Positions 1 to 64,000 of a stretch of DNA of 64,000 nt are shown here, in pieces. Origin of the DNA: Nitrospirota bacterium (GTDB lineage Bacteria > Nitrospirota > Nitrospiria > Nitrospirales > Nitrospiraceae); the NCBI GenBank assembly GCA_030684575.1, contig JAUXVD010000014.1, forward strand, positions 1-64,000. Direction: 5' to 3'. Below the pieces are notes generated by a model. It searched no databases and was not told the origin of the DNA. It was given only the letters and a program-made list of their open reading frames with translations. The stretch's first letter is position 1, and each line of letters opens with the position of its first letter. A program made the translations under genes and the position numbers.

Positions 1-151
1 CCCCTAGGGTTAGGTGGGGGAAAAGAAGGACGGATGGGCAGCCTAGTCGTCCTCTGTGCTCGCGCAACGCTCACGGGCTCGTCTGTCTGGTTCTTCTGGA
101 ATGTTTCCTGCCACAATTGACGCGAGTACGGCATTGCCGTATAGTGTGCGC

Positions 152-277
152 ATGTTCACGGTTTTCGAAACCCCTACGTTTGCCCCCTCGACAGCAACTG
201 CTGGAACGATGAAGATCGAACAAACTGCATTACCTTCATCGCCACAAATCCAGATGCCGGTAAAGAGGAGATCGAAA
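152..277 (+). pseudogene. Remnant of a RelE/HigB-type toxin gene, fused in frame to the antitoxin frame
   Basis: An ATG at 152 opens a frame starting MFTVFETPTF, which resembles the start of RelE/HigB-like toxins paired with XRE antitoxins (family knowledge, from memory). The similarity stops after about 10 residues, and the frame runs on without a stop into the antitoxin at 278. The toxin core of about 80-90 residues is missing, so this looks like an internal deletion that left the toxin start next to the antitoxin ribosome-binding site. Only the first residues are recognisable, so the call is tentative. Confidence 0.4.
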
Positions 278-586
278 ATGCGTAAAGCAAAACAGAAACC
301 TACCGGTCGTCAGCCTAAAGTGGACATTGGCGCCGAACTACTCTCGTCGGTGCGTGAAATGAAGACCGGTGTCCGTGCTCGCGTCCATCGCCCTGAAATT
401 TCAAAAGTTGCCCACGCTCGGTTGGCGTCCGGGCTTTCTCAAACCGCCTTTGCCGCATTGCTTGGAGTTTCTGTACGTACCCTCCAAGACTGGGAACAAG
501 GCCGTCGCGAACCATCCGGGGCGGCAAAAACCCTTTTCAAGGTCGCCGAGCGCCATCCTGAAGTTCTGAAAGAACTCGTTGCGTGA
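278..586 (+). CDS. XRE-family helix-turn-helix antitoxin (HigA/NadS-like)
   Basis: This 102-residue protein has a helix-turn-helix at about residues 45-80 (SQTAFAALLGVSVRTLQDWE) followed by GRREPSGAAKTL and a short C-terminal helix. This is the arrangement of HigA/NadS-type antitoxins that bind their own promoter and neutralise a RelE-like mRNA interferase. The start at ATG 278 is chosen because GAGGAG at 265-270 is a good ribosome-binding site; the open frame itself reaches back to 56. The expected upstream toxin survives only as a remnant at 152-277, so the antitoxin appears to be an orphan. An attC-like site follows, so the gene may be a cassette; toxin-antitoxin modules are common integron cargo. 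Confidence 0.8.
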   Translation: MRKAKQKPTGRQPKVDIGAELLSSVREMKTGVRARVHRPEISKVAHARLASGLSQTAFAALLGVSVRTLQDWEQGRREPSGAAKTLFKVAERHPEVLKELVA

Positions 587-635
587 AGTGGTACGGCCCG
601 CAGAAGAACTGCAGCTGAACTGAAATGGCAGGGTT

Positions 636-729
636 TGCCGCGTATGTTTCAGGAGAACTGATGGCGTGTTATGCGGGTAAAAATTGGCAGATCCAGCTCT
701 TACACGGATCCGCTGAAACATTGTTAGGC
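636..729 (+). repeat. Degenerate attC-like recombination site
   Basis: The right end is a canonical R' core GTTAGGC at 723-729, preceded by CCGCTGAAACATT. The left arm ATGTTTCAG near 643 is complementary to CTGAAACAT near 715, so the segment can fold as an attC-type hairpin. The left core is poorly conserved (GCCGCGT where GCCTAAC is expected). It separates the antitoxin cassette from the next gene, which begins 5 bp after the core. Confidence 0.5.
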
Positions 730-734
730 GCTGC

Positions 735-1535
735 ATGAAGCCCGATCATTCCTTCGAACGTCAGCTAAAGAACCTGGAACATGAGTCGAATGTCATCGCG
801 AACTACGTATATGCAGAGATGGCAATTCAACACGCTGCCTCCAAGTCGAAAAAGCTTCTGAGTAGGCTAAACCGAACACGAACCTTCTGGATTGCCTGCA
901 AGGCCGCATTCCAATCAGCAGCCTACATAGCGCTCGGTCGAATCTTCGACCTAAAGTCGCCGTATAACGTTGCAGCGCTCCTCAACGCAATGGAGCTCGA
1001 ACTAGCTCTCTTCCAGAAGGAGGCGCTCGCAACTCGAAAACGCGATGGAGCTGCAAAGGATCCGGCGTGGCTGCCGGAGTATCTTCAAAGAGCCTACTAC
1101 CCCACCAAGCGTGACGTCGAACGTCTAAGAAGGAAGGTGGCTGAGTACCGTAAAATCTACGATCGCGCGATCATGCCGGTTCGCCATCAATATCTCGCGC
1201 ATCGTCAGGCTCACGATCACGAAAAGGTTCAAGCATTGTTTGGCAAAGGCAAAGTTGGGGAGATGTGGCGGCTGTCAACGTTCCTCTTGCGCCTGCATTT
1301 GTCGTTGTGCGAACTTCTCCTCAATGGAAGAAAACCTGTCTTACGTCCCGTTCGCTACTCGGTCAGGGCCATGTACGACTCCCAGAGCAACAGAACCGGA
1401 TCGCACGAATACATGGTGCGAGACATGAAGAGCCTCATGAGCTTCATCGAAGCGGCAACGCCTAACCCTTCCATCGAGCGGACGTCTTCCAGCGGGCTTC
1501 GCCCGCTTCCAGCCGCCGCTCATGTCAAACGTTAG
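735..1535 (+). CDS. AbiU2/HEPN-like protein (gene cassette)
   Basis: The product is 266 residues and mostly helical. The motif R150-HQYLA-H156 fits the RX4-6H signature of HEPN ribonuclease domains, and its context (IYDRAIMPVRHQYLAHRQ) resembles the AbiU2 branch linked to phage abortive infection. AbiU2 assignment is from pattern memory; HEPN is supported by the motif. The gene starts 5 bp after an attC core and its last 25 or so codons lie inside the next attC site, which even supplies the TAG stop, so the C-terminal tail PNPSIERTSSSG onwards is probably not part of the fold. Codon use is plainer and AT-richer than the chromosomal genes, consistent with a mobile cassette. No partner toxin or antitoxin is visible next to it. 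Confidence 0.6.
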   Translation: MKPDHSFERQLKNLEHESNVIANYVYAEMAIQHAASKSKKLLSRLNRTRTFWIACKAAFQSAAYIALGRIFDLKSPYNVAALLNAMELELALFQKEALATRKRDGAAKDPAWLPEYLQRAYYPTKRDVERLRRKVAEYRKIYDRAIMPVRHQYLAHRQAHDHEKVQALFGKGKVGEMWRLSTFLLRLHLSLCELLLNGRKPVLRPVRYSVRAMYDSQSNRTGSHEYMVRDMKSLMSFIEAATPNPSIERTSSSGLRPLPAAAHVKR

Positions 1536-1538
1536 GCG
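1460..1538 (+). repeat. attC integron recombination site
   Basis: This 79-bp site has R'' GCCTAAC at 1460-1466 and the exact complement R' GTTAGGC at 1532-1538. Inside, CATCGAGCGGACG near 1472 pairs imperfectly with CGCCGCTCATG near 1515, leaving extra-helical bases, and the centre AGCGGGC-TTC-GCCCGCT is a perfect hairpin. These are the defining elements of a folded single-stranded attC. It overlaps the 3' end of the AbiU2-like gene. Confidence 0.9.
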
Positions 1539-1549
1539 GACAACCGATA

Positions 1550-2178
1550 TGCGAGAAATGAATCACATGCCCCTCACGCTTTTGCTAACGACCTCTTTGG
1601 TTTTTTCCTTGCTTAGCTGTACGAGGGAGCAAGAAAAACCGCTAACGGCGACACACTCAGCGTCGTCAAGTAAATCTGCCGTGATTTCCGTACCGCGCGG
1701 CATCACCGGTTTGGAAGTCGGTATGACACCGGAGCAAATTGGCCAATTATTCAAAATTAAGGAGGATCAAGATCCTGTTGCGGCACTGCTCAAGAAGTAC
1801 GGCAAACCAGATCAAGGCGAAGCGGTGTCCCGGGAGAACAAAACAATCCGGAAACGGTTTTTTCGTATCTCATCTGGTGTAGGCAAGATCCCTGACGGTG
1901 TCACCTCGGCTGATGCCCGCGCGACTCACAATATCGTCTATCAAATCGGTTTGCACTACGACGAAGCGAGCGTGAAAAAGATCGGCTGGGAAGGCATTAC
2001 GTACCCTTACCTCGCAAAGTACGGGAAGCCTTCTGAGGAGGACACAGGCTCCGGGTACATTTGGAAGGATAGTCGCACACGCCTTGCCATTGAGTCATCT
2101 GGTTCAGTAATTAACGTGTTCTTCACAGATGAAGCGCTCGAAATCGAAGTGAGAAAAGAAGAGCGTAAATACCAGTGA
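1550..2178 (+). CDS. Putative lipoprotein (gene cassette)
   Basis: This 209-residue protein has a lipoprotein signal: a hydrophobic stretch LTLLLTTSLVFSLLS followed by Cys24 in a LLSC lipobox, then a Ser/Thr-rich linker. The mature part begins GITGLEVGMTPEQIGQLF, a motif seen in small secreted proteins, but I do not recognise the family. Three in-frame ATGs (1550, 1559, 1568) lie before the signal peptide and none has a strong ribosome-binding site, so the exact start is uncertain. It lies directly after the attC at 1460-1538 and before another attC-like site, so it reads as a single-gene cassette encoding an exported, probably inner- or outer-membrane-anchored protein. Confidence 0.7.
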
Positions 2179-2191
2179 TTTCTGAATGGCC

Positions 2192-2258
2192 CCCCAACAA
2201 ATGCTCAATCGGATTCGGGGTGCTGGCTCTCCCCTCGCCAATTAGCTCATCGTTGTCC
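2192..2258 (+). repeat. Probable degenerate attC-like site
   Basis: CCCCAAC at 2192-2198 and GTTGTCC at 2252-2258 keep the conserved AAC and GTT of attC cores. ATGCTCAATCGG at 2201-2212 pairs imperfectly with CCAATTAGCTCAT at 2238-2250, leaving unpaired bases, and the centre has GGGG and CCCC arms. It lies just after the lipoprotein gene, where a third attC is expected. The cores are weak, so this is less certain than the site at 1460. Confidence 0.5.
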
Positions 2259-2488
2259 TGAGCCATCCTGTCGGGAAAGGGCCGACCTGGCTCATGTGTC
2301 ACATGTCTACGCTTTGCAGTCCGTAAGCGATCGCTCATGCCGAGTCCGAGTGAGGTCTTCGCTTTCCGGAGCTACTCAAAGAAACGTACATAAGCATTGG
2401 AACTGGTGGGGTTGGTTTCTGATATGGAGCGATGCGGGTTAGGATTCGATGGTTCGGACGAGTGGTACAACAGGCGAGTATTTCCGCA
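2259..2488. other. Intergenic region without recognisable gene
   Basis: No open frame here has a ribosome-binding site or convincing protein-like composition. It marks the junction between the cassette array and the chromosomal genes on the minus strand. Confidence 0.5.
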
Positions 2489-2610
2489 GGACGCTCAAAA
2501 AGCCCGTCCAGCAAGGCCGCAGCCGATGAACGCACCGGAGGCGTAGCCTTGGGCTACGTTGAGGATGCGTTCGAGGCGAGAACGAAGCTGGCGGGGATTT
2601 TTCAGCGTCC
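2489..2610 (-). repeat. Family B palindromic repeat, copy 1
   Basis: This 122-bp element has terminal inverted repeats: GGACGCTCAAAAAG at the left end and the complement of GGACGCTGAAAAAT at the right end. The centre carries the family core CGTAGCC-TTG-GGCTACG within GGAGG/CCTCA arms. Read on the minus strand it begins 6 bp after the stop codon of the sensor kinase gene. Confidence 0.9.
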
Positions 2611-2616
2611 TTCGAT

Positions 2617-4437
2617 TTAAGCCGGGCGGCGTGCGGGCGGTCTGCGTCCGCGTCCTCTGTAGGACGGTCCACGGCTGAGACCTGGGAGACGGATGGTGAC
2701 GGTGGTGCCTTCGCCTGGCGCGCTGCCGATGGCGATCGAGCCGCCATGTTCTTCGACGATCTTCTTGACCGTGGCGAGGCCCAGGCCGGTGCCGGCCCGC
2801 TTCGTGGTAAAGAACGGCTCAAAGACTTTGTCGACGATTTCAGCAGGAATCGGAGCCCCGTCGTTCTTGATGAGGATCTGATCTTCCACGCCGCGTCCGG
2901 CGCGATGCTGGGTGACCTGAATGTGGAGATGGCCGCCTGGGCTCATCGCCTCACCGGCATTCTTGAAAATACTGAGAAAGACTTGCTGGAGTTTGGATTC
3001 GTCGCCGCGGACCGGCGCGATCATCGTCGCATAGTCCTTGGTGACCTGAATTCTGGTGACTTCGAGGTCGGTTGCCACTACCGTGAGCGCGCTTTCGATG
3101 ACTTCGGGGATGCGGAGGAGTCGTCGATTTAGCTCGAGCGGTTTCGCAAAGTCCAAAATTTCGTTCAGGATGGCTTCGACACGGATCAAATCGCGCATCG
3201 CATTTTCGACGCGCGTCTGCGGGTCGAAGTCGAGGATGCCTTCACCCGTGACTTCCTCTAACTGGGCGCGTATCGAAGCGAGCGGTTCCCGCACTTCTGT
3301 GGCCAGGAACATGCTGAATTCACCGATGGCAGCCTGCCGCTCTTGCTTTCTGATGATGGGTTCCGAGGGACCAGGGACAACGGCCACTCCTGGTGCGCCT
3401 TCAGCGCCTGCGGCTGGGGCCACGCTGATCGGCGCCGGTGCCGGAGCCTGGAGAATGTCCGCGATTTTGACGATCGAGGGTTCAAGTGTACGGGCATCCG
3501 TCTGCTGGTAGCGCCCGGCTTCTTTCGAGGCCAGCGTGATGGTGCCACCCACTTGTCCCCGGACGAAGAATGGCACGACGAGTGAGGAGAGCAGTCGGTC
3601 CTTGAACAGATATTTGTGATCGAGGAACCGCCCCTGCGTGGATGCAAGATCGTGATCGACGCGCGGCTTCCGATGGCGGACCGCCCACCCGGAGGCTGAG
3701 CTGTCGAGCGTGAGGCGGTGGCCCGGTTTCAGATCTTTCTTCCCGTCCTTCTGTTCGCTCTTCAGATCGCCGGCCATGCCCAGGACTTCGACATTGCCCG
3801 CCAGGGGATCGTAGTGGCAGGCCCAGATGCGATCGTAGGCGACGTATTGGTTCGCTTCCGTCAAGACGGCAATAATCTTGTCTTGGAGTTCCGGGGTCAG
3901 CTGCGAGACCGGAGCCGCAAACATTTCTGCGGGAGACGGTGGCGGAGGGACCGGCTCATGCGCGACATAGGGGCGGCTGAGCACGACATTCATGTCGAAC
4001 AGGCCTTCGCGTTCCAGCGCTTTGGTGACCTCGTCGCTGGCCTGCTCCATCAAGGCTTTTTCTTTTTTCGCGAAGGTGGCGCTCTCTTTCCGTCCAATCA
4101 CCAGAAAGCCGTAGGTCCGGTTCTTATGCCGCAGGGGCACTGCGAGCATCGATTTCGCGCCCGGGGTGATCAAGCGGAGGCGAATCGTGCGCCCGTCTTC
4201 CTGATCGCTTGAGGGAGAGGCGGCGGCGATCGCGGGAGCTGAGAGCGTCCGGAGGATTGCCTGTGTATCGCGAGGGGTAAAACCTCGTGTGGCATGGCCG
4301 ACCAGCGGGCCTTGGTCCCGGTGGAACACGGCGGCGAGCGCGGCGTCGACCGGCAGGTCGTTGAGCACGGACGTCAGGGTTCGCTGAAGATGCGTCTCAG
4401 GAATGGATTTGCTGTTGTGTGGAGCTGTGGGTGTCAT
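2617..4437 (-). CDS. GAF-domain sensor kinase with degenerate H-box
   Basis: The 606-residue product has no membrane segment. Two GAF-like sensor domains (about residues 20-145 and 180-330) are followed by an Ala/Pro linker, a dimerisation region and a HATPase domain. The HATPase keeps its N-box (Asn493 in KNAGEAM), G1 Asp526, the F-box FEPFFTT and GTGLGLA at 549-555. At the H-box, where the family has HExRNPL, the sequence is T380-EVREPL, so the phospho-accepting histidine is replaced by threonine (ACA codon). It may act as a non-autophosphorylating or partner-dependent regulator. The C-terminal tail is Arg-rich. The start at 4437 is chosen because the GAF begins soon after; a second ATG lies at 4467, and neither has a strong ribosome-binding site. 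No response regulator is adjacent. Confidence 0.8.
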   Translation of the reverse strand: MTPTAPHNSKSIPETHLQRTLTSVLNDLPVDAALAAVFHRDQGPLVGHATRGFTPRDTQAILRTLSAPAIAAASPSSDQEDGRTIRLRLITPGAKSMLAVPLRHKNRTYGFLVIGRKESATFAKKEKALMEQASDEVTKALEREGLFDMNVVLSRPYVAHEPVPPPPSPAEMFAAPVSQLTPELQDKIIAVLTEANQYVAYDRIWACHYDPLAGNVEVLGMAGDLKSEQKDGKKDLKPGHRLTLDSSASGWAVRHRKPRVDHDLASTQGRFLDHKYLFKDRLLSSLVVPFFVRGQVGGTITLASKEAGRYQQTDARTLEPSIVKIADILQAPAPAPISVAPAAGAEGAPGVAVVPGPSEPIIRKQERQAAIGEFSMFLATEVREPLASIRAQLEEVTGEGILDFDPQTRVENAMRDLIRVEAILNEILDFAKPLELNRRLLRIPEVIESALTVVATDLEVTRIQVTKDYATMIAPVRGDESKLQQVFLSIFKNAGEAMSPGGHLHIQVTQHRAGRGVEDQILIKNDGAPIPAEIVDKVFEPFFTTKRAGTGLGLATVKKIVEEHGGSIAIGSAPGEGTTVTIRLPGLSRGPSYRGRGRRPPARRPA

Positions 4438-4513
4438 TCGTGAGTTAGGGTAGTCAAGCGGGCGCATTGTAACAACGCGCGACACGCAATTCAATGAAAA
4501 GGAATAGGCCCCG

Positions 4514-4975
4514 TTATTCTTCTGGGTTAATGATCTTCGGCGGACGTTGCTGGAATGTTTGCTGCGGCTCAGGCGGGCGTGACCCGGAGGTCGTGGCATT
4601 CAGGATCGTGGTGACCAGGCTGATCACCACCGCGCCGCCGACCGCCGGCCAAAACCCCGCAACGGTAAATCCTTTCACCAGATAGGCGGTGAGTTCCAGC
4701 AGAAGCGCGTTGACCACGATGAGAAAGAGCCCCAGCGAGAGGACGATCAAGGGCAGGGTCAGCACAAAGAGGATGGGCCGGATCAAGATGTTCAGAAACG
4801 TGAGCACAAGCATCGCGGCGATCCCGACAGGGAGCGAGTCCATCTCAAGGCCCGGCACGATCATCACGGCCAGGAATACCGCGATGCCGGTAATCAGGAT
4901 GCGACTCACCGCTGCGCGAATCCCACCGTTCAAGTAATAGTTATTGAGCTCGCGTGTGATGCGAAGCTGCTGCAT
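4514..4975 (-). CDS. Phage holin family 4 / YvlD-like membrane protein
   Basis: This 153-residue protein has four hydrophobic segments (about residues 23-43, 48-68, 70-97 and 103-125). The motif TFLNILIRPILFVLTLPL is characteristic of the phage-holin-4/YvlD-type membrane family (PF04020). Despite the name, chromosomal members are not known to be holins; they are small inner-membrane proteins sometimes linked to envelope stress. The C-terminus is a Pro/Gln-rich cytoplasmic tail. It lies 8 bp downstream of the next minus-strand gene and is likely co-transcribed with it. Confidence 0.8.
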   Translation of the reverse strand: MQQLRITRELNNYYLNGGIRAAVSRILITGIAVFLAVMIVPGLEMDSLPVGIAAMLVLTFLNILIRPILFVLTLPLIVLSLGLFLIVVNALLLELTAYLVKGFTVAGFWPAVGGAVVISLVTTILNATTSGSRPPEPQQTFQQRPPKIINPEE

Positions 4976-4983
4976 CGTTTACC

Positions 4984-5319
4984 CTACTGGACCTGGACCG
5001 GCTGTACGGGAGCCGGTACACGTGTGGCTGAGGAGAAATTGATTTCGATGGCCCGCAACACTTTGTTGTCCTTCGTGGCCTCGATGACGACCCGATCGCC
5101 GACGACGGGTACGTTCGTGCTTTTCAGATTGCCCTTTTCCTTAAACCTGGTCTGTTTGTTCACCTGCACATCCACGGTTTTCCCCTTGGGGGTTTTGACC
5201 TCGACATGGGTCGCGTCGATGGCCGTGACGGTGCCGAGGACATGTTGGCCGGTGCCATGGGCGAAGGCCGTGGTGGCCATGAAGCTGAACAGACAGACAA
5301 GAATACTACGGTACATCAT
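4984..5319 (-). CDS. Small periplasmic protein, DUF5666-like
   Basis: The 111-residue product starts with a signal peptide (MMYRSILVCLFSFMATTAFA, cleavage after AFA). The mature part has alternating beta-strand patterns (HVLGTVTAIDATHVEVKT, VVGDRVVIEA) typical of a small OB-like or DUF5666-type fold, and a Pro/Val-rich tail. Such proteins often sit near metal or redox genes, and a cytochrome c gene lies just upstream on the same strand. No catalytic or metal-binding motif is clear apart from histidines near the mature N-terminus. The function is unknown. Confidence 0.65.
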   Translation of the reverse strand: MMYRSILVCLFSFMATTAFAHGTGQHVLGTVTAIDATHVEVKTPKGKTVDVQVNKQTRFKEKGNLKSTNVPVVGDRVVIEATKDNKVLRAIEINFSSATRVPAPVQPVQVQ

Positions 5320-5352
5320 GATGGCTCAGTCCTTTGTCCTGGAAGATAGCTC

Positions 5353-5973
5353 TCAGTGGTGATGTCCACTTTCCGGTTGTCGTGCGGCACGGTCGTCTCC
5401 CTGGAGGAATTGGTCGAAGGAGGCTTCTTCTTCCAGTTCGTGTTTTGTCTTGGGATTCAGGCCCTTCATCTGATCGAGTTCTTCCGGGGTCAGTTGCGGG
5501 AGATGGCGGATGAAGTGTACCAGCTTCCAACTGTCCATATCTTTACTCGGGTCGCCTTCTCCCCAGGCCGGCATCGCGGTAAAACGAATGCCGTTGTGGA
5601 TGACCCAGAAGAGTTCGCCGTCCGACATCGATTGGGTGTCGGCTAATCGGAGGTCCGGCGCTTTGGGATACACATTCTTGCCGATGGGTGTCTGGCCGCT
5701 CCCGTCGTTGGCATGGCAGCCTGCACAATGGTCGGCGAAATGGGCCAACCCTTCCTTCAAGAGGTCCGGGCTGAACGGGACCGGGTTGGGGTTGTTCCGT
5801 TGTTCGATCGGGATCGCGAGATGACGGATTTGCCGCGCCAGGAACACCTCGATCGCATGGGGCTCCGTTTTGGCACTAAAGCCGGTCGTGAACAATTGAT
5901 AGCCGAGCCAGCCGAAGGTGCCGACAACTGCGAGGCCCAGGACGATGACAAGGATGATCAGCTTCGTTCTCAT
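5353..5973 (-). CDS. Membrane-anchored monohaem cytochrome c
   Basis: The 206-residue protein has an N-terminal membrane anchor (about residues 5-28) and one haem c motif, C83-AG-C86-H87. Met134 in TAMPAWG is the expected distal haem ligand, which fits a class I (cytochrome c6/cbb3 subunit-like) electron carrier facing the periplasm. A HHH motif ends the protein. It probably passes electrons between membrane complexes, but no oxidase or reductase genes are adjacent to define its partner. The downstream DUF5666-like and holin-like genes follow on the same strand and may form a small operon. Confidence 0.85.
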   Translation of the reverse strand: MRTKLIILVIVLGLAVVGTFGWLGYQLFTTGFSAKTEPHAIEVFLARQIRHLAIPIEQRNNPNPVPFSPDLLKEGLAHFADHCAGCHANDGSGQTPIGKNVYPKAPDLRLADTQSMSDGELFWVIHNGIRFTAMPAWGEGDPSKDMDSWKLVHFIRHLPQLTPEELDQMKGLNPKTKHELEEEASFDQFLQGDDRAARQPESGHHH

Positions 5974-6021
5974 AGCAACAGTCGTTTACTATACAAAGTC
6001 TTTCGTCCGATTGCCACCGGG

Positions 6022-6831
6022 TCATGCTGTCGGGGAGGCGCTCCGTGATCGTGCGAGGCGAAGGATCAGCAGCATGAGGATGGGCAGATGCATCAGCAGT
6101 CCACTCATCCCCATGAACGGTTCGCCGATCCAGAAGGTCACGCCGAGGTTAAAGACCAGGACCCCATAGTACAGGCCGACGCCCAGCAAGAGTTGAGGGG
6201 TAATGGATGCAGGCAGGATCAGGTGGGGGAGTCGGCGCTCAAGGGGGAAATAGATGGCGAGGGAGATGAGTCCGACGACGGCCCACCCGACATAGTTGGC
6301 GGCCGGTACGCCGAAATGCCAGCCGGGATCGGGATAATAATAGATCTTGCCGAGGAACCAGCGATCGCCACGGAGCGCTACCGGATCGATCACCATGTCG
6401 ATGAAGGAAAACAGGCCGGCGGTCAAGATCAGTACGGACCATTTGGTCCTGGCTGCGAGGTCGAAGCGCAGCGACTTTAGTAAGGGTTGCGCGGCTGGTG
6501 AGGATTGCTCGATGGGGAGGAGGAGACAGAGTGCGACGCAGTAGGCGGCGTAGAGGAGAAAGCTGAAGGAGATCGAGTCCATGAAGGGAATGTTGGAGAA
6601 GTAGAGCTCCTGCCCCAGGGTCGAACCATTGTAGTGGTACCAGCCGAAGGGAATGCCGTTGCGGGTGGAGGAATACTCGCAGACGAAGGCCGTGGCCCAG
6701 CTGATTAGCCAGAACCGCCAGGTCCGCGGCCAGCCGATCAGCTTGATCGCAGCGAAGAGAAAGGCCGCGAGGAAGATAAAGACGTAGGGCCGAAATACAA
6801 CGGTCTTGAGTAGAAGAAGGATGTATTCCAT
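6022..6831 (-). CDS. CruF-like carotenoid biosynthesis membrane protein
   Basis: The 269-residue protein has about seven hydrophobic helices and matches the carotenoid biosynthesis family PF04240: CEYSSTRNGIPFGWYHY and FIDMVIDPVA are hallmark motifs, and PGWHFGVPAANYVGW is typical. Family members (CruF, bisanhydrobacterioruberin hydratase) add water to the terminal double bonds of carotenoids in the membrane. The neighbouring HpnA- and IspA-like genes on the same strand support a role in isoprenoid metabolism. The exact substrate cannot be told from the sequence. A family B repeat lies between this gene and hpnA. Confidence 0.8.
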   Translation of the reverse strand: MEYILLLLKTVVFRPYVFIFLAAFLFAAIKLIGWPRTWRFWLISWATAFVCEYSSTRNGIPFGWYHYNGSTLGQELYFSNIPFMDSISFSFLLYAAYCVALCLLLPIEQSSPAAQPLLKSLRFDLAARTKWSVLILTAGLFSFIDMVIDPVALRGDRWFLGKIYYYPDPGWHFGVPAANYVGWAVVGLISLAIYFPLERRLPHLILPASITPQLLLGVGLYYGVLVFNLGVTFWIGEPFMGMSGLLMHLPILMLLILRLARSRSASPTA

Positions 6832-6845
6832 GTTGAAGAATTAAC

Positions 6846-6967
6846 GGATGCTCAAACAGGCCATCCAGCAAGGCCGCAGGCGCTGACAAGACCGGAGGCG
6901 TACCCCAAGGGGTACGTTGAGGATCTTGTCGAGCCGAGAACGAAGTTGGGGGCCTTTTTCAGCATCC
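6846..6967 (-). repeat. Family B palindromic repeat, copy 2
   Basis: This 122-bp element has termini GGATGCTCAAACAG on the left and the complement of GGATGCTGAAAAAG on the right. The core is CGTACCC-CAA-GGGGTACG. Read on the minus strand it begins 2 bp after the hpnA stop codon, so it sits in the intercistronic gap ahead of the CruF-like gene. Confidence 0.9.
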
Positions 6968-6969
6968 GA

Positions 6970-7953
6970 TCACGCGTACTTGTGGTCGCGGAACCATCTC
7001 ACGGCTTTTTCCAGTGCAACCTCCGGCGGTGTCTGCGGGATGCCGAGTTCCCGGATGGCCTTGCTGCAGTCGTAGTGCATCTTGTATTTGGCCATTTTTA
7101 CCCCTTCGAGTGGAATACGCGGTTGCTGGCCCGTGATGTTCGACAGCCATTGGTTCAGGTAGGCCAGCGGCAGGATCGCTAGCCGAGGGAGCTTGATCGT
7201 GGGCGCCTTCACGCCGGTCAGGCGACTCAAGATCTCGAATACCTCCCACAACATCAAGTTCTTGTTGCCCAGAATATAGCGCTCACCGATCCGACCCTTC
7301 TCCATCGCCAGTAAATGGCCTTCTGCCACATCATCGACGTCCACGATGTTCATCCCGGTTTCGATATAGGCGGGCATCCGGCCCTTCATGAAGTCCACGA
7401 TGACCTGCCCTGTCGGAGTCGGCTTTATGTCACCGGCCCCGACCGGGGCGCTGGGGTTCACGATGACGACCGGCAGTCCCGCTTGCACAAGCGTCAAGAC
7501 CTCCTGCTCGGCCAGGTACTTCGACCGTTTGTAATGGCCGGCCATCTGTTCGAGCGAGACGGGCGTCTCTTCCGTGCCGAGCCCTCCGCCGGGGGGGAGG
7601 CCAATGGCGCCGATGGTGCTGCAGTACACGATCCGCTCGGTGCCGACGTCGCGAGCCGCTTCCAGCAGATTCTTTGTGCCGGTGACGTTCACGTCATAGA
7701 AAATCGAGGGATCTTTGGCCCAGAGCGCATAGTGCGCCGCCACATGGTAGAGCTGCTGGCAGCCGGTGAGGGCCTTGCGCAGCGAGGTCTGATCGCGCAG
7801 ATCGCCCTCGACCTGCTCGATGGTTAACCCTTGAAGGTTCCGGAGGTCAGATTCGGCACGAGCCAGAACGCGGACGTCGATCCCGCGTTGGACCAGCGCA
7901 CGTGCGACGGCACCTCCGATAAACCCGGTCGCGCCTGTGACGAGAACTTTCAT
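6970..7953 (-). CDS. hpnA: HpnA-like hopanoid-associated sugar epimerase/dehydratase
   Basis: This 327-residue short-chain dehydrogenase/reductase has the Rossmann motif GATGFIG (residues 7-13) and an active-site HYKRSK (YxxxK) motif. It carries several HpnA-type signatures: FHVAA-like YHVAAHYALW, VNPSAPVGAGDIKPTPTG, MNIVDVDDVAEGHLLA and GRIGERYILG. HpnA proteins are found with hopanoid genes, and the ispA-like gene lies just upstream. The start at 7953 (MKVLVTGATG) matches the family; the open frame extends further upstream through a repeat. Its exact reaction in hopanoid modification is not firmly established. Family assignment is strong; substrate is inferred. Confidence 0.9.
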   Translation of the reverse strand: MKVLVTGATGFIGGAVARALVQRGIDVRVLARAESDLRNLQGLTIEQVEGDLRDQTSLRKALTGCQQLYHVAAHYALWAKDPSIFYDVNVTGTKNLLEAARDVGTERIVYCSTIGAIGLPPGGGLGTEETPVSLEQMAGHYKRSKYLAEQEVLTLVQAGLPVVIVNPSAPVGAGDIKPTPTGQVIVDFMKGRMPAYIETGMNIVDVDDVAEGHLLAMEKGRIGERYILGNKNLMLWEVFEILSRLTGVKAPTIKLPRLAILPLAYLNQWLSNITGQQPRIPLEGVKMAKYKMHYDCSKAIRELGIPQTPPEVALEKAVRWFRDHKYA

Positions 7954-7955
7954 TG

Positions 7956-8048
7956 CGAAGAAGTGATGCGTGATGGGTGATGCGTGATGAGTTGGAAGTA
8001 AGGAGCCAGTTTCATCTTGCCTCATCACCCATCACTGATCACACGCCA
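7956..8048. repeat. Family D palindromic intergenic repeat, copy 1
   Basis: It contains direct and inverted versions of GTGATGCGTGATG and TCATCACCCATCAC, so the sequence can fold back on itself. It lies between hpnA and the ispA-like gene. A related copy lies at 20403-20495. Confidence 0.6.
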
Positions 8049-8050
8049 CG

Positions 8051-8941
8051 TTAGTTTTTTCTGGAAGTTATGTAGCGCGCGATTTCGCGGAGCGGGTCGG
8101 CTGCAGGGCCGAATGACGACAGCCGTGCGATCGCCCGGTCGACGCACTCGTCGGCCAGTTTTTTGGCGCCGTCCACGCCGTAGAATGTTGGATAGGTCTT
8201 CTTGCCCCGTTCCGCGTCGGTATTCGGGTTCTTGCCGAGTTCCTCACGAGTGCCGGTCACATTGAGCACATCGTCGGCAATCTGAAACGCGAGGCCGATG
8301 TCTTCCGCATAACCGGTCAGATTGGCCAGTTGGGCTTCCGTCGCGCCTGCGGCAATGGCGCCCATGCGTACGGCGGCACGCATCAACATGCCGGTTTTGT
8401 GCTTGTGAATGTTTTGCAATGTTGCGAGGTCGATGTCTTTGTTCTCTGCCTGGATGTCGAAGACCTGGCCGCCAACCATGCCGAGATTGCCTGAGCCGTA
8501 GGCCAGTTCCTGAATCAAGCGGACTTGCCGCACAGGATCGCAGCCCTTCATGAGGTCTGGACGGCTGCAGAGATCGAACGCCATCGTGAGCAACGCATCG
8601 CCTGCCAGGATCGCCATCGCATCGCCATAGACCTTGTGATTCGTCGGCTTTCCGCGACGGAAGTCGTCGTTGTCCATCGCGGGCAGATCGTCGTGGATCA
8701 GCGAATAGGTGTGGATAAACTCCAGCGAGCAGGCCACGGCCATCAATCCGGGTGGGGTGGTTCCGAGTGCTTCGGCCGCTGTAATCGTCAGGATCGGGCG
8801 GATCCGTTTGCCGCCTGCCATGAGGCTGTACCGCATGCTCTCGTGCAATGTGGTCGGTGGCGTCGTGGCAGGAGGGCTCACCTGATCGAGGAATCGATCG
8901 ACGTCGATCCGCTTCTGTTCGAGATAGTCCTTAATGTTCAT
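8051..8941 (-). CDS. ispA: Short-chain polyprenyl (farnesyl/geranylgeranyl) diphosphate synthase
   Basis: This 296-residue enzyme has the first Asp-rich motif DDLPAMDNDD at 84-93 and the second, DDVLN, at 223-227. GGKRIRP near 43-49 is the conserved diphosphate-binding loop. It condenses isopentenyl diphosphate with allylic diphosphates to make FPP or GGPP, the precursors of hopanoids and carotenoids made by neighbouring gene products. The start at 8941 (MNIKDYLEQK) fits the family. The ORF track extension upstream has no support. FPP versus GGPP cannot be settled from the motifs, so ispA is used as the general symbol. Confidence 0.9.
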   Translation of the reverse strand: MNIKDYLEQKRIDVDRFLDQVSPPATTPPTTLHESMRYSLMAGGKRIRPILTITAAEALGTTPPGLMAVACSLEFIHTYSLIHDDLPAMDNDDFRRGKPTNHKVYGDAMAILAGDALLTMAFDLCSRPDLMKGCDPVRQVRLIQELAYGSGNLGMVGGQVFDIQAENKDIDLATLQNIHKHKTGMLMRAAVRMGAIAAGATEAQLANLTGYAEDIGLAFQIADDVLNVTGTREELGKNPNTDAERGKKTYPTFYGVDGAKKLADECVDRAIARLSSFGPAADPLREIARYITSRKN

Positions 8942-9037
8942 GGGGATAAGGTGCGAGTTGTGATGACTGTCCTGAACCGGCGCGGAGAGTACCAAACAGG
9001 TCGGAGGCTGTCAAACAGCGGAGGGGATGGAAGCTGA

Positions 9038-9217
9038 TGATCTTCTGTGCTCGCGCAACGCGCGGCCTAGGAAGGTCCTCGTTGGACGCGCGCAGTGGAA
9101 GATCAATCAGTTCCCATCCTTGAGAGATAACGAGCGAGCTTGGAGGGAGCATATATTTGGAGGGAGCATATATATTGTTCGATGCGCGCAGTACAGGGCA
9201 GTCTCGGCCACTCCCTT
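9038..9217. repeat. Family A palindromic repeat with 17-bp tandem duplication
   Basis: The segment 9038-9105 is palindromic, with ends TGATCTTC and GAAGATCA around the family motif TGCTCGCG...GACGCGCGCAGT. A second half-copy (GATGCGCGCAGTACAGGGCAG) lies at about 9180-9217. Between them, TTGGAGGGAGCATATAT is repeated exactly twice at 9140-9173. No gene is seen from 8942 to 9414. Confidence 0.7.
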
Positions 9218-9377
9218 AAAAAGAGGTATAGGGAATTAAGAGTCCATCGCACGGGCTCATGGCATGTCTCGGTATACCAATGTGTGGTCAAGCGAGAAGG
9301 ACATTCGTAGTGGAGTCAATCCTAGTCGCTGACGTAAGGGGCTAGAAACTAAGACCTACCACGAGTCTCTGCGCCCC

Positions 9378-9407
9378 TTGCCTCTCGCCGTTCGCCTTCG
9401 CTATACT
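9378..9407 (+). promoter_or_regulatory. Possible sigma70 promoter for a leaderless mRNA
   Basis: TTGCCT at 9378-9383 and TATACT at 9402-9407 are separated by 18 bp. The start codon at 9415 lies only 8 bp after the -10 box, about where transcription would start, and no ribosome-binding site precedes it. Computed by eye only. Confidence 0.4.
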
Positions 9408-9414
9408 CCGCGAC

Positions 9415-9708
9415 ATGAGTATCAGAAAAGGTGGCGGAGACTGGGAGCCGATGCTGTTGGGGATTGAACCCCGCAACTGCAAGGTCTGCAAGGAAGGGCT
9501 CTACCGCAACAAGACGTTTTTTTCCGGCGGATGGTCTCGTTGTGCCTTGTGCGATGAGTTTGTTCATTACAGTTGTCTAGCCAGCGGCAAAGTTTCGTTC
9601 CTGAAAGCCCGTCCCCGCGTATGCAAGACTTGCCGCGCCGCCCAAGAGGGCAGCACCCTTCCTACGCCTTCGCCGAAGGAAGAGGCTCCAGCGGCCGTCG
9701 GGTCGTGA
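9415..9708 (+). CDS. Small C4HC3 (PHD-like) zinc-finger protein
   Basis: The 97-residue protein has Cys/His in the order C22-x2-C25, C43-x2-C46, H51, C54, C70-x2-C73. The spacing C-x2-C-x17-C-x2-C-x4-H-x2-C-x15-C-x2-C fits the cross-brace PHD/RING pattern of eukaryotic zinc fingers, which is uncommon in bacteria. A proline-rich tail follows. The start codon overlaps no upstream gene and no ribosome-binding site is seen (see the promoter entry). The next gene begins at its stop codon (GTGA overlap), so the two are likely co-translated. I do not recognise a specific family, and function is unknown. Confidence 0.65.
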   Translation: MSIRKGGGDWEPMLLGIEPRNCKVCKEGLYRNKTFFSGGWSRCALCDEFVHYSCLASGKVSFLKARPRVCKTCRAAQEGSTLPTPSPKEEAPAAVGS

Positions 9709-10040
9709 CCCCCAGCTCACAATCAAGCCCGGTGGAAACCCGTCCGGGCTGGCATGTCTTTTTTTCTGAATCGGTCCGGTTCGTTCTTGCGCCGCTCGTT
9801 CTCCTCTTCAGTGGATTTTTTACCGCGAACTTCATCATCAGTGGCGAATATACCTGGCCGCGGACTAGCCGGACATTGGCGTTGACGCTGACCGTACTGA
9901 TTCTCTCCCGTGAATTTGTCTACAAGGAACAGCTGTCGCATAACGACACGCCGGGGCGTGCGCGGTCGGCACTCCTCTATTCCTGTGTGTTGCCCTATCT
10001 GTTGGGCGTGGTGGTGATGCTCATTCTTTGGGCCCTGTAG
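9705..10040 (+). CDS. Small membrane protein, unknown function
   Basis: The start is GTG 9705, overlapping the upstream stop by GTGA; longer frames from 9573 would overlap the zinc-finger gene deeply. The 111-residue product has three hydrophobic segments (about residues 25-46, 56-70 and 88-111) and a short N-terminal cytoplasmic stretch. I do not recognise the family. Overlap with the zinc-finger gene suggests they act together, perhaps with the finger recruited to the membrane, but that is inference. A family B repeat starts 2 bp after the stop. Confidence 0.6.
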   Translation: MTPSSQSSPVETRPGWHVFFSESVRFVLAPLVLLFSGFFTANFIISGEYTWPRTSRTLALTLTVLILSREFVYKEQLSHNDTPGRARSALLYSCVLPYLLGVVVMLILWAL

Positions 10041-10042
10041 CC

Positions 10043-10163
10043 GGATGCTGAAACAGACTGCCAGCTTCGTTCTCGTCTCATCGAAATCCTCAACGTACCA
10101 CTGAGGGTACGCCTCCGGTTTCGATTCGCCTGCGGCCTTGCTGGACGGCCTTTTTGAGCATCC
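10043..10163 (+). repeat. Family B palindromic repeat, copy 3
   Basis: This 121-bp element has ends GGATGCTGAAACAG and the complement of GGATGCTCAAAAAG, with core CGTACCAC-TGA-GGGTACG. It begins 2 bp after the stop of the small membrane-protein gene. Confidence 0.9.
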
Positions 10164-10273
10164 GGCAAGAGGGGTTGTCTGTTATGCCGCAGGGATAGTC
10201 TGATAAGGTTCTGTCGTGGTGAATTGATTTATCGGCAGCTTCCTAGCAGGCTGCTTTGGAGCGAGGACGGTCT

Positions 10274-10642
10274 ATGGCAGAGATTATTCGTAGCGGGGCC
10301 TTTCTCCAACAATGTTGGTCGGTACATCCGCTCTGTCTGAAGGTCAAGCGTGTTGAGTCGGAGCGCATTGTCGTGCTGACTTGTAGTTCCTGTCGCATGG
10401 TGCATCGGGTGACCACCGATGCGGTGACCAGGCAGGATGCGACAGGAGATTCCACGTCGCCTGTCATCGATCCTGCACAGCCGGACGGAATTCCGGCGCT
10501 CAAGATCTGCATGGGTACCCATGTGGCTGCGTTATCGGTCCGGGAGATGGATGTGTTTGAGGATGCGCTGTGGGTCCGCTGTGCGGAATGTCGAGCGCAG
10601 TACAATTTGACGGTCTCCCAGTTTGAAACCCATCAGAAGTAG
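10274..10642 (+). CDS. Conserved small protein with two CxxC pairs
   Basis: The 122-residue product has two CxxC pairs (CSSC near residue 40 and CAEC near residue 105), which could form one zinc ribbon. It has no signal peptide or membrane segment. The start at ATG 10274 is preferred because GAGCGAGGA lies 8-16 bp upstream; a TTG at 10256 is possible. I do not recognise the family. The gene lies between repeats and small unknown genes. A role as a small DNA- or protein-binding adaptor is possible but not shown. Confidence 0.55.
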   Translation: MAEIIRSGAFLQQCWSVHPLCLKVKRVESERIVVLTCSSCRMVHRVTTDAVTRQDATGDSTSPVIDPAQPDGIPALKICMGTHVAALSVREMDVFEDALWVRCAECRAQYNLTVSQFETHQK

Positions 10643-10675
10643 CCGGCCCGGGTCGAGCCGATCGCTTGCCTGTTG

Positions 10676-11296
10676 ATGATTATGCCATCCCAATTCACAG
10701 ACGAAGAGACAGCCTTACTGGCCGATCAGCACTTTTTTCTCGCCAAGGCGCAAATCATGGAAAAGATGCGTCATTCGCTCTCAGTCACCCATGCCGTCTT
10801 GAAAGAAGAGGTTTCGTCAGTTGCGCTCGTGACCCCGCCGGGCTTCAATCACGCCACCTGCCAATTTGTAAAGGGAGAGCATCTCGAGTCCTTTCCCTAC
10901 CAATATCTGGATTTCCCGAAACACTTTCACGATTCGAAGGTCTTTGCCTTTCGAACGCTCTTTTGGTGGGGGCATCATGTCGTCTGTGCTCTGCTGTTGG
11001 AGGGGGAGGGGATCAAGCAGCATAAGGCCAGGATCGTGGACCGGTTTCATCAGCTTGCCGGGCAGGGACTGGAACTGTCCCTGGCGCCGACCTTGTGGGA
11101 ATGGAAACGTGGCGAGGGTTATACGTTGCCGATCACTCACGATCGCAAGGCACAGATTGCCGCCGTGCTGGCTGAACGATCATTCTTGAAGATTGTCCGT
11201 TTCCTGCCGTTTACTGATCCCAGGGCTCAGTCGGGCAACGTGCCGGAATTCAGCCGCGAGACCTTTCGGGCCATCCTGCCGATCGTGACCCGCTAG
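10676..11296 (+). CDS. Conserved hypothetical protein
   Basis: This soluble 206-residue protein has no signal peptide and no motif I recognise. Composition is normal for a real gene, and the frame is long and intact. ATGs at 10676 and 10682 are alternative starts; neither has a strong ribosome-binding site. It follows the CxxC protein by 33 bp and might be co-transcribed with it. Tryptophan- and histidine-rich segments (LFWWGHHVVCALL, TLWEWKRGEG) stand out but do not identify a function. Confidence 0.55.
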   Translation: MIMPSQFTDEETALLADQHFFLAKAQIMEKMRHSLSVTHAVLKEEVSSVALVTPPGFNHATCQFVKGEHLESFPYQYLDFPKHFHDSKVFAFRTLFWWGHHVVCALLLEGEGIKQHKARIVDRFHQLAGQGLELSLAPTLWEWKRGEGYTLPITHDRKAQIAAVLAERSFLKIVRFLPFTDPRAQSGNVPEFSRETFRAILPIVTR

Positions 11297-11551
11297 AATA
11301 TCGACGGTATGTAGGGGGGCCTCTCAAGAGAACCGTTCAGCAGGATGCTCAGCAAGCCCGTCCTCATCGTTTGTCCGTCGTTCGTGAAGCGTACTCGAAA
11401 ACCGGAAATTTTTCCGCTTCACGAGATAGGGTCTTCGTACTGGCGGGACTTTCCCGCATGCTGTCCGAGCCGGTATTTGTCTATGGCCCGTAACTTGGGT
11501 AGACTGGGACCGCTTCAACGAAACGGCGGCCAATCGCAAGGAGGATCAATC
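11297..11551. other. Intergenic repeat-rich region
   Basis: A partial family B end (GGATGCTCAGCAAGCCCGTC, from about 11344) is followed by GTCGTTCGTGAAGCG and the inverted CGCTTCACGAGATAG. The motif CGTTCGTGAAGCG recurs near 28681, before the CDP-alcohol transferase gene. AAGGAGG at 11538-11544 is the ribosome-binding site of the next gene. Confidence 0.5.
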
Positions 11552-12208
11552 GTGATACAGACAAGTGGACGACGGGGTATCGGTATTCTATGTGCGGCAA
11601 GTCTCTTGATGGGAACCGGTTGTGCTGGGAGCGGGAAGACGTTCTATCTGGACCTGCAGCAGAAACAAGCGGCGGCGCAGTACATGGAGCCGGAGCCGGT
11701 CAAGATCGTGATCGAATCGTTCGAGGATCGGCGTCCGGAGAAGGACCAGCTCGGTCTGCGGACTCACTTATGGGGCGGTGTGACCTACTTTAATGTGGCG
11801 GGAGAGCGGCCTGGAAATGTGGTAGCCCAGGCTCTTGCCGATCGTCTGAAGGCGCGCGGATGGAAGGATCGGGCCTGGACGGTGCGGGTCGTGCCCAGCG
11901 GGGCCGTGACGAATCTGAACGATGCCGACATTGTCATCAGCGGGCAATTGCTCGACTTCTCCGTCAACGCGAAGAGCCGGGTTTTCTCCACGGCGGTCAA
12001 TACGAGTAGCAAGATGGTCATTACCGCAACAAATCTTGGCGACAAAAGTTCGACCACCAGATTGGTGGAAGGGGCGCAGCGCGATACGGTGGTCTGGTTC
12101 AGCGAAGAGGATGTGCGAGCTCTAATGTCGGCGACCCTGAAGGACGGGATCGATCGGTACCTGGCCGATACGACGATCGAGCAGAAGGCCTTGCGGTCGA
12201 CACGTTGA
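11552..12208 (+). CDS. YajG-like lipoprotein
   Basis: The start is GTG 11552, behind AAGGAGG at 11538-11544; the long open frame further upstream runs through repeats. The 218-residue product has a signal peptide and Cys24 in a GTGC lipobox. The mature domain (VKIVIESFEDRRP, LADRLKARGW, ADIVISGQLLDFSV) matches the YajG/lipoprotein_16-type fold of outer-membrane or periplasmic lipoproteins. Members often accompany ABC or envelope stress systems, but the function is not known. The next gene follows in the same direction 27 bp later. Confidence 0.7.
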   Translation: MIQTSGRRGIGILCAASLLMGTGCAGSGKTFYLDLQQKQAAAQYMEPEPVKIVIESFEDRRPEKDQLGLRTHLWGGVTYFNVAGERPGNVVAQALADRLKARGWKDRAWTVRVVPSGAVTNLNDADIVISGQLLDFSVNAKSRVFSTAVNTSSKMVITATNLGDKSSTTRLVEGAQRDTVVWFSEEDVRALMSATLKDGIDRYLADTTIEQKALRSTR

Positions 12209-12235
12209 TGGGTATGGGGGAAGAGGTGCTCCATC

Positions 12236-13297
12236 GTGCGTGAACGTCGTTGGGAAACGACGACCCCGCTGACCTTTGGACAGGTACTCGCTGTGGGCGA
12301 ACGGCTGGCTGCGTTGGGGTTGAAGCCGGCAGTCCCGGCCAGAGACGTCATCTGTTATATCGAAGAATGGACGGTTGAGGCGCCTGAGGATTTCGATCAG
12401 CTGGACGCCTGGCCCACGGAAGATGAGACGCTGATCCATGTTCGCGAGGGGTGGCGCGGCGACTTCTTTCTCCTGGCCGGGGCCTATCACACCGTCTACC
12501 AGCGGTATCAGGACGTCGGTACCTATTGCTCGATCAGCCATCCCTGGCGCATTCGCGACCCGCTGCGGCTACATGATCCCCGCAGCATGCTCTGGTTGGG
12601 ATTTCGCCATGCCCATTCGTTTATCCGCGTCCGGCTCCAGACGAACGAGGTCATCACTCCTGGGGAGACGCGCGGCGATGCCGAGCGGGCACAGTGGCTG
12701 GAGGAACGGCGCACGGCGTTCCTCGAAGCGATTACACTTCTGGAGCTTCCCGTCGAGACATCGGTTGAGAAGGGCCAACTGGTATTGCGTCCAGTCGATC
12801 CCTCCGTGCCGTTTTTCTGTTCATGGCCCGATGCCTTCGGGCCCTGCCAGCTCGAATTTAACACTTCAGACGCCTACGAGTTCCTGGTGCCGGCCAGTAA
12901 ATTGGCTGGCACCGCTGCATCGGAACCAGCCAGCGTCCGGGCCTATCTGACGGGTTTTTCAGAGGACGCGCTGGTCGATTTTCAATCGATTGATCCGCCT
13001 GCCCGCTCCGTCTATCGATGCTCGGTGCATTGTCCGATGGACGACTTGCCGGAAGTCCGATCCGCGATCGCCCCCGATGGCCGCCTCTATAGCACCCTCT
13101 GTGAGTTTCAAACCCAAGAACTGCTTCCAAGTGGAGAGGAGGCCTCCGCCATTATCGGGATCGTCGGCAATGAAACGGGGTTCCACATCGAGGCTCGCTT
13201 GAACCGGGCTCCGCTGGGCGAAGATCTGATGGCCCCCTGGTTGGAGCGGTTGATTGGGCATGGGGTGGTGTATGCGCCGCTCCCCCCCTTCATCTAG
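12236..13297 (+). CDS. Conserved hypothetical protein (353 aa)
   Basis: The start is GTG 12236, with AGAGGTG upstream. The 353-residue product is soluble and lacks a signal peptide. No catalytic motif is recognised. It is Trp- and His-rich in the centre (GTYCSISHPWRIRDPLRLHD, SMLWLGFRHAH). The gene is preceded by the YajG-like lipoprotein and followed, 2 bp after the stop, by a family B repeat. Function unknown. Confidence 0.6.
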   Translation: MRERRWETTTPLTFGQVLAVGERLAALGLKPAVPARDVICYIEEWTVEAPEDFDQLDAWPTEDETLIHVREGWRGDFFLLAGAYHTVYQRYQDVGTYCSISHPWRIRDPLRLHDPRSMLWLGFRHAHSFIRVRLQTNEVITPGETRGDAERAQWLEERRTAFLEAITLLELPVETSVEKGQLVLRPVDPSVPFFCSWPDAFGPCQLEFNTSDAYEFLVPASKLAGTAASEPASVRAYLTGFSEDALVDFQSIDPPARSVYRCSVHCPMDDLPEVRSAIAPDGRLYSTLCEFQTQELLPSGEEASAIIGIVGNETGFHIEARLNRAPLGEDLMAPWLERLIGHGVVYAPLPPFI

Positions 13298-13299
13298 GA

Positions 13300-13420
13300 G
13301 GATGCTGAAACAGTCCGCCAGCGTCGTTCTCGCCTCGAGAGCATCCTCAACGTAGCCCAAGGCTACGCCTCCGGTGCTCTCTTTGGCTGCGGCCTTGCTG
13401 GACGGCCTGTTTGAGCATCC
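13300..13420 (+). repeat. Family B palindromic repeat, copy 4 (type copy)
   Basis: The whole 121-bp element is a near-perfect palindrome. Ends are GGATGCTGAAACAG and the complement of GGATGCTCAAACAG; GAGAGCA pairs with TGCTCTC; the centre is CGTAGCC-CAA-GGCTACG. It starts 2 bp after the stop codon. A second right-half fragment lies at about 13452-13488 (TACGCCTCCGG, CTGCGGCCTTGCTTGG). Confidence 0.95.
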
Positions 13421-13602
13421 TGCGCGAGCCTATAGAAGGTTCAAAGTGTACGCCTCCGGTTATTTCTGCCCTGCGGCCTTGCTTGGGACTAGGCGTGTCT
13501 CGGCGCGCCAGGGTTGGGCGGGTGAAAAAGGCGATCGTTTTGAGCCGTCCGCTTCTTCCACTTTATTTGAGAATCGTACGCAGATCCTGAAACGTAAGAA
13601 TT

Positions 13603-14712
13603 ATGCTCTCCGCTTCCACACTCAAGTCCATTTTGGCCAAGCCCTTCATGCCTCCGGTGTTTTTCTTTTCCGGAGTGGGCTATGACACGCTGACGCTTAC
13701 CCGCATCGATCGCTTGCAAGACAATCTGTTGTTGCTGATCTATCTGCTCGTATTGGGCCTGCTCATCGTGCTGACCGGGAGGTTGGGGATCGAGCCGGTG
13801 CCGGACCTGGGGCAGTTGTCGACCTTGTCACCCTTCGCGCGGTGGGTGCTGCGTGTGAGACCTTACTATCCGATGGCGGTGCAGTTTCTCCTGGGCGGGC
13901 TGTTCAGCGCCTATGCGATCTTCTATTTCCGTAGCGCGACGTTGACGAGCAGCGCGATATTTTTTGTCCTGCTGGTGGTATTTCTCGTCGCGAACGAATT
14001 TTTGCGCGATCGACTTTCCAGCCTGCGCCTTCTCGTGAGCCTCTATGCGCTGGTCTGCTTCGCCTTTTTCACGTTCTTTCTCCCGGTCATGACCGGTCTC
14101 ATGAATGCCGTCATTTTCCTGATCGGAGCCGGCCTGAGCGCGGTCGTGACATTTCGTGTGGTGCATTTGATTTATCGCAATAACCCGGACCGCTCGAAGC
14201 GGGAGGCCGTCGGAGTCGCGGCGCCGGCCTTTGCATTGATCGGGTTGCTGGTCGGGTGTTACTTCCTCAATTGGATTCCCCCTGTGCCGCTCTCGATGAA
14301 GTTCGGCGGGATCTATCATGAGGTGAGGAAGAGCGGCGAGCAGTTCGAACTGTCGTTTGAGAAACAGTGGTACCAGGTCTGGAAACGGTCGGATAACACG
14401 TTCCCGGCTAACGAACCGATCTATTGCTTCACCGCTGTGTTTGCCCCGGTGGCCCTGGATACGACCGTCTATCACCATTGGTATTTCCGGCAGAATAGCC
14501 ATAAACCCTTTACCCACGCCGACAGGATTCCCATCAAGATCAACGGCGGGCGGGAAGGTGGCTATCGGGCCTATACGTTCAAACAGCGGCTTGACCCGGG
14601 TGATTGGCGAGTGGATGTGGAGACGGAAGATGGGCGCATCGTTGGGCGGGTATCCGTCACGGTTATTGAGCAGGGTGATGTGCAGCCAGCGCTGAGGACG
14701 GTCTTGTACTAA
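13603..14712 (+). CDS. DUF2914 domain membrane protein
   Basis: The 369-residue product has about eight hydrophobic helices between residues 35 and 235, then a soluble C-terminal domain. That domain has the DUF2914 pattern: YCFTAV, HHWYFRQ, GGYRAYTFKQRLDPGDWRVDVET and GRIVGRVSVTV. DUF2914 domains are of unknown function, thought to be exported beta-sandwich modules; here the domain would lie outside the membrane region. Start ATG 13603 has only a weak ribosome-binding site (GTAAG). Upstream (13421-13602) only repeat debris is seen. Confidence 0.75.
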   Translation: MLSASTLKSILAKPFMPPVFFFSGVGYDTLTLTRIDRLQDNLLLLIYLLVLGLLIVLTGRLGIEPVPDLGQLSTLSPFARWVLRVRPYYPMAVQFLLGGLFSAYAIFYFRSATLTSSAIFFVLLVVFLVANEFLRDRLSSLRLLVSLYALVCFAFFTFFLPVMTGLMNAVIFLIGAGLSAVVTFRVVHLIYRNNPDRSKREAVGVAAPAFALIGLLVGCYFLNWIPPVPLSMKFGGIYHEVRKSGEQFELSFEKQWYQVWKRSDNTFPANEPIYCFTAVFAPVALDTTVYHHWYFRQNSHKPFTHADRIPIKINGGREGGYRAYTFKQRLDPGDWRVDVETEDGRIVGRVSVTVIEQGDVQPALRTVLY

Positions 14713-14821
14713 TGAAGTCTCTTAGTGGGCTTCAGCTTCTTGGCAAGCGAGAGGGCACGGGGGTGTTGGCCTGGAAAGGCGACCGTATCGTTTAATCGAG
14801 TGAACCATTACCAGGAGTCGT

Positions 14822-15184
14822 ATGAACGTTCGCATTTTAGCGGCCTGTCCCTCCAGCCCCAATTGTGTCTCGACTCAAGCTCAAGATGCGGGCCATGCCA
14901 TCGCGCCCATTCGCTACCACAAGTCTCGGGCTGAGGCGAAGGAAGGCTTGAAGGAAGTCATTCGGTCCTTGCCACGCACCAAGCTCGTCGAAGAAGACGA
15001 GGGCTACCTGCACTACGAATTCACCAGCCTGTTACTTCGATTCGTCGATGATGTCGAGTTTCTCTTCGACGACGAGACGAAGACCCTCCATTTTCGCTCT
15101 GCATCCAGGACCGGCTACAGCGACCTGGGTGCCAACCGCACGCGTATGGGGCAGATCCGTACCCTCGTGGGGGAAACGATCTAG
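14822..15184 (+). CDS. DUF1499 family protein
   Basis: This 120-residue protein starts directly with CPSSPNCVST, the typical DUF1499 opening, and has RTKLVEED..YLHYEFTSLLLRFVDDVEF and the terminal SRTGYSDLGANRTRM. DUF1499 proteins are usually exported or lipidated, but no signal peptide is visible here, so it may be cytoplasmic. Ribosome-binding site CAGGAG lies upstream of ATG 14822. Function is unknown. A B-type repeat begins at the stop codon. Confidence 0.8.
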   Translation: MNVRILAACPSSPNCVSTQAQDAGHAIAPIRYHKSRAEAKEGLKEVIRSLPRTKLVEEDEGYLHYEFTSLLLRFVDDVEFLFDDETKTLHFRSASRTGYSDLGANRTRMGQIRTLVGETI

Positions 15185-15309
15185 CAGGCTGTTGATAAAG
15201 GCCGCCAGCGGCGTTCTCGCAGTGCGCAGAGGCTCAACATACTGCGGAGAGTACGCTTCGCCTCTCCGCTTGCTGCGGCCTTGCTGGACGGCCTTTCTGA
15301 ACAGCCTGC
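15184..15309 (+). repeat. Family B repeat, variant ends, copy 5
   Basis: This copy has variant termini GCAGGCTGTTGATAAAGGC and the complement of GCAGGCTGTTCAGAAAGGC. Its inner part keeps GCCGCCAGC, GTTCTCG and TGCTGCGGCC. It begins at the last base of the TAG stop codon of the DUF1499 gene. Further inverted sequence (TGTCAACAACCTGCTAG) at 15373-15389 mirrors CTAGCAGGCTGTTGA at the left end, suggesting a nested element to about 15390. Confidence 0.8.
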
Positions 15310-15459
15310 GACGACCTCTGGCAGCATCTGCAACTGTTCTGGCAGGCGCATTTCTGCAGTGGCTTGGCAGTTTGTCAACAACCTGCTAGCACCATTCGGT
15401 ATTTCCCTTTGGCGTTCGATAGCCCCTTGTTATGCTGTGGCAAGCAGGAGGCCAGGGCT

Positions 15460-15783
15460 ATGGGGTTTAAACGAAAAGGGTCACGGGTGGAAGTGAGCCG
15501 GAGCGGCCGCCTACAGCGAGGGGCTCTCTCCGCGCCCTGTAAGGTCCTGGACGTCAGCGAGACAGGGGTCAAGATTGAAAGCCGCTTATTCGTGAAGAGC
15601 GGCGATGCGCTCCAACTTGTCATCGAACTCGAGCAGGGGAGAATGCTGACGTGCGGCTTGCAAGTCGTCCATGTGCGTTCCCCAAAGTTCGGCGCGACGA
15701 TTACCTCGATTAGTCCGGAGGACAGGGAGCGATTGGCCCATATCCTGGACGAGCACGTGCAGAGCAATTTATCCCGCCGGTAA
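15460..15783 (+). CDS. PilZ domain protein
   Basis: The 107-residue product is a single PilZ-type domain, with an N-terminal Arg-rich segment (KRKGSRVEVSRSGRL) and the VLDVSETGVKI motif (DxSxxG) that together bind cyclic di-GMP in this family. The first Arg motif is not textbook RxxxR, so binding is less sure. The start at ATG 15460 is set by AGGAGG about 8 bp upstream. A possible promoter lies at 15409-15436 (TTGGCG, 16 bp, TATGCT). It probably responds to second-messenger levels; no motility or exopolysaccharide gene is adjacent. Confidence 0.75.
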   Translation: MGFKRKGSRVEVSRSGRLQRGALSAPCKVLDVSETGVKIESRLFVKSGDALQLVIELEQGRMLTCGLQVVHVRSPKFGATITSISPEDRERLAHILDEHVQSNLSRR

Positions 15784-15880
15784 TCGTTCTTGCCCCAAGG
15801 CTTGGCAGGCTGAGCTCAACAGAGACCAGGCCCGCGCTTTAGATTCCCGTCCCATAGACCGAAAGAGAATCTAGCAGTGG

Positions 15881-16069
15881 CTAATGTGCGGGGCTGAGTG
15901 GTTTCGGGCCAAGCCTGGTCGTGTGCTGGAAGACGCATTTCGGGCAGGTGTAGTGGACGAACTGCTGTCCACCGACCAGACGCTTCTTCATCGGCACTTG
16001 GCACCAGGTGCAGAGGCGATCCGGGAGTTCCGTCAGGGATTGGTTGAGGGGTGTCGTCATGGGCGGCAT
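15881..16069 (-). CDS. Possible small zinc-ribbon protein
   Basis: The 62-residue minus-strand frame encodes two CxxC pairs (CTWC and CPKC, 19 residues apart), the pattern of a zinc ribbon. GGAGAG lies just upstream of the ATG at 16069, or at normal spacing for the ATG at 16060. It is short and there is no homology evidence, so it may be a small adaptor or not a gene at all. Confidence 0.5.
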   Translation of the reverse strand: MPPMTTPLNQSLTELPDRLCTWCQVPMKKRLVGGQQFVHYTCPKCVFQHTTRLGPKPLSPAH

Positions 16070-16168
16070 TCTCTCCGACCGCCGAGAACCTTGTCAACCG
16101 ATCGAAGGGCTCCAATCGCAGCGCGGTGAAAAAAAGTTTTGTCATCTGTACTGATGAGAAATATTTCG

Positions 16169-16199
16169 TGGTATAGTCCGAAATGACGACTCATCGTCA
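16169..16199 (+). promoter_or_regulatory. Extended -10 promoter with palindromic operator candidate
   Basis: TGG-TATAGT at 16169-16177 is an extended -10 element. TGACGA-CTCA-TCGTCA at 16184-16199 is a perfect 6-bp inverted repeat placed at the expected transcription start, so a repressor could block there. It drives the AdoMet decarboxylase-like gene. No -35 match is convincing. Confidence 0.4.
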
Positions 16200-16237
16200 C
16201 CGGTTCTCCACCCTCCTAACAGAAAGGTGTCACCCCT

Positions 16238-16678
16238 ATGAGTAGCTCGGCAGGTTCCGAGTCCGCAATCTTACCAACTGAGTCCCTGGCAGCTTCTTCC
16301 ATTGCCCCCCAAGAGATGGTGGGCAATGGAAAAGCGTGGGGACTGTGTACCTCCGTCGACCTCCAAGACTGCAATCCCGATCTCATCCGCAACGCCGACC
16401 ATATTCGCCGCTATGTCGTGGAGCTGTGCGAGCTCATCGGCATGAAGCGTTTTGGCGAGTGCCAGGTTGTCGATTTCGGCTCAGGTCGGGTCGCCGGCTA
16501 TTCCATGGTGCAGCTGATCTCGACCTCGCTGATCAGCGGCCATTTTGCCAACGATACGAACAACGCCTATCTCGATATATTCAGCTGCAAGGGTTATGAC
16601 CCTGCGGTCGTCGAGACCTTCTCCAAAGATTTCTTCGGCGCGCGTCGCAGTACCGCGACGGTTACGCTCCGTTACTAG
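16238..16678 (+). CDS. S-adenosylmethionine decarboxylase-like protein
   Basis: The 146-residue product resembles single-domain SpeD/AdoMet decarboxylase, the pyruvoyl enzyme that makes the aminopropyl donor for spermidine. The segment TSLISGHFANDTNNAYLDIFSC aligns with the family pattern around the self-cleavage Ser, the catalytic His and the Cys, which are all kept. The TWPE substrate loop of classical SpeD is replaced by FAND, and the residue before the Ser is Thr rather than Glu, so it may be a divergent or non-canonical member. The start at 16238 follows GAAAGGTG. No speE is adjacent. The next gene encodes an SCP2 protein. Confidence 0.7.
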   Translation: MSSSAGSESAILPTESLAASSIAPQEMVGNGKAWGLCTSVDLQDCNPDLIRNADHIRRYVVELCELIGMKRFGECQVVDFGSGRVAGYSMVQLISTSLISGHFANDTNNAYLDIFSCKGYDPAVVETFSKDFFGARRSTATVTLRY

Positions 16679-16687
16679 CTCGGGAGT

Positions 16688-16711
16688 GGGAGCCGCGCGA
16701 GCGCGGCTCCC
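16688..16711 (+). terminator. Strong stem-loop downstream of the SpeD-like gene
   Basis: GGGAGCCGCGC-GA-GCGCGGCTCCC is a perfect 11-bp stem. It lies 9 bp after the stop codon. No T-run follows, so it may be an mRNA-stabilising or factor-dependent element rather than a standard terminator. Confidence 0.6.
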
Positions 16712-16747
16712 GCGGTCGATACCTGAGCCTCTTCCGTTCCACGAATC

Positions 16748-17080
16748 ATGAAGCCCACCACCATCAAAGAATTTTTCACGCTACTTCCTGGCAAGCTCGA
16801 CGCAGATGCGGCCGAGGATCTTGATGCGGTCTACCAATTCGACTTGAGCGGCGCCCAGGGTGGCCAGTACATTCTCACGATCCGGGATGGGGTCTGCCAG
16901 GTGTCCGACGGGATGCACGAAGATCCACACGTGGCGCTCTCGATGAGCGGGGAGGATTGCATCAAGATTTTGAAGGGCCAGCTGAGCGGACCGGCCGTCG
17001 CCATGTCGGGCCGACTCAAAATCAGCGGAGACATCGGCTTGGCGATGCAACTGAAAGCGCTGTTTCCCTCTCTCGGATAA
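16748..17080 (+). CDS. SCP2 sterol-binding domain protein
   Basis: The 110-residue product is a stand-alone SCP2-type lipid-binding domain: VYQFDLSG, GGQYILTI, DGVCQVSDG, EDPHVALSMSGEDCIKILKGQLSG and KISGDIGLAMQL. Such bacterial proteins bind hydrophobic ligands in the cytoplasm; the ligand is unknown. Hopanoid or other lipid genes occur in this window but not next to it. It ends just before a truncated family B repeat that separates it from the convergent RND gene. Confidence 0.85.
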   Translation: MKPTTIKEFFTLLPGKLDADAAEDLDAVYQFDLSGAQGGQYILTIRDGVCQVSDGMHEDPHVALSMSGEDCIKILKGQLSGPAVAMSGRLKISGDIGLAMQLKALFPSLG

Positions 17081-17099
17081 CCTGCCGGCTTCTCTGCCT

Positions 17100-17197
17100 G
17101 GATGCTGAAAAATCCCTCCAACGTCGTTCTCGGTTCGACAAAGTCCTCTACGTATCAGGATGGGGTACGCCTCCGGGTTTGACTTGCCTGCAGCCTG
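17100..17197. repeat. Family B palindromic repeat, copy 6 (truncated)
   Basis: The left end GGATGCTGAAAAAT and inner part (CGTCGTTCTCGGTTCGAC, GGGGTACGCCTCCGGG) match family B. The right end is cut short and abuts the stop codon of the convergent RND gene. It lies between two convergent stop codons, where a bidirectional terminator would be expected. Confidence 0.85.
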
Positions 17198-20100
17198 CTA
17201 CGGACCGGTGGGTGCTTGTCCCGGTTCTGCGGGCATCCAATCGGCATCCTGCTCTGCGGCCTCGTCTGTATGGCGGGGGAAGCGTTCTTCGAGAATCACA
17301 TAGATCGTCGGGACGAGAAAGAGCGTGAGGATCGTCGAGACACTGAGACCTCCGACGACCGTGCGCGCCAGGGGCGCGTTCGTTTCCCCGCCGGTTCCCC
17401 AGCCGATGGCCATAGGAAGCAGTCCGACGACCGTGGCCAGGGAGGTCATCAGAATAGGCCGGAGCCTGGTCCGCGCCGCCGTGATCGCCGCATCGTGCAG
17501 CTCCCGTCCTCTGCGACGCAGGACGTTCGTGTAATCCACCAGCAGGACGCCGTTTGAGACGACGATGCCCAGCATCATGATGATGCCCATCATCGACGTG
17601 GTGGAGAGGGTCGTGTCGGTCAGGAAGAGGATCAGGATCACGCCAGGGAAACCCATCGGGACCGAAAACATGATGACGAAGGGATCGATCAGCGATTTGA
17701 ACTGAGCCGCCATCACCATATAAACGAGGACGAGGGCCAGGATCGTGGCAAAGAGCAGTCCCTGGAAGGTTTCTTTCTGTTGTTGGATCTGGCCGGCCAA
17801 CTTGATGCTGAAGCCGGTCGGGAGCTGGATTTTGGCCAGGCCTGCCTCCAGATCGGTTGCAATGGCGCCAAGGTCCCGGTTCACGGGGTTGGCCGTCAGA
17901 TGGACGACCCGCTGAAAATATTTGCGCTCGATCTTCACCGGGCCGGCATTGAGCTTGAGCGAGGCCACGTTTTTGAGCAAAACCGGCTCTCCGGTCTTGG
18001 TGGTCAGAATGATGTTTTCGATGTCGGTGAGATCTTTCCGGTGTTCCTCCGCGAGCCAGGCGCTGATGTAGTATTCGTTTCCGTTTTGCGGATCGGTGTA
18101 GATGATGGGATCGGTTTGGCCGTTGCCGTTGAGTGAGAAGAGCACGGCATTGGCCACGTCCGTTTCGCTGATGCCGAGGAGGGCGGCCTTCTCGCGATCC
18201 ACCACCACGTTGACCTCCGGGTAGTTCTCCTCCCGGCTGACTTCGATGTCGGCCAGCCCCGGTATCTGGTGCATCAGCGTTTCGACTTCCCTGATCACCA
18301 CGCGGGCCTTCTCGAAATCGTACCCGTAGATCTCCACGTCGACGGACTTCTGCGATCCGAAACTGGTGACCCGTTTGACGAGCCCGCCCGGATCGAAAAA
18401 CATCGCGACGCCCGGGAAGAGTTTGAGGACCTTGGGCCTCACGTCGTTCATGATTTGGACTTGGTTGCGCGTCCTCTTATCCGGCGACACGAGATAGACG
18501 GAGATGACCGACGTATGGGGGCCGGTGTTCGGATTGAAGAGGGAAGACCGGCCCTGGGCTAAGACGCCGGTGCTGGAGACCATGGTCTCCAACTCCTCGG
18601 CGGGGATTTGCGCCCGCAGCACCCGTTCGACCTCGGCCACTTGCTGTTCAGTCTTCTCCACCCGTTGCCCGACCGGTGCCCGGAGCACGATGCGGAACTG
18701 GCTTTCGTCCGACACCGGCAAAAACTCCGTGCCGATCTTGGGCACCAGCGCGAGCGAGGCAGCGAAGAAGAGCAGGACGCCGCCGATGAAGAGCTTGCGA
18801 TGGGCCAGGACCCAGCGGAGCGATCCCTCGTAGCCCTTGTCGAGGGACTCGTACCGGTCGCGACTCCAATCCATCAGGCGTACGAACCACGACGGCATCG
18901 ACTTGTGAGATTCCTGTTCCGCCTTGAGGAATTTATAGCAGAGCGCCGGGGTGACCGTGCGGGAGACGAAGAAGGACGTGAACAGCGAGATCGCGATCGT
19001 GATGGTCAGGGGGATCAAGAGCAAGCGGGCAATTCCGACGACGAAGAAGATCGGAAGGAAGACGACGACGGTGGTGATGGTCGAGGCCAAAATGGGCATC
19101 GCCACCTCGCGGGCCGCCTCCAGGATCGCGTTCCAGCGTCGCGGCGTCTGGTTGAGGTGGCGCTGAATGTTTTCAAGCTCCACAATGGAGTCGTCGACGA
19201 GCCGGCCGATCCCGAGAGCCAGGCCACCCAGCGTGAACACATTCAGCGTTTGTCCGGAGAAGTAGAGCACGATGAAGGTCACCATGATCGACAGGGGGAT
19301 CGCGACGGAAATGATCAGGGTGCTCGTGAGATTGCGGAGGAAAATCAAGATGACGGCTGCAGCCAGTAGCGATCCGTGCAACGCCTGTTCGGTGAGGTTG
19401 CTGATCGATTGGCGAATATAGACCGATTGGTCGAAGGAAATACCGAGCTTCACGCTGGAGGGAATCCCGACCATTTTCGGGAGGGCCTTGCGCAGCGCAT
19501 CCACCACCTGCACGGTGTTGGCGATGGGCTGTTTATTGACGCGCAAGTAGACAGCTCTGGTTCCGTCCGTCCGGACGATGTTGGTCTGAATATCCGACGA
19601 GTCGGTCACGGTCCCGACATCCCGCACGCGCACGGGGCTGCCCTGCGGGTTGACCTTCACGATGACGTCTTGGATCGGGTCGACCGTGCGGAACTGATTG
19701 TTGGTGAAGACGTTGTAGTCCAGATTGCCGGCTTTGATGTCGCCCGAGGGGAGAATCAGGTTGGCGGCTTTCACGGACTTGACGACGTCGAGGATCGAGA
19801 GGCTCCTGGCGTTTAAGAGGGCCGGGTCGAGGTTGATGTTGATCTGGCGGATCTTCCCGCCCTCCACCGTGGCAGCAGCGACATCCGCAATCTGTTCGAT
19901 TTGCGGGGCGATCGTATTGTAGGCCAGGTCGTACAGTGCCCGTTCGTCGAGATCGTCGCTGGAGACCGTGACGTAGGAGACGGGGATATTGGAGACGTCG
20001 AACTTGACGATGAAGGGTTGCAGAATACCGGGCGGGAGGCTATTGAGAATTTGAGTGATACGTTGCATCACCTCCATCTGGCCGACGTTGATGTCTGCGC

Positions 20101-20392
20101 CCCAGTTGAACCAGATCTGCACCGCGCCCATACCCTGTTTCGCAAAAGACTCGACATGCTCGACGTTCGACGCAGAACTGACAGCCTTCTCGATGGGATA
20201 GACCACGCTCTGTTCGATGTCGAGCGGTGGAGCGCCTTTATAGATCACGCCGACGAAGGCGACGGGCACCTGAATCTGAGGGAAGAGATCGACCGGTAGT
20301 CGCTGCAGGGAGGTGGCCCCCAGCAGCACCATGGCCAGGGACAGCATCAGGATGCCGATGCGATTGCGCAGTGCGAGGAGGGTTAGCCACAT
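17198..20392 (-). CDS. RND family efflux transporter permease
   Basis: This 1064-residue inner-membrane pump has the RND layout: a short N-terminal helix, a large periplasmic loop, six helices, a second loop and six helices. Hallmarks are SVAIPLSIMVTFIVLYFSG, the GGLALGIGRLVDDSIVELENI segment of TM4 (Asp pair for proton transfer), and GIVVSNGVLLVDYTN and TSLATVVGLLPMAIGWGTGGE in the second half. The first-half motif keeps DD. It works with the membrane fusion protein encoded just downstream on the same strand order (21659-20472). The substrate is unknown, and no outer-membrane channel gene is adjacent, so a TolC-type partner is probably encoded elsewhere. Confidence 0.9.
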   Translation of the reverse strand: MWLTLLALRNRIGILMLSLAMVLLGATSLQRLPVDLFPQIQVPVAFVGVIYKGAPPLDIEQSVVYPIEKAVSSASNVEHVESFAKQGMGAVQIWFNWGADINVGQMEVMQRITQILNSLPPGILQPFIVKFDVSNIPVSYVTVSSDDLDERALYDLAYNTIAPQIEQIADVAAATVEGGKIRQININLDPALLNARSLSILDVVKSVKAANLILPSGDIKAGNLDYNVFTNNQFRTVDPIQDVIVKVNPQGSPVRVRDVGTVTDSSDIQTNIVRTDGTRAVYLRVNKQPIANTVQVVDALRKALPKMVGIPSSVKLGISFDQSVYIRQSISNLTEQALHGSLLAAAVILIFLRNLTSTLIISVAIPLSIMVTFIVLYFSGQTLNVFTLGGLALGIGRLVDDSIVELENIQRHLNQTPRRWNAILEAAREVAMPILASTITTVVVFLPIFFVVGIARLLLIPLTITIAISLFTSFFVSRTVTPALCYKFLKAEQESHKSMPSWFVRLMDWSRDRYESLDKGYEGSLRWVLAHRKLFIGGVLLFFAASLALVPKIGTEFLPVSDESQFRIVLRAPVGQRVEKTEQQVAEVERVLRAQIPAEELETMVSSTGVLAQGRSSLFNPNTGPHTSVISVYLVSPDKRTRNQVQIMNDVRPKVLKLFPGVAMFFDPGGLVKRVTSFGSQKSVDVEIYGYDFEKARVVIREVETLMHQIPGLADIEVSREENYPEVNVVVDREKAALLGISETDVANAVLFSLNGNGQTDPIIYTDPQNGNEYYISAWLAEEHRKDLTDIENIILTTKTGEPVLLKNVASLKLNAGPVKIERKYFQRVVHLTANPVNRDLGAIATDLEAGLAKIQLPTGFSIKLAGQIQQQKETFQGLLFATILALVLVYMVMAAQFKSLIDPFVIMFSVPMGFPGVILILFLTDTTLSTTSMMGIIMMLGIVVSNGVLLVDYTNVLRRRGRELHDAAITAARTRLRPILMTSLATVVGLLPMAIGWGTGGETNAPLARTVVGGLSVSTILTLFLVPTIYVILEERFPRHTDEAAEQDADWMPAEPGQAPTGP

Positions 20393-20402
20393 AGTGGAAG
20401 AA

Positions 20403-20495
20403 GTGATGCGTGATGAGTCATGCGTGATGCGTGAAGAAATGAGGAAATGAGCGGTGCATGAGACTGATCACTCATTGCCCATCACCCTTCACTGG
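20403..20495. repeat. Family D palindromic repeat, copy 2
   Basis: It has GTGATGCGTGATGAGTCATGCGTGATG on the left in short blocks and inverted TCATTGCCCATCACCC on the right. It lies between the pump and fusion protein genes, and its right arm encodes the last residues of the fusion protein. Confidence 0.6.
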
Positions 20496-21659
20496 GCTCG
20501 GCTGTGTCTGCACCGGCGTTCCATCGTGCACGAGGTCTTTCCCGGAGACGATCACCTGCTCCGACCCATCCAGGCCCTTGGTGACTTCTACCCGGTTTTC
20601 CTCGCGGACGCCGATTTCTACCGGGACACGCTGGGCCTTGCCGTTGAGCACAATGTAGACATATTGAGCATCCTCCAAGCGGCTGACGGCGTCGATGGGG
20701 ATCTGTAACGCGTTTGTATGGCTGCCGACCAGGACCTCGACGCGGGCGAACATGCCGCCTTTTAAGACATGATTCTTATTCGGGAGATCCACCTCGACCG
20801 TCATCGTCCGGGTGGCCCGGTTCAACGCCTGTACGACTCTGGTGACCGTGCCTTCGAAGACGCGATCTGGATAGGCCTCTGCCCGGACTTCCGCTTTTTG
20901 ACCCACATGAATGAGCGGTACGTCCTTCTCGACCACTTCGATTAAAATACGGACCGTCTGGATCTCATGGAGGGTCAGGATGCCCCGCGAGGTGGTGGAG
21001 GTGCCAGCGGTCGCTCCGCTGACGTAGGCGCCGAGATCGAGGTTGCGTTCAGCCACATAGCCGGCGAAGGGAGCACGGATGTAGGAGTAGGCCAGGTTCG
21101 TCTCGGTCTGCGCCAGCGCGACATCCATCTGCTGGACCTGCGCGCGAAGCGAGTCGAGAGATGCGGCTGCCCCGTCGTACGCGACCTGGGCGTTATCCAA
21201 ATCCTGTTGCGAGACGAATTGATCTTTGATGAGCGCCTGCATCCGGTTGAGCGTGAGGGTGGTGTTGCGGACGCTCGCGTCCTGCTGGGCGACTCGCGCT
21301 TTGGCGGCTGCCAGGTTGGCCTTGGCCTGATTGACGGCATGTTGATAGTCCGTGTGGTCGATCTCGACCAGGAGCTGATTGGCTTTCACGAGGTCGCCCT
21401 TGTCGACATAGATCTTGCTGATGTAGCCGTCGACCCGCGAGAACAGATTCACCGCCTGATTGGGGGTGATGTCGGCGGTATAGGTGAGCCGAATGTCGAG
21501 GTCCTGCTTCAGCGGCGCCACGGTGGCGACGGTGATGGTCCGGGCCTTGCGGACGTCAGTTTTGGCGCCGCTGCTGAGACGAAACACGACGAGGGCCGTG
21601 AGCGCAAAAAAGATAATGACCCCGAGGGTCACAATCGGATGTTGTTTCAGGGGATTCAT
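20472..21659 (-). CDS. Membrane fusion protein (periplasmic adaptor) of RND efflux system
   Basis: The 395-residue product has an N-terminal membrane anchor (about residues 9-28) and the adaptor architecture: a lipoyl-like half (VDKGDLVKANQLLVEIDHTDY), an alpha-helical hairpin (about 105-185), the second lipoyl half (YIRAPFAGYVAERNLDLGAYV), and beta-barrel domains to the C-terminus. It links the RND permease to an outer-membrane channel. The ATG overlaps the TetR stop (ATGA), so it is translationally coupled to the regulator. The last residues (PSPVKGDGQ) come from a family D repeat, which may have replaced the original end. Confidence 0.9.
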   Translation of the reverse strand: MNPLKQHPIVTLGVIIFFALTALVVFRLSSGAKTDVRKARTITVATVAPLKQDLDIRLTYTADITPNQAVNLFSRVDGYISKIYVDKGDLVKANQLLVEIDHTDYQHAVNQAKANLAAAKARVAQQDASVRNTTLTLNRMQALIKDQFVSQQDLDNAQVAYDGAAASLDSLRAQVQQMDVALAQTETNLAYSYIRAPFAGYVAERNLDLGAYVSGATAGTSTTSRGILTLHEIQTVRILIEVVEKDVPLIHVGQKAEVRAEAYPDRVFEGTVTRVVQALNRATRTMTVEVDLPNKNHVLKGGMFARVEVLVGSHTNALQIPIDAVSRLEDAQYVYIVLNGKAQRVPVEIGVREENRVEVTKGLDGSEQVIVSGKDLVHDGTPVQTQPSPVKGDGQ

Positions 21660-22303
21660 CGCGAACGCCTCCCCGGCGTTGTGCGGAGGGCCGGTTTCTT
21701 GATGAGCCCGGTGAGAAAGAGATCGACATAGGTGGCGACGGTGTCTTCATGGGATTGATGCATCGGGACTCCGAATATCTCATGGAGCAGACGGTGGTGG
21801 ACGACCATGCCGATGAATGCGCGGGCCGTCAACAGGGGATCGAGCGGCCGAAACGCGCCATCGTCGATGCGTGTGCGAATGTACGCGGCGAGGTGGTCAT
21901 AGAAGACCTTGTGGTGCTTGCCGAAGAACATGTCGGAGAGTTCATGGCCTTCCAGCGCGCTGAACAAGAGGAGCCGTAAGAGCGTCGAATCGACCCCGGG
22001 GCGAATGCGAAAGCTCGCGATCATCGTAAACACGCGATGATCGTCTCGTTTTTTGGTCGCCTCCTCTACCGCGTCGAGTAGTTCGTTGACGGTGACTTTT
22101 TCTGCCAGAATCGCGGCGTAGAGCGCCCGCTTCGTCGGGAAGTACTTGAAGACCAGAGCCTCGCTGACGCCCGCGGCCTTGGCGATTTCCTTTGTCGTGG
22201 TGCCGTTAAACCCTTTGGCGGCAAAGAGCGACGCAGCCGCGGCGATCAGTCCGGCCTGTCGTTCTCTGCTGGAAGGGCGTAGGGCTCGAGCAGGTTGGCG
22301 CAT
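21656..22303 (-). CDS. TetR family transcriptional regulator of the efflux operon
   Basis: The 215-residue product has an N-terminal TetR helix-turn-helix (AAASLFAAKGFNGTTTKEIAK then AGVSEALVFKYFPTKRALY, about residues 20-65) and a ligand-binding C-terminal half. Start at 22303 with GGAG upstream; longer frames reach into the repeat region. It is the first gene of the operon with the fusion protein and pump, the usual arrangement for a repressor that senses the pump substrate. A palindrome 17 bp upstream is a likely autoregulatory site. Confidence 0.9.
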   Translation of the reverse strand: MRQPARALRPSSRERQAGLIAAAASLFAAKGFNGTTTKEIAKAAGVSEALVFKYFPTKRALYAAILAEKVTVNELLDAVEEATKKRDDHRVFTMIASFRIRPGVDSTLLRLLLFSALEGHELSDMFFGKHHKVFYDHLAAYIRTRIDDGAFRPLDPLLTARAFIGMVVHHRLLHEIFGVPMHQSHEDTVATYVDLFLTGLIKKPALRTTPGRRSR

Positions 22304-22319
22304 AGATCTCCAGGAAGTG

Positions 22320-22337
22320 AGTGAGTCATTACTCACT
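22320..22337. promoter_or_regulatory. TetR operator candidate
   Basis: AGTGAGT-CATT-ACTCACT is a perfect 7-bp inverted repeat 17 bp upstream of the tetR start. It lies just downstream of a -10 box, near the transcription start, a typical place for TetR autorepression. Confidence 0.7.
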
Positions 22338-22342
22338 GCCGA

Positions 22343-22372
22343 ACGATACCATGTCGCGAGGAAGGCTGACAA
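22343..22372 (-). promoter_or_regulatory. Promoter candidate of the TetR-efflux operon
   Basis: On the minus strand, TTGTCA (22372-22367) and TATCGT (22348-22343) are separated by 18 bp. They lie just upstream of the operator, so repressor binding would overlap the transcription start. Confidence 0.5.
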
Positions 22373-22400
22373 GAAACGATCCAGTCGGTGGCGAGATATT

Positions 22401-22430
22401 GCCTGCCCGGCCTTGCTGGACAGCCTGCTA
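22401..22430 (-). repeat. Family B fragment, copy 7
   Basis: GGCCTTGCTGGACAGCCTGC is the end of a variant B element. It overlaps the stop codon of the first PilZ gene (CTA at 22428-22430). Confidence 0.6.
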
Positions 22431-22886
22431 AGGGAGGGAGGTGAGGTGTGGCCGTTGAGGACCTGGACGGTCAACGAGAGCAAACAAGGGGGGGCCGTCG
22501 CTGAGCGTGGAGCGGTTCATGTGTTTCCAGATAAAATGGCGGAGCCTGGTCCGTTCTCGAGCGGTGATGCGTAGAAGCTCGAGTCCGTATTCGAGTTGTG
22601 CGGACCGGACGATCCGAACTTCAGAAATGAGAATTGGACGGGCCGTCTCAGGGATGGTCAGGTAGAGATCCCAGAAACTTCCGATGGGCAGCGCCTCCGT
22701 ACTGGAGATTTTGCACCCGCGTTCAGACAGATCAAGGGCTACGCCATGGCTGACATGCTGGAAGTGATCGGTTGCTGAAAGGCGAACGATGAGCTGAACC
22801 GGCACTCGCTGGGCGGCTCTGCGGTCCGTGGGTAGAACCGGAGGACGGATTGTCGCACGTTTGCCAGACCGTTGTCGTTCGGTCAT
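22428..22886 (-). CDS. PilZ domain protein
   Basis: The 152-residue product is one PilZ domain with the c-di-GMP site: DRRAAQR (RxxxR, about residues 21-27) and ALDLSERG (DxSxxG, about 50-57). The start at ATG 22886 follows GGAG at the right spacing; a GTG 12 bp further up is an alternative. A short unstructured C-terminal tail ends in the repeat-flanked stop codon. It is the last of four tandem PilZ genes on this strand; each has its own ribosome-binding site. It probably transmits c-di-GMP levels to a motility, adhesion or envelope target that is not in the neighbourhood. Confidence 0.85.
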   Translation of the reverse strand: MTERQRSGKRATIRPPVLPTDRRAAQRVPVQLIVRLSATDHFQHVSHGVALDLSERGCKISSTEALPIGSFWDLYLTIPETARPILISEVRIVRSAQLEYGLELLRITARERTRLRHFIWKHMNRSTLSDGPPLFALVDRPGPQRPHLTSLP

Positions 22887-22914
22887 GGAGTTCTCCACAG
22901 GGCAGGCAGTCTGC

Positions 22915-23301
22915 CTAATCGGAATGCGTGAGATTCGACCGCAAGAAATGACGGAGCCGGTTGCCTTCCCGCAGGCCCATGTTGAGGACCTCGACTCCGA
23001 ACCGGCGGCCCGAAGTCCAAGCCACCCTTGATTCCATCACGAAGAGCGGGTCCTGTCCGTCGGGCAGGTAGAGAAAAATCGTCAGTTCCATTCCCAGTGT
23101 GACGGTGGCGTTGCCCCGAATACTTAATCCCTGGTGCGAAAGGTCCGTGACCATCCCGTCGCCCATAATGACCTCGCCAGATCTGTCCTGGGCTGAGTAC
23201 ATCAGCCCAAACTCAACCTGCGTCCGGAGGGATTGTCTTCGATTGACAGCCTGTGCCACTGATTGAAGTCTGTTTCCAGATGCGACCAGTGCTCGTTTCA
23301 T
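22915..23301 (-). CDS. PilZ domain protein
   Basis: The 128-residue product has the c-di-GMP motifs NRRQSLR (RxxxR) and VTDLSHQG (DxSxxG). The start at 23301 has an ideal GGAGGTG 5 bp upstream; the open frame reaches further back but lacks support. Beta-strand segments ELTIFLYLPDG and MESRVAWTSGRRFGVEVL complete a PilZ barrel. It belongs to the tandem PilZ set and is closest in sequence to the next gene upstream. Confidence 0.85.
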   Translation of the reverse strand: MKRALVASGNRLQSVAQAVNRRQSLRTQVEFGLMYSAQDRSGEVIMGDGMVTDLSHQGLSIRGNATVTLGMELTIFLYLPDGQDPLFVMESRVAWTSGRRFGVEVLNMGLREGNRLRHFLRSNLTHSD

Positions 23302-23330
23302 GAGGGCACCTCCTTGTTCCCACATTGGTC

Positions 23331-23726
23331 TCAGTTGCTTCCGTTGCTGTTTGATGATGGGGTGCTGTGATCCCACAAGAACAATTGAAGATGATGCATG
23401 TCCTCCGACTTCATGTCCCCCAGCTTCACCCCAAAGTGGCGTCCCTCGACCCAGGATACCAGGCTCTGGCCTATACAGAGCGGCTCCTCCAATCCGGGAA
23501 GGTCGACAAACAGCGACAGTTCCATGCCGAGTGCGACCGAGCGATTCCCGCGAATGCCGATCCCCTTCGCCGAGAGGTTGGTCACGACGCCATCGGCGAT
23601 CAGCATCTGGCTGGAGGCCATGCCGGAGTAGAGTAAGGTGAAGATTGTCGGGGTGCGGCTTCTGTGCCGGCGATCCGATTGATTAGGACATTCAGCGACT
23701 GCAGTGATGGGTGAGGCGGTGCGCAT
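23331..23726 (-). CDS. PilZ domain protein
   Basis: The 131-residue product has a PilZ domain: the Arg motif lies within SDRRHRSR and the second motif is VTNLSAKG (NxSxxG). The start at 23726 follows GGAGGAA; an ATG 12 bp upstream lacks a better site. MELSLFVDLPG and VSWVEGRHFGVKL align with the same parts of the neighbouring PilZ protein, so these two look like a local duplication. A linker tail rich in Ser/Asn ends the protein. Confidence 0.85.
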   Translation of the reverse strand: MRTASPITAVAECPNQSDRRHRSRTPTIFTLLYSGMASSQMLIADGVVTNLSAKGIGIRGNRSVALGMELSLFVDLPGLEEPLCIGQSLVSWVEGRHFGVKLGDMKSEDMHHLQLFLWDHSTPSSNSNGSN

Positions 23727-23755
23727 GGTTTCCTCCATGACAATACGTTTGAGGC

Positions 23756-24172
23756 CTAGATGATGCGAAATGCCGTTCGTCGATTATCCAAAGATGACAG
23801 TCGGACATGTTTCCAGACCACTTCTTGTATGCGCTTCCGTTCCTCTGCAGAGAGGTTGGGGAATCTGACGGAAAAGGAGGCTCGTTCAATCCAGGAGATG
23901 GTGACGCTGGTGAGGCACAGAGGGGCCAGTCCATCCTCCAGGTAGAGGTGCAGGGTGAGGTTGCTTCCCAGCGAGCTCATGGTCGAGCCCAGGATTTTGC
24001 AGCCGGTCTTGGAGAGGTCCTTCAGGATTCCTTCACCAGTAACGTTTCGCGCACCTTCTGTCCCGGAGTAGCTGACTCGATGCCCGATCGGAACTCGCTC
24101 GGCATAGCGCCGATCCAAGGGCGAATAGGCGTTCTGGTGACTGGTTCGAACTGCAGGGTAATTCAGCTTCAT
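23756..24172 (-). CDS. PilZ domain protein
   Basis: The 138-residue product has LDRRYAER (RxxxR) and LKDLSKTG (DxSxxG), so it should bind c-di-GMP. The start at 24172 is behind AGGAGG. It is the first of four tandem PilZ genes and may carry the promoter for all of them, although spacing allows separate promoters. The segment SRVSISWIERASFSVRFPNL-like (SVTISWIERASFSVRFP) shows the PilZ barrel. Sequence differs enough from its neighbours that different targets are likely. Confidence 0.85.
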   Translation of the reverse strand: MKLNYPAVRTSHQNAYSPLDRRYAERVPIGHRVSYSGTEGARNVTGEGILKDLSKTGCKILGSTMSSLGSNLTLHLYLEDGLAPLCLTSVTISWIERASFSVRFPNLSAEERKRIQEVVWKHVRLSSLDNRRTAFRII

Positions 24173-24334
24173 CGGGGCCTCCTCAGTGGTTCCGCCGCGG
24201 TGCCTTTGTTCTCCGCGACAATGTAAGAATACTGTATCCAGGAATTTCCACCATCCCTAGAGAGGGGGGATTGGAGCCCACCAGAAGGGGGGTGAATGGG
24301 GGGGGGCAGCTTAATTGGCGCGGGTTTTCTTGCA

Positions 24335-24456
24335 GGATGCTGAACAGCCCGCCAGCGTTGTTCTCGTCGTGAGCGCATCCTCAACGTAGTCTAAGGGCTA
24401 CGCCTCCGGTGCGTTCGTCGGCTAAGGCCTTGACGGACGGCCTTTGAGATCATCCC
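24335..24456 (-). repeat. Family B palindromic repeat, copy 8
   Basis: This 122-bp copy has ends GGATGCTGAACAG and the complement of GGATGATCTCAAAGG, and core CGTAGTCTA-AG-GGCTACG. It lies 38 bp after the stop codon of the next minus-strand gene, the largest gap in the family. The rest of 24173-24494 holds no gene. Confidence 0.85.
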
Positions 24457-24494
24457 GTAACAGTATTGAGTGAGATAGTCGGAGTGGGGAGCGG

Positions 24495-25064
24495 TTAAAA
24501 TACGGTGGCGGAGTTGCCTTCGGTGATTTTGAGACGGAGTTCCTGGCTTTCGAAGAAGATGATCCCGCGATCTGTGGCGATCTCGTATCGAAGATTGATG
24601 TCGCTCTCGAATCCAGTCCAGCTATAAAACTTGACGGAGCCGCCGGTAAATTGCCCCGGTGTGCGGTCGAGTGAGCCATAGCGGGATTGGAGATAGGTCA
24701 GGATCTGATCGTGGGTCGCTTTGCCTTGGTAACGGACGGTGACGCGGGCAAATTTCCCGTCCACAGTCATGAATCGCATGGAGTCGACCTTCGCTGGGCC
24801 GAGCGAAGGGGCTCCGGTTTTCAGCTCATAGGTTTGCGTGCGACCGGCATCTTCGATTTTGGCAAAGGTGTCGGTTTCCGAGAAGGTCGCACCCCAAGGG
24901 ATGCCCTCGAAGCCGTTCGGATCGTTCAGCATCGGTACGGCAAAGGCGAGAGTGCCGGACAGGGTGAGCACAGATACAGCTTGGATCAGGATGCTCAAAC
25001 AGGCCGTACTCACCCTTTGTCTGTCACGAGATATGGCTTGTGCGCTGGCGGACTGTTTCAGCAT
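24495..25064 (-). CDS. Secreted protein, paralogue of the upstream gene; start lies inside a B repeat
   Basis: The likely start is ATG at 25064, inside the mini B repeat at 24989-25066, giving 189 residues. The repeat encodes the n-region (MLKQSASAQAISRDRQRVS) and part of the signal-peptide core; AFA is the cleavage site. A GTG further in is possible but would leave the n-region without positive charge. The mature part AVPMLNDPNGFEGIPWGA, FARVTVRYQGKATHDQILTYL and SLDRTPGQF matches the upstream paralogue. It is an exported protein of unknown function. Residue conservation supports a real gene. Confidence 0.65.
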   Translation of the reverse strand: MLKQSASAQAISRDRQRVSTACLSILIQAVSVLTLSGTLAFAVPMLNDPNGFEGIPWGATFSETDTFAKIEDAGRTQTYELKTGAPSLGPAKVDSMRFMTVDGKFARVTVRYQGKATHDQILTYLQSRYGSLDRTPGQFTGGSVKFYSWTGFESDINLRYEIATDRGIIFFESQELRLKITEGNSATVF

Positions 25065-25066
25065 CC
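24989..25066 (-). repeat. Miniature family B repeat, copy 9
   Basis: This 78-bp derivative keeps both ends (GGATGCTCAAACAG on the left, complement of GGATGCTGAAACAG on the right) but lacks the normal centre. Read on the minus strand it begins 2 bp after the upstream stop codon at 25069-25071, and it contains the start codon of the next gene. Confidence 0.85.
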
Positions 25067-25068
25067 TG

Positions 25069-25602
25069 TTACTCCGCTGAATCGGTGATACGGTCGTTGA
25101 ATCGCGGCGCGAGGGTGCGGCTGTCGATGAAGAGATAGCCCCGCTCCGTGTTCGCATGATAGGTCAGGTTGATCTCTGTGTCGGCTCCGCGCCATGTATA
25201 TTGCTGATTGAGGCCTCGCATCATCTGCCCGGGGATGCGCTCAAGGGAACCGAACTGCTGTTCGAGGTAGGTGAGGATCTGTTTATGCCGATCGTCGCCT
25301 TGATAACGAATGGTCACCCGGGCAAATTGGTCATCGACCGCCAAGAAGCGGACGCTGTCGACCGGGACTCCAGCATACGACGGCGTGCTGTTCTTCAATT
25401 GGAATTCGTTGACATGCGGGCCAGGCTGGGTGATTTCGAAGTCCGGTCTTGCGGTAAGTGCCACTCCCCAGGTGATGCCCTGGGATCCGTTTGGATCGTT
25501 CACCATCGGCACGGCATGAGCGAGCAGAGGGCTGCCAAGGGAGAGTAGCAGTCCCCATAGAACGAGGAGCCCGCCTCTGTGATTTCGTTGCCGTGTGATC
25601 AT
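25069..25602 (-). CDS. Secreted protein of unknown function, paralogue
   Basis: The 177-residue product has a signal peptide (twin-Arg-free n-region RQRNHR, core LLVLWGLLLSLGSPLLAHA). The mature part VPMVNDPNGSQGITWGVAL, FARVTIRYQGDDRHKQILTYL and SLERIPGQ closely matches the downstream paralogue, so the two arose by tandem duplication. A fold with ARVTIRYQG and a tyrosine-rich end suggests a small beta-rich domain, but I do not recognise the family. It may be envelope-associated. Confidence 0.75.
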   Translation of the reverse strand: MITRQRNHRGGLLVLWGLLLSLGSPLLAHAVPMVNDPNGSQGITWGVALTARPDFEITQPGPHVNEFQLKNSTPSYAGVPVDSVRFLAVDDQFARVTIRYQGDDRHKQILTYLEQQFGSLERIPGQMMRGLNQQYTWRGADTEINLTYHANTERGYLFIDSRTLAPRFNDRITDSAE

Positions 25603-25651
25603 AGCAGAACGCTACCATGGCCGATCCTATGGCGCAACTCCCTCCGTTTTG

Positions 25652-25681
25652 TTGAGAATGCCCCGAGGCATAGCTTATAAT
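25652..25681 (+). promoter_or_regulatory. Promoter of the phosphonate operon
   Basis: TTGAGA at 25652-25657 and TATAAT at 25676-25681 are spaced by 18 bp. TGCC-CCGA-GGCA lies in the spacer and could bind a regulator. The first gene starts 42 bp downstream of the -10. Confidence 0.65.
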
Positions 25682-25722
25682 GCGCGCGTTTTTCCATGTG
25701 CGTAGCGGCGAGGAAGCGATAC

Positions 25723-26220
25723 ATGATTGAAAGCGATGCATTTGTCCAAGCACTCCAGGATATCGGGGTGGATTTCTTTACGGGGGTCCCTGATTCCATC
25801 CTGGGCGGCATTATTGCCGAGTTGATGGGGCGGCGCCTCTATACCCCGGCCGTGAGGGAAGACGAGGCGGTGGCGATGGCAGCCGGAGCCTATATGGCCG
25901 GCAAGATTCCCGCGGTGCTCATGCAGAACTCCGGGCTCGGGACCTCACTGAATACGCTGATCTCTCTGAACTATATTTATCAGCAGCCCTGCATTCTGAT
26001 TGTGTCCTGGCGTGGTCAAGGCGGGAAGGATGCGCCGGAGCATCTGGTCATGGGCGAGGTGATGGAGCCGTTCCTCGATACCATGAAGATTCCCCATCGC
26101 ACCCTGACGGAAAAAACGGCAGTCGAGGACCTGAGATGGTTGGCGGAGACCTTTATGAAGCAGCGCATTCCCGTCGCGCTCTTGATCACCAAAGGGGTCG
26201 TGAAAGGGTTACACCCATGA
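25723..26220 (+). CDS. Phosphonopyruvate decarboxylase, N-terminal (alpha) subunit
   Basis: The 165-residue product corresponds to the TPP pyrimidine-binding half of a decarboxylase. It has GVDFFTGVPDS (typical of phosphonopyruvate/sulfopyruvate decarboxylase), Glu46 in REDEAVAMAAG (the activating Glu position) and MQNSGLGTSLN. Start at 25723 with GAGGAAG. The complementary half is encoded by the next gene, overlapping by ATGA, so together they act as one enzyme, phosphonopyruvate to phosphonoacetaldehyde. The split form also occurs in sulfopyruvate decarboxylase ComDE; the downstream PhnW-like and cytidylyltransferase genes favour the phosphonate role. Confidence 0.8.
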   Translation: MIESDAFVQALQDIGVDFFTGVPDSILGGIIAELMGRRLYTPAVREDEAVAMAAGAYMAGKIPAVLMQNSGLGTSLNTLISLNYIYQQPCILIVSWRGQGGKDAPEHLVMGEVMEPFLDTMKIPHRTLTEKTAVEDLRWLAETFMKQRIPVALLITKGVVKGLHP

Positions 26221-26795
26221 GGCCGGAGCAAGGAACGATGCAGAGTCGGGCGATGGCCATGGCGGCCTTGATGGAGCTGCTGACTGATCAGCCGGTGATT
26301 ATTTGTAACGGATTTCCCTCGCGCGAGGCCCAGAAAATTGCCGATCGTCCGACCCATTTTTATATGATCGGGTCCATGGGATCGGCGGCGGCGATCGGGC
26401 TGGGTGTGGCGCTGGCCAAGCCGAAGAAACAGGTAATCATTTTCGACGGTGACGGCAATGTGCTGATGGGCATGGGCACGTTGGCCACGATCGGCGCGCT
26501 CAAGCCGAAGAATTTCATCCATGTGGTATTCGATAATGAAGTCTACGGCACAACCGGCAATCAGCCGACGATTTCCAACGTCGTTCAGCTGGAGAAGGTG
26601 GCGAAGGCGGCCGGCTACGTGAACGTCGAACGGGTGTGGGAACGGGAAGACCTGGTCTACGAGTTCAACGACATGCTGAAGAAAGACGGGCCGAGCATGT
26701 TGCTGGTGAAAGTCAACGAGATGGTGGAAGATGCCGGGCGGGTGATGCTGGACCCGCCGGACATAACAAAGCGGTTCATGAACGCAATACAATAG
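26217..26795 (+). CDS. Phosphonopyruvate decarboxylase, C-terminal (beta) subunit
   Basis: The 192-residue product carries the TPP diphosphate-binding half, with GDG (78-80) followed 27 residues later by N107 (GDGN...FDNEVYG), the motif that binds Mg and TPP. GSMGSAAAIGLGVAL and ATIGAL are typical of phosphonopyruvate/sulfopyruvate decarboxylases. The start at 26217 overlaps the alpha-subunit stop by ATGA. Both are needed for an active site at their interface. The 80-bp gap to the next gene holds a CAGCGGTCAGC/GCTGAACGCTGA palindromic repeat. Confidence 0.8.
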   Translation: MRPEQGTMQSRAMAMAALMELLTDQPVIICNGFPSREAQKIADRPTHFYMIGSMGSAAAIGLGVALAKPKKQVIIFDGDGNVLMGMGTLATIGALKPKNFIHVVFDNEVYGTTGNQPTISNVVQLEKVAKAAGYVNVERVWEREDLVYEFNDMLKKDGPSMLLVKVNEMVEDAGRVMLDPPDITKRFMNAIQ

Positions 26796-26875
26796 CGATC
26801 AGCCTTCAACGGTCAGCGGTCAGCGTCTGAATGAGCTGATGGCTGAACGCTGATGACTGAACGCTGAAGGGACAT

Positions 26876-27958
26876 ATGATTCTCCTGAATCCAGGGCCTG
26901 TCAACGTGAGCGAGCGGGTACGGCAGGCGCTGTTGCGGCCGGATATCTGCCATCGGGAATCTGAGTTCACCGAACTTCTGCACGGGATTCAGGCCAAGCT
27001 GCTGAAACTCTTTGTGCCGGGGGCGGAGGCGGATTATGCCGCCGTGGTGCTGACCGGCTCGGGAACGGCGGCGGTCGAGTCTGCCGTCATGTCGTCGCTC
27101 CCGCAAGGCAAACGCATGCTGGTGCTCAACAACGGCGTGTACGGCGAGCGCATTTCCCAGATGGTCGGGCTCAATCGCCTGGGCATATCAGAACTCAAAT
27201 ACGACTGGACGACGAAACCGGATCCAGAGCGGCTGCGGCTGGCGCTCCGGCAACATCCTGAGGTGCAGGCGGTGGCGATGGTCCATCATGAGACGACCAC
27301 CGGTCTCATCAACCCGGTCAAGGAAGTCGCGGAAGTCGTCGACAGCCAGAACCGGGTCTTCATTCTGGACGCGGTCAGCGCCTTGGCAGGTGAGCCGTTG
27401 GATATTGCCGGGCCCCACATCTATATGGTGGCAGGCACCTCCGGCAAATGTATCCAGGGGTTCCCCGGCCTGGGCTTCGTGCTCGTCCGCAAGGGATTTC
27501 TGGAGAGAATGCGTGGCTACCCCAGACGGTCGATCTATCTCAGTCTCACGCAATATGTCGATAACCAGGGCGTCGGGACGACTCCCTTCACGCCGGCCGT
27601 GCAGATCTATTACGCATTCGACGAGGCGTTGAACGAACTGATGGAAGAAGGCGTGGCCAAGCGGATTCAGCGATACAAGAAGATCGCGACGCTCATTCGG
27701 AATCGCATGACGAAGCTGGGCGTGAAGCCGCTCCTGACTCCCGACAAACAGTCCAACACGATCACGGCCTATTATCTTCCTGAGGGCATCACCTATCAGT
27801 CGTTGCACGATCAACTCAAAAAAGAGGGCTACGTGATTTACGCGGGCCAAGGCCAGTTTGAGAGCCAGATCTTCCGCGTGGCCAATATGGGTGTCCTGAC
27901 GGAGGCACAGATCGTCGGATTCCTCGACGCCTTTGAACGGATCTCCGGCAAAGCATGA
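26876..27958 (+). CDS. phnW: 2-Aminoethylphosphonate:pyruvate transaminase-like enzyme
   Basis: The 360-residue product is a class V PLP aminotransferase. It starts MILLNPGPVNVS and has DICHRESEF, both characteristic of PhnW/serine-pyruvate-type enzymes; GSGTAAVESAV binds the cofactor phosphate and Lys191 in GTSGKCIQGFPG is the Schiff-base lysine. In the biosynthetic direction it aminates phosphonoacetaldehyde to 2-aminoethylphosphonate. The preceding decarboxylase supplies that aldehyde. It overlaps the next gene by ATGA. Confidence 0.8.
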   Translation: MILLNPGPVNVSERVRQALLRPDICHRESEFTELLHGIQAKLLKLFVPGAEADYAAVVLTGSGTAAVESAVMSSLPQGKRMLVLNNGVYGERISQMVGLNRLGISELKYDWTTKPDPERLRLALRQHPEVQAVAMVHHETTTGLINPVKEVAEVVDSQNRVFILDAVSALAGEPLDIAGPHIYMVAGTSGKCIQGFPGLGFVLVRKGFLERMRGYPRRSIYLSLTQYVDNQGVGTTPFTPAVQIYYAFDEALNELMEEGVAKRIQRYKKIATLIRNRMTKLGVKPLLTPDKQSNTITAYYLPEGITYQSLHDQLKKEGYVIYAGQGQFESQIFRVANMGVLTEAQIVGFLDAFERISGKA

Positions 27959-28674
27959 AAGCGATCATCCTCGCAGCCGGGGTCGGGAAGCGTTTGTGGC
28001 AGGTCACACAACATCGCCCGAAGTGCCTCATCGAGATCGGCGGGCAGACTCTCCTGCATCGTTACCTCACGTCCCTCCGGAGCGTCGGCATTCAATGCGC
28101 CGACATCGTCGTGGGGTACAAACAGGAGATGATTCGCGCGGCGGTGGCGGCGAACTCTTGTGATGTGCGAGTGAATTTTCTCGTCAACGAGGCGTTTCAC
28201 CGAGGCAGTATTTCGTCGCTCTGGATCGCGCGGACGGCCCTGGACGACGATGCGATCGTCATGGATGCGGATGTCCTGTTCCATCAGGAGATTTTGCGCC
28301 GCCTGGTGCAGTCCCCCTACCCGAACGCGTTGCTTATGGACGAAACCGTCAAGCAGACCGGAGAAGAATGTATGGTGGTGGTGGAAGGCGGGCGCGTGAT
28401 TGCGCTGACCAAGCAGATGCCGTCGCATTACGATTATGCAGGGGAAGGCGTGGGGTTCCTCAAGGTCCGTCATGCCGATGCGACCCATGTGGTGGCTTCC
28501 CTCAGGACCTATGTGGATCGCGAGGCCTGGCAGATGGAATATGAGGATGCGCTCGTGGGGTTCTTTGCCGACGTCAAAGTCGGGCATGAAAAAATAGGGG
28601 GGCTCCCCTGGACCGAAATCGACTTCCTCGAAGATGTGGAGAAAGCAGAACGGGATGTGTTGCCGAAGTTATAG
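27955..28674 (+). CDS. Nucleotidyltransferase, likely 2-aminoethylphosphonate cytidylyltransferase (PntC/LicC-like)
   Basis: The 239-residue product has the nucleotidyltransferase signature LAAGVGKRL (residues 6-14), PKCLIEIGG and Asp104/Asp106 in VMDADV for metal binding. The family includes LicC (phosphocholine) and PntC (2-aminoethylphosphonate) cytidylyltransferases. Its overlap with phnW suggests the substrate is 2-aminoethylphosphonate, giving CMP-AEP, a head-group donor. A sugar-phosphate substrate cannot be excluded. Confidence 0.75.
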   Translation: MKAIILAAGVGKRLWQVTQHRPKCLIEIGGQTLLHRYLTSLRSVGIQCADIVVGYKQEMIRAAVAANSCDVRVNFLVNEAFHRGSISSLWIARTALDDDAIVMDADVLFHQEILRRLVQSPYPNALLMDETVKQTGEECMVVVEGGRVIALTKQMPSHYDYAGEGVGFLKVRHADATHVVASLRTYVDREAWQMEYEDALVGFFADVKVGHEKIGGLPWTEIDFLEDVEKAERDVLPKL

Positions 28675-28748
28675 GTGCGTCGTTCGTGAAGCGTCCATCA
28701 TGAATCGCTGACCGGTCTTGCGAGATACGAACGACGAGATACGAAGTT

Positions 28749-30176
28749 ATGAGTGAGAGCCTCATCCAAAGACGGGCTGACGTGCAGGGATTGAGCACGG
28801 CGATTCTCTTGCCCTCGGTGAACCTCTTTGGCGAATCGGCCGGTCTCTATGCCGATGAAGTGGGTCCGCTCACCAGCGTGGTGGGGATCGGCCTCTTCCA
28901 CCGGACGGTCCTGACGCTGCAGCGAGCCGGCATCAGGCAGCTCATGGTTCTGGTCGGGCCGGAAGAAGATCAGCTCAAGCAGGCATTGGGGAAAGGGCCG
29001 CGCGTCACGATCCCTGTGCGCTGGATGCCGATTCGTGAATTTCCTCTGGACGATCCTCGCACCTGGGAAGCCCTTGCAGCCGAAGTTCATGGCTTCTGCC
29101 TTCTCTCCTCGGTGCAGGGGGTCTTTGCGAGCCCCTTGATCGAAAGTTTGCGCCAGGAAGTGCAGGAGGGCCAGGCGATCCTCGTGGCACGAGCCGATCG
29201 TGCACGAGATCGACAGCCGCAGCGGCCTGGTCTGCGCGTGAAGGCGCAGGACGGCCGGCTTCTCTCGATGTCCTCCAGACAGGACGACGCAAGGCTGGTG
29301 GCCACGGATCTGGTGGTACTTCCGGCCAGTTTCATGAGCAGTGCCAGCCGCACCGGTGTGGAAACCGGCAGGGTGCCGATTCGCCGATGGCTCGAACGGG
29401 CTGCGGTAGATGGACATGTACGGGTGCTGTCCACGGAGACGAACCGTGCTCATTGGTATCAGGACGTGCGTGATGCCGCCGATGTGAAGGCGGCCGAGAC
29501 GCAGCTGTTCAATTCTCTCAAGGGCGAGTTTGAGGGGTTCGTCGACCGGTTCTTCAATCGGAAGGTTTCCCGCTGGTTCACCCGTCTTTTCCTCGCCCTG
29601 GGCCTTTCGCCGAATCCGATTACGATGTTGGCGGCGCTGGTGGGATTGGTCGCCGCCGTTGGCTTTGGCGTCGGAACGTACAGCGCTGGCATTATTGCCG
29701 CGCTGCTGTTTCAATTGGCCGCAATCATCGATTGCTGCGATGGAGAAGTCGCGCGATTGACCTTTACCGAATCGCCCTTCGGCGCCTGGCTCGATATTGC
29801 GATGGACAATGTCGTGCACATGGCGATCTTTGCCGGGATCGCGGTAGGTTCGTATCTGCAGATGGCGGGACGCGAAGGCGCATGGGTTCCCTTGGCATTG
29901 GGATCAGCAGCGGTCGTGGGGAATGGACTTTCATTCTGGCTGGTCACTCGCGCACAGAAGATCAAAGCCGCGAGTGCCTGGAAGACATCGGTGCAGGCTG
30001 CCTGGTCGGACTTCATGCTCAAAAACGTCGCCAGCCGTGATTTCTCCGTGATCGTGCTGCTCTTTGCTCTGCTGGGCAAGCTCGATTGGTTTCTCTGGAT
30101 GGCCGCGATCGGATCCATGGTGTTCTCCCTCTTGATGCTCTGGGTCATCAGACCGTCCGCGACCACCCGTGCTTAA
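28749..30176 (+). CDS. Fusion: degenerate nucleotidyltransferase-like domain plus CDP-alcohol phosphotransferase
   Basis: The 475-residue product joins an N-terminal domain (about 1-240) and a C-terminal membrane domain (about 270-470). The C-terminal part has the full CDP-alcohol phosphotransferase motif DCCDGEVAR-x8-G-x3-D-x3-D at 328-353, ending a membrane helix, so catalytically complete. The N-terminal domain resembles a nucleotidyltransferase fold (as in IPCT/DIPPS fusions) but lacks the G-x-G-x-R loop (TAILLPSVN instead), so it is probably not catalytic. Its role here would be to transfer AEP from CMP-AEP to a lipid or polyol acceptor. The acceptor is unknown. It starts with no strong ribosome-binding site, 74 bp after the cytidylyltransferase gene. 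Confidence 0.75.
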   Translation: MSESLIQRRADVQGLSTAILLPSVNLFGESAGLYADEVGPLTSVVGIGLFHRTVLTLQRAGIRQLMVLVGPEEDQLKQALGKGPRVTIPVRWMPIREFPLDDPRTWEALAAEVHGFCLLSSVQGVFASPLIESLRQEVQEGQAILVARADRARDRQPQRPGLRVKAQDGRLLSMSSRQDDARLVATDLVVLPASFMSSASRTGVETGRVPIRRWLERAAVDGHVRVLSTETNRAHWYQDVRDAADVKAAETQLFNSLKGEFEGFVDRFFNRKVSRWFTRLFLALGLSPNPITMLAALVGLVAAVGFGVGTYSAGIIAALLFQLAAIIDCCDGEVARLTFTESPFGAWLDIAMDNVVHMAIFAGIAVGSYLQMAGREGAWVPLALGSAAVVGNGLSFWLVTRAQKIKAASAWKTSVQAAWSDFMLKNVASRDFSVIVLLFALLGKLDWFLWMAAIGSMVFSLLMLWVIRPSATTRA

Positions 30177-30185
30177 GGAGGTGGC

Positions 30186-30281
30186 AGGGAGCGGCCATGT
30201 GCCCTTCTTGCTCGCAGAACGCGCACGATGAAACGGTGCTCGTCCGATGCGCGCAGTAAAGGGCAGCCCGGCCACTCCCTT
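30186..30281 (+). repeat. Family A palindromic repeat, copy 2
   Basis: Ends are AGGGAGCGGCC and the complement of AGGGAGTGGCC; the interior has GCCCTTCTTGCTCGC, GAACGCGCACG and GCTCGTCCGATGCGCGCAG. It follows the CDP-alcohol transferase stop by 9 bp. Confidence 0.8.
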
Positions 30282-30359
30282 GTTGAAGGTGTGGAGATAA
30301 AGGTACGTTCCTCTATGATCGGTCTGCTTTCTTCCTTCATCATGGATCGCTAGCCTAGA

Positions 30360-31379
30360 GTGCTTAGACTTTTGCTACTCATCGTCGGTCTCCTTGTCCT
30401 CATTCTCATCGTCTGGCATATCGGTCCCGGACAGATTTACGACGCGGCAGCGCAATTGGGGCCGGTCGCGCTCCTCGTCCTCCTGATTCCCTCCGTGATT
30501 ATGTATGTGATCGAAGCCTACGGCTGGAAAGTCACGCTGGGTCCCTCGGCGAAGGACATTCCGTTCTGGCGGGTGCTTGCGATCAGGACAGCCGGTGAAG
30601 TGGTGAACATGACCACGCCGACCGCCTACGTCGGCGGCGAGCCACTCAAGGCCTATTTGCTCAAGAAACACAACGTGCCGATGGTGGAGGGGCTCGCCTC
30701 GGTCATCATTGCCAAAACGACGATGACGATCGCCGAAGTGCTGTTCATCCTGCTCGGTATCGCGTTGGGGGTGTGGCTATTGGGCGGGAACGATTCATCC
30801 GGTCAGACCGTGGCAGCCGCGCTTTTGAGCGTCGGTCTGCTGGCCTTCGGGACCGCGGCCTTCGTATTCGTGCAGCGGCAGGGGCTCTTTACCTGGCTCC
30901 TAGGGTTTCTGCGAAAGATCGGGCTGAAGATTGCCTATCTGGAAGCGCGCGAAGAACAGCTACGGTCGCTGGATCGAACGATTTTGAGTTTTTACCGGGA
31001 CAACCGTCCGGCCTTTTATGCCTCTACCGGGCTCTTCTTATTGGGCTGGCTGTCCGAGGCCTTGGAGGTGTACGTCATCCTCTATCTTCTCGGCGGTCCC
31101 GCCATGGCCCTCTCCGCCATCTCCATCGGTGCCCTCTCCGTCTTCATCAAAGGCGGCACCTTCTTCATTCCAGGCAGCCTCGGCGCCCAAGACGGCGGGA
31201 ATGTATTGCTCCTCAAGGCCTTCGGCTACAGCGACGTCACCGGGATCACCTTCGCCTTGCTCCGGCGATTCCGCGAACTTGTCTGGATCGGACTGGGCCT
31301 GCTCTGCCTAACCTTCGTCGGCGGGCGGGAAGTGGCCATGCAGGAAGAGCTCACTCAAGATTCAGGGAAAGGCTCCTGA
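30360..31379 (+). CDS. UPF0104/lysylphosphatidylglycerol synthase-type membrane protein (flippase-like)
   Basis: The 339-residue product (GTG start, weak ribosome-binding site) has about eight hydrophobic helices. It matches the UPF0104/LPG synthase transmembrane family: TTPTAYVGGEPLKAYLLKK, KGGTFFIPGSLGAQDGG and TFALLRRFRELVW are hallmarks. Members include MprF-type flippases and uncharacterised lipid transporters. Its place behind the CDP-alcohol transferase suggests that it moves the finished phosphonolipid across the membrane, but this is inference. No catalytic aminoacyl-transfer domain is present. Confidence 0.75.
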   Translation: MLRLLLLIVGLLVLILIVWHIGPGQIYDAAAQLGPVALLVLLIPSVIMYVIEAYGWKVTLGPSAKDIPFWRVLAIRTAGEVVNMTTPTAYVGGEPLKAYLLKKHNVPMVEGLASVIIAKTTMTIAEVLFILLGIALGVWLLGGNDSSGQTVAAALLSVGLLAFGTAAFVFVQRQGLFTWLLGFLRKIGLKIAYLEAREEQLRSLDRTILSFYRDNRPAFYASTGLFLLGWLSEALEVYVILYLLGGPAMALSAISIGALSVFIKGGTFFIPGSLGAQDGGNVLLLKAFGYSDVTGITFALLRRFRELVWIGLGLLCLTFVGGREVAMQEELTQDSGKGS

Positions 31380-31472
31380 CACCTTCTTCCCTCCCCATGG
31401 TATTTTGGCGTTCGTTTGGCACCACGCCTTTGCCGAAGTCACCCAAAAGGAGGGCGCGGAAAGGTCGGAGTC

Positions 31473-31967
31473 TCACGATTGACCATTCCAAGTATCCAGC
31501 AGCTCCTTAAGATTTGGACAATTTCTTTTTGTGACCTCACAAAGATCCTCCGTCGAAATCCCAACCTGTTTATGAAGGTCTTGAAACTGATGAAACTGTA
31601 GATTTGTTAATGCATGTTGCAACTTGGTGGCGCTTCCGACTGTCACCAGGCTGTTATAGGCGATGGCCATATTGATGAAGGCCTCAAAGTGAATGCCGAG
31701 CTGGAAGGGGGACGTCGAACTGCCATTTCTAGCTGCTGTGGAGAGAACCTCATCTATGCAGTCTTTGTAAGACTGCATTTGGGTGAGGAGTGCTGAGTTT
31801 CTCTCGCATGGCCGAATAGATTGACGCCCGCGCGTTATCTCGCTCCGAATGGTTGGTTTTTCAATGACCGGAGCGTCAAGGTTTGCTGCAAGAGACAAAA
31901 GTGTGAAGCTGAACATCTGAAAAATAACAAAAAAACAAATGATGATGTTGTTGAGAAATGAAAGCAT
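31473..31967 (-). CDS. Putative secreted protein, AT-rich
   Basis: The 164-residue product has a signal peptide (hydrophobic residues 5-27, cleavage near LAA). The mature part contains four Cys (PCERN, KDCID, EDLCE, RNCPN), possibly two disulphides in the periplasm. No family is recognised. The gene and its neighbour are visibly AT-richer than the surrounding genes, consistent with recent acquisition. It is transcribed toward the phosphonate operon. Confidence 0.55.
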   Translation of the reverse strand: MLSFLNNIIICFFVIFQMFSFTLLSLAANLDAPVIEKPTIRSEITRGRQSIRPCERNSALLTQMQSYKDCIDEVLSTAARNGSSTSPFQLGIHFEAFINMAIAYNSLVTVGSATKLQHALTNLQFHQFQDLHKQVGISTEDLCEVTKRNCPNLKELLDTWNGQS

Positions 31968-32225
31968 TCCCTCTCCAGTATTGTGTTCTTAAAATTGGCG
32001 CAAATGTATGACCTTACACATGGTGAAGTCAAAAACTATCGGTGAAACATTCTAATGTCATGTTTGAAGCCCAGAAGGTAGGTATCCGATCGCCTCAACG
32101 AGCTATTGTTCCGCTGATCCGCGATCAACTAGAGAGGATGAGGCATGACTCAATCTGGGTGTTAGTTGTGCTAGATGGGGGCTATCGGGGACCAGCTTGG
32201 CACCAGTTGTTGGAGCTCAGCACAG
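31968..32225. other. AT-rich intergenic region, no gene identified
   Basis: Only a short plus-strand frame (32042-32260) is present. Its composition and lack of a good ribosome-binding site do not support it. Confidence 0.4.
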
Positions 32226-32669
32226 TCAACACGGTTGTGAGAATCTCAGACCGATCATGACGAGAGTTCCGAATACAGCCGTGACCGCAATAACTGCTGT
32301 GTAAAGCTGAGGGTACAAGCTTCGATTGGCGGATTTGCCTAACGGGCTATCCAGGGCATTTTGAATGTCTTTATCCAGATGAGAGCAGTAGGCCGTAACC
32401 AGGTTTCGTTGTTGCTGCAAAGTTTCTTGAGATGCCCAAATCAACCAGAATCCTAGAACCATGAGTGCTGAAGGTACAAGAAAGAAGAGATGGTGCATCC
32501 ATTGAATGTTCAATTCGATATAAACCGCCCGGTAAAGACCAGTGATGGCACCGATTGCAATGAGTATATTATAGAAGTCACGCCATCCCATCTGCTTTGT
32601 ACTCTCAATATCGGCATGTGCGTTCTTCAAAAGAACCAGCAGTTCTGAGTGGAAGTTATCGCCATGCAT
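32226..32669 (-). CDS. Small membrane protein, AT-rich
   Basis: The 147-residue product has three hydrophobic helices (about residues 30-50, 65-85, 117-140) and a cytoplasmic-looking central stretch (QETLQQQRNLVTAYCSHLDKDI). Start ATG 32669 follows GGAG; a TTG 15 bp upstream is an alternative. No family is recognised. It shares the AT-rich character of the adjacent secreted-protein gene, so both may have entered together. Confidence 0.55.
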   Translation of the reverse strand: MHGDNFHSELLVLLKNAHADIESTKQMGWRDFYNILIAIGAITGLYRAVYIELNIQWMHHLFFLVPSALMVLGFWLIWASQETLQQQRNLVTAYCSHLDKDIQNALDSPLGKSANRSLYPQLYTAVIAVTAVFGTLVMIGLRFSQPC

Positions 32670-33155
32670 GGAATGATTCTCCAATGTTTCTTAGCGAGGC
32701 TTGATAATAACACACACACGTTTAGATACATAAAACACCTGAGCCTGCTGATTGTGTGTCAATTATGAGCTTGTAAGATATCGATAAAACGGGGGGTAAA
32801 TGCTGGTGTCAGTGGTCACCAGATAAGGATAAGTAGTACTTGCAGGCGGTTTCATAAACCTGATGACGAGCAAAAGACATGAATAATCCAGATGTTGCAA
32901 GCTCTGCTAGTATGCTGCTGCCAGCCAGAAGGGGCCAGCAAAACCGCAGGTCGAATCAGGGCGCTAATGTTCGTATGTTGCGAAGGGGTATGTCACTGGT
33001 TATTTAGTCTCAATCATAGACTCAGATGTGCCAGAGCCCAGAGTGGACAGCCCTAATACTCCTCTAAAGGGGGCGGCCTGGTGATCTCTCACTGCGTGCG
33101 TCCAACGAGGGTCTCTTGCGGCCTTTTCAGCAACATCCACATATCCTCTCTCCCA
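32670..33155. other. AT-rich intergenic region
   Basis: No gene is supported here. Short T/A-rich stretches (ACACACACAC near 32710) and plain spacer sequence fill it up to the family A repeats. Confidence 0.4.
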
Positions 33156-33320
33156 AGGGAATCGCCAGACTGTCCTTCACTGCGCGCATCGGACGAGCAC
33201 ATTCTGATCGTGCGCGTTCTGCGAGCAAGAAGGATGGTCCGGCGGCTCCATTCCTATCCTTCTGAGGCCGCGCGTTCCGCGAGCACGAAGGGCAGCCTGG
33301 TCGCTCCTGCCTCTTCCTTT
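33156..33320 (-). repeat. Family A palindromic repeats, inverted copies upstream of cstA
   Basis: Two adjacent copies, inverse to those at 30186 and 35356: ACTGCGCGCATCGGACGAGCAC, GTGCGCGTTCTGCGAGCAAG and a second GCGCGTTCCGCGAGCACG with GGGCAGCC. They occupy the upstream region of cstA. Confidence 0.7.
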
Positions 33321-33338
33321 TGTGCTAGGATGCCGCGC

Positions 33339-35348
33339 ATGTCAGCGTTAAGACTAGTACTTTGGGGATTTCTTGCCATTCTCGGTGCCGTTGCGCTTGC
33401 CTTTGTGGCGGGTCTCGTCAATCCCCATGAAAAAGTAAATGGGCTCTGGCTGGTCGTGGCGGCGGCCTGTATCTATGTGCTGGCCTTTCGCTTCTATGGC
33501 CGTTGGATTTCGCAGCGGGTCGTTGAGTTGAACGATCAGCGGGTCACTCCGGCGGTGCGGTTGAACGACGGCGTCAATTTTCATCCCACTAACAAATATG
33601 TCTTATTCGGCCATCACTTTGCGGCGATTGCCGGAGCGGGGCCGTTGCTTGGGCCGGTCTTGGCGGCGCAGTTCGGATTTTTACCCGGCTTTCTCTGGCT
33701 CGTGATCGGCGCGGTATTGGGCGGAGCGGTCCAGGACTTCATCATCCTGGTGGCGTCGATGCGACGGAATGGCCGCTCACTGCCTGAAATTGCGCACGAT
33801 GAACTGGGTCTTGTCACTGGGACGGCCACGGCGGTGGCGGTGCTCTTCATTGTGGTGGTGGCGCTGGCAGGGCTCGGCTTTGCCGTCGTGAATGCCCTCT
33901 ATCTGAATGCCTGGGGCACCTTCACGATTGCGATGACGATTCCCATCGGCTTCATCATGGGCTTCTATCTTCAAAAGTTCCGGCCCGGTCAGGTGGCGGA
34001 AGTCTCCCTGATCGGCGTGGTGCTCTTGGTCGCGGCCGTAATTTTCGGGCGGGTGGTGGCTCAGTCTTCGCTCGCTGGTTGGTTCGAGTTCGAGCGCACG
34101 ACTCTTGTGCTGGTGCTGGCCGGCTATGGGTTTCTCGCTTCTGTTCTGCCGGGCTGGATGTTGCTGGTGCCGCGCGGCTATCTCTCTACCTTCATGAAGC
34201 TTGGCGTAGTGGCCTTGCTGGGAGTGGGAGTGGTGCTCATGGCGCCGACGATCGAGATGCCGCGCGTGACGATATTCGCCAGCGGAGGTGGACCGATTAT
34301 TCCCGGCCAGCTCTTCCCCTTTCTTTTCATCACCATTGCCTGCGGAGCCGTGTCGGGCTTTCACTCGCTGGTCTCGTCCGGGACGACGCCGAAGATGATC
34401 GAGCAGGAATCCCAGGCCACGGTCGGCTACGGGGCGATGTTGCTGGAAAGTTTTGTCGGTGTGATGGCGCTTATCGCCGCCTCGGTTTTGATCCCTGGCG
34501 ATTATCTGGCGATCAATACGATGCTTCAGCCTGAGGCGCTGGCTGCGATGGGCTTTCCGGTCTCGAGGATTCAGGAGCTCTCGCAGCTTGTCGAGGCAGA
34601 TGTGGCGGGCCGGCCTGGCGGGGCCGTGTCGCTGGCAGTCGGCATGGCCTCCATCTTTTCTGCGCTCCCCGGGATGTCCGGCTTGATGGCCTACTGGTAT
34701 CAGTTTGCCCTGGTGTTCGAGGCCCTGTTCATTCTGACGACGATCGATACCGGCACGCGGGTGGGGCGTTATCTCATTCAGGAAATGGGCGGGCGTTTCT
34801 ATGCCCCCTTGCGGCGGATGAATTGGTGGCCCGGTGTGGCGATGAGCAGCGGGTTGATCGTGGGGGCCTGGGCCTATCTGATCGGCACCGGCAGTATCTC
34901 GACGCTCTGGCCGATGTTCGGCGCAGCGAATCAGTTGCTGGGCACTCTGGCCCTCTGTATCGGGACGACGGTACTTATCAAGATGAAGAAGGCGCAATAT
35001 CTCTGGATCACGGCGTTGCCGATGTTGTTCGTCGGGACCGTCACCTTGATGGGGTCCTATGAGATGTTCGGGATGTTTGTGGCCAAGGCCTCGTCCCTTG
35101 CCGATAGCGGGCAGGCTTTTGCCTTGTATCTGGATGCGGGGTTGGTGGCGGTGGTGGCCTTGCTCGCGGTGATCGTCTTGGGCGATAGTATCGTACAGTG
35201 GTATGGCTATGTGGTCTTGAAGCGGCCCTTCACCAGCAGTGAGGTGGTGGTGATGGCAGGCGGGGGCTCGCCGGGAAGACTGCAGACGACGATTCGCCAT
35301 GATGATGAAGAAAGACGGATGCAGTTGCCCGGTGGGGGTTGCTGTTAA
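33339..35348 (+). CDS. cstA: CstA-family carbon starvation / peptide (pyruvate) transporter
   Basis: The 669-residue product is a CstA-type inner-membrane protein with about 16 helices. Hallmarks include GPLLGPVLAAQFGFLPGFLW, GAVLGGAVQDF, CGAVSGFHSLVSSGTTPKMI and FGAANQLLGTLAL. CstA proteins import peptides or pyruvate. The start at 33339 is set by AGGA about 9 bp upstream; longer frames run through repeats. The length is a little shorter than the 700 or so residues of E. coli CstA. It stands alone. Confidence 0.9.
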   Translation: MSALRLVLWGFLAILGAVALAFVAGLVNPHEKVNGLWLVVAAACIYVLAFRFYGRWISQRVVELNDQRVTPAVRLNDGVNFHPTNKYVLFGHHFAAIAGAGPLLGPVLAAQFGFLPGFLWLVIGAVLGGAVQDFIILVASMRRNGRSLPEIAHDELGLVTGTATAVAVLFIVVVALAGLGFAVVNALYLNAWGTFTIAMTIPIGFIMGFYLQKFRPGQVAEVSLIGVVLLVAAVIFGRVVAQSSLAGWFEFERTTLVLVLAGYGFLASVLPGWMLLVPRGYLSTFMKLGVVALLGVGVVLMAPTIEMPRVTIFASGGGPIIPGQLFPFLFITIACGAVSGFHSLVSSGTTPKMIEQESQATVGYGAMLLESFVGVMALIAASVLIPGDYLAINTMLQPEALAAMGFPVSRIQELSQLVEADVAGRPGGAVSLAVGMASIFSALPGMSGLMAYWYQFALVFEALFILTTIDTGTRVGRYLIQEMGGRFYAPLRRMNWWPGVAMSSGLIVGAWAYLIGTGSISTLWPMFGAANQLLGTLALCIGTTVLIKMKKAQYLWITALPMLFVGTVTLMGSYEMFGMFVAKASSLADSGQAFALYLDAGLVAVVALLAVIVLGDSIVQWYGYVVLKRPFTSSEVVVMAGGGSPGRLQTTIRHDDEERRMQLPGGGCC

Positions 35349-35355
35349 TGGGCGG

Positions 35356-35530
35356 GCGGGAGCAGCCAGGTGCCCTTCTTGCTCGCGGAACGCGCACGCT
35401 CAGAAGGTGCTCGTTCGACGCGCGCAGTAAAAGGCAGCCTCGGCCGCTCCCTTTTGGTGAGGTGTAGAGAGTGGGAGGGGACTCGTTGGACGTGCGCAGT
35501 GGGAGATTAGGCAGGCCATCCCTTAGGCTG
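35356..35530 (+). repeat. Family A palindromic repeats after cstA
   Basis: A full copy (GGAGCAGCCAGGTGCCCTTC to CGGCCGCTCCC, 35356-35454) is followed by a partial one (ACTCGTTGGACGTGCGCAGT at about 35487-35506). It begins 8 bp after the cstA stop codon. Confidence 0.8.
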
Positions 35531-35586
35531 TCGAGGAAAGTTTCTTGTGGGAAATAAAATGATTGAAGTTAGACGAGGAGGGGATC

Positions 35587-36084
35587 GTGGCTGAGCAATT
35601 TTCGTTCGATGTGGTGTCGGAAGTGGATATGCAAGAGATGAAGAACGTCGTCGATCAGGCGTCGAAGGAAGTCAAACAGCGCTTCGACTTCAAGGACTCG
35701 AAAACGGAAATTACGTTGAAGGAGAAGGAAAAGGAACTCTCCTTGGTCTCCGACGATGAATATAAGCTCAATGCGGTGATCGACATCATCAAGGCTAAGT
35801 GCGTGAAGCGCGGGGTTTCGCTGAAAGCGTTTGACTATGGGACCATCGAAGCGGCGCTGGGTGGAACGGTGCGCCAGGTGGCGAAGATTCAAAGCGGGAT
35901 CGCGGCGGACAAGGCGAAAGAGGTGACGAAGGCCATCAAGGAGTCCAAGCTGAAAGTGCAGGCGCAGATCCAGGGCGAGCAGGTGCGTGTGCTGAGCAAG
36001 AGCAAGGACGATCTCCAGGCTGCCATGGCGTTCCTCAAGGGGCAGGATTTTGAGATTGATTTACAGTTCACCAACTACCGCTGA
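35587..36084 (+). CDS. yajQ: YajQ family nucleotide-binding protein
   Basis: The 165-residue product is a typical YajQ/UPF0234: FSFDVVSEVDMQEMKNVVDQ, KQRFDFKDSKTEI, IQGEQVRVLSKSKDDLQAAM and the C-terminal IDLQFTNYR. Members bind nucleotides or c-di-GMP and interact with transcription or translation factors. The GTG start at 35587 follows GAGGAGG. A family B repeat begins 4 bp after the stop. Confidence 0.95.
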   Translation: MAEQFSFDVVSEVDMQEMKNVVDQASKEVKQRFDFKDSKTEITLKEKEKELSLVSDDEYKLNAVIDIIKAKCVKRGVSLKAFDYGTIEAALGGTVRQVAKIQSGIAADKAKEVTKAIKESKLKVQAQIQGEQVRVLSKSKDDLQAAMAFLKGQDFEIDLQFTNYR

Positions 36085-36088
36085 CACA

Positions 36089-36206
36089 GGATGCTGAAAC
36101 AGGTCACCAGCTGCGTTCTCGGTCGATCGAGCGCCTCAACGTGCAGGCAGCACGCCTCGGCACTTGATCTCCCTGCGGCCTTGCTGGATGACCTGTTTGA
36201 GCATCC
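36089..36206 (+). repeat. Family B palindromic repeat, copy 10
   Basis: This 118-bp copy has ends GGATGCTGAAACAG and the complement of GGATGCTCAAACAG. Its centre CGTGCAGGCAGCACG is a palindromic variant of the usual core. It lies between yajQ and the next gene, 4 bp after the yajQ stop. Confidence 0.9.
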
Positions 36207-36232
36207 TGGATAGATTCTGAGCCGTTCAACAC

Positions 36233-37258
36233 ATGACACACGTCCTTGCCCTTCTGCTTCTTTTCGTTGTAGCCCTCTCTGGCTGCAATCGCAGCGATGC
36301 GATTGTGGTGATTCAGCTCCATCCGAAGAATCCCGATATCATCTACGTTGCGACGAACGACTACATTTACAAGACGCGCGATGGGGGCAGGACCTGGACG
36401 AATCTGTCGCAGGGCATGAGCCATTCCCGCGTCATTTCGATGGCGCTCGATCCCGTCTATCCGGCTACGGTCTATGCCGGCACGAAGGGTGATGCGGTGT
36501 ACAAGAGCTACGATGGCGGGCAGCGCTGGGTTTCGCAACGATCAGGCCTGGACGATGTGACGGTGTCTTCCGTAGTCAATCAGTTCGTTTTCGATCCGGC
36601 TGACAATAATCATCTCTTTGCCGCGACGACGATGGGCGTGTTTGAAACCAAGAACGCCGGCGACAGTTGGACGAAGCGCATGGAGGGCATGAAGGAAGTG
36701 CTGATGGTGGTGACGCTCGGCTTGGACCCCACGAGGCCTGAGATGCTCTATGCCGGCACGAGCGGTGGTGTGTATAAATCGCTTGATCACGCGGGGCATT
36801 GGGAGAAGGCGAACAACGGCCTCGTGTCTCCCGCCATCATCAAATCGTCGCGCGCGTTGAATGTGACGGCAACGCTCGTCGACCCCTATGAGCCGGACAC
36901 GGTTTATGCCGCGACGCTCGAAGGGCTTTATAAGTCGACGGATGCGGCGGCATCGTGGGTGCGCATCGCCCAATCGCTGCACGATCAGATGGTGTTTTCG
37001 ATGGTCTTGGATCGGACGAAAAAAGGTGTGCTGTATCTGGGTGGCAGGGAAGGCATTCACCGGAGTGAAGACGGAGGGAACACCTGGACGACGTTGAACA
37101 AGGGGCTGACGACGCTGAATGTGCGGTCCCTCGCGCAGAGCGCCACTGACCCGAAGCTGTTTTATCTTGGAACGAATGGGAGCGGATTGTATCGCAGTCA
37201 GGATGCAGGCGAGACATGGGAGCCGATGCCGCCGGTGGTTACCGCGCCTTCATCCTGA
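36233..37258 (+). CDS. BNR/sortilin-type beta-propeller lipoprotein
   Basis: The 341-residue product has a lipoprotein signal with Cys18 (LSGC) and a repeated YxxxDGGxxW-type motif (Y-KTRDGGRTW, Y-KSYDGGQRW, F-ETKNAGDSW, H-RSEDGGNTW, Y-RSQDAGETW). Such Asp-box repeats form a seven-bladed beta-propeller as in sialidase/BNR and Ycf48-like proteins. It probably lies in the periplasm or outer membrane and may assist assembly of a membrane complex; the partner is unknown. No enzyme residues are recognised. Confidence 0.8.
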   Translation: MTHVLALLLLFVVALSGCNRSDAIVVIQLHPKNPDIIYVATNDYIYKTRDGGRTWTNLSQGMSHSRVISMALDPVYPATVYAGTKGDAVYKSYDGGQRWVSQRSGLDDVTVSSVVNQFVFDPADNNHLFAATTMGVFETKNAGDSWTKRMEGMKEVLMVVTLGLDPTRPEMLYAGTSGGVYKSLDHAGHWEKANNGLVSPAIIKSSRALNVTATLVDPYEPDTVYAATLEGLYKSTDAAASWVRIAQSLHDQMVFSMVLDRTKKGVLYLGGREGIHRSEDGGNTWTTLNKGLTTLNVRSLAQSATDPKLFYLGTNGSGLYRSQDAGETWEPMPPVVTAPSS

Positions 37259-37291
37259 AACGGATGGTGTCAGCTTGTCGTAGCGGGCGGT

Positions 37292-38329
37292 CTATTTTTG
37301 GTTTTGCAGACTGGATCCGACAGCGGAGCCCCCAAAAGAAGACCCGACTGAGCTGTCCTGGAGGCTTGAGCCGACGCTCGAAGACCCGAGGCTTGAGCCG
37401 ATGGACGAGTCGGAAATGTTTGAGCCGATGGTCGAACGTTGGAGCGATGAGTTCACCGTCGACGAGGTATCGCTATTGAGCGTCGATTCTCCGATCGAGG
37501 GGCCTGCCCGCCCGGTGGCGCCGATTGCAAAGCCGGTCGGGCCGCTTGCGCCGATGTCTGTGCTGCTCTTGGGGGAAGCTCCGATATCCTGACCGGTCCG
37601 TCCGCTTTCTGTCGGTGCGCCTGTTCTGGGGGCTTTCCCGATGTTCGGTCCTGCGGCCGGCGCCACGCCGATATCCATTCCGGTCTTGGCGCTTCCCGGG
37701 AGTTTGGGGGCGCGAATATCTCTGTCGATCGACTCTTCCAGCTCGCGCATGGTGCGGGTTTCCCGTCCGCTTTCTTCAAAATCGACCTGCTCCCGCCTGT
37801 TCGATGCATCCCCAATTTTCCCAAGTCTGCTCCGGAGAGTTCGGAGATCGGCTCTGGCCGTCGTCACGGGCGTGATCATATCCCGAAGCATGATGCCTCT
37901 TGAGGCCATCGAATAATTCGAGAGCTGCTTCTGTGTGGACTCCAGGAGCTCCGAGACTTCTTCTCCAAGATCTGCGATCCGCTGGAGTTCGTCGGGATCG
38001 GTCTTGCAACAGCTGAGAAACTGACGATATTCACGCAGAAATGCCGATACGTCGCGCTGTAGATTCTCGACCTTGAAGTCGCGCGGCGCTTTCTCGCTCG
38101 TGGCCGCTTCCCCTTCTTGCTCTACCGTCTGGGCCTCTTTCTTCTCAACCAGCGGGACACACCCTGGTTCATTGGTCGCAGAATATTGTTGATCGGCTTT
38201 GCGATCCGGGCACCAATAGACTGGAGAGGCCGCTGAGGCTGTGTCGGCAGCGATGGCGCTGAGCGTGAGAGCGATGCCTGCTGTGAAGATCGTCACGAGG
38301 AGGGGATTGGCTGTCGTGAGTGAACGCAT
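37292..38329 (-). CDS. Secreted low-complexity repeat protein
   Basis: The 345-residue product has a signal peptide (SAIAADTASA cleavage), a helical middle with five Cys, and a C-terminal repeat region of about 130 residues. The first part repeats DIG/SIG motifs (TGMDIG, TGQDIG, STDIG, PSIG, STIG), and the end repeats GSS(L/V/F) (SSLGSSSVGSS, DSSVGSS). The repeats suggest a surface-exposed or adhesive tail. I do not recognise a family. The start at 38329 is chosen because the frame upstream is outside the signal peptide. Divergent from the dcw operon. Confidence 0.65.
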   Translation of the reverse strand: MRSLTTANPLLVTIFTAGIALTLSAIAADTASAASPVYWCPDRKADQQYSATNEPGCVPLVEKKEAQTVEQEGEAATSEKAPRDFKVENLQRDVSAFLREYRQFLSCCKTDPDELQRIADLGEEVSELLESTQKQLSNYSMASRGIMLRDMITPVTTARADLRTLRSRLGKIGDASNRREQVDFEESGRETRTMRELEESIDRDIRAPKLPGSAKTGMDIGVAPAAGPNIGKAPRTGAPTESGRTGQDIGASPKSSTDIGASGPTGFAIGATGRAGPSIGESTLNSDTSSTVNSSLQRSTIGSNISDSSIGSSLGSSSVGSSLQDSSVGSSFGGSAVGSSLQNQK

Positions 38330-38745
38330 AAAACTATTCTCAACCCGACTCGAACCCTTGTCAATGAAACAGCCAACTTTGCGTGCATGGTTATCGCATG
38401 ACGCCAATGGATAGATCTTACCTGGTCGCACTCCTGAGAGGAGGTGGGCTCATCTCGTCGGCCATGAGCGACAGTGCTGGGCCATGGTGAGCCGTTTTTC
38501 CTTCCAGTTCTTCCTCATTGAAGTGGTTGGTGGGTGATTGTGGTGTGGCAGGGATGTTTGGATGTCACGAGGAGCCAACCTCCTTTCCCTCCGTACATCC
38601 TGTTTCCGTGAATTTAGGACAAAGCAGAGACCGTTCTCTCTCCTAGGATGGTCAAGAAATAAGGGGGATTCCCCCCGGTTTTCCGTGCAAAAAATCCTGA
38701 AGAAGCCTGGACCATAAAAGTTTCATAAGTACCTGAATCTTTTGT
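38330..38745. other. Intergenic region upstream of the dcw operon
   Basis: No gene and no mraZ is seen here. GGGGG-ATT-CCCCC at 38663-38675 is a short hairpin. Confidence 0.5.
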
Positions 38746-38773
38746 TGACAAGTCTTCGAGTGGGTGTATACTC
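38746..38773 (+). promoter_or_regulatory. dcw operon promoter
   Basis: TTGACA at 38746-38751 and TATACT at 38768-38773 are separated by 16 bp, a near-consensus sigma70 promoter. The first gene (rsmH) starts 45 bp downstream. Confidence 0.75.
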
Positions 38774-38798
38774 CGGCATTAGTGGGAGAAAGTGGGTG
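38762..38798 (+). promoter_or_regulatory. MraZ-like box array
   Basis: TGGGT (38762-38766), TGGGA (38784-38788) and TGGGT (38794-38798) lie around the dcw promoter; the last two are exactly 10 bp apart. MraZ binds TGGGN repeats with 5-bp spacers upstream of dcw operons. mraZ itself is not present here, so the regulator, if any, would act in trans. Confidence 0.55.
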
Positions 38799-38818
38799 AG
38801 TCTGGTGAGCGTTGATTT

Positions 38819-39736
38819 ATGGAGGTTTTTCGACATCTCCCGGTCATGTCAGAAGAGGTCCTGTTTTGGCTCATTCGAGAGGATAGCCGAGTCTATCTTG
38901 ACTGTACAGTGGGGTACAGTGGGCATGCTGAAAAGCTTCTTGAATCAAGCAGTTCTAGCTCCAGACTTATCGGTCTTGATCGCGATGCGATCGCCATTGC
39001 AGCTAGCCGGGAACGGCTCGCTCGATTCGGCGACCGTGTACACCTCATCCATGGGCACTTTGTGGAACTGAAACAGCATCTTGCTGCCAGTGGCATTGGC
39101 CGGGTCGATGGAATTTTGTTCGATCTTGGCGTGTCGTCTCCGCAGTTGGACGAAGCGACTCGAGGGTTTAGTTTTCAAGGGGATGGCCCATTAGATATGC
39201 GTATGGATCAATCGAAAAGCGGAACGGCCGCTGACCTGATCAATCAATGGTCGGAAGCAGAGATGGCCGATGTGATTTTTCAATTCGGCGAAGAGCGGTT
39301 TTCTCGGCGCATTGCGCGCGCCATTGTCAGTGCGCGTGAACGTCGTCCCTTGGCGACGACAAAGGAGTTGGTTTCTGCGATCGAGGGCGCTGTTCCTGCG
39401 AGTTATCGGCATGGCCGTCTCCATTGCGCGACCCGTACGTTTCAGGCCATTCGTATCGCCGTCAATCAGGAGCTCGACTGTCTCGAGCCGGCGTTACGCG
39501 ACGCGGTGGACGTCTTGTCTCCTGGAGGCCGTCTTTGCGTGATTTCATTTCATTCGCTCGAAGATCGAATAGTGAAGCATACGTTTCGGGCTCTTTCCGG
39601 CAAGGACGATCCTTCGCTGGAAGTGCTCACGAAGAGACCGCAGGTTGCGTCCCAAAAAGAATCAGACAGAAATCCTCGGTCGCGCAGTGCCAAGCTGCGG
39701 GCCGCCCAACGGGTCTCCAGGGAGGGTCAGCCATGA
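38819..39736 (+). CDS. rsmH: 16S rRNA (cytosine1402-N4)-methyltransferase
   Basis: The 305-residue product is RsmH (MraW): HLPVMSEEVL at the start, DCTVGYSGHAE for AdoMet binding, LFDLGVSSPQLDEATRGFSFQ, HGRLHCATRTFQAIRIAVNQEL and VISFHSLEDRIVK are all family hallmarks. It methylates C1402 of 16S rRNA in the decoding centre. It is the first gene of the dcw operon; mraZ is missing from its usual place. Its stop overlaps ftsL by ATGA. Confidence 0.95.
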   Translation: MEVFRHLPVMSEEVLFWLIREDSRVYLDCTVGYSGHAEKLLESSSSSSRLIGLDRDAIAIAASRERLARFGDRVHLIHGHFVELKQHLAASGIGRVDGILFDLGVSSPQLDEATRGFSFQGDGPLDMRMDQSKSGTAADLINQWSEAEMADVIFQFGEERFSRRIARAIVSARERRPLATTKELVSAIEGAVPASYRHGRLHCATRTFQAIRIAVNQELDCLEPALRDAVDVLSPGGRLCVISFHSLEDRIVKHTFRALSGKDDPSLEVLTKRPQVASQKESDRNPRSRSAKLRAAQRVSREGQP

Positions 39737-40068
39737 AGACGCTCACGATTATTGCCGGTGTGATGTTGGTCTTCGTGTTTGTGTGGGAACGGGTCGATGT
39801 CGTTCGGTTGGGTTATCAGATCGAACGATCGAAGAGTCAGAAAATATTGTTGGAGCGGGAGCGGGATCAGTTGCAGGTAAAAGTGTCTTCGCTGGCGGCT
39901 CCGGAGCGAATCGCGAAGCTGGCGACGGAGAAGTTGGGGTTGGTTCCACCGCAGCAGGGACAAGTCCTGATGGTGCATCAGCCTGGAAGCGCTCCGGGCC
40001 TGGCGCGTCCTTCGATAGAGCCGGTTCGTTTGGCGCGGCATATGGCCGCTGGGGGGGTGAACGAGTGA
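39733..40068 (+). CDS. ftsL: Cell division protein FtsL-like
   Basis: The 111-residue product has a single N-terminal membrane helix (about 3-19), a periplasmic coiled-coil (YQIERSKSQKILLERERDQL) and the FtsL-type LATEKLGL. It fits FtsL position between rsmH and ftsI. FtsL joins FtsB and FtsQ to activate septal peptidoglycan synthesis. Overlaps rsmH (ATGA) and ftsI (GTGA). Confidence 0.85.
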   Translation: MKTLTIIAGVMLVFVFVWERVDVVRLGYQIERSKSQKILLERERDQLQVKVSSLAAPERIAKLATEKLGLVPPQQGQVLMVHQPGSAPGLARPSIEPVRLARHMAAGGVNE

Positions 40069-41783
40069 CTGCCGGTCCTTCTCGCGGGCGTCGCTATGTG
40101 ATGCTGCTGCTGTTTTTCTGCGGGTTCAGCATCATTGTGTTTCGATTGGTCACGCTCCAAGTGCTTCAGGCGGCAGAACTCACGGCCAAAGCCGATCGGC
40201 AACATCAAAAGACGGTGTCATTCGAAGGCGCGCGCGGCACGGTATCGGATCGGCACGGCAAAGTGCTGGCGATGAATGTGGAGGTACCGTCCGTGTTCGG
40301 CGTCCCTACGTCGTTGGAAAGCCCGGCGACCGTCGCCCGCCATCTTTCTCCGGTGCTCCATATTCGAACCGGTGAGTTGGAGAAGAAGCTTCGTCAGGAT
40401 AAGAGCTTTGTCTGGCTGGCGAGAAAACTCGATCCGGAGCAGGGTCGTCGGCTAGAGCAGATGTCGTTAGCGGGGATCGGTGTGGTGATGGAGGGGCGAC
40501 GGTTCTATCCCAAGGGTCCGTTGCTGGCTCATGTCCTCGGTTTTTCCGGGATGGATGGGCAAGGACTCGAGGGGCTTGAGCGCCGGTACGATTCGCACCT
40601 GCATGGGGAAAAGCGCGTGACCGTCCTGCAGCGCGATGCCTTGGGGCGCACGGTGTTTCCGAAGGGCGTGACGGAGCAAGTGCCGACACCGGGACATGCC
40701 CTGACGCTGACCATCGACGAAGTGATCCAGTACATCGCCGAGAAAGAACTCGAAGAAGCGGTCTTTCATGCCCGTGCGAAGTCCGGGACGATCATTGTCA
40801 TGGAGCCGCAGACCGGCGCGATTCTCGCAATGGCGGTCAGCCCACGGTTCGACCCAAACGTCGTCGCCAAGTTGACGCCCGATCGGTGGCGCAATCGTGC
40901 GTTGACGGATACGTACGAGCCTGGATCGACGATGAAAGTCGTCGTGGCGGCCGCGGCGCTTGAGGAAAAGGTGATGACTCCCGGCACGATGGTGTTCGGT
41001 GAAAACGGTCATATGGTGATCGCGAACACGACGATTCATGACCATGAAAAGCTGGGATGGATCACGTTTTCTGAAGTGATTCAAAAGTCCAGCAACATTG
41101 GTGCGGCTAAAGCTGGAATGGCCCTCGGCGATCAGCGGCTCTACCGCTATCTTCAGGGGTTCGGCTTCGGTCAACGGACGGAAATCGATCTCCCTGGTGA
41201 AGTGAGTGGACTCTTGAAGGCGCCCAAAGATTGGGGCCGTCGATCGGTGGCGTCAATTTCGATGGGACAGGAAGTCGGGGTGACGGCGCTCCAGATGGTC
41301 TCGGCTTTGTCGACCCTTGCCAATGGGGGTGTGATGATGAAGCCCTATGTGGTGTCTGAGATTCGCGATGCGAAAGGGCATGTGCTGAAGGAGGTCCTTC
41401 CGCAAGTGAAGCGGCGCGTCGTCTCGCCGGATACGGCCTGGATGATGACGGCCATGATGGAAGGTGTGGTGACGAATGGGACGGGGGCGAAGGCGGCCAT
41501 TCCAGGATTTCGCGTGGCCGGAAAAACTGGGACCGCGCAAAAAATCGATCCGCGAACCGGCGCCTATTCCTCTACGCAGTTTGTCGGATCGTTTGTCGGC
41601 TATGTGCCGGCGGAGTCTCCTCGGTTGGCAATGATTGTGATCATCGATGAGCCTCAAGGCGAGGCCTGGGGCGGGACCGTCGCCGCGCCCGTATTTCGGC
41701 GGGTAGGCGAGCAGGTGCTCAATTATCTCGGCGTGTCCAGGGAGGACACGGTGAAGATCGCATTGGCGGTAAGGGAAAACTAA
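40065..41783 (+). CDS. ftsI: Septal peptidoglycan transpeptidase (PBP3/FtsI)
   Basis: The 572-residue product is a class B penicillin-binding protein with one N-terminal membrane helix. Catalytic motifs are S288-TMK, S342-SN344 and K487-TG. The N-terminal dimerisation domain is normal and no PASTA repeats are present. It cross-links septal peptidoglycan together with FtsW. Start at GTG 40065 overlaps the ftsL stop (GTGA); an internal ATG before the helix is possible. Confidence 0.95.
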   Translation: MTAGPSRGRRYVMLLLFFCGFSIIVFRLVTLQVLQAAELTAKADRQHQKTVSFEGARGTVSDRHGKVLAMNVEVPSVFGVPTSLESPATVARHLSPVLHIRTGELEKKLRQDKSFVWLARKLDPEQGRRLEQMSLAGIGVVMEGRRFYPKGPLLAHVLGFSGMDGQGLEGLERRYDSHLHGEKRVTVLQRDALGRTVFPKGVTEQVPTPGHALTLTIDEVIQYIAEKELEEAVFHARAKSGTIIVMEPQTGAILAMAVSPRFDPNVVAKLTPDRWRNRALTDTYEPGSTMKVVVAAAALEEKVMTPGTMVFGENGHMVIANTTIHDHEKLGWITFSEVIQKSSNIGAAKAGMALGDQRLYRYLQGFGFGQRTEIDLPGEVSGLLKAPKDWGRRSVASISMGQEVGVTALQMVSALSTLANGGVMMKPYVVSEIRDAKGHVLKEVLPQVKRRVVSPDTAWMMTAMMEGVVTNGTGAKAAIPGFRVAGKTGTAQKIDPRTGAYSSTQFVGSFVGYVPAESPRLAMIVIIDEPQGEAWGGTVAAPVFRRVGEQVLNYLGVSREDTVKIALAVREN

Positions 41784-41789
41784 GAGGTT

Positions 41790-43307
41790 ATGGCGCGAGA
41801 TCCCCTCACGGTCACGCAGTTGCTCGCCGCCCTCCATGGGCAGGTTGAGATTCAGGAGCAGCGAGGCGATGTGAATCGTTTGGTGCATGGGATCGCGGAC
41901 GATTCGCGGGCCGTGACTGATGGGAGCATTTTTGTTGCCGTCAAGGGTGAGCGTGTTGATGGACACGATTTTGTCGAGCAGGCGATCAAGGCCGGAGCGG
42001 GTGCGGTGATTGCGCAGGCGGCCGTGGCGACAGGGTCGGTGCCGCTCGTGCGGGTGGCTGATTCGCGCAAGGCGCTCGGTCTTCTCGGCAGCCGGTATTA
42101 TGGTGATCCCTCCGCTCGTCTGAAGATGATTGGCGTGACCGGTACAAATGGAAAGACGACGACCACCTATATTTGCAAATCGCTCCTGGAGGGGATCGGT
42201 CGACGGGTGGGGTTGATCGGCACAGTGGGGTATCAGATCGGGCAGGAGATATTCCCTGCTCCTCACACGACGCCCGGCGCGCTTGACCTACAGCAGTTGT
42301 TGGCGAAGATGGTCGAGGCTGAGCTCAATGCCGCAGTCATGGAAGTGTCGTCCCATGCCCTTGCGCTGGACCGGACTTCTGGCTGTGAGTATGACGTGGC
42401 GGTCTTTACGAACCTCACACAGGATCACCTCGATTTTCATCACACGATGGACGAGTATTATGAGGCGAAGTTGCGGCTGTTCACAGGATTAGCCGGGGGA
42501 CAGAAAGTCGGGAAACGCGCGATCGTCAATCTGGACGATCCCCGCGGAAAGGCGATCCAGGCGGCCTGTCCCGTGCCGGTCTGGGGTTATGCCATTCAGA
42601 ACCAGGCAGATCTCAAGGCGGAAGGAGTGCGTCTCTCGCTTGCCGGGACGACCTTCACTGCGGCTACTCCGAGCGGCACGTTCATAGTCGAAAGCCGGTT
42701 GGTCGGAGAGCACAACGTCTACAACTTGCTGGCGGCGATCGGCGTGGCGTTGCACGACGGGGCCACGATCGATCAGATTCGCGAGGCGACGGCGCATATC
42801 GCCAACGTTCCTGGGCGATTTGAGCGGGTCTCTTCCGGGCAAGACTTTACCGTCGTCGTCGATTATGCCCATACGGACGATGCGCTCGTTCGGCTACTCA
42901 CGGCCGCGCAGGCCTTGAAGACCGATCGAATCATTACGGTCTTCGGCTGTGGAGGTGATCGGGATCGGGGGAAGCGGCCTAAGATGGGGCGTGCCGCCGT
43001 GGAATACAGCGATGTGGTGGTGCTGACCTCCGATAACCCTCGAACCGAAGATCCGATGGCGATCCTCCGCGAAGTCGAGGTCGGCGTGCGTGAGGCGCTC
43101 GTGCATCGTAGCCACGTGCAATATCGCTTGGTGCCAGACCGCCGTGAGGCGATCGGTGCAGCCATTCGTGAAGCGCATCGTGGCGATATGGTACTCATTG
43201 CCGGTAAGGGGCACGAAGACTATCAAATCATCGGCACCAAGAAGTTTCATTTTGACGATCGTGAAGTGGCTCGCGAGGCGATCCAGCAATTGCAGGATTG
43301 CGCGTGA
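41790..43307 (+). CDS. murE: UDP-MurNAc-L-Ala-D-Glu:meso-diaminopimelate ligase
   Basis: The 505-residue product has GVTGTNGKTTTTY for ATP binding, HTTPGALDLQ, EVSSHALALDR and the DNPRTEDP motif that specifies meso-diaminopimelate rather than lysine. It adds the third residue of the peptidoglycan stem peptide. It follows ftsI by 6 bp and overlaps murF's longest frame. Confidence 0.95.
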   Translation: MARDPLTVTQLLAALHGQVEIQEQRGDVNRLVHGIADDSRAVTDGSIFVAVKGERVDGHDFVEQAIKAGAGAVIAQAAVATGSVPLVRVADSRKALGLLGSRYYGDPSARLKMIGVTGTNGKTTTTYICKSLLEGIGRRVGLIGTVGYQIGQEIFPAPHTTPGALDLQQLLAKMVEAELNAAVMEVSSHALALDRTSGCEYDVAVFTNLTQDHLDFHHTMDEYYEAKLRLFTGLAGGQKVGKRAIVNLDDPRGKAIQAACPVPVWGYAIQNQADLKAEGVRLSLAGTTFTAATPSGTFIVESRLVGEHNVYNLLAAIGVALHDGATIDQIREATAHIANVPGRFERVSSGQDFTVVVDYAHTDDALVRLLTAAQALKTDRIITVFGCGGDRDRGKRPKMGRAAVEYSDVVVLTSDNPRTEDPMAILREVEVGVREALVHRSHVQYRLVPDRREAIGAAIREAHRGDMVLIAGKGHEDYQIIGTKKFHFDDREVAREAIQQLQDCA

Positions 43308-43348
43308 AAATCCAGGCCACGGTTGAGGGCGCACAGGATGAGGATTTA

Positions 43349-44803
43349 ATGGGACTCTTTACGGTCGAGGAGTTACGAGAAGTCATCAGCGTGAAAGTCC
43401 TTGCGGGGCAGGACTCGTCATCGGGGAAGCGCCCGATCAGACAGATTACGACGGATTCGCGATCCATTCGCCGCGGCGATCTCTTTGTCGCGCTCAGAGG
43501 CGAGCAATTCGACGGCCATGATTTTGTGCCGGCGGTCCTTGCGCAAGGCGCAGCAGGAGCGATCGTGCATGATGAGTATCGCCTTCCGCCAAGTTCTGCC
43601 GCGGTGCGGCGGATCGAGGGACGGCCTGCGCCGTTTCTCTTCGGTGTGCGCGATCCGCTGTTTGCCTACCAGCAGTTGGCGACGCATCATCGCAGCCGGT
43701 TCAATATTCCCGTCGTGGCGGTGACCGGAAGTAACGGCAAGACGACGACGAAAGAGATGGTGGCGGCGGTCTTGGCGCAGCGGTGGCCGGTGTTGAAGAC
43801 CGAGGGGAACTTCAATAATCGGATCGGCGTGCCCTTTACCCTGTTTCGACTGACGGCTCGCCATCAAGCGGCCGTGATTGAGATGGGAGTGGATCAGCAG
43901 GGGCAGACGACCAGGCTCTGCGAAATCGTCAGGCCCACGATCGGATTGATCACCAATATCGGTCCCGATCACCTTGAGTTTTTCGGCAGCATGGAAGGAT
44001 CGGCGCAGGCCAAAGCGGAGCTGTTGGACCAGCTTCCGTCCGATGGTACGGCGATTTTGAACGCCGACGACCCCTACTTCGACTACCTCGCGTCACGGGC
44101 GCAATGCCGCGTCATGTCGTTCGGATTTTCAGAGATGGCCGATGTCCGGGCGAGCGGGGTCACGTCCGATGTGCGTCAAGGCACGACCTTTCGCTTGCAC
44201 CTCCCTGGAAAGAGCCGTCCCGTGACTGCGCGAATCAAGGTGCATGGAACACACAACGTGACCAATGGGCTTGCCGCCGCCGCGGTGGGTGCAGCGTTGA
44301 ATCTGTCCGGTACGATGATCGTTCAAGGGCTCGGTCGATTCCGTCCTGCCGCGATGCGGTCGCAGGTGGTGACCCATCATGGCGTCCATATCATCAACGA
44401 TTGCTACAATGCCAACCCTGCGTCGATGAAAGCCGCCCTTCAATTGCTGGCACAGTGGAGCCCGGCGCGTGAACGGATTGCTGTGCTGGGAGACATGCTC
44501 GAACTCGGATCCGAGACAGGCCAGATGCATCGTGAGGTGGGACAGTTTCTCGCCGCACAGGGGCTGTCGCGGTTGATCGCCTGTGGCCCCTTGGGTCGGA
44601 AGATCGCGGATGGGGCCAGGCAAGGCGGGATGGCCGATTCGCAGATCGAAGAGTTGGCCGATGCGGGGGCTGCCGCTGACCGTCTCAAGAAGATCGTGCG
44701 GCAGGGCGATGTGGTGTTAGTGAAGGCCTCCCGCGGCATGAAAATGGAGCAGGTGGTGCAGGTATTGACGGGGATGAGGGCGGTTATCAAGCAGGCGTCC
44801 TAA
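43349..44803 (+). CDS. murF: UDP-MurNAc-tripeptide:D-Ala-D-Ala ligase
   Basis: The 484-residue product has [11 protein letters not shown] (ATP), [21 protein letters not shown] and [15 protein letters not shown], all typical of MurF, which adds the D-Ala-D-Ala dipeptide. The start at 43349 (MGLFTVEEL) fits the family and follows GGATGAGGA; a GTG at 43304 that overlaps the murE stop would add 15 residues. The dcw order supports the assignment. Confidence 0.95.
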
Positions 44804-44868
44804 GAAGTCGGCGCCCATTTCAGGTAAGAGTCAGTTCGCAGACGGATCATTCTGAAGGTAAAGACGGC

Positions 44869-45945
44869 ATGCTCTATAACTGGCTGTATCCGCTTCATAC
44901 GGACTATTCGTTCCTGAACGTGTTTCGCTATCTGAGCTTCAGGATCATCTATGCGGCCGTGACCGCGTTCTTGATCGCCTTTGTGCTGGCTCCCTGGGTG
45001 ATCAGGAAGTTACAGGAAATTAAGCTCGGCCAGCAGATCCGCAACGACGGTCCCAAGAGTCACTTGGCAAAGAGCGGGACGCCCACGATGGGCGGGATCC
45101 TCATCCTCTTCGCCGTGGTCCTCTCGACGCTCCTGTGGGCGGATATCGCGAAGCCCTATGTCTGGCTGGTGCTCGCGGCCACGCTGGGGTTCGGGGCGAT
45201 CGGATTTGCCGATGACTATCTCAAGTTCATCAAGTCCCAATCGAAGGGGTTGTCGGCAGGCCAGAAGTTCACGGCGCAAGTGGCGGTGGCCTTGGGGATT
45301 GCGTTGGTCCTCTATTTCCTGCCCGGCTATACCACCAAGCTCAGCATCCCATTTTTCAAGAATGTCGTGCCGGATCTCGGGTGGCTCTATATCGGCTTTG
45401 CCGTGTTAGTCATCGTCGGGAGTTCCAATGCCGTCAATCTGACCGACGGTCTCGATGGGCTCGCGATCGGGCCGGTCATGATTGCGGCGCTGGCCTATAC
45501 GATTGTGGCCTATGTCGCCGGCCACCGACTGATGTCGGACTATCTGCTTATTCAGCACATCGAAGGGGCGGGCGAACTGGCGGTATTTACCGCTTCGATC
45601 CTGGGGGCGAGTCTGGGATTTCTCTGGTTCAATACCTATCCAGCCACCGTGTTTATGGGAGATGTCGGGTCGCTTCCGCTGGGCGCGGCGCTGGGCACCG
45701 TTGCCGTGATCAGCAAGCACGAGTTGCTGCTGTTGATGGTCGGCGGAGTATTTGTCATTGAAGCGGTCTCGGTCATTTTTCAGGTCATCTCGTTCAAGTC
45801 GCGCGGGAAACGTATTTTTCTCATGGCGCCCATCCATCATCACTTTGAGATGAAAGGGTGGGAGGAGCCTAAGGTCGTGGTGCGCTTGTGGATCATCGCC
45901 ATCCTGTTGGCCTTATTGAGTCTGAGCACCTTGAAACTCCGGTGA
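44869..45945 (+). CDS. mraY: Phospho-MurNAc-pentapeptide transferase
   Basis: The 358-residue membrane protein has about 10 helices and MraY motifs: [14 protein letters not shown] (catalytic Asp pair), [10 protein letters not shown] and [13 protein letters not shown]. It forms lipid I on undecaprenyl phosphate. The 65-bp gap before it is the longest in the mur part of the cluster. Confidence 0.97.
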
Positions 45946-45949
45946 TGGC

Positions 45950-47359
45950 ATGGCGGGAGTAACAGCAGTGGAACTTGCGGGCACACGTGTCACGGTCATG
46001 GGACTTGCTAGAAGCGGCGTGGCGGCTTGCCGCCTGCTGCAGGTGGCGGGCGCGCGCGTGACGGTGGCCGATCGCAAGGAGCCGGAGGAGCTGACGGCGA
46101 TTCTGGGGAGTATCGACCGCGATCACGTTGGGGTGACGGTCGGGGCGCGGTACGAATCCTCGCTCGACGAGGCGGACCTGGTGGTGATCAGTCCCGGTGT
46201 GCCCTATCGGCTCGCTTCGCTTGAGACGGTGCGTCGGCGCGGGGTCAAGGTGATCAGCGAATTGGAGTTGGCCTCGCAGTTCTTCCGGAGCCCGATTCTG
46301 GCGATTACCGGAACCAACGGCAAGAGCACGACCGTGACGTTGATCGGTAAGTTTCTCGCCGAGAGTGGCAAACGCGCGTTTGTCGGTGGCAATTTAGGCA
46401 CTGCCTTGAGCGAAGCGGCGGTAGAAGATCTTCGTGCCAGCCAGGGAGGAACGCCGAGTCCGTTCGACTACCTCGTCGTAGAGGTTTCCAGTTTTCAGCT
46501 GGAAACGGTCGATCGATTCCATCCCTGGATCGCCGCCCTGCTCAACGTGACGGTCGATCATCAGGATCGATATGAGTCGCTGGACGAATATGTCGCGGCG
46601 AAACGACGCATCTTCGAGAATCAAACCGCGTCGGATTTTGCCCTGTTCAACCTCGACGATGACCGTGTGGCATCATTACGACAGCAAGTCCGGGCAAAGC
46701 GGTTGGGGTTTACGAAGGCCTCGGCGCTCGGTGCCGATCTGGATGGGGGTACGTTTCTCGACGGCGACCTGATTGTGACGACGGTGACCGGTGTGCGGCA
46801 GGAGATCTGTCGCCGAAGCGAAATTCGCATCATCGGTAACCACAACGTGGAGAACGTGATGGCGGCGGCAACCTATGCGGTGCTGTGCGGCTGCCCGCTC
46901 GATACGATTCGTCGCGTCCTCATGACGTTTCCCGGCCTCGAACATGCGCTTGAAATTGTGCGCGAGCGCCGAGGCGTCAGATTTGTGAACGATTCGAAGG
47001 GCACGAATGTCGATGCCACACTCAAAGCATTGGAGAGTATCGATCAGCCGATCTGGCTCATTGCCGGGGGGCGGGATAAGGGCGGGGACTTTTCTCGATT
47101 GGCCCAGGCGGTCGGTCGACGGGTGAAGCGCGTGATGCTGATCGGAGAAGCGGCGCCACTGATGCGGAGGGCCTGGGAAGGCGTCGCTACGATGACCGAG
47201 GCGGCCACGCTACGCGAAGCTGTGGATTGTGCGGCACAGGGGGCCTCGCAGGGAGACGTCGTCTTGTTATCTCCGGCCTGCGCCAGCTTCGACATGTTTG
47301 CCGACTATCAAGACCGTGGGCGTCAATTCAAGGCATTGGTTCATGCCTTACCGGCGTGA
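45950..47359 (+). CDS. murD: UDP-MurNAc-L-Ala:D-glutamate ligase
   Basis: The 469-residue product has the ATP motif [22 protein letters not shown] at the start, [21 protein letters not shown] and [15 protein letters not shown]. It adds D-Glu to the stem peptide. It follows mraY by 4 bp. Confidence 0.97.
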
Positions 47360-47391
47360 CGTGCCAGGCGAGGGAGGGGCGGTTCTGAGCA

Positions 47392-48579
47392 ATGGCGCAT
47401 CGATCAGCGGGGACTCTGGCCCTGCCATGGTCCCAGACCAGTCAACGATCGGGTACGAAGCGGGTGTCGGCGGACTACACCCTGCTTGCGGTCACGATGA
47501 CCTTGGCGCTGGTGGGGCTGGTCATGGTGTTCAGCGCGAGCGCCATCGTGGCGGGCAATCGTTTTCAGGATCCGGGATTTTTTCTGAAGCGGCAGGTCGC
47601 CTGGCTCGCGTTCGGCTTGCTATTGATGCACCTCACGTCGCGGATCGATTACCCGCTGTGGAAGAAGCTCTCCATTCCCATGTTGTTCGGCATGCTGCTG
47701 CTGCTCGTCATGGTGCTGGTACCGGGGTTGGGTGTGGCGGCCAAAGGGGCGCGGCGTTGGTTGCGGTTAGGGCCGATTTCGATGCAGCCGGCGGAAATGG
47801 TCAAACTCGTCACGGTTATTTATATCGCGGCGTATCTGACCAAAAAGGGGGACAAGATTACGTCGTTTCGCGAGGGGCTGTTGCCGGCCTTGATCGTGCT
47901 CGGACTTCTGAGCGGACTGGTATTGCTGGAGCCGGACCTTGGAACGGTCGTCGTGCTTGGATTGGTGACGGTCGGAATGTGTTTTCTCGCGGGCGCGCGC
48001 GTCGCCCATCTGTTGACGCTCGGCCTCTGTGCGATTCCGGTCGTCTTGGTGCTGGTCCTGGGTTCCAGTTATCGCCGCCAGCGGCTCATGACCTTTTTGG
48101 CTCCCTGGAAGGATGCGGGGGACGCCGGATTCCAGATTACGCAATCGTTCTTGGCCTTTGGCAGCGGTGGCCCATTCGGTGTGGGGTTGGGAGAGGGCAA
48201 GCAGAAGCTCTACTTTCTGCCGGAAGCCCATACGGACTTTGTGCTGGCGCTGGTCGGAGAAGAACTGGGGCTCATCGGGACCGTCACCGTCATTCTCCTT
48301 TTTGCGCTGTTTGTCTGGCGGGGGTTTCAGATCGCCACGCGAGCACGGCTGCCATTTGGTCGCTATTTAGGGATGGGGATCACGCTGTTGATCGGGGGCC
48401 AGGCCTTAGTGAATGCGGCGGTGGTGACCGGGCTTCTGCCGACGAAGGGACTGACGTTGCCGTTCGTCAGTTACGGGGGCTCGTCGCTCGTCGTCAGTCT
48501 GATCGGCGTCGGCGTGCTGCTCAGTATTTCACGGGATCGACATGCCGGAGGGTCTCGCGGTGGGTCGGACCACGAATGA
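47392..48579 (+). CDS. ftsW: SEDS-family septal glycosyltransferase FtsW
   Basis: The 395-residue product has ten membrane helices and SEDS hallmarks (FFLKRQVAWLAFG, GARRWLRLGPISMQPAE, FLPEAHTDFVLALVGEELG, PFVSYGGSSL). It polymerises glycan strands with the transpeptidase FtsI. It overlaps murG by ATGA. Confidence 0.95.
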   Translation: MAHRSAGTLALPWSQTSQRSGTKRVSADYTLLAVTMTLALVGLVMVFSASAIVAGNRFQDPGFFLKRQVAWLAFGLLLMHLTSRIDYPLWKKLSIPMLFGMLLLLVMVLVPGLGVAAKGARRWLRLGPISMQPAEMVKLVTVIYIAAYLTKKGDKITSFREGLLPALIVLGLLSGLVLLEPDLGTVVVLGLVTVGMCFLAGARVAHLLTLGLCAIPVVLVLVLGSSYRRQRLMTFLAPWKDAGDAGFQITQSFLAFGSGGPFGVGLGEGKQKLYFLPEAHTDFVLALVGEELGLIGTVTVILLFALFVWRGFQIATRARLPFGRYLGMGITLLIGGQALVNAAVVTGLLPTKGLTLPFVSYGGSSLVVSLIGVGVLLSISRDRHAGGSRGGSDHE

Positions 48580-49694
48580 CGATCGTCATTGCAGCAGGAG
48601 GAACCGGTGGCCATTTGTATCCGGCCGTGGCGTTGGCAAGGGAGTTTCTCCGGCGCGACCCCACGACCAAAGTATTGTTTGTCGGGACGACGCGGGGACT
48701 CGAATCGAAAGTGCTGGCTCACGAGGGATTCGATCTGGCTTTGATCAGTGCCAAGCCGGTCATGGGCAAGGGGCTGTTCGGGGCGATGACGGGTTTGTGT
48801 GCGTTGCCGAAAAGTTTGTGGCAGTGCGTGAGAATATTGTGCGCGAGAGGGGCTGATCTGGTGATTGGAATCGGTGGCTATACGAGTCCCATGGCGTTGC
48901 TTGCTGCGGCAATGCTCGGGGTGCCACGCGTGATTCTTGAACCGAATGCGAATCCTGGGATGGCAAACAGGGCAGTCGGGCCGTTCGCGCAACGGGTCTT
49001 TCTCGCGTTCGAGTCGGCGGCTGGCTCGTTTGCTCGTTCGAAGGTGCGTGTGGTGGGGACCCCGATTCGTCAGGCCTTTCTGGAGGGAGTTCAGCAGAGC
49101 CAGGAGAGATCGGGACCCTTTCATGTGCTGATTTTCGGCGGGAGCCAGGGGGCAAAGGCGATGAATACTGCGGTGATAGAAGGGTTGCCCGAACTCATGA
49201 CACAGCTGCCTACCCTCACGGTGACCCATCAGACCGGCGAGTCCGACCAGGCACGAGTGGCTGAGGCCTACCGCCGTGCCGGTATCGTCGCGGAGGTGAC
49301 GCCATTTCTCTATGACATGCCTGCGGCATTGCGGCAGGCGGATCTCGTCGTCGCGCGAGCCGGCGCGATGACGGTGGCGGAGCTCACGACTTGTGGCAAG
49401 CCAGCCATTCTCATTCCGCTGCCGACCGCCATTTACGACCACCAGATGCGGAATGCCAAGGTGATGGAAGCCGCTGGGGCTGCAGTGGTCCTCCCGCAAG
49501 CTACGCTCACAGGCGCCTTGCTGGCTCGCACGATGGTGACGATTCTTGGAGATCCTGAACGAGTACGGGTCATGGGAACGGCAAGTATGGCGATGAGGAA
49601 CATCGATGCGGCCGAGGTCATCGTCCGCGAATGCTATGCACTCATGGAGGGCCATCATGATGTCAACCGGTCTGGTGGAGCGGCAGGAGTTTAA
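48576..49694 (+). CDS. murG: N-acetylglucosaminyltransferase MurG
   Basis: The 372-residue product has AAGGTGGHLYPAVALA, GIGGYTSPMALLAA, GGSQGAKAMN and RAGAMTVAEL, all typical MurG motifs. It converts lipid I to lipid II at the cytoplasmic membrane face. Start at 48576 overlaps the ftsW stop; a longer frame upstream overlaps ftsW and is a shadow. Confidence 0.97.
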   Translation: MTIVIAAGGTGGHLYPAVALAREFLRRDPTTKVLFVGTTRGLESKVLAHEGFDLALISAKPVMGKGLFGAMTGLCALPKSLWQCVRILCARGADLVIGIGGYTSPMALLAAAMLGVPRVILEPNANPGMANRAVGPFAQRVFLAFESAAGSFARSKVRVVGTPIRQAFLEGVQQSQERSGPFHVLIFGGSQGAKAMNTAVIEGLPELMTQLPTLTVTHQTGESDQARVAEAYRRAGIVAEVTPFLYDMPAALRQADLVVARAGAMTVAELTTCGKPAILIPLPTAIYDHQMRNAKVMEAAGAAVVLPQATLTGALLARTMVTILGDPERVRVMGTASMAMRNIDAAEVIVRECYALMEGHHDVNRSGGAAGV

Positions 49695-51153
49695 TGGTGC
49701 AGGGCAACGTCGGCAGGAACAACCTCCGTATCCACCGGTTGGTGGAGTAAGGCGCGCGCCAATGTTTCGTAAAACACAACAGATTCATTTAGTCGGAATC
49801 GGGGGCTCGGGGATGAGCGGCATTGCCGAGGTGCTGCTGACGTTGGGGTACAAAGTCACGGGTTCGGATTTGCAGGCCTCCGATACGACGCGCAGATTGG
49901 AAGAACTCGGTGGACGTATTTTTGTCGGCCATCAGGAATCGAACGTCGGAGAGGCACAGGTCGTCGTGATCTCCTCCGCCGTATCGGCACAGAATCCCGA
50001 GGTCGTGGCGGCCAAGGCCAAGCAGATTCCCGTGATTCCTCGGGCCGAGATGCTGGCGGAGCTGATGCGGCTGAAGTTCGGGGTTGCCATTGCCGGCGCC
50101 CACGGAAAAACCACGACGACGTCGATGGTGGCCAATGTGCTGGCGCAGGGGGGGTTGGATCCCACGATGGTCATCGGGGGCAAAGTGAATGCGCTGGGGA
50201 GTCATGCGCGGCTGGGTCGCGGCGATCTCCTCGTGGCGGAAGCGGACGAGAGCGACGGGTCGTTCCTTCGTCTGTCTCCGACCATCGCTGCCGTGACGAA
50301 TCTCGACCGGGAGCATCTCGATCACTACGGCAGCATGGAAAAGATCAACGAAAGTTTCCTCGAGTTCATCAATAAGGTTCCGTTCTATGGATTGGCGGTA
50401 TTGTGTGCCGACGACGATCGGCTCAGGGCGCTCTTTCCGAACATCGTGAAACGGTATCAGACCTATGGGCTGAGTGAACCAGGAGGGGTGACACCGGACT
50501 TTTTTGCGACAGAGATCAGCTTGAACCAATGGGGCGCGGAGTTTCGGGCGCAGTTCCGTGGACGGAATCTTGGCCCGTTCCGCCTGGCAGTCCCAGGCCG
50601 GCACAATGTCTCCAACGCACTCGTGGCGATCGCGATCGGGGTCGAGTTGGATGTGCCGGTGGATCTGATCCGAAAAGCGCTGGCAGCCTATACCGGTGTG
50701 GAGCGTCGATTCCATCTGCGAGGGGAAGCCAATGGGATCATGGTCGTAGACGACTACGGGCATCATCCGACCGAAATCAAGGCCACTCTGGCTGCAGCGA
50801 AGCAAGGCTGGGGAGACCGGCGGTTGGTGGTGCTGTTCCAGCCGCATCGCTATACCAGGACGCGAGATTTGCTGGAGGATTTTTCCAAAGCGTTCGAGCA
50901 ATCGGACGTGCTGTTTTTGACGGATATTTATGCGGCAGGCGAGCAGTCGATTCCTGGGGTGTCGGGAGCGAAGCTGGCGGAGATCGTGCGTGCCGCCGGC
51001 CATCCCTCTGTGACCTTTGTGGAACAGAAAGATACGCTGGTTGATCAGGTATTGCCCCATCTGAAATCCGGGGACCTCGTCATTACGCTCGGGGCGGGGG
51101 ATATTTGGAAGACGGGGCTTGGTCTCTTGGCCCGTTTGGCCCCCACAGCATGA
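49657..51153 (+). CDS. murC: UDP-MurNAc:L-alanine ligase
   Basis: The product has the MurC start HLVGIGGSGMSGIAEVL, the ATP motif GAHGKTTTTSM, ADESDGSFL and DDYGHHPTEIKATL. It adds the first stem residue. The start at 49657 is preferred because GGAGG lies 6 bp upstream; this overlaps murG by 38 bp and gives a 35-residue Gln/Pro-rich N-terminal extension. A start at 49762 (MFRKTQQIHLVG) gives the normal family length but has a weak ribosome-binding site. Confidence 0.95.
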   Translation: MMSTGLVERQEFNGAGQRRQEQPPYPPVGGVRRAPMFRKTQQIHLVGIGGSGMSGIAEVLLTLGYKVTGSDLQASDTTRRLEELGGRIFVGHQESNVGEAQVVVISSAVSAQNPEVVAAKAKQIPVIPRAEMLAELMRLKFGVAIAGAHGKTTTTSMVANVLAQGGLDPTMVIGGKVNALGSHARLGRGDLLVAEADESDGSFLRLSPTIAAVTNLDREHLDHYGSMEKINESFLEFINKVPFYGLAVLCADDDRLRALFPNIVKRYQTYGLSEPGGVTPDFFATEISLNQWGAEFRAQFRGRNLGPFRLAVPGRHNVSNALVAIAIGVELDVPVDLIRKALAAYTGVERRFHLRGEANGIMVVDDYGHHPTEIKATLAAAKQGWGDRRLVVLFQPHRYTRTRDLLEDFSKAFEQSDVLFLTDIYAAGEQSIPGVSGAKLAEIVRAAGHPSVTFVEQKDTLVDQVLPHLKSGDLVITLGAGDIWKTGLGLLARLAPTA

Positions 51154-51157
51154 TGTC

Positions 51158-52108
51158 ATGAAGCGAGGCCGTCAGCATGTCACGACAACAACGAGCGTCC
51201 CTACGCGATTTACGCAGGCAGATGTGCGGGCCGCGGTGGCAGGTGTTCGGGGAACTGTGTCCTTCCAGGCCTCGTTGCGAGAGTACACCTCCTTCAAAAT
51301 CGGAGGGCCTGCGGATGTCGTGGTGGAGCCGGCTGATCTTGAAGATGTCTGTCTGGTGGTTCGGCAAGCGCGCGCGCATAAGGTTCCTGTGTTTGTCGTG
51401 GGCGGGACGAATTTGCTCATTCGGGATGGAGGCATCCGAGGCATCGTGGTCAGCCTGGTGCGATTGCGGACGATCAAAGAAGAATCGGGGGCAGTTCTGT
51501 ATTCCGATGGAGGCGTCGGGATGCCGACGTTGATCGCCTACGCCATCCGCCATTCCCTCGCGGGCCTGGAATGGGCGGCGGGAATTCCTGGGACTGTGGC
51601 CGGCTGTGTGGTGATGAATGCCGGGACGAAGCTCGGAGAGATGAAGAATTCGGTCAAGGCCGTTCGGATGGTGAACATGAAAGGCCAGATTGTGGATGTA
51701 GAGGCAGCCCAGGTGACGTTCGAGTATCGTCGGGCCCTGCTGCCTCGCGGCATCGTGGTCGGGGTCTGGCTGCAGTTGAAGCAGGGGGCCCGTTCGGAGA
51801 TTGAGAAAGTGGTGAAAGACTATCTCCATTACCGGCGAGACACGCAGCCGCTGGCGATGCCGAGCGCGGGCTGTGTCTTCAAAAACCCTCCGAACGATTC
51901 TGCCGGCCGATTGATCGAGGCGACCGGCCTCAAAGGGGCGCGAGTCGGCGATGCAGAAGTGTCGTTGAAACATGCCAACTTTATGGTGAATCGTGGACAG
52001 GCGCGCGCGGCAGACGTGATTGCCCTGATCAAAAAGGTCCGCAGCACCATACGCCGTCGGGCGGGTGTGCGGTTAGAGCTTGAACTCAAAATCGTAGGAG
52101 CAACGTAG
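51158..52108 (+). CDS. murB: UDP-N-acetylenolpyruvoylglucosamine reductase
   Basis: The 316-residue flavoprotein has TSFKIGGPADVVVEP, VVGGTNLLI and GIPGTVAGCVVMNAG. The active-site segment is SAGCVFKNP, so Cys stands in place of the usual catalytic Ser of GSxFKNP, a change known in some MurB branches. It makes UDP-MurNAc. It follows murC by 4 bp. Confidence 0.95.
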   Translation: MKRGRQHVTTTTSVPTRFTQADVRAAVAGVRGTVSFQASLREYTSFKIGGPADVVVEPADLEDVCLVVRQARAHKVPVFVVGGTNLLIRDGGIRGIVVSLVRLRTIKEESGAVLYSDGGVGMPTLIAYAIRHSLAGLEWAAGIPGTVAGCVVMNAGTKLGEMKNSVKAVRMVNMKGQIVDVEAAQVTFEYRRALLPRGIVVGVWLQLKQGARSEIEKVVKDYLHYRRDTQPLAMPSAGCVFKNPPNDSAGRLIEATGLKGARVGDAEVSLKHANFMVNRGQARAADVIALIKKVRSTIRRRAGVRLELELKIVGAT

Positions 52109-52112
52109 CGGT

Positions 52113-53123
52113 ATGAGCCAGCCTCGACTGACGGGACTCCCTCTTCTCACACATGCCCGCATCGGAGTGCTGATGGGTGGGCAATCGGCCGAGCGCGAGG
52201 TATCGCTCAGGACGGGCACTGCGGTGCATCGGTCCCTGGTGCGCCGTGGATATGACGCCGTGGCCATCGATGTCGGTCCGACGCTCTTCCAGGATTTGCG
52301 CGATCAGAAGATTGCAGTGGCTTTTCTCGCTTTGCATGGCCCAGGCGGGGAGGATGGCGCGATTCAAGGATTTCTGGAAACCGTGGGTATTCCGTACACC
52401 GGGTCCGGTATCCAGGCCAGTGCGGTTGGCATGCATAAAGTGACGACGAAAACACTCTTGGCCGTGGCGGGCATTCCTGTGCCTGGTGGTACCGTTGTCA
52501 AGCGCGGGACGAAGGTGTCGAGCGCCACCCTGTTGCGGACGGCGAAGTTGCGCTGGCCCGTCGTGGTCAAGCCTGCGTCGCAAGGCTCCACGATCGGTGT
52601 CACCATCGTGCGGAAGCCGGCGCAATGGCGTGACGCCTTGGCCTTGGCCCATCGCTACGATACGGATGCGATGGTCGAGGCCTACATTCCGGGGCATGAG
52701 GTCACGGTCTCGATTATCGGGAGACAGGCCCTTTCGCCATTGATCCTCCCTGCGGTGGAGATTGTGGCGCCGGGTGGGTTCTACGATTTCGCCGCGAAGT
52801 ATGAAAAGGGGAAAACGCAGTACCTCTGTCCCGCACCATTAACGGCGGCGGTGACCAAGCAGATTCGCGCGCTGGCGTTGCGCACCTATGAGGTGCTGGG
52901 CTGCGAAGGAGCGGCCCGAGTGGATTTTCGTATTACTCCGAAGGGACGTCCGTTTGTGCTGGAGATCAATACGGCGCCGGGGATGACGGAAACGAGCTTG
53001 TTGCCGATGGCGGCGGGGCGATCCAAGATCGGTTATGACGAGTTGACCGAACGGATCCTGGCGTCCGCATTGGCTCGAACAGTCCGCGTTGATCTGTCGT
53101 CTGGGGGCAGGCGCAAGCCATGA
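52113..53123 (+). CDS. ddl: D-alanine:D-alanine ligase
   Basis: The 336-residue ATP-grasp enzyme has GVLMGGQSAEREVSL, LHGPGGEDGAIQG, YTGSGIQASAVGMHK, KPASQGSTIGV and EINTAPGMTETSLLP. It makes the D-Ala-D-Ala dipeptide used by MurF. It overlaps ftsQ by ATGA. Confidence 0.97.
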   Translation: MSQPRLTGLPLLTHARIGVLMGGQSAEREVSLRTGTAVHRSLVRRGYDAVAIDVGPTLFQDLRDQKIAVAFLALHGPGGEDGAIQGFLETVGIPYTGSGIQASAVGMHKVTTKTLLAVAGIPVPGGTVVKRGTKVSSATLLRTAKLRWPVVVKPASQGSTIGVTIVRKPAQWRDALALAHRYDTDAMVEAYIPGHEVTVSIIGRQALSPLILPAVEIVAPGGFYDFAAKYEKGKTQYLCPAPLTAAVTKQIRALALRTYEVLGCEGAARVDFRITPKGRPFVLEINTAPGMTETSLLPMAAGRSKIGYDELTERILASALARTVRVDLSSGGRRKP

Positions 53124-53989
53124 AGTTGTCCATGAAAAAGCGAGCCGTGCGCGCGATCGGCCCTCGGCTCAATCAGTGGAAGGGGGCGCGTGCCAGCGAG
53201 GTTGCTGAGCAACGGCAACAGGCGCGTCGAGAAAGTCTCTTCTTGCGGGGACGACGAGCCTTGCGCATAGGAACATGGATCATCGGCCTTGCGGCCATGG
53301 CCTGGGGGCTGACCCTCGCGACACGAGAGATGGGGCCGGTGCTTCAGCGCTGGCTGGAAATCCGCGAGGTCGAGGTAGAAGGGATTCACCATGTGACGAA
53401 GCCGGAAGTGGTGGAGTTGCTTGCCTTGAAGCCCGGCATGGGGCTTCAGCATGTCAGCACCAGATTTCTTGCCGAGCGCGTCCGGACGCATGCCTGGATC
53501 AAGGATGCGATCGTCGAACGCAGGCCTCCGCATCTGCTGCATGTGACGGTAGTGGAGCGCACGCCGGCCGCGATTATTCGCACGGGCGTCGACCATTGGC
53601 TGAGCGATGAGAGCGGGCACCTCCTGTCTAAGCTGGGCAGGCAGGATGAGCTTACGTTGCCGTTATTGGTCGGATTGGAGCCGAAGTCGCTTCTGCGTGG
53701 CGATGCTCGCGTCCGCAATGCGGTGCAGTCCGGGGTCGTGCTGGCCAAGCTTATCGGCAATTCTATCGAGGGGCGAATTGAGGTGGATCTCGCGAATCCA
53801 ACGAATGTGGTGGCCTCGGCCAACGGGATGCGATTTCAGTTCGGCGCCGATGCCTTAGTCGATCAGTGGGAACGGTTCCAGAAAGTGAAGCCTTCAATGA
53901 AGACGGTATCGCTCGATGGGCGGAAGCGTGAGGGCAGCGAGATCGATTTGCGTTATGACAACCGTGTGATCGTGCGTGAAAGGGGGTGA
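53120..53989 (+). CDS. ftsQ: Cell division protein FtsQ
   Basis: The 289-residue product has a basic cytoplasmic N-terminus, one membrane helix (about 52-72) and a POTRA domain starting IREVEVEGIHHVTKPEV. It recruits and regulates FtsL/FtsB in the divisome. Its position between ddl and ftsA supports the call. Confidence 0.92.
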   Translation: MKLSMKKRAVRAIGPRLNQWKGARASEVAEQRQQARRESLFLRGRRALRIGTWIIGLAAMAWGLTLATREMGPVLQRWLEIREVEVEGIHHVTKPEVVELLALKPGMGLQHVSTRFLAERVRTHAWIKDAIVERRPPHLLHVTVVERTPAAIIRTGVDHWLSDESGHLLSKLGRQDELTLPLLVGLEPKSLLRGDARVRNAVQSGVVLAKLIGNSIEGRIEVDLANPTNVVASANGMRFQFGADALVDQWERFQKVKPSMKTVSLDGRKREGSEIDLRYDNRVIVRERG

Positions 53990-53994
53990 GGACT

Positions 53995-55230
53995 GTGCCG
54001 AAGCGTGATCAGATTCTTGTGGGGTTGGATATCGGGACCACGAAGATCTGCGCCATCGTTTCGGAAATCACCGATGAAGGGACGCTGAACATCATCGGGG
54101 TCGGGTCCAGTCCTTCTCGAGGTCTCCGTAAAGGTGTCGTGGTCGATATTGAGAGTACCGTCGAATCGATTAAAAAGGCGGTCGAGGAAGCGGAGCTGAT
54201 GGCGGCGGTCCAGATTAACTCCGTCTATACCGGCATTGCCGGCAGCCATATTTCTGCGGAGAATTGCAAGGGTGTGGTGCCCCTCAAGAAGGCGGAGGTC
54301 ACGCGGGAGGATATCCAGCGGGCTATCGAGAGCGCCCGTACGCTGGCGGTGATTCCTCACGACCGGCGGATTCTGCATGTGTTGCCACGCGAGTTCACGG
54401 TAGACGGGCAAGAGGGTATCAGGGAGCCGTTGGGGCTGTCCGGAAGCCGCCTCGAGGTGAATGTCCATGTGATTACCGGGGCCGTGACGTCCGCGCAGAA
54501 CATTATTAAGTGTGTGAATCGCGCGGGACTCGATGTCGTCGATATCGTGCTGCAACCGTTGGCTTCCAGTGAGGCAGTGTTGAGCGTGGAAGAGCGGGAT
54601 CTGGGGGTCGTCATGATCGATCTCGGGGGAGGGACGACCGACCTCGCGATTTTTCTCGACGGGAGCATCAGGCATTCTGCAGTGTTGCCGATCGGCGGGC
54701 AGAATTTGACGAAGGATCTCGCAATCGGTTTGCTGACGACGCAGGTCGAGGCTGAGAAGATCAAATTGCAACATGGGATTGCGCTCACAGGATTGGTGCA
54801 GGGCCATGAAACGGTGGAGGTGCCGTCGGTCGGGGACCGTCCCGCCAGGACGTTTTCGCGCCGTGATGTCGCGGAGATTCTTGAGCCGAGGGTTGCAGAA
54901 ATATTCGAGCTGGTCCGCCGGGAAATCGCGCGTGCCGGTTATGAGGGGATGTTGGGCGCAGGGGTGGTCATTACCGGGGGGACGTCGTTGTTGGAAGGGA
55001 TGCCCGATGCGGTAGAGCAGGTCTTGAATCTTCCGGCTCGCCGTGGTGCGCCTAGCGGGGTCGGAGGGCTTCGCGATATCGTCAGCAATCCCATACATGC
55101 CACAGGAGTCGGTCTGTTGCTCCATGCCCGGCACCATGCCGAGGAGAGGGCTACGGTCGGTCTGCGCGGGGGGCGGCCGTTGAGCAAAGCGTTCGATCGG
55201 ATGAAAACTTGGATGTTCGAGTTCTTTTAA
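53995..55230 (+). CDS. ftsA: Cell division protein FtsA
   Basis: The 411-residue actin-like protein has VGLDIGTTKICAIV, DLGGGTTDLAIF (phosphate 2) and GAGVVITGGTSLLEG (adenosine), plus a C-terminal amphipathic membrane-targeting helix (DRMKTWMFEFF). It tethers FtsZ to the membrane. GTG 53995 is preferred over GTG 53986 because AGGGGG lies at good spacing. Confidence 0.95.
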   Translation: MPKRDQILVGLDIGTTKICAIVSEITDEGTLNIIGVGSSPSRGLRKGVVVDIESTVESIKKAVEEAELMAAVQINSVYTGIAGSHISAENCKGVVPLKKAEVTREDIQRAIESARTLAVIPHDRRILHVLPREFTVDGQEGIREPLGLSGSRLEVNVHVITGAVTSAQNIIKCVNRAGLDVVDIVLQPLASSEAVLSVEERDLGVVMIDLGGGTTDLAIFLDGSIRHSAVLPIGGQNLTKDLAIGLLTTQVEAEKIKLQHGIALTGLVQGHETVEVPSVGDRPARTFSRRDVAEILEPRVAEIFELVRREIARAGYEGMLGAGVVITGGTSLLEGMPDAVEQVLNLPARRGAPSGVGGLRDIVSNPIHATGVGLLLHARHHAEERATVGLRGGRPLSKAFDRMKTWMFEFF

Positions 55231-55287
55231 CTGTGACGCGAGGCGGATGTCCGTCACGCGGATGTTATTATTAAGGGAGGTGTCCTG

Positions 55288-56481
55288 ATGTTTTCATTTG
55301 AAGAGGATGTCGTATCCCCGGTTCGGATCAAAGTGATCGGTGTGGGTGGCGCCGGGTGCAATGCCATTAACACGATGATCACGTCCGGACTGGCGCGGGT
55401 CGATTTCATTGCAGCCAATACCGATCTGCAGGCGTTGGATCGGTCGCGGGCCTCGTATAAGGTGCAACTGGGGCCTGAGCGGACCAGGGGACTCGGCGCT
55501 GGAGCGAAGCCGGAAGTCGGGAAAGATTCCGCGCTGGAAAGTAAAGATCAGATTCGGGAATGTCTTGAGGGTGCCGACATGGTGTTCGTCACGGCGGGCA
55601 TGGGTGGTGGCACAGGAACCGGCGCCGCGCCGATCGTGGCAAGTATTGCGCGTGAACTCGGCATCTTGACGGTCGGGGTTGTCACCAAGCCCTTTACCTA
55701 CGAAGGTCATCGCCGGATGAGTCATGCGGATGAAGGCATTCGTGATCTCCGCCGCCACGTGGATACCTTGCTTGTGATTCCCAACCAGCGATTGCTCGGC
55801 ATCGTGGATAAATCCACACCGTTGCTCGAAGCCTTCAAGGTCGCCGATGACGTCCTCCGGCAGGCGATTCAAGGGATTGCGGATGTGATTACGACCACCG
55901 GCCATGTGAACGTGGACTTTGCCGACGTCCGCACGATTATGTCGCATACGGGGCGTGCGGTAATGGGCATGGGTGTGGCACGCGGGACGAATCGGGCGAT
56001 TGAAGCGGCGCAGAAGGCGATCTGCAGTCCGTTGCTGGAAGAAGGTAGTGTGGAGGGTGCGCGCGGCGTGTTGTTGAATATCACAGGCGGACCCAATATG
56101 TCCCTGCACGAGATCGAGGAAGCGGCCACGATTGTCCAGCAGACAGCCGATCCGGAAGCCAATATCATTGTCGGACAGGTCATCAATCCCGACATGGGTG
56201 ACGATTTGGTCGTGACGGTGATTGCGACGGGATTTGAACGGGAGGAGCAGGCTGCTCCGATTCCTTCGGCTGCGGCGCGGAGTCCACGGAATGGGCAACA
56301 GGTCGCGACGGGAATGGGCGCCTCGATGGGCGGATCGTATGCAGACCGGCCGCTCAAGGATCTCGATCGCCCAAGTTTCTTGCGACGGCCGAGCGATTCG
56401 AGAGAATCGATGGAGCGAGTCGCGGTCGTGGCGGATGATGAATGGGATGTGCCTACGTTTTTACGCAAACAGGTCGACTAA
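55288..56481 (+). CDS. ftsZ: Cell division GTPase FtsZ
   Basis: The 397-residue tubulin homologue has [27 protein letters not shown] (tubulin signature) and the C-terminal tail DVPTFLRK that binds FtsA and other partners. It polymerises into the Z-ring. AGGGAGGTG is a very strong ribosome-binding site just upstream. A short stem (GTGACG/CGTCAC) lies in the ftsA-ftsZ gap and could adjust expression. Confidence 0.98.
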
Positions 56482-56525
56482 GTCGACAGGTCCGTGACCG
56501 TGAATCGTCTCATCGGAGTAGGGCT

Positions 56526-57260
56526 ATGAGTGCAGCGGTCATCACGGTTCCTGCCTTCGCATCCGCACGGGACGGCGTCCGGCATTTTTTCGGCACACGC
56601 CGTCATGCGGATTCGTTAGCGCTAGAGGTCGGAGTGCCGGCTCGCCAGTCCGGGGCCCAGGGGCGTGGCTGGCTGCTGTCCGTCAAGCAAGTGCATGGGA
56701 CTGACGCGCTGGTGGTGGATCGGCCACTGATTGAGTCGGACCAGTTCCCTGGCGGGTGGGACGCGCTGGTGACCGACCAGCCTGGCGTCACGGTGGCGGT
56801 GCGTACGGCGGATTGTGTCCCGGTCCTCGTGCATGATCCCCGTCGGCATGTCGTGGCCGCGATTCATGCCGGCTGGCGGGGGGCTGTCGCCGGGATTGTG
56901 CCGAAGACGCTTTCGCTCATGGTGGCCAGATTCGGATCGACGCGGTCGGATTTACGAGTCAGCATTGGACCCTCGGCCGGTCCTTGTTGCTATGAAGTGG
57001 ATGGCCCTGTGCTCGACCAGCTCCAAGCGGGGTTGCCGGATTGGGAATCGGTTGTGCGGGGCTATCGGGGACATAACGCGCGTTTGGATCTCAAGGCCCT
57101 GATCCGTCGACAAGTAGAAGGAGATGGTGTCGCGTCACGTGCTGTCTCATCGGTGAATCTCTGCACGATCTGTCACGATGAGCTCTTCTATTCCTATCGA
57201 CGGGAAGGTCGTGTGAACGGAACGATGGTTAGCGGGATCACCCTTGCTTCCAGCCGGTAA
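56526..57260 (+). CDS. pgeF: Peptidoglycan editing factor PgeF (YfiH/laccase-domain)
   Basis: The 244-residue product has the zinc-site residues H58 (QVHG), C97 (TADCVPV) and H114 (HAGWRG), with spacing close to that of E. coli YfiH. It removes L-Ser from mistaken UDP-MurNAc-L-Ser produced by MurC. It sits directly after the dcw cluster. Start at 56526 with GGAG. Confidence 0.92.
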   Translation: MSAAVITVPAFASARDGVRHFFGTRRHADSLALEVGVPARQSGAQGRGWLLSVKQVHGTDALVVDRPLIESDQFPGGWDALVTDQPGVTVAVRTADCVPVLVHDPRRHVVAAIHAGWRGAVAGIVPKTLSLMVARFGSTRSDLRVSIGPSAGPCCYEVDGPVLDQLQAGLPDWESVVRGYRGHNARLDLKALIRRQVEGDGVASRAVSSVNLCTICHDELFYSYRREGRVNGTMVSGITLASSR

Positions 57261-57281
57261 CAGATGGTCTGGCGCGTCGCG

Positions 57282-57311
57282 CTGACATTTGTTCGGTGGT
57301 TTGGGTACAAT
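57282..57311 (+). promoter_or_regulatory. Internal promoter before yggS
   Basis: CTGACA at 57282-57287 and TACAAT at 57306-57311 are 18 bp apart, in a 100-bp gap after pgeF. It would drive yggS-proC-yggT-divIVA separately. Confidence 0.5.
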
Positions 57312-57360
57312 ACATCCGAACGTTCGAGCGGCAGGGCGTTAGCTATGGCGATCAAATGAG

Positions 57361-58071
57361 ATGGATGTACCGGTCGGTGGTTCAATCAGTGAGCATATCC
57401 GATTCGTGCTCGAGCAGATCAGGATTGCGACTCGGCAAGCTGGGCGGCCCCAAGGCAGCGTGCGTCTCGTTGCCGCGACAAAGTCAGTGGGGCTCGATCA
57501 GCTTCGCGAGGGGATTGCATCAGGGCTGACGATACTCGGGGAGAACCGCCTCCAAGAGGCACTTCCGAAAATCGAAGGTTTACGGGTCTCGCCGATTCAG
57601 TGGCATTTCATCGGCCACCTGCAGCGGCGAAAGGTTCGATCAGTCGTCGGGATCTTCGACCTGATACATTCGGTCGACAGTCTTGAACTGGCAGAAGAGA
57701 TAGAAAAACGGGCCCAAGAAGTCGGAGTGAGGCAAGCGGTGTTGCTGGAGGTCAATCTTGAGGGGGAGGCGACAAAGACCGGCTTTCGTCCTGGTGAGCT
57801 TGAGGGACTGCTGCCGAGATTGGGAGCCTTGCCTCATGTGGAGGTGAAGGGGCTCATGGCGATTCCCCCTCCCGCCAGCGATCCTGAGCAGTCTCGTCTC
57901 TCTTTCCGTCGTTTGCGTGAGTTGGCCGAGCGCCTCTCGCAGCAATCGATCAGCACCGTCTCATTGAAGGAACTTTCGATGGGTATGTCGAGCGACTATT
58001 TCGTGGCAGTCGAAGAAGGGGCCACAATGGTGCGGGTCGGCACGGCTATATTTGGAGCACGGCGTGGCTAG
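57361..58071 (+). CDS. yggS: PLP homeostasis protein YggS/PLPBP
   Basis: The 236-residue product is a single TIM barrel PLP-binding protein: LVAATKSV with Lys41 as the PLP lysine, GENRLQEAL, WHFIGHLQRRKV, HSVDSL and SMGMSSDYFVAVEEGATMVRVG. It keeps free PLP and amino acid pools balanced. It overlaps proC by a few bases. Confidence 0.95.
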   Translation: MDVPVGGSISEHIRFVLEQIRIATRQAGRPQGSVRLVAATKSVGLDQLREGIASGLTILGENRLQEALPKIEGLRVSPIQWHFIGHLQRRKVRSVVGIFDLIHSVDSLELAEEIEKRAQEVGVRQAVLLEVNLEGEATKTGFRPGELEGLLPRLGALPHVEVKGLMAIPPPASDPEQSRLSFRRLRELAERLSQQSISTVSLKELSMGMSSDYFVAVEEGATMVRVGTAIFGARRG

Positions 58072-58882
58072 TCCAACGATCACGAACAAGATTGCCTTTA
58101 TCGGGGGCGGTCAGATGGCAGAGGCCATGATCGGCGGGCTGCTTTCCGGACAGGTGTGCTCTGCCGAGTCGATATGGGCGACGGACCCCGTTGCCGAACG
58201 CCGTGATCACTTGAAGCGTCAATTCGGCATTCGGGTTGGTTCTGCCAATGGTGAGGCCGTCGCCTGGGCCGATGTGGTCGTCTTGGCGGTGAAGCCCCAG
58301 ATGCTTCAGGCTGTGCTCAGTGACCTTGGTCAGGCCTTGGCCCATGCGTTAGTGATTTCTATTGTGGCAGGGGTGACGATTCAAGCTATTGCGGAACAGA
58401 TGGCCGGAGCGATGCGGGTCGTTCGTGCAATGCCGAATACGCCGGCATTGGTTCGGGAGGGTATGACCGCCCTTGCCCTGGGCAGCGCGGTATCTGAAGA
58501 TGACAACCGAATGGCCCGAACGGTATTCGAAGCAGTCGGACGAGTGGTGCTGGTCGAGGAGCGGTTGATGGATGCCGTGACCGGACTGAGCGGCAGTGGG
58601 CCAGCCTATGTGTTTCTTGCCATCGAATCGTTGGCGGACGGGGGCGTCAAGATGGGGCTTCCGCGGCAGGTTGCCGAGCTCCTCGCTGCCCAGACGGTGC
58701 TCGGTGCGGCTCGGTTGGTCTTGGAGTCTGGGATGCATCCCGCTCAGCTGAAAGATCGGGTGGCTTCTCCAGGAGGCACGACCATTGCCGGGCTGCATCA
58801 GCTTGAACAGGGGAGATTTCGTGCGACGTTGATGTCGGCCGTCGAAGCGGCAACGATACGCTCGAAGGAGTTGGGACACTGA
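58064..58882 (+). CDS. proC: Pyrroline-5-carboxylate reductase
   Basis: The 272-residue product has IAFIGGGQMAEAMIGGL (NADP binding), VRAMPNTPALVREGM and the C-terminal VASPGGTTIAGL. It makes proline from pyrroline-5-carboxylate. GTG start at 58064 with GGAG at the right spacing; the frame upstream overlaps yggS too far. YggT follows in TGATG overlap. Confidence 0.95.
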   Translation: MASPTITNKIAFIGGGQMAEAMIGGLLSGQVCSAESIWATDPVAERRDHLKRQFGIRVGSANGEAVAWADVVVLAVKPQMLQAVLSDLGQALAHALVISIVAGVTIQAIAEQMAGAMRVVRAMPNTPALVREGMTALALGSAVSEDDNRMARTVFEAVGRVVLVEERLMDAVTGLSGSGPAYVFLAIESLADGGVKMGLPRQVAELLAAQTVLGAARLVLESGMHPAQLKDRVASPGGTTIAGLHQLEQGRFRATLMSAVEAATIRSKELGH

Positions 58883-59178
58883 TGTTTGTTGCAGGTAATG
58901 TATTGACGGCGGTTGCGACCATCCTCGACTATGTGTTGTGGCTCTATATGTGGGTGATCATTGCGCGTGCCCTGATCTCGTGGGTCAATCCGGACCCCTG
59001 GAATCCCATCGTGCAATTTCTCGATCGCGCGACCGAACCGGTCCTGGCGCCGATTCGTCGATGGATCGGGTGGCGTATGGGGATGGATTTGTCGCCGCTC
59101 ATCGTGATTCTGATCATTATATTTTTACAGATCGCGGTGGTGCAATCACTCAAGGAATTAGCTATGAGGATGAACTGA
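58882..59178 (+). CDS. yggT: YggT family membrane protein
   Basis: The 98-residue product has two hydrophobic hairpins separated by the family motif LISWVNPDPWNPIVQFL and ending LRPIRR-like (VLAPIRRWI). Members are inner-membrane proteins often near proC and divIVA; function is not established. Its ATG overlaps the proC stop. Confidence 0.9.
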   Translation: MFVAGNVLTAVATILDYVLWLYMWVIIARALISWVNPDPWNPIVQFLDRATEPVLAPIRRWIGWRMGMDLSPLIVILIIIFLQIAVVQSLKELAMRMN

Positions 59179-59197
59179 TATGACCATGGGGGATGCC

Positions 59198-59710
59198 ATG
59201 AGAATTACACCGCTCGATATCCAGCAAATGGTATTCAGGGTCAGCTTCCGCGGCTACGACAAGGAAGAGGTCAATCGCTTTCTCGAGGAGTTGGCGCAGA
59301 CGGTCGAATCGTTGAATCGGGACCAGGCCGTCCAGCGAGAAAAGATTCTGTTTCTGGAGCAGCAGCTTGTCGAGATGAAGCGGACGGAATCGACATTGTC
59401 GAGTACCCTGTTGTCGGCGCAGTCACTGGCAGAAGATGTGAAACGGAATGCTCAGCGAGAGGCGGACCTTGTCATCAAAGAAGCCGAACTGAAAGCCGGT
59501 GAGTTGATCCGTCAGGCCAGAGTCGAGCTGACCGATACGCAACGTGACCTCTTAGCGCTTCAGAAACAGCGGCTGCTCATGGTTGAACGGCTGCGTGCAT
59601 CGTTGAGGATGTTCGAGCGGATGTTGGAAGTGGAAGAGCAGGAAGCGCTGCATGATGCTGCGACCGCAGCGGAAGAGAAGCTCGAAGGAGAGTCGAGCCC
59701 GGCGTTGTGA
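59198..59710 (+). CDS. divIVA: DivIVA-domain cell division/polarity protein
   Basis: The 170-residue product opens with the DivIVA membrane-binding motif RITPLDIQQMVFRVSFRGYDKEEVNRFLEE and continues as a coiled coil to the C-terminus. It recognises curved membrane at poles and septa. Start at 59198 fits the family (MRITPLDI); ATG 59180, with GAGGA upstream, would add six residues. It is last in the yggS-proC-yggT run. Confidence 0.9.
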   Translation: MRITPLDIQQMVFRVSFRGYDKEEVNRFLEELAQTVESLNRDQAVQREKILFLEQQLVEMKRTESTLSSTLLSAQSLAEDVKRNAQREADLVIKEAELKAGELIRQARVELTDTQRDLLALQKQRLLMVERLRASLRMFERMLEVEEQEALHDAATAAEEKLEGESSPAL

Positions 59711-59812
59711 CTCGTTCGGCCTGATCAGTTCTCGTTCACTGGTCCGTTCCCCGGCTGGCTTCTCGCCCCTCTCCAGCAGCCATGTCCCTACCCGTGACAG
59801 GTTGTTGTGCCT

Positions 59813-60937
59813 ATGGCTACCCATCGCGTTATTGAAGCGGCATTACAAACGGCCGTTAATGACGGTGTTTTTCCCGGTGCCCAGTTGGCGGTACGCCTGC
59901 AGGGCGAACTGCAATGTGTTGTGGTGGCTGGACGATTGTCGTCAGAGCCCCCAGGTCTTCTCGTGCAACCCTCCACTCTCTATGACCTAGCCTCGCTGAC
60001 GAAGCCGTTAGCAACGGTCACCTCCATCGTGCTCCTGATTCAGCGCGCTAAGGTGTCTCTTGAAGACTCCCTACAGCAGATACTGGTAGAGCTTGAAGGG
60101 ACGCCGATCGGGGAGGCGACAGTCCGAGATCTCTTGACCCATCGCTCAGGCCTGCCAGGTTGGCGCCCGATCTACGAACGGCTCGAAGCACGAGGTATGA
60201 CTTCAGAGTATTCTGGCGGAAGTCAGTCCATCAGGGATGCGGTGCTGAGTCTGATTCGTGATGAGCCATTGATCTACATACGAGGAGCGCGCAGCGTCTA
60301 CAGCGACCTCGGATTCATGCTGCTGGGATTTCTGGTGGAGCGTCTGAGTGACATGGCATTGGACCGATGGTGCGAAGAAGCGATCACTCGGCCGACAGGG
60401 GCTGACCCGCTGCTCTTTCACCCAGTGGCAGGGCATGGGCAATCCCTACCGGAGGTCTCAAGGATTGCTCCGACCGAACAGGATGTTTGGCGGCATCGTC
60501 TTTTACGTGGGGAGGTCCATGACGAAAATGCCGCATCGATGGGTGGTGTTGCGGGCCATGCAGGGTTATTCGGGACTGCTGAGTCGGTGCTGGCTGTGTC
60601 CGGAGCCTGGCTTCGCGGCTATCATGGACGAGAATCGATTCTGGAGGAGAAGTTTGTCAGGCAGTTTACGACGCGCCAAGAATCTGTGTCTGGATCAAGT
60701 TGGGCGTTGGGATGGGATACTCCGTCGGCGCCGTCTTCATCGGGGGCCTGCTTCTCCGAACGGTCGTTCGGACATCTCGGCTATACAGGGACGTCACTGT
60801 GGATTGATCCCCTGTGCGAATTAGAAGTGGTGCTGTTATCCAACCGGGTACATCCGACTCGGAAGAACGAGAAGATAAAAGTCTTCCGCCCGCTCATTCA
60901 CGACCTGGTCTATCGGGAGTATGTCGATCGAGGATAG
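59813..60937 (+). CDS. Serine hydrolase, class C beta-lactamase/penicillin-binding fold
   Basis: The 374-residue product has the active-site motif SLTK (near residue 62), YSD in the Tyr position (near 164) and HLGYTG near 325. It fits the beta-lactamase-fold family that includes EstB and AmpH. No signal peptide is present, so it may be cytoplasmic; substrate is unknown. GVAGHAGLFGTAE is typical. It may be a peptidoglycan-related or general esterase; the nearby dcw genes do not decide this. Confidence 0.8.
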   Translation: MATHRVIEAALQTAVNDGVFPGAQLAVRLQGELQCVVVAGRLSSEPPGLLVQPSTLYDLASLTKPLATVTSIVLLIQRAKVSLEDSLQQILVELEGTPIGEATVRDLLTHRSGLPGWRPIYERLEARGMTSEYSGGSQSIRDAVLSLIRDEPLIYIRGARSVYSDLGFMLLGFLVERLSDMALDRWCEEAITRPTGADPLLFHPVAGHGQSLPEVSRIAPTEQDVWRHRLLRGEVHDENAASMGGVAGHAGLFGTAESVLAVSGAWLRGYHGRESILEEKFVRQFTTRQESVSGSSWALGWDTPSAPSSSGACFSERSFGHLGYTGTSLWIDPLCELEVVLLSNRVHPTRKNEKIKVFRPLIHDLVYREYVDRG

Positions 60938-60944
60938 GAAGCGA

Positions 60945-61262
60945 CTACGCGGGGTCCTGGTACTCAACCCAGGTTTCTTTTTCGGCGAGATATTTCGTGC
61001 CTTTAAAATTCGCGCGCGTTCTCAATCTGCTGAAGCCGAATCCCTGCATGGCGTTGATGAGCTCTTGTACCGCAGCGGGAATAGTTGGGTGCGAGTGCCC
61101 CTCGACAGTCAGGGCTTCGTACATGGTCTTGGCGGCGTAGCCTGAGGTGGTTCGATTGACGAGGACTGCGCGATTGAAGTACCGATCGCTCGGGTCGACT
61201 CCTTCGACCTGGTGCTTTTCAACGAGACCTTCTTTTTTGAAAAGTAGCGGAAGCGAACTCAT
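60945..61262 (-). CDS. Small conserved protein, unknown function
   Basis: The 105-residue product starts at 61262 with GGAGGTGGTG ahead of it, a strong ribosome-binding site; longer frames to 61832 overlap pgsA and are shadows. It is rich in charged residues and has no signal peptide, membrane segment or motif I recognise. It is divergent from pgsA with its own promoter. The sequence NAMQGFGFSRLRTRANFKGTKYL could be a small nucleic-acid- or protein-binding domain, but this is unproven. Confidence 0.65.
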   Translation of the reverse strand: MSSLPLLFKKEGLVEKHQVEGVDPSDRYFNRAVLVNRTTSGYAAKTMYEALTVEGHSHPTIPAAVQELINAMQGFGFSRLRTRANFKGTKYLAEKETWVEYQDPA

Positions 61263-61304
61263 CACCACCTCCATGATACCCACTTGGAACGGTCTAGGGC
61301 CCTG

Positions 61305-61333
61305 ATTATAAGGAGGGGCTGTGCCGACTGCAA
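61305..61333 (-). promoter_or_regulatory. Promoter of the small minus-strand gene
   Basis: On the minus strand, TATAAT (61310-61305) and TTGCAG (61333-61328) are separated by 17 bp. The gene starts 42 bp downstream. Confidence 0.55.
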
Positions 61334-61337
61334 GCCG

Positions 61338-61366
61338 TTGACAACCTCTTGATGCCCCCCTATCAT
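61338..61366 (+). promoter_or_regulatory. Promoter of the pgsA-like gene
   Basis: TTGACA at 61338-61343 and TATCAT at 61361-61366 are 17 bp apart. It is divergent from the promoter at 61305-61333. Confidence 0.65.
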
Positions 61367-61409
61367 TTCGTGCCGTTGCGATCGGTCGACGTGTGTTGCT
61401 TTGGACGCG

Positions 61410-61952
61410 ATGAATATTCCCAACAGCTTGACCATCCTTCGCATTCTCCTGATTCCCTGCTACATCGGGTTGCTTGTCTACGGCAGATTCGATCAAGCTC
61501 TCATCGTGCTTATCGTGGCAGGGCTGACCGATGCGCTTGATGGGGCCATCGCTCGCGTGATGAATCAGCATACCCGGCTTGGAGCCGTGCTGGATCCTCT
61601 GGCCGATAAGCTGCTCCTTACCTCCGGGTTCATCACACTCTCGATGATTCATTTGATTCCGTCGTGGGTCACCATTCTTGTGGTCAGCCGAGACTTGATC
61701 CTGATGCTCGGGACGGCGGTGGCGCATTTCACGGAATCCCACGTGGATATTGCGCCCACGTTCCTGGGCAAGGGCACCACGCTGCTCCAGCTCTCCTATA
61801 TTGTGACGGTGATATTTCTGAGTTCGCGTCACATCAAAGTTCCTCCCATGGTCATGCTATCCCTCTTGTTTGTCATGGTCTCCTTTACACTCCTGTCAGG
61901 GTTGCATTATCTCTACCGAGGCTACCGGCATACGAGTGCGCTGAGCAGCTAG
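61410..61952 (+). CDS. pgsA: CDP-diacylglycerol:glycerol-3-phosphate phosphatidyltransferase-like
   Basis: The 180-residue membrane enzyme has the full CDP-alcohol motif D41-x2-DG-x2-AR-x8-G-x3-D-x3-D66 (DALDGAIAR..GAVLDPLAD). It resembles PgsA in length and in the start NIPNSLTILRILLIPCY. It would make phosphatidylglycerol phosphate. Other CDP-alcohol transferases share the motif, so pgsA is likely, not certain. The start at 61410 has GGA upstream. Confidence 0.85.
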   Translation: MNIPNSLTILRILLIPCYIGLLVYGRFDQALIVLIVAGLTDALDGAIARVMNQHTRLGAVLDPLADKLLLTSGFITLSMIHLIPSWVTILVVSRDLILMLGTAVAHFTESHVDIAPTFLGKGTTLLQLSYIVTVIFLSSRHIKVPPMVMLSLLFVMVSFTLLSGLHYLYRGYRHTSALSS

Positions 61953-62010
61953 TATTTTGTAGGGCTTGAGCCTGCCTGCCTCTTTGCCCGCGCAGAGATT
62001 GTGCATTCGT

Positions 62011-62039
62011 TTGACAGGTTTGGGGGTGGTTAGTAGACT
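62011..62039 (+). promoter_or_regulatory. Promoter candidate upstream of pilC
   Basis: TTGACA at 62011-62016 and TAGACT at 62034-62039 are 17 bp apart. The pilC start is 71 bp downstream. Confidence 0.6.
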
Positions 62040-62110
62040 CGCCTGGTAGGTATTCCTCTCAGTTTACAACCGGCCATGGTCATGGCCACATCGAAGGGTG
62101 AGTGTTGCGT

Positions 62111-63328
62111 ATGGCTACCTTTGCATATGTCGGACGAACCAGATCAGGTGCCGTCAAGAAGGGCGAGCTGAGCGCGAAGACCCGAGATGAGGCGGTGGAT
62201 CAACTCCGCAAACAAAGCGTCGTCGTCACTAGTCTTGATGAAAAGAAGGGAGGCTCAGGCGGATTCAACTTGAGTCTTGGCTCTGGCCTCACCGATAAAG
62301 ATTTGGTCGTGTTTACGCGGCAATTTGGCACGATGATTAATGCAGGTCTGCCGTTGGTGCAATGTCTCGAAATTCTCTCGACCCAGTCCGAGAATAAAGT
62401 GCTACGAGAGACGATCGGAGAAGTGAAGACTCAGGTGGAAGCCGGCTCGACCTTTTCGGATGCCTTGCGGCGTCACCCCAAAGTGTTCGACGATCTGTAT
62501 GTCAACCTCGTCCATGCGGGTGAGGTGGGGGGGTTGCTCGATACAATTTTGACGCGTCTTGCCGTGTACATCGAGAAAGCGATGAAACTCAAAGGGCAGA
62601 TCAAATCTGCCATGATCTATCCTTCCGCGATCATGGGGGTTGCGGTTATTGTGATCGCGGTGCTCATGATATTTGTCATCCCGATCTTTGCAAAGATGTT
62701 TCTGGAGTTGTCAGGCGGGAAAGTAGCGTTGCCTGGCCCAACCCAAGTGGTCATCGACGCCAGTAATTTCTTTATCGCGTACTGGTACGTCATCCTCGGG
62801 GGTATTGTGGGGACCATCATGGGTGTGAAGAAGTATTATGCGACCGTTCAAGGGAGGAAGGTCATCGATACGTTGTTGCTCAAGTTGCCAGTCGTTGGAG
62901 ATTTAATCAGAAAAGCTTCTGTCGCGAAGTTCACCCGCACGCTTGGGACATTGCTGACCAGTGGGGTTCCCATTCTCGACGGGTTGACCATTTGTGCAAA
63001 GACCTCGGGCAATAAGGTTGTTGAAGAAACCTTGTTAAACGCGCGTGTCAGTATCAGCGGCGGAAAGACCATTTCAGACCCCTTAGCCGCCAGCGGGGTT
63101 TTCCCGAAGATGGTGACGCATATGATCGCCGTCGGTGAATCAACCGGCGCGCTGGATGCGATGTTGGGGAAAATTGCAGACTTCTACGAAGAGGAAGTCG
63201 ATCAGGCGGTGTCCTCGTTGACGGCATTACTTGAGCCGGCGATGATGGTGTTCTTGGGGGTTGTGATTGGGTTTATCGTCATTGCGATGTACCTCCCGAT
63301 CTTCAAGATGGCGTCTGCCATCGGATAG
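62111..63328 (+). CDS. pilC: Type IV pilus inner-membrane platform protein PilC (GspF family)
   Basis: The 405-residue product has two repeats of the GspF/PilC domain, with FTRQFGTMINAGLPL and VAKFTRTLGTLLTSGVPI, and three membrane helices (about 170-190, 222-242, 378-400). It anchors the pilus assembly motor at the membrane. The start at 62111 (MATFAYVGR) fits the family. It is followed by a PilS-like kinase gene. Confidence 0.95.
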   Translation: MATFAYVGRTRSGAVKKGELSAKTRDEAVDQLRKQSVVVTSLDEKKGGSGGFNLSLGSGLTDKDLVVFTRQFGTMINAGLPLVQCLEILSTQSENKVLRETIGEVKTQVEAGSTFSDALRRHPKVFDDLYVNLVHAGEVGGLLDTILTRLAVYIEKAMKLKGQIKSAMIYPSAIMGVAVIVIAVLMIFVIPIFAKMFLELSGGKVALPGPTQVVIDASNFFIAYWYVILGGIVGTIMGVKKYYATVQGRKVIDTLLLKLPVVGDLIRKASVAKFTRTLGTLLTSGVPILDGLTICAKTSGNKVVEETLLNARVSISGGKTISDPLAASGVFPKMVTHMIAVGESTGALDAMLGKIADFYEEEVDQAVSSLTALLEPAMMVFLGVVIGFIVIAMYLPIFKMASAIG

Positions 63329-63411
63329 AGACTGGCGGTCGCCGTCCCTCTCGCGGAGTTGAGGCCTGTCTCCCAGTATGAAGGCGCTGAGCTCTTAGGG
63401 CTAAACTTCTC

Positions 63412-63441
63412 GCCGCCTCACCGAATGTGCGATGAGGCGGC
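63412..63441 (+). terminator. Stem-loop after pilC
   Basis: GCCGCCTCA (63412-63420) and TGAGGCGGC (63433-63441) form a 9-bp perfect stem. No T-run follows, so it is a weak or factor-dependent terminator candidate. Confidence 0.5.
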
Positions 63442-63530
63442 TGTTGGCCTCCTAATTCGAAGAGAATGAGCGAAGCACATCTTTCTTCATATCCCGCCGA
63501 TTCTTCTTCTTGTCCAGAGGCTTTTCACTC

Positions 63531-64000
63531 ATGAGTGAGTTGCGCATAAGACTGTATTGGCTCATGGGGATTCGGCTCGCTCTCGTGAGTCTGACGCTCG
63601 GCCTGTCTCTCGCTTTCCAAGTTGTGAAGGGCGGGCGGGTTGAAACGTTTTATGCCCTGATCGTTCTCGCGTACGTTCTGACGATTCCTTCCGCTTTCCT
63701 GCTCCGTAGGCTAACCTCATCAGTCGCGCTCACGATATTCCTTTGGGCTCAGGTTGGGATCGACTTCCTTCTTGAAACGGTGTTGGTTGCGAGGACAGGG
63801 GGGGGCGAGAGTCCCTTCGCGGTGTTGTATGTCATGACGGTAGCGGTGGCCAGTCTCGTCCCTCGCCGACGCGTGGGGCTTCTTGCCGCCTGTTTCGGTA
63901 TCATTCTGTTCGGGCTCTTAACCAACATTCAACTGTACGGTCTTGCTGAAGGGTGGGGGTGGCTACCGCCGAGCCGGCTGACGGCGCCTGAAACGTTTCA
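63531..64000 (+). CDS. PilS-like sensor histidine kinase, N-terminal part (cut by window end)
   Basis: An ATG at 63531 opens a frame that stays open to the window end. It encodes 156 residues with about six hydrophobic segments (MGIRLALVSLTLGLSLAF; YALIVLAYVLTIPSAFLL; LTIFLWAQVGIDFLLE; FAVLYVMTVAVASL; GLLAACFGIILFGLL), the membrane sensor of PilS/NtrB-type kinases that control pilus genes. The catalytic part lies beyond the window. The context after pilC supports the role. Confidence 0.7.
   Translation, partial: MSELRIRLYWLMGIRLALVSLTLGLSLAFQVVKGGRVETFYALIVLAYVLTIPSAFLLRRLTSSVALTIFLWAQVGIDFLLETVLVARTGGGESPFAVLYVMTVAVASLVPRRRVGLLAACFGIILFGLLTNIQLYGLAEGWGWLPPSRLTAPETF

Follow-up and report, generated by a model that had tools for sequence, protein, structure and literature searches.

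A conserved Nitrospirales C4HC3 zinc-finger protein, often encoded in overlap with a membrane protein gene

The window analysed here is a stretch of 64,000 nucleotides from a Nitrospirota bacterium; its source genome comprises 3.79 Mb in 23 contigs, and the close relatives are mostly labelled Nitrospira. It carries a small gene for a Cys-rich protein, hereafter the finger, and directly behind it a gene for a membrane protein, MEM. The features of the locus are these:

8051 to 8941, reverse strand: divergent neighbour, polyprenyl synthetase gene (PF00348, E 4.1e-60)
9378 to 9383, forward strand: -35-like box TTGCCT, 18 bp ahead of the -10 box
9402 to 9407, forward strand: -10 box TATACT, 7 nt ahead of the start codon
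9415 to 9708, forward strand: C4HC3 zinc-finger protein (ZF), 97 aa, ATG start (reading of the ORF, order-wide homologues, ligand conservation, model)
9478 to 9633, forward strand: finger core, C22 to C73 (sequence and conservation)
9478 to 9480, 9487 to 9489, 9541 to 9543 and 9550 to 9552, forward strand: codons of the ligands C22, C25, C43 and C46 (sequence)
9565 to 9567, 9574 to 9576, 9622 to 9624 and 9631 to 9633, forward strand: codons of the ligands H51, C54, C70 and C73 (sequence)
9697 to 9708, forward strand: junction GTCGGGTC-GTGA, where the Gly-Ser-stop end of the finger overlaps the MEM GTG start by 4 nt (sequence)
9705 to 10040, forward strand: membrane protein MEM, 111 aa, GTG start at 9705, three predicted helices (ORF, helix prediction, homologues in 51 of 240 phylum genomes)
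10274 to 10642, forward strand: small Cys-rich protein, two CxxC pairs (weak match to a zinc ribbon, E 0.00076, below the Pfam cut-off)

The original prediction had described, within 9415-10040, a 97-residue C4HC3 finger protein overlapping a membrane protein by GTGA, and it was exact in coordinates, ligand order and spacing (C22-x2-C25-x17-C43-x2-C46-x4-H51-x2-C54-x15-C70-x2-C73 in the window sequence) as well as in the overlap; the MEM frame opens with GTG at 9705 and ends at 10040. Counting one protein per locus over 172 loci, which gave 127 distinct sequences once L061 had been excluded for ambiguous bases, Cys stands at all seven Cys positions in 127/127 and His at position 51 in 126/127. 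The sole departure (L034, genome G038) replaces H51 with Cys, a ligand-for-ligand swap that leaves an all-Cys finger. Because the ligands are conserved across homologues, a chance origin of the Cys/His pattern is excluded, and the loss of ligands that had been named as a refuting outcome was not seen, bar one degraded extra copy. That copy, left out of the count, lies at 8216-8600 of L120 beside an intact one, is missing C46 and C70, continues into a tract of N and has its own TATACT box; by its appearance it is a duplicate that has decayed or was mis-assembled. Across 17 diverse members (alignment A1) 23 columns are invariant, and the non-ligand residues among them (M1, L15, V24, R31, T34, G38, G39, W40, R42, V50, L55, K64, R66, P67 and R68) form no obvious catalytic set. 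By charge count, core residues 21-76 hold 11 K/R vs 3 D/E.

The finger is a strongly conserved gene found throughout the Nitrospirales and absent elsewhere in the phylum sample. A profile search found it in 76 of 245 phylum genomes, namely 76/77 Nitrospirales and 0/168 others, 149 match-less genomes being placed among the latter on the grounds that the genomes are ordered by relatedness. The single listed Nitrospirales member of this sample without a finger, G264, is given as 100% complete. Of 61 genomes searched separately, among them the source of the window, 53 had the finger, as did 40 of the 41 that were of good quality. Cellular genomes beyond the phylum were covered by the genome_contigs scan alone, where 137 of 141 pattern matches are relatives; the 80 of these that are listed are labelled Nitrospira, Nitrospiraceae, Nitrospirae or Nitrospirota, bar two, one labelled Proteobacteria and one Nitrosospira. 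The name Nitrospirales for the order is taken from these labels. Mobile or viral spread was rejected, since neither plasmids nor PHROGs gave a finger match and none of the 21 pattern matches in viral_contigs is a relative. For the window finger protein no Pfam or NCBIfam model scored above its cut-off, and among the best matches of longer literature listings no title or abstract opening pointed to a paper describing the family.

The promoter is conserved as well. Of 125 distinct upstream regions, 121 have TATACT 6-10 nt ahead of the finger start, and every one of these 121 has a TTG-type -35 element at 17 or 18 bp; the remaining four are L041, which reads TAGACT, and L048-L050, all three of family f4. 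Looked at from the motif, TATACT occurs 173 times on both strands of the 80 genome_contigs loci and the window, and 81 of these occurrences sit 6-10 nt ahead of an ATG with a reading frame of 60 codons or more: 79 precede intact fingers, one the decayed L120 copy and one another ORF, in L106. As a -10 box at this distance from the start codon predicts a leaderless mRNA, the finger mRNA is probably leaderless or nearly so. We rejected the idea that this type of promoter is unique to the finger, as -10-like boxes are equally spaced in other recurrent genes; when the -10 pattern was relaxed and a TTG -35 required, the combination fitted the starts of 76 fingers and 49 further starts, many of the latter belonging to DUF1499. 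The window has a DUF1499 gene of its own (PF07386, 14822-15184, forward strand), and in its relatives the TANNNT boxes mostly lie 8-9 nt before the ATG; judged from this spacing, the DUF1499 gene may likewise be leaderless. Another recurrent gene (L069:2267, L077:2186, L083:1075, L094:1591), which we take to resemble a DNA-3-methyladenine glycosylase gene, carries its -10-like box 7-8 nt ahead of the ATG.

On its divergent side the finger is accompanied by an epimerase and a carotenoid-biosynthesis protein in addition to the polyprenyl synthetase, and at least one of the three is found beside it in many f1-f3 loci among those listed; the synthetase itself recurs in many, though not all, loci of these families. 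Some f1-f3 loci do not have these neighbours, in part owing to a short contig, and neither do the three f4 loci. In the intergenic region that separates the finger from the polyprenyl synthetase, GGAGGGAGCATATAT occurs twice (window 9142-9173). The CxxC protein at 10274-10642, a second Cys-rich protein close to the finger, is the next gene downstream of the finger-MEM pair and comes after the finger in most of the loci that have no MEM; among the loci listed, it and the gene at 10673 are confined to the family of the window. In family f4, L050 has a finger-MEM pair without the TATACT promoter, and its neighbours are presumably 2-oxoacid:ferredoxin oxidoreductase-like and HflK/HflC-like genes.

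MEM is less widely kept than the finger. In the phylum sample 51 of 240 genomes have it, each of them a member of the Nitrospirales that carries the finger as well; within the family it occurs in 79 of 117 genomes, representing 17 of 18 genera. One apparent case of MEM without a finger (G011) was dismissed, as the contig ends 56 nt past MEM. N. moscoviensis (L083) is one of the MEM-bearing species. In the survey of the gene pair that had been proposed as a check, MEM is present in 47 of the 80 genome_contigs loci, at a finger/MEM offset of -4 in 46 of the 47, and absent from 33. In L001-L050, which come from the genome of the window and its relatives, MEM is present in 50/50 loci, 39 of them at offset -4 by the nearest in-frame start; in G236 the two genes are separated by a few hundred nt. 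Many MEM-bearing loci have GTCGGGTCGTGA or GTCGGGTCATGA at the junction, where GTCGGGTC-(A/G)TGA is common. The GTCGGG part of the junction is changed in the MEM-less loci shown, several of which retain TCATGA: L078 and L079 read TCC TGA, and the others have a different tail, some with TCATGA.

All 20 MEM-less Nitrospirales genomes listed have kept the finger. A tree built by a quick method from 85 rows of two neighbouring downstream genes requires the MEM label to change twice, both changes being forced by starred branches. MEM has thus been lost at least two times with the finger retained, and it follows that serving MEM is not the only purpose of the finger. The gene pair that had been proposed is thus widespread and usually overlapping stop to start, but the coupling is not obligatory. 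Loss of MEM does not simply track ammonia oxidation, an explanation we rejected: 14 of 40 AMO-bearing genomes retain MEM and 26 do not, and at least five AMO-less genomes also have no MEM, taking two sets of 117 genomes obtained with the same settings as the same set.

The three helices that had been proposed for MEM reappear in its AlphaFold2 model (residues 16-46, 51-78 and 83-110; mean pLDDT 67.4), and these helices, together with the charge pattern of MEM, suggest that its N-terminus and second loop would be cytosolic. Foldseek with this model returned nothing at E <= 0.001, the window protein has no Pfam or NCBIfam match, and four diverged homologues give only weak matches. A supposed likeness to Ycf20/DUF565 was not supported, no such family being listed for the window protein or for these homologues. 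In 15 columns, fingers with and without MEM differ in the commonest residue or the MEM-less rows have residues not found in the MEM-bearing ones; 10 of these columns fall within residues 9-28, in a comparison of 39 MEM-bearing with 29 MEM-less rows (12 of the 80 were excluded for a shifted or altered WEP motif). Residues 9-28 are a possible MEM contact; 31 of the 33 MEM-less rows form one clade, so that this comparison is confounded by descent.

The fold was approached by prediction. AlphaFold2, given 60 aligned sequences, modelled the finger with moderate confidence (mean pLDDT 61.7, pTM 0.47); the finger blocks average pLDDT 74-81, but residues 31-40 only 52, and the termini are low. The model places strands at residues 40-42 and 49-51 and helices at 52-56 (a short one) and 71-79. 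Foldseek returned nothing at E <= 0.001; the best 50 of 207 matches are mostly domains of the FYVE, PHD, RING and C1 types, a few others being unrelated, and a FYVE domain ranks first (2yw8, E 0.073). Upon re-alignment with VIA-align, which took in Foldseek's own matches, the best 50 are all entries with a PHD finger, named in the title for some, at Z of at most 4.6, where values below 8 may mean merely a common arrangement. Searches of solved structures by sequence were not convincing, the best match being FBXL19 (E 0.12) for a single sequence and 27 residues of a ZBTB43 chain (E 0.018) for a profile. The comparison with PHD, RING and FYVE that had been suggested as a check thus came out mostly on the side of PHD and FYVE, and a two-ribbon fold was not predicted; the predicted, treble-clef-like model favours a cross-brace over two separate zinc ribbons.

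By sequence, the window protein matches PHD_4 (E 0.0016), C1 (E 0.0016) and PHD (E 0.014), all below the Pfam cut-offs; in bits, PHD_4 reaches 18.8 against a curated 30.6 and PHD 15.8 against 24. As a control, the protein was shuffled ten times with only the eight ligands kept. C1_1 then appeared in four shuffles (best 8.3e-5), PHD in three (best 0.00061, one scoring 20.2 bits) and PHD_4 in one (0.0013), and three had no Pfam match at all. As the best shuffles equal or beat the real protein, likeness beyond the spacing of the ligands is not established, and the Pfam resemblance to PHD and C1 may be one of spacing only. The recurrence of C1_1 in 17/17, PHD_4 in 15/17 and PHD in 14/17 homologues at E <= 1 favours a real signal, but homologues are not independent. 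Of the PHD-like module originally proposed, the C4HC3 order, the spacing, the conservation of the ligands and the nearest structures, mostly PHD and FYVE, stand; membership in the PHD family was rejected, as the scores below cut-off are matched by some of the shuffles. By sequence, we would call the finger a new bacterial C4HC3 family and not a PHD member.

We infer that the finger is a Nitrospirales-specific housekeeping protein, a small, basic cytosolic adaptor with two zincs, made from a probably leaderless mRNA and docked by MEM at the membrane where MEM exists, a reading to which we give a probability of about 0.42. The protein would be translated from its conserved, probably leaderless mRNA and would probably fold around two zincs in the cross-brace arrangement of a PHD- or FYVE-like treble clef, acting as a binding adaptor and not as an enzyme. 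Where MEM is present, translation would continue through the 4-nt overlap into a three-helix inner-membrane protein that would serve as a docking site and keep the finger on the cytosolic side of the membrane; in lineages without MEM, the finger would use another target. A bolder version makes it a cross-brace reader of the PHD/FYVE type, evolved or acquired outside the eukaryotes without histones, recognising via MEM, at the inner membrane, a peptide or a lipid in a near-universal core function of these nitrifiers, and re-targeted after MEM was lost; this we regard as doubtful.

Three other explanations have to be weighed against the adaptor reading. The PHD-like order could be only apparent if C22/C25/C43/C46 and H51/C54/C70/C73 formed two sequential zinc modules, LIM-like or as a double zinc ribbon. 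The near-symmetric loops (x17 vs x15) are typical also of such modules, Pfam's double zinc ribbon (DZR) is weakly matched by seven of the 17 members (best E 0.03), and the ligand-preserving shuffles take some force from the PHD and C1 scores; but the linker C46-x4-H51 has the spacing of PHD and C1 and not the x2 of LIM, and both the secondary structure of the AlphaFold2 model and its nearest structures, mostly PHD and FYVE, speak against this arrangement, which we consider unlikely. Alternatively, the basic finger could be a regulator that binds DNA or RNA, with MEM a mere neighbour in the operon. The excess of basic residues in the core, the invariant R31, R42, K64, R66 and R68 and the persistence of the finger where MEM was lost would all suit such a role; it is harder to reconcile with an overlap kept in 46 of 47 MEM-bearing genome_contigs loci, with the confinement of MEM to finger-bearing genomes in the phylum sample and with the lack of any prominent DNA-binding fold, and we judge it unlikely as well.

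Less probable still is a small zinc-dependent assembly factor, or a metal or redox sensor, for a membrane complex specific to the Nitrospirales. An order-restricted core gene with a membrane partner and eight conserved Cys/His residues is what such a factor might look like, but the gene is tied to no one complex, its neighbours differ in family f4, and the loss of MEM does not simply follow ammonia oxidation.

An order-wide core protein with no Pfam or NCBIfam match above cut-off is of interest in bacteria that perform nitrite oxidation and complete ammonia oxidation, all the more as its plan of metal ligands is best known from eukaryotic readers. As a small case that can be tested, the finger lends itself to asking if the C4HC3 cross-brace had an independent origin in bacteria, and the natural losses of MEM, at least two in number, allow one to test what the finger does alone.

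Among known systems, LIM domains and double zinc ribbons place their zinc sites in sequence, and LIM has a linker of two residues where the Nitrospirales finger has four. RING fingers follow the order C3HC4 with His as the fourth ligand, whereas the His of the finger is the fifth, and no Prok-RING family appeared in Pfam at E <= 10 for the window protein. Prokaryotic RING-type binuclear treble clefs would resemble the finger in being bacterial and in having two interleaved zinc sites, and some of them have membrane helices. Such treble clefs are, by its title, the subject of Burroughs et al. 2011, which stands in the reference lists of both PMC4999995 and PMC5906684. The commonest Pfam likeness is to the C1 domain (PF00130), found in all 17 members at E <= 1 (best 5.2e-5), but the window protein stays under the cut-off and one shuffle reached 8.3e-5. 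C1 domains close with C-x7-C, a spacing absent from the finger, which has C54-x15-C70-x2-C73 instead.

FYVE domains carry an RHHCR lipid-binding motif and, toward the C-terminus, an RVC motif. The latter is resembled by the C-terminal R-V-C-x2-C of the finger, whereas RHHCR is absent and GGWxRC stands at its place (alignment A1); one homologue has eight Cys, but the fifth ligand is His in 126 of 127, and no FYVE family appeared in Pfam at E <= 10 for the window protein. In PHD fingers an aromatic residue, usually Trp, lies two residues before the seventh ligand, and in the finger this place is taken by an invariant Arg (position 68; alignments A1 and A2). PF00628 itself had no match above cut-off across 148 phylum genomes, one of which (G181) had a weak match interrupted by a stop, and bacteria are not known to have histone tails for recognition of the PHD type. 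Nevertheless, PHD fingers (PF00628, PF16866) share with the Nitrospirales finger the C4HC3 order and the matching C-x2-C, C-x2-C-x4-H-x2-C and C-x2-C spacing, and they are the nearest solved folds to its model in VIA-align.
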